DNA of 10,670 nucleotides from Desulfonatronospira sp. Lineage in GTDB: Bacteria; Desulfobacterota; Desulfovibrionia; Desulfovibrionales; Desulfonatronovibrionaceae. A model generated the notes under the pieces. That model saw nothing but the letters and a program-made list of their open reading frames with translations, was not told the origin of the DNA and did not search any database. The DNA lies in NCBI GenBank assembly GCA_003563255.1, contig PWSL01000255.1, positions 1 through 10,670 of the forward strand, in the 5' to 3' direction. The first letter of the stretch is position 1. Every line of letters begins with the position of its first letter. The translations under genes and the position numbers were made by a program. Shown in pieces: positions 1-10,670 of the stretch.

Positions 1-7
1 CTCAATT

Positions 8-91
8 GGGGACAGGCACCCCCGCACTTATTTTTATTGAAAATGATCTTGGTTTTATTGGAAAAAATAAGTGCGGGGAGAGCCAGTCCCC
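8..91 (+). repeat. REP-like hairpin element, type 1 (3' of atpB)
   Basis: Long inverted repeat. Arm GGGGACAGGCAC (8-19) pairs with GAGCCAGTCCCC (80-91) except for A14-A85 and A18-A81 mismatches. After a one-base bulge (A79) a perfect 16-bp inner stem follows (20-35 with 63-78, starting CCCCGCACTT). The apical loop of about 27 nt is AT-rich. It lies just after the atpB stop, so on the atp transcript it would fold between atpB and whatever follows, expected to be atpE. There is no U-run immediately after the stem on the minus strand, so it is not a typical intrinsic terminator; an mRNA-processing or stability role is inference. The arms match those of the other elements in the window. Confidence 0.85.
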
Positions 92-124
92 GGAGGTAAA
101 TAAATAAGTTTCGCTGTAGTGTTA
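92..124 (+). repeat. conserved flanking box of hairpin element 8-91
   Basis: Sequence directly after the GAGCC arm. It begins CGGAGGT and ends CGCTGTAGTGTTA. The reverse complement of 1793-1825 matches it closely (CGGAGGT, AAGTT, CGCTGTAGTGTTAA), and the core CGCTGTAGTG recurs at 4827-4836. Its outer end coincides with the atpB stop codon (TAA, minus strand, 122-124). It therefore seems to be part of the repeat element rather than ordinary spacer. Confidence 0.65.
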
Positions 125-802
125 GTGTGCCTCTTCAAAGGCCTCTTTGAGATACATCATGGTCAACATGAAGAAAACAAAGGCCTGAATGGTCTTAAGA
201 AGTAAAAAGAGTATGAATATGGGCAAGGAACCAAGTATAGGAGCCAGGATAAACATTACGGCTATGGTGATCTCCTCGGCTCTGATATTTCCAAACAAAC
301 GCAGTGCCAGTGAGAGCGGCCGTGCCAGGTGGCTGACAATCTCAATGGGTAGCATTATAGGCGCAAACCACCAGTAGGGCCCCATGAACTTCTTGATATA
401 CTTGGCACCATGAATCCTGATGCCCCAGTAATTATAGTAAACAAAAACAAACAGGGCCATGCACGCAGTAGTGTTGATGTTGGCGGTGGCGGCGTCAATA
501 CTGGGTACCAGCCCGGAAATATTGAGCACCCAGATATAGATGAGCAGGGTGAAAAGCACCGGAAAAACCTTTCTGCCCGGCTCTCCCATGTTGGCAACCA
601 CGAAGTCCTCGATAGCCTTGATCAGGAATTCAAAAAAATTCTGCACTCCCCTGGGCACCAGGGTCATCCTGCGGGTGGCCATCCAGCCCACCAGGACCAG
701 GATGACGATGAAAAACCAGGAATAGAGGACATGCTGCGGGATGTTCAGCCCCAGGGCCTGAAAAAATTCTCTTAAAAACATCCATTGATATAAGTCTTCC
801 AT
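122..802 (-). CDS. atpB: F0F1 ATP synthase subunit a
   Basis: Membrane stator subunit of F0 that forms the two ion half-channels against the c-ring. The product is 226 aa, at the short end of the family range. It is very hydrophobic, with about five membrane segments (roughly residues 28-44, 80-99, 113-127, 145-190, 192-218). The hallmark ALRLFGN carries the essential arginine, R168, equivalent to E. coli R210. E177 falls at the E. coli E219 position and Q206 in the last helix matches Q252. The start is well supported: a full Shine-Dalgarno AAGGAGG (minus strand, core 811-815) lies 8 nt upstream, inside the last codons of atpI, with only 3 bp between the genes, so translational coupling is likely. 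Proton or sodium specificity cannot be read from this subunit. The stop codon abuts the repeat box at 92-124. Family assignment is secure. Confidence 0.97.
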   Translation of the reverse strand: MEDLYQWMFLREFFQALGLNIPQHVLYSWFFIVILVLVGWMATRRMTLVPRGVQNFFEFLIKAIEDFVVANMGEPGRKVFPVLFTLLIYIWVLNISGLVPSIDAATANINTTACMALFVFVYYNYWGIRIHGAKYIKKFMGPYWWFAPIMLPIEIVSHLARPLSLALRLFGNIRAEEITIAVMFILAPILGSLPIFILFLLLKTIQAFVFFMLTMMYLKEAFEEAH

Positions 803-805
803 TGA

Positions 806-1216
806 TTAAGCCTCCTTGAATTTTTGACCGACCAGGGTTATGCCGAAAATAAAAACATTCAACAGTATAATACTCAGCCCAATAAGCAGGGCGAATATAT
901 TTGCGTTCCAGAACACTATGGCCACGTACAGAATGATTCCGGTGACTATAAGCCGGGTGTAAAAGCTGAACAGAAGAGGAATCGTGGCACCCTTGGGGAT
1001 ATATACCAGTTCCTGGGCCAGCCTGGCCAGGAAATAAAAATTGAAGCTTCCCACCGCCGCCCCTATGACAAAGCCGATTATCCAGGGAAGAGGAAAAAAC
1101 AGGATGAACACAATTGTCCCCAGGACCGAGAGATAAAGCTGATTGCGCACCAGAAAGCGCACCTTTGGGAGCACAAGGCCCCGTTTGTAAAGAAAATTCT
1201 CAACCCAGACGTTCAT
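806..1216 (-). CDS. atpI: ATP synthase subunit I (AtpI)
   Basis: Small membrane protein of the ATP-synt_I family. In other bacteria it helps assemble or stabilise the c-ring; here that role is inferred from family and position. The 136-aa product starts MNVWVENFLYKRG and has four membrane helices at about 27-42, 44-63, 80-101 and 105-129. R88 lies in the third helix (FYTRLIVTG). The frame is open further upstream to 1315, but the extra 33 residues are basic and overlap atpZ coding sequence. The ATG at 1216 has an AGGA ribosome site (1222-1225) and fits the usual family length, so I chose it. It overlaps the end of atpZ by 17 bp and is followed after 3 bp by atpB, giving a coupled atpZ-atpI-atpB unit. 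Members of this family are poorly conserved, so the call rests on topology and context as well as sequence. Confidence 0.88.
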   Translation of the reverse strand: MNVWVENFLYKRGLVLPKVRFLVRNQLYLSVLGTIVFILFFPLPWIIGFVIGAAVGSFNFYFLARLAQELVYIPKGATIPLLFSFYTRLIVTGIILYVAIVFWNANIFALLIGLSIILLNVFIFGITLVGQKFKEA

Positions 1217-1466
1217 CTTCTTCCTGTTCCTTTTTTTTCTCGGTCTCCTGAATCTTTTTGACTTCCACGTACATGTTTTTAAAACCGGCTGCAATCCCAA
1301 AAAGCAGGAAGGCAAGCAGAAACCAGGGCTCTGTGCCCAGCCATCTGTCCAGAAAATAACCTATGAGCAAACCTACGAAAGTGCAGGTAACCAGGTGAAT
1401 CCCCAGCAGGGATGCCTTCCAGTAACCTTCTCCCATGCCGGATTTTTTTTTGGATCTAAATATCAT
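1200..1466 (-). CDS. atpZ: AtpZ/AtpI-family F0F1 ATPase accessory subunit
   Basis: 88-aa protein of the AtpZ (ATPase_gene1) family, usually encoded as the first gene of F0 operons. It has two membrane helices (about 20-40 and 47-64) joined by the family pattern G36-x3-D40...G44-T-x-P-W. A basic N-terminus (RSKKK) precedes them, and a highly charged C-terminal tail (KKIQETEKKKEQEEDE) follows. Family members have been linked to c-ring assembly and, in Bacillus, to divalent-cation supply for the ATPase; function here is inferred. The ATG at 1466 has only a distant GGAG (1478-1481, 11 nt away). The alternative M11 has no better site and would drop the basic N-terminus. The 3' end overlaps atpI by 17 bp. 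It is the first gene of the cluster, with about 760 bp of non-coding DNA upstream. Confidence 0.85.
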   Translation of the reverse strand: MIFRSKKKSGMGEGYWKASLLGIHLVTCTFVGLLIGYFLDRWLGTEPWFLLAFLLFGIAAGFKNMYVEVKKIQETEKKKEQEEDERLG

Positions 1467-1521
1467 ACCGCCAGAATCTCCGCCTGATGCACTGAATCGT
1501 TCATTCGTTCACAATGACCTC

Positions 1522-1551
1522 TTACTAGCATATGATTTGAGGATACGTCAA
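1522..1551 (-). promoter_or_regulatory. possible promoter for atpZ-atpI-atpB
   Basis: On the minus strand a TTGACG hexamer (1546-1551) is followed, after an 18-bp spacer, by TAGTAA (1522-1527) with a TG one base upstream, an extended -10 arrangement. It lies 56 bp from the atpZ start and points the right way. The -10 is weak (three of six matches to TATAAT), so this is a candidate only. Confidence 0.3.
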
Positions 1552-1608
1552 TGTAATATTTTGCACTATCTATTTTTTTCTAAGATTTTTTCACCCTCCT
1601 CCCTGTGA

Positions 1609-1653
1609 CCCCCTGCTACAGGGGGCTGCCTTGCAAAAAGGCCTGGCCCTGAC
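1609..1653. other. GC-rich hairpins with a competing fold
   Basis: CCCCCTG (1609-1615) and CAGGGGG (1619-1625) form a perfect 7-bp stem with a CTA loop. Next to it GCCTT (1628-1632) pairs with AAGGC (1638-1642). A competing fold pairs CAGGG (1619-1623) with CCCTG (1647-1651) around the second hairpin. No T-run follows on either strand, so it is not an intrinsic terminator. It lies upstream of the proposed atpZ promoter, so it would only be in that mRNA if transcription starts farther out. Confidence 0.45.
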
Positions 1654-1675
1654 TATACATGTCGTTGACCGCTTC

Positions 1676-1724
1676 ACACAACTGCGGAACTTTTCCATAA
1701 ATCTCCGGGGACCGTCTCTCCCCG
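1676..1724 (-). repeat. collapsed copy of the hairpin element with its flanking box
   Basis: The stretch 1676-1706 (CACAACTGCGGAACTT...CTCC) aligns with the box at 1797-1825, sharing GCGGAACTT and CTCCGGGGAC at nearly the same spacing (10 versus 9 nt between). It is followed by GGGGACCGTCTC (1707-1718), a degenerate GGGGACTGGCTC arm, and then directly by TCCCC. The long inner stem and loop are missing, leaving only a 6-bp stem CGGGGA/TCCCCG (1706-1711 with 1719-1724). A T7 run begins 6 nt further on (1731-1737), so weak plus-strand termination is possible but unproven. Confidence 0.55.
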
Positions 1725-1776
1725 AACTGATTTTTTTCAGATATCCTGGAGCCTTTCTGTCATCTGGAGAGTGAAA

Positions 1777-1791
1777 AATTATCAGATAATT
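1777..1791. promoter_or_regulatory. 15-bp AT-rich palindrome, possible operator
   Basis: AATTATC-A-GATAATT is a perfect 7-bp inverted repeat around one central base. It overlaps the -35 hexamer of the candidate promoter at 1790-1817. Size and symmetry suit a dimeric helix-turn-helix regulator, but no regulator is encoded in the window and the site occurs once, so function is inference. Confidence 0.35.
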
Positions 1792-1817
1792 GTTAACACT
1801 ACAGCGGAACTTATAAT
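1790..1817 (+). promoter_or_regulatory. possible promoter for the Lon-like protease gene
   Basis: TTGTTA (1790-1795), a 16-bp spacer and a consensus TATAAT (1812-1817) face the protease gene. A start near 1824 would put transcription at the first base of the hairpin array, giving a leader of about 410 nt with three long hairpins. The hexamers fall within the conserved flanking box of the element. In the box at 92-124 the corresponding -10 is TTATTTATTT instead of TTATAATTG, so the promoter quality is special to this copy. Confidence 0.35.
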
Positions 1818-1825
1818 TGACCTCC
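1797..1825 (-). repeat. conserved flanking box of the tandem hairpin array
   Basis: Read on the minus strand this follows the GAGCCAGTCCCC arm of the first array copy and runs CGGAGGT...AAGTTCCGCTGTAGTG. It matches 92-121 with few differences and the degenerate copy at 1676-1706. Only the outermost array copy has the box; copies two and three are preceded by the 31-bp linker instead. Confidence 0.65.
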
Positions 1826-1917
1826 GGGGACTGGCTCTTCCGGGACCCGCCTGCCCAGAAAATGAGTCATATTGAGCACAAAATGATGCTCAAGCGGGTC
1901 CCGGAGTGCCTGTCCCC
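1826..1917 (-). repeat. REP-like hairpin element, type 2, array copy 1
   Basis: 92-bp element in the opposite orientation to 8-91. GGGGACTGGCTC (1826-1837) pairs with GTGCCTGTCCCC (1906-1917) apart from T1832-T1911 and T1836-T1907. Then CCGGGACCCGC (1840-1850) pairs perfectly with 1894-1904, with one extra T as a bulge. Inside is a second perfect 7-bp hairpin, TTGAGCA/TGCTCAA (1872-1878 with 1887-1893), loop CAAAATGA, stacked directly on the outer stem. Confidence 0.88.
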
Positions 1918-1948
1918 TGCTTTCCTTAAAAACGCTAAACTGTGGCAC

Positions 1949-2041
1949 GGGGACTGGCTCTTCCGGGACCCGCCTGTCCCAGCAAATGAGTCATGTTGAG
2001 CACAAAATAATGCTCAAGCGGGTCCCGGAGTGCCTGTCCCC
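1949..2041 (-). repeat. REP-like hairpin element, type 2, array copy 2 (divergent loop)
   Basis: Outer arms and inner stems are identical to copy one. Four changes are confined to unpaired sequence: an inserted T (CTGTCCC for CTGCCC), CAGCAAA for CAGAAAA, TCATGTT for TCATATT, and AAAATAAT for AAAATGAT in the innermost loop. TTGAGCA (1996-2002) and TGCTCAA (2011-2017) remain perfectly paired. Confidence 0.88.
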
Positions 2042-2072
2042 TGCTTTCCTTAAAAACACTAAACTGTGGCAC

Positions 2073-2164
2073 GGGGACTGGCTCTTCCGGGACCCGCCTG
2101 CCCAGAAAATGAGTCATATTGAGCACAAAATGATGCTCAAGCGGGTCCCGGAGTGCCTGTCCCC
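2073..2164 (-). repeat. REP-like hairpin element, type 2, array copy 3
   Basis: Identical over all 92 bp to the copy at 1826-1917, with the inner hairpin at 2119-2125 and 2134-2140. It lies 68 bp upstream of the protease start codon, so it would fold in the leader of that mRNA. The remaining spacer (2188-2232) is A-rich with two AGATAA motifs and ends in the AGAGGG ribosome site. Confidence 0.88.
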
Positions 2165-2232
2165 TGCTTTCCTTAAAAACGCTAAACAGATAACACAGAT
2201 AAAAAAAACATCAAGTATTTCCAGAGGGATAT

Positions 2233-4650
2233 ATGACCAAAAAACACATGGTGCCGGCATCCAGGCTCTGCGTCAGGCTTGCATCCTCAAAAATACCCTT
2301 CAGTCACACCGGAGGGACCGCCGCCCGGAGGCATAAGGAGCAGGTATTCCAGCAAAGGGCCTTTGATGCCATGGAACTGGCCGTATCCATCAAGCGCCCT
2401 GGCTACAACGTCTACCTCTCAGGAGAACAGGGCCTGGGCCGCAACCAGTTCATACTGGACTTTCTGGGCCCCAGGGCCGCAAAAATGCCCACTCCAGGCG
2501 ACTGGATATACGTCAACAATCTTCAGGACCCAGACAATCCCCTTGCCATCAGCCTGCCCCCCGGCAGCGCCAGGGATTTTCGCCGGGAATTGCAGACTGC
2601 GGTCAAAAAAATCCGCGAATCCATTCCCGCCGGCTTTGAGCAGGATTTTTATATCCGCAAGCACGGCGATCTTATCAAGGAATACAACGAGACCCGGGAA
2701 AACCTGCTTTCCCGAATGGAGCACAAGGCCCACAAAAGCGGGTTCAGTTTAAGCGTAGACGAGAACGGTTCCCTCAGCCTGTATCCCCTGGTGGAAGGCA
2801 AGGCCATGGACCCGGAAGAATTTGAAAAGCTGGGTCCGGAGGTCAAAAAAGACCTGATGCAGCAGAGCAACCGCATCATGGAGGCCCTGCTGGGCCTTTC
2901 CAGGCAGATAAGCAGAAAAGAGCAGGACCTTAAGGAAAACGAACGTAAACTGGACCAGGAGGTGGCCGGCTCCAGAATTGACGCCTGCCTCAAAAAAATT
3001 CGACAGAAATACGCCGACTACCCCAGGCTCATGGAGTACATGGACAACATCAAGCAGGATCTTTTGGAGAATGTGGAGCATTTCAAGCCCAGAGAACAGC
3101 CTTCAGAAGGTTCCGTTGAACAGCAGTCGGCCGGACAGGATGTATGCCTTTCCCGTTACGGGGTGAATATCCTGGTGGAACATTCCCCCCACAAGGGAGC
3201 ACCTGTTCTGGTGGAGGACAATCCCAATTACTTCAATCTGCTGGGCTGTATTGAACGTGAAACAGAGATGGGGGCCTATTATACCGATTTCACCCTTATC
3301 AAAGCCGGGAGCCTGCATAAGGCCAATGGCGGCTTCCTGATCATCAGGGCAGAGGACATCCTCTCCCAGCCTCAGGCCTGGGAAGGCCTCCTGCGCTGCC
3401 TGCGCTCCGGCAGGGCCGAGATAGACGACCCGGCGGACCAGTATGAAATGGTGCGCACCAGAACCATCCGCCCTGAGACCATCGGCCTGGATATCAAGAT
3501 TATCCTTTTGGGGTCGGATGAAATGTACGAACTGCTGCTGGAAGCGGACGAAAGATTCGGCAAGCTTTTCAAAATCAAAGCCCACTTGAGGGAAAGCATC
3601 TCCAGGACCCCGGCGACCATTAAAAACCACAGCCTGGTGCTGGCCGGCATAGCCCGCAACAATTCCCTGAGCCATTTCACCCGGGAGGCCGTGGCCGCCC
3701 TGGTGGATCACTCCTCGCGCCTGGCCGGGGATCAGCAGAAGCTTTCTCTGAAGTACTCTCATCTGGCGGATCTCATGATGGAAGCCGACGCTTTCGCCCG
3801 CATCAACGGCGGAGACAAAGTTGAGGCGGACTCTGTTTACAGAGCCCTTGAGGCCCGCAAGTACCGCCTGAACCTCTACGAAGACGAATTCTTGTCCGAA
3901 TACGAGCGAGAGGCCATCAGGGTCCAGACCAAAGGTTATGCTGTGGGCCGGGCCAACGGGCTCTCGGTGAGCATGTACGGGGACTACATCCTGGCCCTGC
4001 CCCACCAGATCTCCTGCACCACCGGTGTGGGACACGGCGGAATAATGGATCTGGAGCGCGAGGCCGAACTGGGGGGACCGATACATACCAAGGGCATGAT
4101 GATCATCAAGGGCTACCTGCAGAACCTGTTCGCCCAGGACAAGCCCCTGGTCTTATCCGGCAGCCTCTGCTTCGAGCAGAGCTACGCCCACATCGACGGG
4201 GATTCAGCCTCCGGGGCCGAACTGGCGGCACTGCTCTCGGCCCTGTCCGGAGTACCCATAAACCTGTCCCACGCCTTTACCGGTGCCATCAGCCAGTCCG
4301 GGGCCGTAATGGCGGTGGGCGAGGTCACCCGCAAGATCGAGGGATATTTTGAGCTCTGCAGGCGCAAGGGGTTGACAGGTGAACAGGGCGTCATAATCCC
4401 CAGAGATAATCTGGCCCACCTTATGCTGAGTGAAGAGGTCATTCAGGCTGTCAGGCAAAACATGTTTCACGTGCATGCCGTCCTGCATATAGAAGAAGCC
4501 ATGGAAATCCTCACCGGGGTCCGGGCCGGTAAAAAGCTGACCAACGGTAAATTTTCACCTGGATCCATCTACCGCCTGGCCGACGAGAGCCTGCAGCATC
4601 TGGCCCACCTGGCGGACAAAAAGGTCCCCGGAAAAAGGCGAAAGAAATAA
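2233..4650 (+). CDS. Lon-like ATP-dependent serine protease (AAA_32 / S16 family)
   Basis: 805 aa, cytoplasmic, of the Lon-related putative protease family, normal length for the group; predicted to degrade proteins at the cost of ATP. Residues 1-80 hold a degenerate P-loop, GEQGLGRN (64-71), with Arg where Lys is usual. A helical insertion (about 120-300) probably forms a coiled-coil or substrate-entry domain. ANGGFLIIRAEDIL (364-377) is the Walker B region, and LLGSDEMY (425-432) plus ERFGKLFK (440-447) resemble sensor-1 and arginine-finger regions. The C-terminal S16 domain has the catalytic Ser658 in GDSASG and Lys701 in EVTRKIEG, 43 residues apart as in archaeal LonB. No membrane segment is seen, unlike archaeal LonB. 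The first ATG is chosen for the AGAGGG site 4 nt upstream and the family-like start MTKKHMVPASRL. It is a single gene with a long hairpin-rich leader, convergent with the RND gene. Substrates are unknown. Confidence 0.93.
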   Translation: MTKKHMVPASRLCVRLASSKIPFSHTGGTAARRHKEQVFQQRAFDAMELAVSIKRPGYNVYLSGEQGLGRNQFILDFLGPRAAKMPTPGDWIYVNNLQDPDNPLAISLPPGSARDFRRELQTAVKKIRESIPAGFEQDFYIRKHGDLIKEYNETRENLLSRMEHKAHKSGFSLSVDENGSLSLYPLVEGKAMDPEEFEKLGPEVKKDLMQQSNRIMEALLGLSRQISRKEQDLKENERKLDQEVAGSRIDACLKKIRQKYADYPRLMEYMDNIKQDLLENVEHFKPREQPSEGSVEQQSAGQDVCLSRYGVNILVEHSPHKGAPVLVEDNPNYFNLLGCIERETEMGAYYTDFTLIKAGSLHKANGGFLIIRAEDILSQPQAWEGLLRCLRSGRAEIDDPADQYEMVRTRTIRPETIGLDIKIILLGSDEMYELLLEADERFGKLFKIKAHLRESISRTPATIKNHSLVLAGIARNNSLSHFTREAVAALVDHSSRLAGDQQKLSLKYSHLADLMMEADAFARINGGDKVEADSVYRALEARKYRLNLYEDEFLSEYEREAIRVQTKGYAVGRANGLSVSMYGDYILALPHQISCTTGVGHGGIMDLEREAELGGPIHTKGMMIIKGYLQNLFAQDKPLVLSGSLCFEQSYAHIDGDSASGAELAALLSALSGVPINLSHAFTGAISQSGAVMAVGEVTRKIEGYFELCRRKGLTGEQGVIIPRDNLAHLMLSEEVIQAVRQNMFHVHAVLHIEEAMEILTGVRAGKKLTNGKFSPGSIYRLADESLQHLAHLADKKVPGKRRKK

Positions 4651-4739
4651 AAGGCTTGGCCTGTTCTGAGTATCGGTTACTTCATCTGGTAAGGATCTGT
4701 CACGATATAAGTGTTATATTTGTCTTATAAGGACAAGCC
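4651..4739. other. 3' region of the protease gene, small AT-rich hairpins
   Basis: No gene is seen. ATATAA-GTG-TTATAT (4705-4719) and TTGTC/GACAA around TTATAA (4720-4736) are small inverted repeats just before the next hairpin element. AGGC-TTG-GCCT just after the stop codon is too short and lacks a T-run, so no clear intrinsic terminator is visible for the protease gene. Confidence 0.4.
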
Positions 4740-4810
4740 GGGGACAGGCACTTTTGCCGAACTCAAACCGTAAAATGGCTGGGCTCTCGGCGGCAAAAGA
4801 GCCAGTCCCC
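4740..4810 (+). repeat. REP-like hairpin element, type 3 (convergent intergenic)
   Basis: GGGGACAGGCAC (4740-4751) pairs with GAGCCAGTCCCC (4799-4810) with the same two A-A mismatches as the element at 8-91. The inner stem here is TTTTGCCG/CGGCAAAA (4752-4759 with 4791-4798), unrelated to the other types, and the loop is 31 nt. It lies between the 3' ends of the protease (plus) and RND (minus) genes and could shield both mRNAs, which is inference. Confidence 0.85.
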
Positions 4811-4840
4811 TTCTAGTTCAAAATGTCGCTGTAGTGACAG
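4811..4840 (+). repeat. diverged flanking box of hairpin element 4740-4810
   Basis: Follows the GAGCC arm, as the box does at 92-124. Only the core CGCTGTAGTG (4827-4836) is exact. The inner half (TTCTAGTTCAAAATGT) lacks CGGAGGT and has diverged. Distance from arm to core is 16 nt, against 20 nt in the element at 8-91. Confidence 0.5.
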
Positions 4841-4879
4841 TAAGACTGTAAAATAGATTTTTTGCTGTCGCATCATTAC

Positions 4880-7800
4880 TTATTGCTCCACCCTCATTTC
4901 TATCCTGAAAAACAGGGCATACAGCACAGGTGCCACCAGAAGGGTCAAGACCGTGGCAAAGGTCAGGCCGCAGATAATGGCTATGGCCATGGACAACCAG
5001 AAAATATCTAATAAAAGCGGGGTCATGCCCATTACAGTGGACAGAGTGGCCATCATAACCGGCCGGAGCCTGCTGACGCTGGCATCGATGAGTCCCTGGT
5101 AGGGTTCCTGCCCTGAATCCAGGTTGGTATCTATGCGGTCCAGAAGGACCACCACGTTTTTAATCAGCATGCCTGACAGGCTCAGGGTACCCAGAAGGGC
5201 CATAAATCCAAAGGGCTGACTTGTAGCCAGAAGTCCCAGGGTGACTCCTATCATTGCCAGGGGCAGGACCATGGCGATTATCAGCGGCTGACGCAGGGTG
5301 CTGAAAAGCCCCACCACTGCCAGGGACATCAGCAGAAAACTAAATGGCACCCCGGACATGACTTCCCTTTGGGAGTCCCTGGATTTCTCGTATTCCCCTC
5401 CCCACTGCATCCTGTACCCCGGGGGAAGCTCAATGGCCTCGATATCGCTTCGGATGCGCTCCATCAGGGCCTGACCACCTCCTGTATCCGCCTCGCACTG
5501 GGCAGTGATGGTCTTCTGCCTGTCGCGTCTTATGATCACCCCGTCTTCCCAGACCAGGCCCGCCCCGGAGACCACCTGCCCCAGGGGGGTGCCCCTGGTT
5601 TCCTGCATAGCCCGGACATCCAGGGCAAAGATATCCTCCAGGCGTTTTCTGGACTCTTCGGGTGGACGCAGGATTACTGGCAGCATCCGGTCCCCTTCCC
5701 GGTAAAGTCCCACCTGGAGTCCGTCAAAATTGAGCTTCACCGCCCTGGCGGTATCCTCCCGGGTCACACCATAGCGGATTCCCCTGGACTGAGAGTATTC
5801 CAGCCTCTGGGTCTTGACCATCTGACGCCAGTCGCTGCGCACTTCCCTGGAATCATGGTCCCTGTTCATGATTTCCTCGGCCTGGCGGGCCAGGTCCCGC
5901 AAGATATGCGCCTCGGGGCCGCTGAAGCGCACCTCCACGGAAAACTCCACCGGCGGCCCCATGGGAAACTTGCGTACTCTGGGCTGGGCATAAGGATAAT
6001 GCTTTTCCAGATAGTCCCGGACAAACCCTTTGACTTCATCCAGGTCCGAAGCCCGGTACAGGTTGATCACCACCTGCCCGAAAGCCGGATTGGCCATCTT
6101 GGGCTCCATGGCCAGGTAAAACCTGGGAGCGCCTTCCCCGATAAAGGAAGTGACGCTCTGTACACCGGGATGTTCCTGGATATCCTTTTCCAGCTCTTTC
6201 AAATCCTGCGAGGTGGACTCTATGCGTGATCCCTCAGGCAGCCAGTAGTCAAGTTTCAGCTGAGGTCTGGTTGATGGCGGGAAAAAGGTCTTGTCCACAA
6301 AATGAAACCCGATTAAAGCCAGTACGAAAAGCAGGGCCATGCCGGCCAGGAGACTTTTTTTCCTGCGCATGCAGCCATGCAGGAGCCTGCGGTAAAACCT
6401 GTACATCCTGCCGGCATAAGGGTCTTCCAGGACCAGCCCTTCTTTTTTGCCCCGGCCCAGAAACATGTGGCACCAGAGCGGTGTCAGGGTCATGGCCAGT
6501 ATCCAGCTGGACAGAAGGGAAATCGCTATCACCAGGAAAAGCCCCCGGGTGTACTCTCCGGTATCGTCTCCAGCCAGCACTATGGGCATGAATGCAAAAA
6601 CCGCCACCAGGGTGGCTCCAAGAAGGGGCCACCCGGTTTCCCGGACGCTCTCCACTGCTGCCTGCAGCCTGTTGGTCCCGGTCTGGATTTTTACCAGCAT
6701 GTTCTCGGTGACCACTATGGCATTATCCACGATCATTCCCAGGGAAATGATCAATGCCCCCAGGGAGACCCTGTCCATGTCCATGTCCAGGGCCAGCATC
6801 AGGGTAAAGGTCACCAGGATTGTCAAAAGCAGGCCGCTGCCGATGATAAGACCGCTCCTGATGCCCATGAATATCAGGAGCAGCAGTATAACAATGGTCA
6901 CCGCCTGCAAAAGGTTCAGCATAAAGGTGTTTATCGCCTCGGTGACTTTATCTGCCTGAAAGGCCACGAAATGGGCCTGGACCCCCACCGGCAGCCTGTT
7001 TTGCAGTTCCTGCAGGGTGTCCTGGACCTCCTGGCCCATGTGCACTACGTTGCCCCCGGACACGGTGGAGACGCCGATGGCCAGGGCCTTCTGTCCGTCA
7101 TGGCGGATAAGGCTGGCAGGAGGATCCTGATAGCCCCGGCGGACCTCGGCGATATCTCCCAGGTGGATCATGCTCTCCATTTCAGGGTGAGAAGCATACC
7201 CCAGCACCAGGTCCGAGATGTCCTGCACCGATTCAAACTCCCCTCCCAGGACAAAACGCACCCGCTCCCTGCCCAGGTCCGCTCCTCCAGCATCTGCGGC
7301 CATGCTGCTGCTTTCCATGAGGGCCAGGACCTGGTTCATGGAAAGTCCCAGTTCGGCCAGGCGCGAACGGGATATATCCACAAAAACAGTTTCCTGCTGC
7401 TCCCCCCATATCTCCACCCTGGCCACCTCATCAGCCAGAAGCAGTTCTTTCTGGATTATCTCGGCATAGTCCAGCAGTTCTCTATAGGTATAGTCCTGTC
7501 CTGTCAGGGCGATGAGCACCCCGTATACATCCCCGAAATCATCAATAATCTCCGGGTCGCCGGCTCCCGGGGGCAGCTTGGGACGGACGTCGGCAATCCT
7601 GTGCCTGAGGCGGTCCCAATGCTGCGGGACCTCTTTTGCAGGGATGTCTTCTTTCATGTGCACGTGGGTAATGGAAACCCCCGGGCGGGATTCGGTCTGG
7701 ACGTAATCCAGCTGGTCCATGCGCATGACCGCTTTTTCAATGCGGTCTGAGACCTCGTTTTCAACCTCAGTAGGGGAGGCACCGGGATAGGGAGTGATTA

Positions 7801-7939
7801 TTACCGCTGTTTTGATGGTGAATTCAGGATCTTCCAGCTTGCCCATGCTGAAGTAGGCAATCACGCCGGAGATAGTCAGCACCAGGGTAAGAAAGAGAAA
7901 AAAACTCTTTTTTTGAATGGCCAGTTCTGCAATATTCAT
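4880..7939 (-). CDS. RND-family efflux transporter permease (AcrB-like inner membrane pump)
   Basis: 1019 aa, full length for an RND pump that exports substrates by proton antiport through a trimer in the inner membrane. Two halves are visible. TM1 is at about 12-30, a periplasmic porter loop spans 31-335, and TM2-6 cover about 336-490. After a cytoplasmic link, TM7 is at about 529-547, a second periplasmic loop spans 548-860, and TM8-12 run to 1012. In TM4 the motif GMIVDNAIVV has D405 but N406 where AcrB has the pair D407-D408. K927 (SGMLIKNVVVLLDR) matches AcrB K940, and SRLRPVMMATL (956-966) is the usual TM11 entry. The start MNIAELAIQKK is typical, yet no Shine-Dalgarno is visible in the 20-bp gap after the adaptor gene, so expression may depend on coupling. 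It is the last gene of the TolC-adaptor-pump operon. Substrate is not predictable; it looks like a drug or solvent type rather than heavy-metal CusA. Confidence 0.95.
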   Translation of the reverse strand: MNIAELAIQKKSFFLFLTLVLTISGVIAYFSMGKLEDPEFTIKTAVIITPYPGASPTEVENEVSDRIEKAVMRMDQLDYVQTESRPGVSITHVHMKEDIPAKEVPQHWDRLRHRIADVRPKLPPGAGDPEIIDDFGDVYGVLIALTGQDYTYRELLDYAEIIQKELLLADEVARVEIWGEQQETVFVDISRSRLAELGLSMNQVLALMESSSMAADAGGADLGRERVRFVLGGEFESVQDISDLVLGYASHPEMESMIHLGDIAEVRRGYQDPPASLIRHDGQKALAIGVSTVSGGNVVHMGQEVQDTLQELQNRLPVGVQAHFVAFQADKVTEAINTFMLNLLQAVTIVILLLLIFMGIRSGLIIGSGLLLTILVTFTLMLALDMDMDRVSLGALIISLGMIVDNAIVVTENMLVKIQTGTNRLQAAVESVRETGWPLLGATLVAVFAFMPIVLAGDDTGEYTRGLFLVIAISLLSSWILAMTLTPLWCHMFLGRGKKEGLVLEDPYAGRMYRFYRRLLHGCMRRKKSLLAGMALLFVLALIGFHFVDKTFFPPSTRPQLKLDYWLPEGSRIESTSQDLKELEKDIQEHPGVQSVTSFIGEGAPRFYLAMEPKMANPAFGQVVINLYRASDLDEVKGFVRDYLEKHYPYAQPRVRKFPMGPPVEFSVEVRFSGPEAHILRDLARQAEEIMNRDHDSREVRSDWRQMVKTQRLEYSQSRGIRYGVTREDTARAVKLNFDGLQVGLYREGDRMLPVILRPPEESRKRLEDIFALDVRAMQETRGTPLGQVVSGAGLVWEDGVIIRRDRQKTITAQCEADTGGGQALMERIRSDIEAIELPPGYRMQWGGEYEKSRDSQREVMSGVPFSFLLMSLAVVGLFSTLRQPLIIAMVLPLAMIGVTLGLLATSQPFGFMALLGTLSLSGMLIKNVVVLLDRIDTNLDSGQEPYQGLIDASVSRLRPVMMATLSTVMGMTPLLLDIFWLSMAIAIICGLTFATVLTLLVAPVLYALFFRIEMRVEQ

Positions 7940-7959
7940 GATTGGATGGCAGGCGGGGA

Positions 7960-9216
7960 TTATTCCAGAGGTCTTACTTTCTGATCTTCATGAACGAAAT
8001 GGGCCCCGGCAGTCACCACCAGGTCCCCGGGGCCGAGACCGGAAAGCACCTGCACCCCGGAGGAACCCAGCTCCCCGGTGCGCACATCCCTGGACTGCAC
8101 CCTGGAAGTCCCGGGATCATAAACCCATACCCGGTCTTTGCCCCCGTTGCCTGGAATAAGGGCTGTCTCGGGGATGAATACCAGGAAATCCTCGTCCGGT
8201 CCGGGGGCGGCAAGGCTGATATGCACCTGGGCGGCCATTGAGGGCAGAGCCAGGATATCATCCGGCACCACCAGCATTGCTGTTGCTGAATAACTTAATT
8301 GCCTGGCATCGGTAGAGACCTCCTTTAAACTGGCCGGTAGAGGAAATCCCGGGTAAGCATCCAGGACGCAGAAGATTTGGGTGATGTCCTGTTTGCGCAC
8401 AACCATCTGTTCCGGCAGGCCGAACTCCACTTCCAGCCGGGTCAGGTCCTGCAGGGTGACTACCGGCTGGCCTGCTGAAATGTTTTCATGGTTTTCAACG
8501 TGTTTTTCTGCAATGTAACCTGCAAAAGGAGCCCGCAGCACTGAGTCCTCCAGGGCGCTTATGGCCTCTTCCAGGGCCGCCTCCAGGGAGTCTATCCTGG
8601 ACTCCATGGCCTGAATGTCCTCGTCCCTGGCCCCTGTCAGCGCCTTTTGAAGCTCCATTTCCAGGTGTCTCTTATGACCCAGGGCTTCATCCAGGGCGGT
8701 CTCGGCCTGGTCCAGTTCCGCCCTGGCCACAGCTCCCTGCTGATAAAGATCTTTATGCCGGCTGTACTGCAGCCTGCGCTCTCTGACCGCGGAACTGGCG
8801 GCCTCAAGCTCAGCCTCCAGTGATACGACATCCTCGGTCCTGGCTCCTTGCTGCATGGCTTTCAGGTTAGCCACGGCTTCCCCCAGGCTGCCCTGAAGAT
8901 TTTGAACCTCCAGCCTGAAGTCCCTGGGATCCAGCCTGGCCATAACCTGGCCCTGCTCCACGAATTCTCCTTTATCCACTTTCAGGGTCTGCAACTGGTT
9001 GGAAACCCTGAAGGAAACCCGGGTTTCACGGTGCGGCCGGACCTTGCCCGGAAATACCCGTTGAAGGCCGGGAGCAGGCTCACTGACCTGCATAAGTTTT
9101 ACCGGCCTGAACTGTTCCCGGGGCTTTTCCTCTTCCTGCACCGCACACCCGCAGCCCCAACAGGCTATGAAAAAAATCAGGAATGTAGTGCATAGGGGCA
9201 CAGCCCATCTAAGCAT
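7960..9216 (-). CDS. RND efflux periplasmic adaptor (membrane fusion protein, HlyD/AcrA family)
   Basis: 418 aa, bridges the RND pump and the outer-membrane channel. The N-terminal hydrophobic stretch (5-19) ends in a Cys-rich FIACWGCGC. This looks like a lipoprotein signal, with C19, C22 or C24 as candidate lipidated cysteine, so it is probably anchored to the inner membrane. The first lipoyl half is at about 72-98 (KVDKGEFVEQGQVMARLDP). A long alpha-helical hairpin spans 100-225, with the repeated motif GAR-x-ED in both strands (124-129, 195-200). The second lipoyl half is at 227-257 (LRAPFAGYIAEKHV), then beta-barrel and membrane-proximal domains to the end. The start has AGGAG at 9226-9230, 9 nt upstream. 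It is separated from the upstream TolC-like gene by 112 bp and from the pump by 20 bp. The hairpin is longer than in minimal adaptors, in keeping with docking to a TolC-like partner. Confidence 0.93.
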   Translation of the reverse strand: MLRWAVPLCTTFLIFFIACWGCGCAVQEEEKPREQFRPVKLMQVSEPAPGLQRVFPGKVRPHRETRVSFRVSNQLQTLKVDKGEFVEQGQVMARLDPRDFRLEVQNLQGSLGEAVANLKAMQQGARTEDVVSLEAELEAASSAVRERRLQYSRHKDLYQQGAVARAELDQAETALDEALGHKRHLEMELQKALTGARDEDIQAMESRIDSLEAALEEAISALEDSVLRAPFAGYIAEKHVENHENISAGQPVVTLQDLTRLEVEFGLPEQMVVRKQDITQIFCVLDAYPGFPLPASLKEVSTDARQLSYSATAMLVVPDDILALPSMAAQVHISLAAPGPDEDFLVFIPETALIPGNGGKDRVWVYDPGTSRVQSRDVRTGELGSSGVQVLSGLGPGDLVVTAGAHFVHEDQKVRPLE

Positions 9217-9328
9217 CTAAAGCCTCTCCTTAAAATATGTGATTTCTGAATTAATTACTGCGGGTCAACACTGCAGCACCCCGCAACAACCGTAGTCCAG
9301 GCGGAGCGCAACAGGCGGCCTGCTGAAA
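9217..9328. other. spacer between the TolC-like and adaptor genes
   Basis: 112 bp without a gene. TGCGGG (9259-9264) and CCCGCA (9280-9285) form a 6-bp stem around a loop containing CTGCAG. On the minus strand it is followed by GTAATTAATT rather than a T-run, so it is a poor terminator and more likely lets transcription continue into the adaptor gene. The adaptor ribosome site is inside this spacer. Confidence 0.35.
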
Positions 9329-10670
9329 TCAGTTGGCATTCAGGCCGATATTCTTTTCTCCCATGGCCCGGTAGATGGAGGCCACGGCCTTTAGAAAATC
9401 GGATTCAGCGCTGATAAGCCTGGCCTCGGCTGCAGTCAGGTTGGCCTGGGCATCCAGTACATCGGTACTTGTCCCCACCTGGGCCTCGTACCTGGCCTGG
9501 GCCATGCGGTAACTCTCCCTGGCCTCCTCCAGTCCCTGCCTGGCAACCTTGATTCTCTGGCGGCTTTCCTGGATGAGCAGATAATCGGACTTGACTTCAA
9601 AAGAGACTTGCAGCAGCAGGTCCTCGTACTCGGAAACCAGTTGCCTGGTCTGCTGCCTGGCCTCTTCCCGGGCGTAATATGTCCTGCCCCATTCAAACAG
9701 TTTCCACTGCATCTGCACTCCGGCCCTCCACTCGCTTCTGTCCTGCATGGCAGAGCCGCTTACAGTGGGGTCGTCCCCGCGGCGGAAGATATCAAAGCTG
9801 GCCCCCACGTGGGGGTACATGTCACTGGCGGTAATGCGCTTGTCCTTGAGGGCCATCTGGATGCTCTTGTCGGCGATGATGATATCGGGTCGGTTTTGCA
9901 GGGCCTTGTCCCTGGACTGTTCCAGGTCCAAAGTATAAGGCACAAACTCCAGACGGCCTTCGTATTCGACCTCTTTATACCGGGGCAGCCCCAGCAGCAT
10001 GTCCAGCCTGGATTCCAGTGTATCCACCTGGTTCCGGGAGGAAATCAGGTCCTGCTCGGCCTCGGAAACGTCCACCTGGGCCTGCAGCACTTCCAGTTTT
10101 GGAGCCAGGCCCACATCATAAAAAGACCGGCTCACGTCCAGGTGGGAATTAAGCCTGGCCAGCGAATCCTCTGCCACCCGGACATTTTCCCGGGCTGCGA
10201 GCAAATCCAGAAATGAGGTCTGGATCTCCAGGATAAGATCCAGTTCTGCACGGCTTAACTGGGACTTGGACTGCTCATGGGCCAGTCTGGCCTTTTCGAA
10301 GTTGCTTAGCAGGCTGAACCCTGTAAAAAGAGGCTGGTGCACGTTGATGTTCAGTTCCCAAACGTCACGGCTGCCATGCCTGGTATCACGTTCTATCCTG
10401 CCGGTATCGGGATCGAAACCCTCAGGGACCTGAGTCGAGGGTCTGTCATCCAGCCTGGTATAGCCATAAGAGGTGCTCAGGCTTGGACCGAATGCGCCTC
10501 TGGCCGATTTTGTACCGTATTCCCGGCCCTTGACCTGTTCTCTCACGGCCTGCAGGGACTGGTTGCGCTCCAGGCCCATCCTGACTGCTTCTTCCAGGTT
10601 TAAAACCGTTGGGCCTTCAGCCCGGGCGTTACCCACAGGTAAAGACACCAACATAACCATAATCATAATC
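9329..10670 (-). CDS. TolC-family outer membrane efflux protein (5' end at window edge)
   Basis: Outer-membrane channel partner of the RND system; two OEP repeats can be seen in about 445 residues. Numbering from the ATG at 10666, residues 1-16 are a hydrophobic stretch ending ARA before EGPTV, a standard signal peptidase I site. OEP repeat one covers about 20-225 (start LNLEEAVRMGLERN, beta-strand segments SLSTSYGYTRLDD and VHQPLFTGFS, then long helices). Repeat two covers about 235-440 (VGASFDIFRRGDD, MQWKLFEWGRTYY, then helices). No lipobox Cys, so TolC-like rather than OprM/NodT-like. The visible ATGs lack the basic residues expected at the start of a signal peptide and the frame stays open to the edge, so the true start is probably beyond 10670. 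First visible gene of the operon; its promoter is outside the window. Confidence 0.93.
   Translation of the reverse strand, partial: IMIMVMLVSLPVGNARAEGPTVLNLEEAVRMGLERNQSLQAVREQVKGREYGTKSARGAFGPSLSTSYGYTRLDDRPSTQVPEGFDPDTGRIERDTRHGSRDVWELNINVHQPLFTGFSLLSNFEKARLAHEQSKSQLSRAELDLILEIQTSFLDLLAARENVRVAEDSLARLNSHLDVSRSFYDVGLAPKLEVLQAQVDVSEAEQDLISSRNQVDTLESRLDMLLGLPRYKEVEYEGRLEFVPYTLDLEQSRDKALQNRPDIIIADKSIQMALKDKRITASDMYPHVGASFDIFRRGDDPTVSGSAMQDRSEWRAGVQMQWKLFEWGRTYYAREEARQQTRQLVSEYEDLLLQVSFEVKSDYLLIQESRQRIKVARQGLEEARESYRMAQARYEAQVGTSTDVLDAQANLTAAEARLISAESDFLKAVASIYRAMGEKNIGLNAN

Follow-up and report, generated by a model that had tools for sequence, protein, structure and literature searches.

A hairpin core with two fixed arm mismatches, carried by two kinds of MITE in Desulfonatronospira and recurring in other phyla

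REP sequences are described as species-specific in the available text of PMC2817692. REPs of subclass 2.2 possess long stems with mispairs, and in the available part of the same 2018 account no REP-like sequence is reported for subclasses 2.1 and 2.3 (PMC6006769). A GGGGWSAS motif characterizes the TIRs of RAYT-like genes, and some of these TIR repeats occur in repeat families, as dimers or in self-complementary form, as given in the accessible sections of Di Nocera et al. 2013 (PMC3733652). Those sections also describe bacterial MITEs as short, non-coding elements with terminal inverted repeats and target duplications.

The window analyzed here, meaning the whole 10,670-nt stretch from Desulfonatronospira, was described in a first-pass annotation as containing a hairpin family with fixed mismatched ends and interchangeable self-complementary interiors. 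All five of its elements were recovered in place (Table 1). The general layout is GGGGACAGGCAC-interior-GAGCCAGTCCCC, with GGGGACAGGCAC as arm A, and the 12-bp pairing of the two arms is broken only at positions 7 and 11, where A faces A (T faces T on the other strand). Folding was consistent with paired arms for the three interior types (z = -7.26, -8.12 and -3.96). The 16-bp inner stem that had been attributed to every type was observed in the first type only, and in both the CCCCGCACTT and CCGGGACC interior types unpaired extra bases separate the inner stem from arm B.

Table 1. Positions of cores and shell halves in the window. The cores of the triple array (1826-2164) run A-to-B on the minus strand.
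Feature	Positions	Strand	Remark
Core 1: arm A, CCCCGCACTT-type interior, arm B	8..91	+	
K2 right shell half, end CGCTGTAGTG	92..121	+	left half lost at contig start, bases 1-7 remain
K2 shell half (CACTACAGCGG...GACCTCC), left end of triple array	1797..1825	+	
Core 2, CCGGGACC-type interior	1826..1917	-	
Linker of two shortened K1 shell halves	1918..1948	-	read by eye
Core 3, CCGGGACC-type interior	1949..2041	-	
Linker of two shortened K1 shell halves	2042..2072	-	read by eye
Core 4, CCGGGACC-type interior	2073..2164	-	
K1 shell half (TGCTTTCCTTAAAAACGCTAAACAGATAA), right end of array	2165..2193	-	last base off K1 consensus
Core 5, TTTTGCCG-type interior	4740..4810	+	
K2 right shell half, end TCGCTGTAGTG	4811..4836	+	left half diverged

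Exact arm A was found at 549 sites in the 3.52-Mb host genome, compared with 1 site for the reversed control pattern. A sample of 449,615 bases of this genome, allowing up to 2 mismatches per arm, contained 115 paired cores. Among the 98 cores with at most one mismatch per arm, 87 possessed exactly A/A facing B/B, the remainder comprising 3 A-A' pairs, 2 B-B' pairs and 6 with another change. In 90 of the 115 cores, at least 7 of the 8 inner-stem positions were paired, as was the case in 0.1% of shuffled interiors. A CCCCAAACC variant in 6 of the 115 breaks the original inner stem, so the interiors are not always palindromic. The annotation had named a copy number below ten, loss of the mismatches, or interiors that are not self-complementary as fatal to its family; none of these was encountered, and its arms and mismatches stand, with the inner stem as the one reservation. 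It was noted that 7 of the 115 cores lie inside ORFs of at least 150 aa (random mean 73.8, minimum 60). In its high copy number, extragenic position and hairpin, the core shows the general features of REPs. The unpaired GTAG/CGTC foot was absent, the bases before arm A being mostly AGCA, AATT or CACC, and by eye it was also missing from the listed cross-phylum cores.

The mismatched arm pair was likewise found to be conserved far outside the host genome. Across 19 genomes, 16 of which were selected for holding this pair, there were 1312 exact matches versus 20 A-A' and 22 B-B' places, where the latter counts include spans over neighboring elements (5 of 10 A-A' and 7 of 8 B-B' in G065, all 3 in G061) and some of the 1312 span neighbors in the same way. 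The three genomes not selected by the mismatched pair gave 343 matches of that pair versus 7 A-A' and 12 B-B' places. The pair was present in isolates of at least three phyla, plus MAGs labeled as further phyla, and the interiors of these cores differ and are mostly self-complementary. This recurrence with different interiors indicates that the arms form a constant frame of 24 bases, including two A-A mismatches, around a variable hairpin. Occurrence was patchy, with 7 of 395 genomes positive in the phylum sample and very high copy numbers in single genomes. Bare 29-30-nt hairpins with no shell were found in Geomonas and in six genomes of the phylum sample.

In the host genus, the cores sit within MITEs of approximately 136-167 bp that were grouped into two kinds, K1 with GTATCTGTTTAGC ends and an 8-bp target duplication, and K2 with CACTACAGCGA ends and a 4-bp target duplication. 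The ends first assigned to the elements are not those of the mobile unit: the true ends are formed by inverted repeats approximately 26-54 bp beyond these, and the duplications lie outside the repeats. In the host, the 4-bp duplication was found at 18 of 28 K2 units (shuffled mean 3.7, maximum 10) and the 8-bp duplication at 5 of 20 K1 units (shuffled mean 0.24, maximum 3), and in relatives perfect duplications were found at 12 of 18 K1 units (mean 0.63) and 15 of 20 K2 units (mean 3.5). In comparisons of filled with empty sites, the surplus at three nested insertions was exactly 8, 8 and 4 bases; gaps of 7, 11 and 13 left three further comparisons ambiguous. The K1 and K2 units thus combine terminal inverted repeats, target duplication and absence of coding capacity, as MITEs do. 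IS200/IS605-type single-stranded DNA elements are not known to produce a target duplication, which separates them from the K1 and K2 units. Y1/HUH transposition is not known to generate target duplications, and the 8-bp and 4-bp duplications therefore suggest DDE-type transposition as the probable means by which most of the present copies in the host genus spread.

Other shells surround the cores of a planctomycete MAG. One of them showed 8-bp duplications (n = 6; at least 1 in 1000 shuffles equalled the observed value), and shell P1 showed no clear duplication, each shell being represented by 5 or 6 elements. Two coreless K2 elements with target duplications in G006 (L173 and L174, one with 3 of 4 bases) were considered as possible empty MITEs of the kind that cores might have entered repeatedly, and look like secondary core losses. 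In G006, inspection by exact pattern and by eye gave no autonomous element bounded by K1 or K2 ends. The longer K1-ended elements of G010 (L176, 717 bp; L177, 514 bp) contained ORFs of at least 30 aa without an evident transposase by eye, and no enzyme that mobilizes the shells was identified. An IS4-family transposase ORF that ends inside a K1 half (C270; L037, 3769-4854) was rejected as the autonomous K1 parent. Its homologues match only up to residues 332-342 of 361, indicating that the end of the protein comes from element sequence joined to the gene. Taken together, these observations point to a widespread REP-type signal without the GTAG/CGTC foot that now sits inside other mobile elements.

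The interiors in the host genome are a few discrete modules combined variously with the shells. Left and right shell halves were of the same type in 72 of 77 cases, a count that omits the 38 of 115 cores with one side unclassified, and interiors cross between shells. A copying mechanism that regenerates palindromes had been suggested earlier as one possibility; the recombined modules speak against it, although paired changes are present in Desulfoscipio interiors. The covariation score there was 0.105, where a slide of +3 already gave 0.088, and two of five measures were not clearly above shuffles (both-side change 32/500, pair types 427/500). Loop inversion was rejected as the chief cause of interior change, as it was noted in 5 of 92 assigned loops. 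Of these five, three belong to elements whose arms are palindromic and whose orientation is undefined, and only 2 to elements with mismatched arms.

We found that GGGACAG lies 85-101 nt upstream of the ORF in 18 of 18 RAYT leaders examined. The annotation had proposed, as a check, to look for a Y1 gene with these arms on either side. The host RAYT has half an element only, and whole elements flank a few RAYT genes elsewhere (L290 of Geomonas paludis, L303 of Geomonas and L321 of Rhodopirellula), with varying element orientation relative to the gene. A Geomonas RAYT is bracketed by one hairpin a single base past the stop and another approximately 65 nt ahead of the start. In 16 other genomes, checked over approximately 1.5 kb on each side, an exact element was found near 3 of 51 RAYT loci and near a fourth with one mismatch per arm, and the other 47 had no element nearby at either level. 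Three of the four relatives with at least 20 arms have the most RAYT matches (14, 39 and 39). G015 has 40 arms yet one weak RAYT match, and G012, G018, G020, G025, G027, G029 and G045 have 8-18 matches with 0-1 exact arms. In the host RAYT (312 aa), the HUH and Y regions are separated by a long stretch, a lead only towards TnpAREP subclass 2.3 or 2.1. The proposal of REP/RAYT-like recognition held in part: the conserved mismatches, the GGGGWSAS fit, the GGGACAG leaders and the few element-flanked RAYT genes favor it, and the duplications and the 47 of 51 unflanked loci do not. Judged from these sequence features, the arms are likely recognized by RAYT proteins.

We favor, with a probability of about 0.58, a REP-type hairpin read by a Y1/HUH enzyme of the RAYT/TIRYT kind, nested in MITEs spread by DDE-type transposition, with interiors exchanged as cassettes. 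The 24 arm bases and two A-A mismatches would most likely be the enzyme's target on single-stranded DNA, and the interior, needing only to close the hairpin, would be free to vary. In the host genus, this signal now forms the center of K1 and K2, two MITE families with no relation to each other. Both would be moved as double strands by DDE-type transposases in trans, which would account for the 8-bp and 4-bp duplications. Because the arms are identical in every copy, they could delimit recombination or gene conversion events that carry whole interior cassettes between shells, and such whole-cassette transfer would keep the interiors palindromic. A broader version is tentative and rather doubtful, namely that the arms serve one RAYT branch as a nearly universal docking site and are the REP missing so far from some subclasses, that RAYT nicking swaps cassettes between unrelated MITEs, and that in several phyla a single modular element is common to the HUH and DDE systems.

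Complete units are almost all shell plus core with target duplications, and the planctomycete cores likewise lie within shells, as would be expected if the core were the conserved inside of DDE-type MITEs whose own transposases read the arms, with RAYT uninvolved. We consider this unlikely, since identical 24 arm bases occur in shells of differing ends and duplication lengths, the hairpins of Geomonas and the phylum sample lack shells, and the two coreless K2 elements retain duplications. The intergenic bias and strong folding would also suit a MITE-spread signal acting as transcript structure (terminator or mRNA stabilizer) or as a chromosomal binding site. However, any tolerated insert would also be intergenic, and the patchy distribution, with copy number exploding in single genomes, makes such a host function quite improbable. 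It was also noted that the loop of the CCCCAAACC variant contains its complement, AGGTTT, and that the rare A-A' and B-B' elements resemble arm copying, which would fit interiors rewritten as palindromes by template switching at replication forks. The few discrete host modules, the scarcity of inverted loops and the retention of both arm mismatches, which frequent copying would erase, render this very improbable.

Compared with the TIR/TIRYT repeats, the arms are likewise inverted repeats, and arm A starts GGGGACAG, which fits GGGGWSAS; reading arm B from its end gives GGGGACTG, which departs from the motif at position 7, and the fixed mismatched pair, interior modules and MITE shells do not appear in the available portion of the TIR description (PMC3733652). 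The near-palindromic REP oligonucleotides with T-T pairs in the accessible part of PMC7709200 are similar, although there the two T-T pairs are consecutive and central in an 18-mer duplex, whereas here they occupy two separate arm positions. No earlier description of the arm strings was found in the open-licence literature, and one may exist elsewhere. The K1 and K2 units resemble bacterial MITEs in size, ends and duplications, and differ in that one REP-like core is common to two shell families. A REP-type signal nested in different MITEs could be a route for part exchange across transposition chemistries. The core shares with REP/REPIN/RAYT systems, in the available parts of PMC2817692, PMC3116915 and PMC6006769, high-copy extragenic hairpins and some element-flanked RAYT genes. 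Its mispaired arms recall the mispaired stems of subclass 2.2 REPs. It differs in having no GTAG/CGTC foot and in the duplications around larger units. A REPIN joins two whole REPs in inverted orientation; here the arms are inverted but unequal, and neither 12-nt arm forms a hairpin by itself. It offers a candidate REP for the RAYT subclasses reported without one, and RAYT specificity becomes testable with one oligonucleotide pair, mismatched versus repaired. In contrast to species-specific REPs, 24 bases and two mismatches are constant between phyla, while the sequences inside and outside them vary.

The five hairpin elements that the first-pass annotation had placed in the window were recovered at the same coordinates, and single-strand folding reproduced the arm pairing it described, with positions 7 and 11 left open. 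A search of the host genome (3.52 Mb) for arm A returned 549 exact sites, compared to 1 for the reversed pattern. We catalogued 115 paired cores (arm A, interior, arm B) in 449,615 bases of this genome. In the 98 whose arms each carry no more than one mismatch, the mismatched arrangement (A/A facing B/B) was found in 87, and the palindromic pairs, in which an arm faces its own complement, in 3 (A-A') and 2 (B-B'). The cores were intergenic, with 7 of 115 lying within ORFs of at least 150 aa compared to 73.8 for random positions (minimum 60). A different palindromic repeat, GGGGACWGTCCCC, is also abundant in the host genome and often precedes CCGAGGACCCCCTGAATGGTTAC; of the unpaired arm-like sites in the core catalogue, 33 and 28 belong to its two forms.

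The flanks of the host cores sort into classes. Two shell families were distinguished by their ends, GTATCTGTTTAGCG and its reverse complement for K1 and CACTACAGCGA and its reverse complement for K2. Convergent end pairs in the host sample defined units of 136-164 bp for K1 (21 of 27) and 139-167 bp for K2 (30 of 34). Repeats of 4 bp lay outside 18 of 28 host K2 units (shuffled mean 3.7, maximum 10) and of 8 bp outside 5 of 20 host K1 units (mean 0.24, maximum 3); in related genomes, perfect duplications were found at 15 of 20 K2 units (4 bp; mean 3.5) and 12 of 18 K1 units (8 bp; mean 0.63). Where elements were nested within other elements, filled and empty sites could be compared: the extra bases were exactly 8, 8 and 4 in three comparisons, and three others were ambiguous (gaps of 7, 11 and 13). 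The mobile unit is larger than the core, and the units are therefore MITEs belonging to two or more kinds. A relative (G006) also has K2 elements that lack a core, one of 61 bp with a TTAT duplication (L173) and one of 57 bp (L174).

Shell halves were concordant in 72 of the 77 cores with both halves classed. Interior class I1 was found in shell classes O1 (16), O2 (12) and O3 (2), I3 in O3 (11) and O2 (5), I2 in O1 (16), and a variant of I1 in O2 (5). Since interior classes thus cross shells whose halves agree, interiors travel as whole units bounded by the fixed arms. The earlier claim that interiors are self-complementary held for 90 of the 115 host cores, in which 7 or 8 of the first 8 inner-stem positions are paired, and failed for the variant CCCCAAACC (6 of 115), which is complementary to its own loop and disrupts the original inner stem. 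A folded interior is therefore not an absolute requirement. New interior sequence may be written by template switching. A separate 31-nt insert, close to CTCCGGGCTGTATGCCTCCGGGCAGGAAGCC, recurs between core and right shell across different shells.

Locations of window features and associated repeats
Feature	Location	Source	Remark
Decayed relative of elements	1676-1739	Window	78% complementary to 59-122
Element array	1826-2164	Window	K2 half at left, K1 half at right
ATP synthase a and I chains; small F0F1-linked protein	within 122-10666	Window	Near elements
LonB/LonC-like protease; RND efflux set (AcrB-type, HlyD-type, OEP)	within 122-10666	Window	
IS4-family transposase ORF	L037 3769-4854		Last ~20 residues and stop codon encoded by K1 half element
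31-nt insert	L046 429; L052 1465	Host genome	
31-nt insert	L127 9746; L132 683; L178-L181; L191	Relatives	
GGGGACWGTCCCC repeat	L040 1961; L049 962, 6469; L050 3545; others	Host genome	

A genome collection scanned for arm A, 42-72 bases and arm B gave at least 89 matching stretches. The matches listed include isolates of Geomonas, Desulfoscipio, Diplocloster and Singulisphaera (Thermodesulfobacteriota, Bacillota and Planctomycetota) and many MAGs, planctomycetes in the majority, with single MAGs labelled Terriglobia, Armatimonadetes, Prevotellaceae, Actinomycetota, Nealsonbacteria and others, although such bins can be contaminated. In an Actinomycetota MAG, contigs (L198, L202) bear the interiors and shells of the host genus, a sign of mis-binning or of transfer. 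Two viral contigs (L360, L361) contain the mismatched arm pair. The mismatches were, as proposed, conserved elsewhere: across 19 genomes the mismatched pair occurred 1312 times compared to 20 and 22 for the palindromic pairs, 16 of these genomes having been picked for holding it, and the remaining three gave 343 compared to 7 and 12.

Among the matches listed, interiors beyond the genus were diverse (46 distinct six-base starts among 84) and paired at 72% of their first eight positions compared to 42% when shuffled; outer flanks paired in 57% of 111 (shuffled 43%, maximum 49%). Paired changes were seen in Desulfoscipio interiors (15 cells compared to 4.0 shuffled; 0 of 500); two other measures did not rise above the shuffles, and a +3 slide came close. 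Listed cores in Geomonas, and in the six other genomes with matches among a 395-genome phylum sample, were bare 29-30-nt hairpins. In a Rhodopirellula MAG (32 elements), the shell GGCATGGTTCAAAAAAC (n = 6) showed an 8-bp flank match at 38 of 48 bases (shuffled mean 19.4), and GAGGCCCTAACAAAAC (n = 5) had 4 perfect 3-bp repeats, of low weight given a nearly constant 3-bp target; no duplication was found at a third shell in this sample. MITE-like nesting is thus probably not confined to one genus.

Being fixed in sequence, mismatched and indifferent to the interior that closes the hairpin, the arms look like a signal for a strand-discriminating enzyme. In the host genus this signal now spreads mainly within MITEs. 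The best candidate for the enzyme is a putative REP-associated tyrosine transposase (RAYT). The host genome has four Y1_Tnp matches, including a 312-aa protein (contig C270) above the Pfam cut-off that matched the NCBI REP-associated transposase model below cut-off. In a comparison of 61 genomes, those richest in matches to this protein (three genomes, with 14, 39 and 39 pieces) all belong to the group of four that have at least 20 exact arms, the fourth, G015, being the exception; seven genomes had 8-18 more distant matches and only 0-1 exact arms. In Geomonas paludis, an exact hairpin lies 1 base after the stop codon of one RAYT and another ~65 nt before its start. Farther out, the element also flanks another Geomonas RAYT and a Rhodopirellula RAYT, and ~0.9 kb from a Terriglobia RAYT lies a copy with a single mismatch in each arm; no element was found near the other 47 of 51 distinct RAYT loci, two of which have single arm-like motifs nearby. 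RAYT copies in G006 (L114, L113) were tandem and clustered, several with in-frame stops. A 2018 survey reports no REP-like sequence for RAYT subclasses 2.1 and 2.3 (PMC6006769). In G006, G010 (another relative) and G000, upstream sequences of RAYT units differed by eye save in neighbouring or tandem copies, and GGGACAG stood 85-101 nt upstream of the ORF in 18 of 18 leaders. This GGGACAG is the core of GGGGWSAS, the motif reported at the ends of TIRYTs, RAYT-like genes with TIR repeats (PMC3733652).
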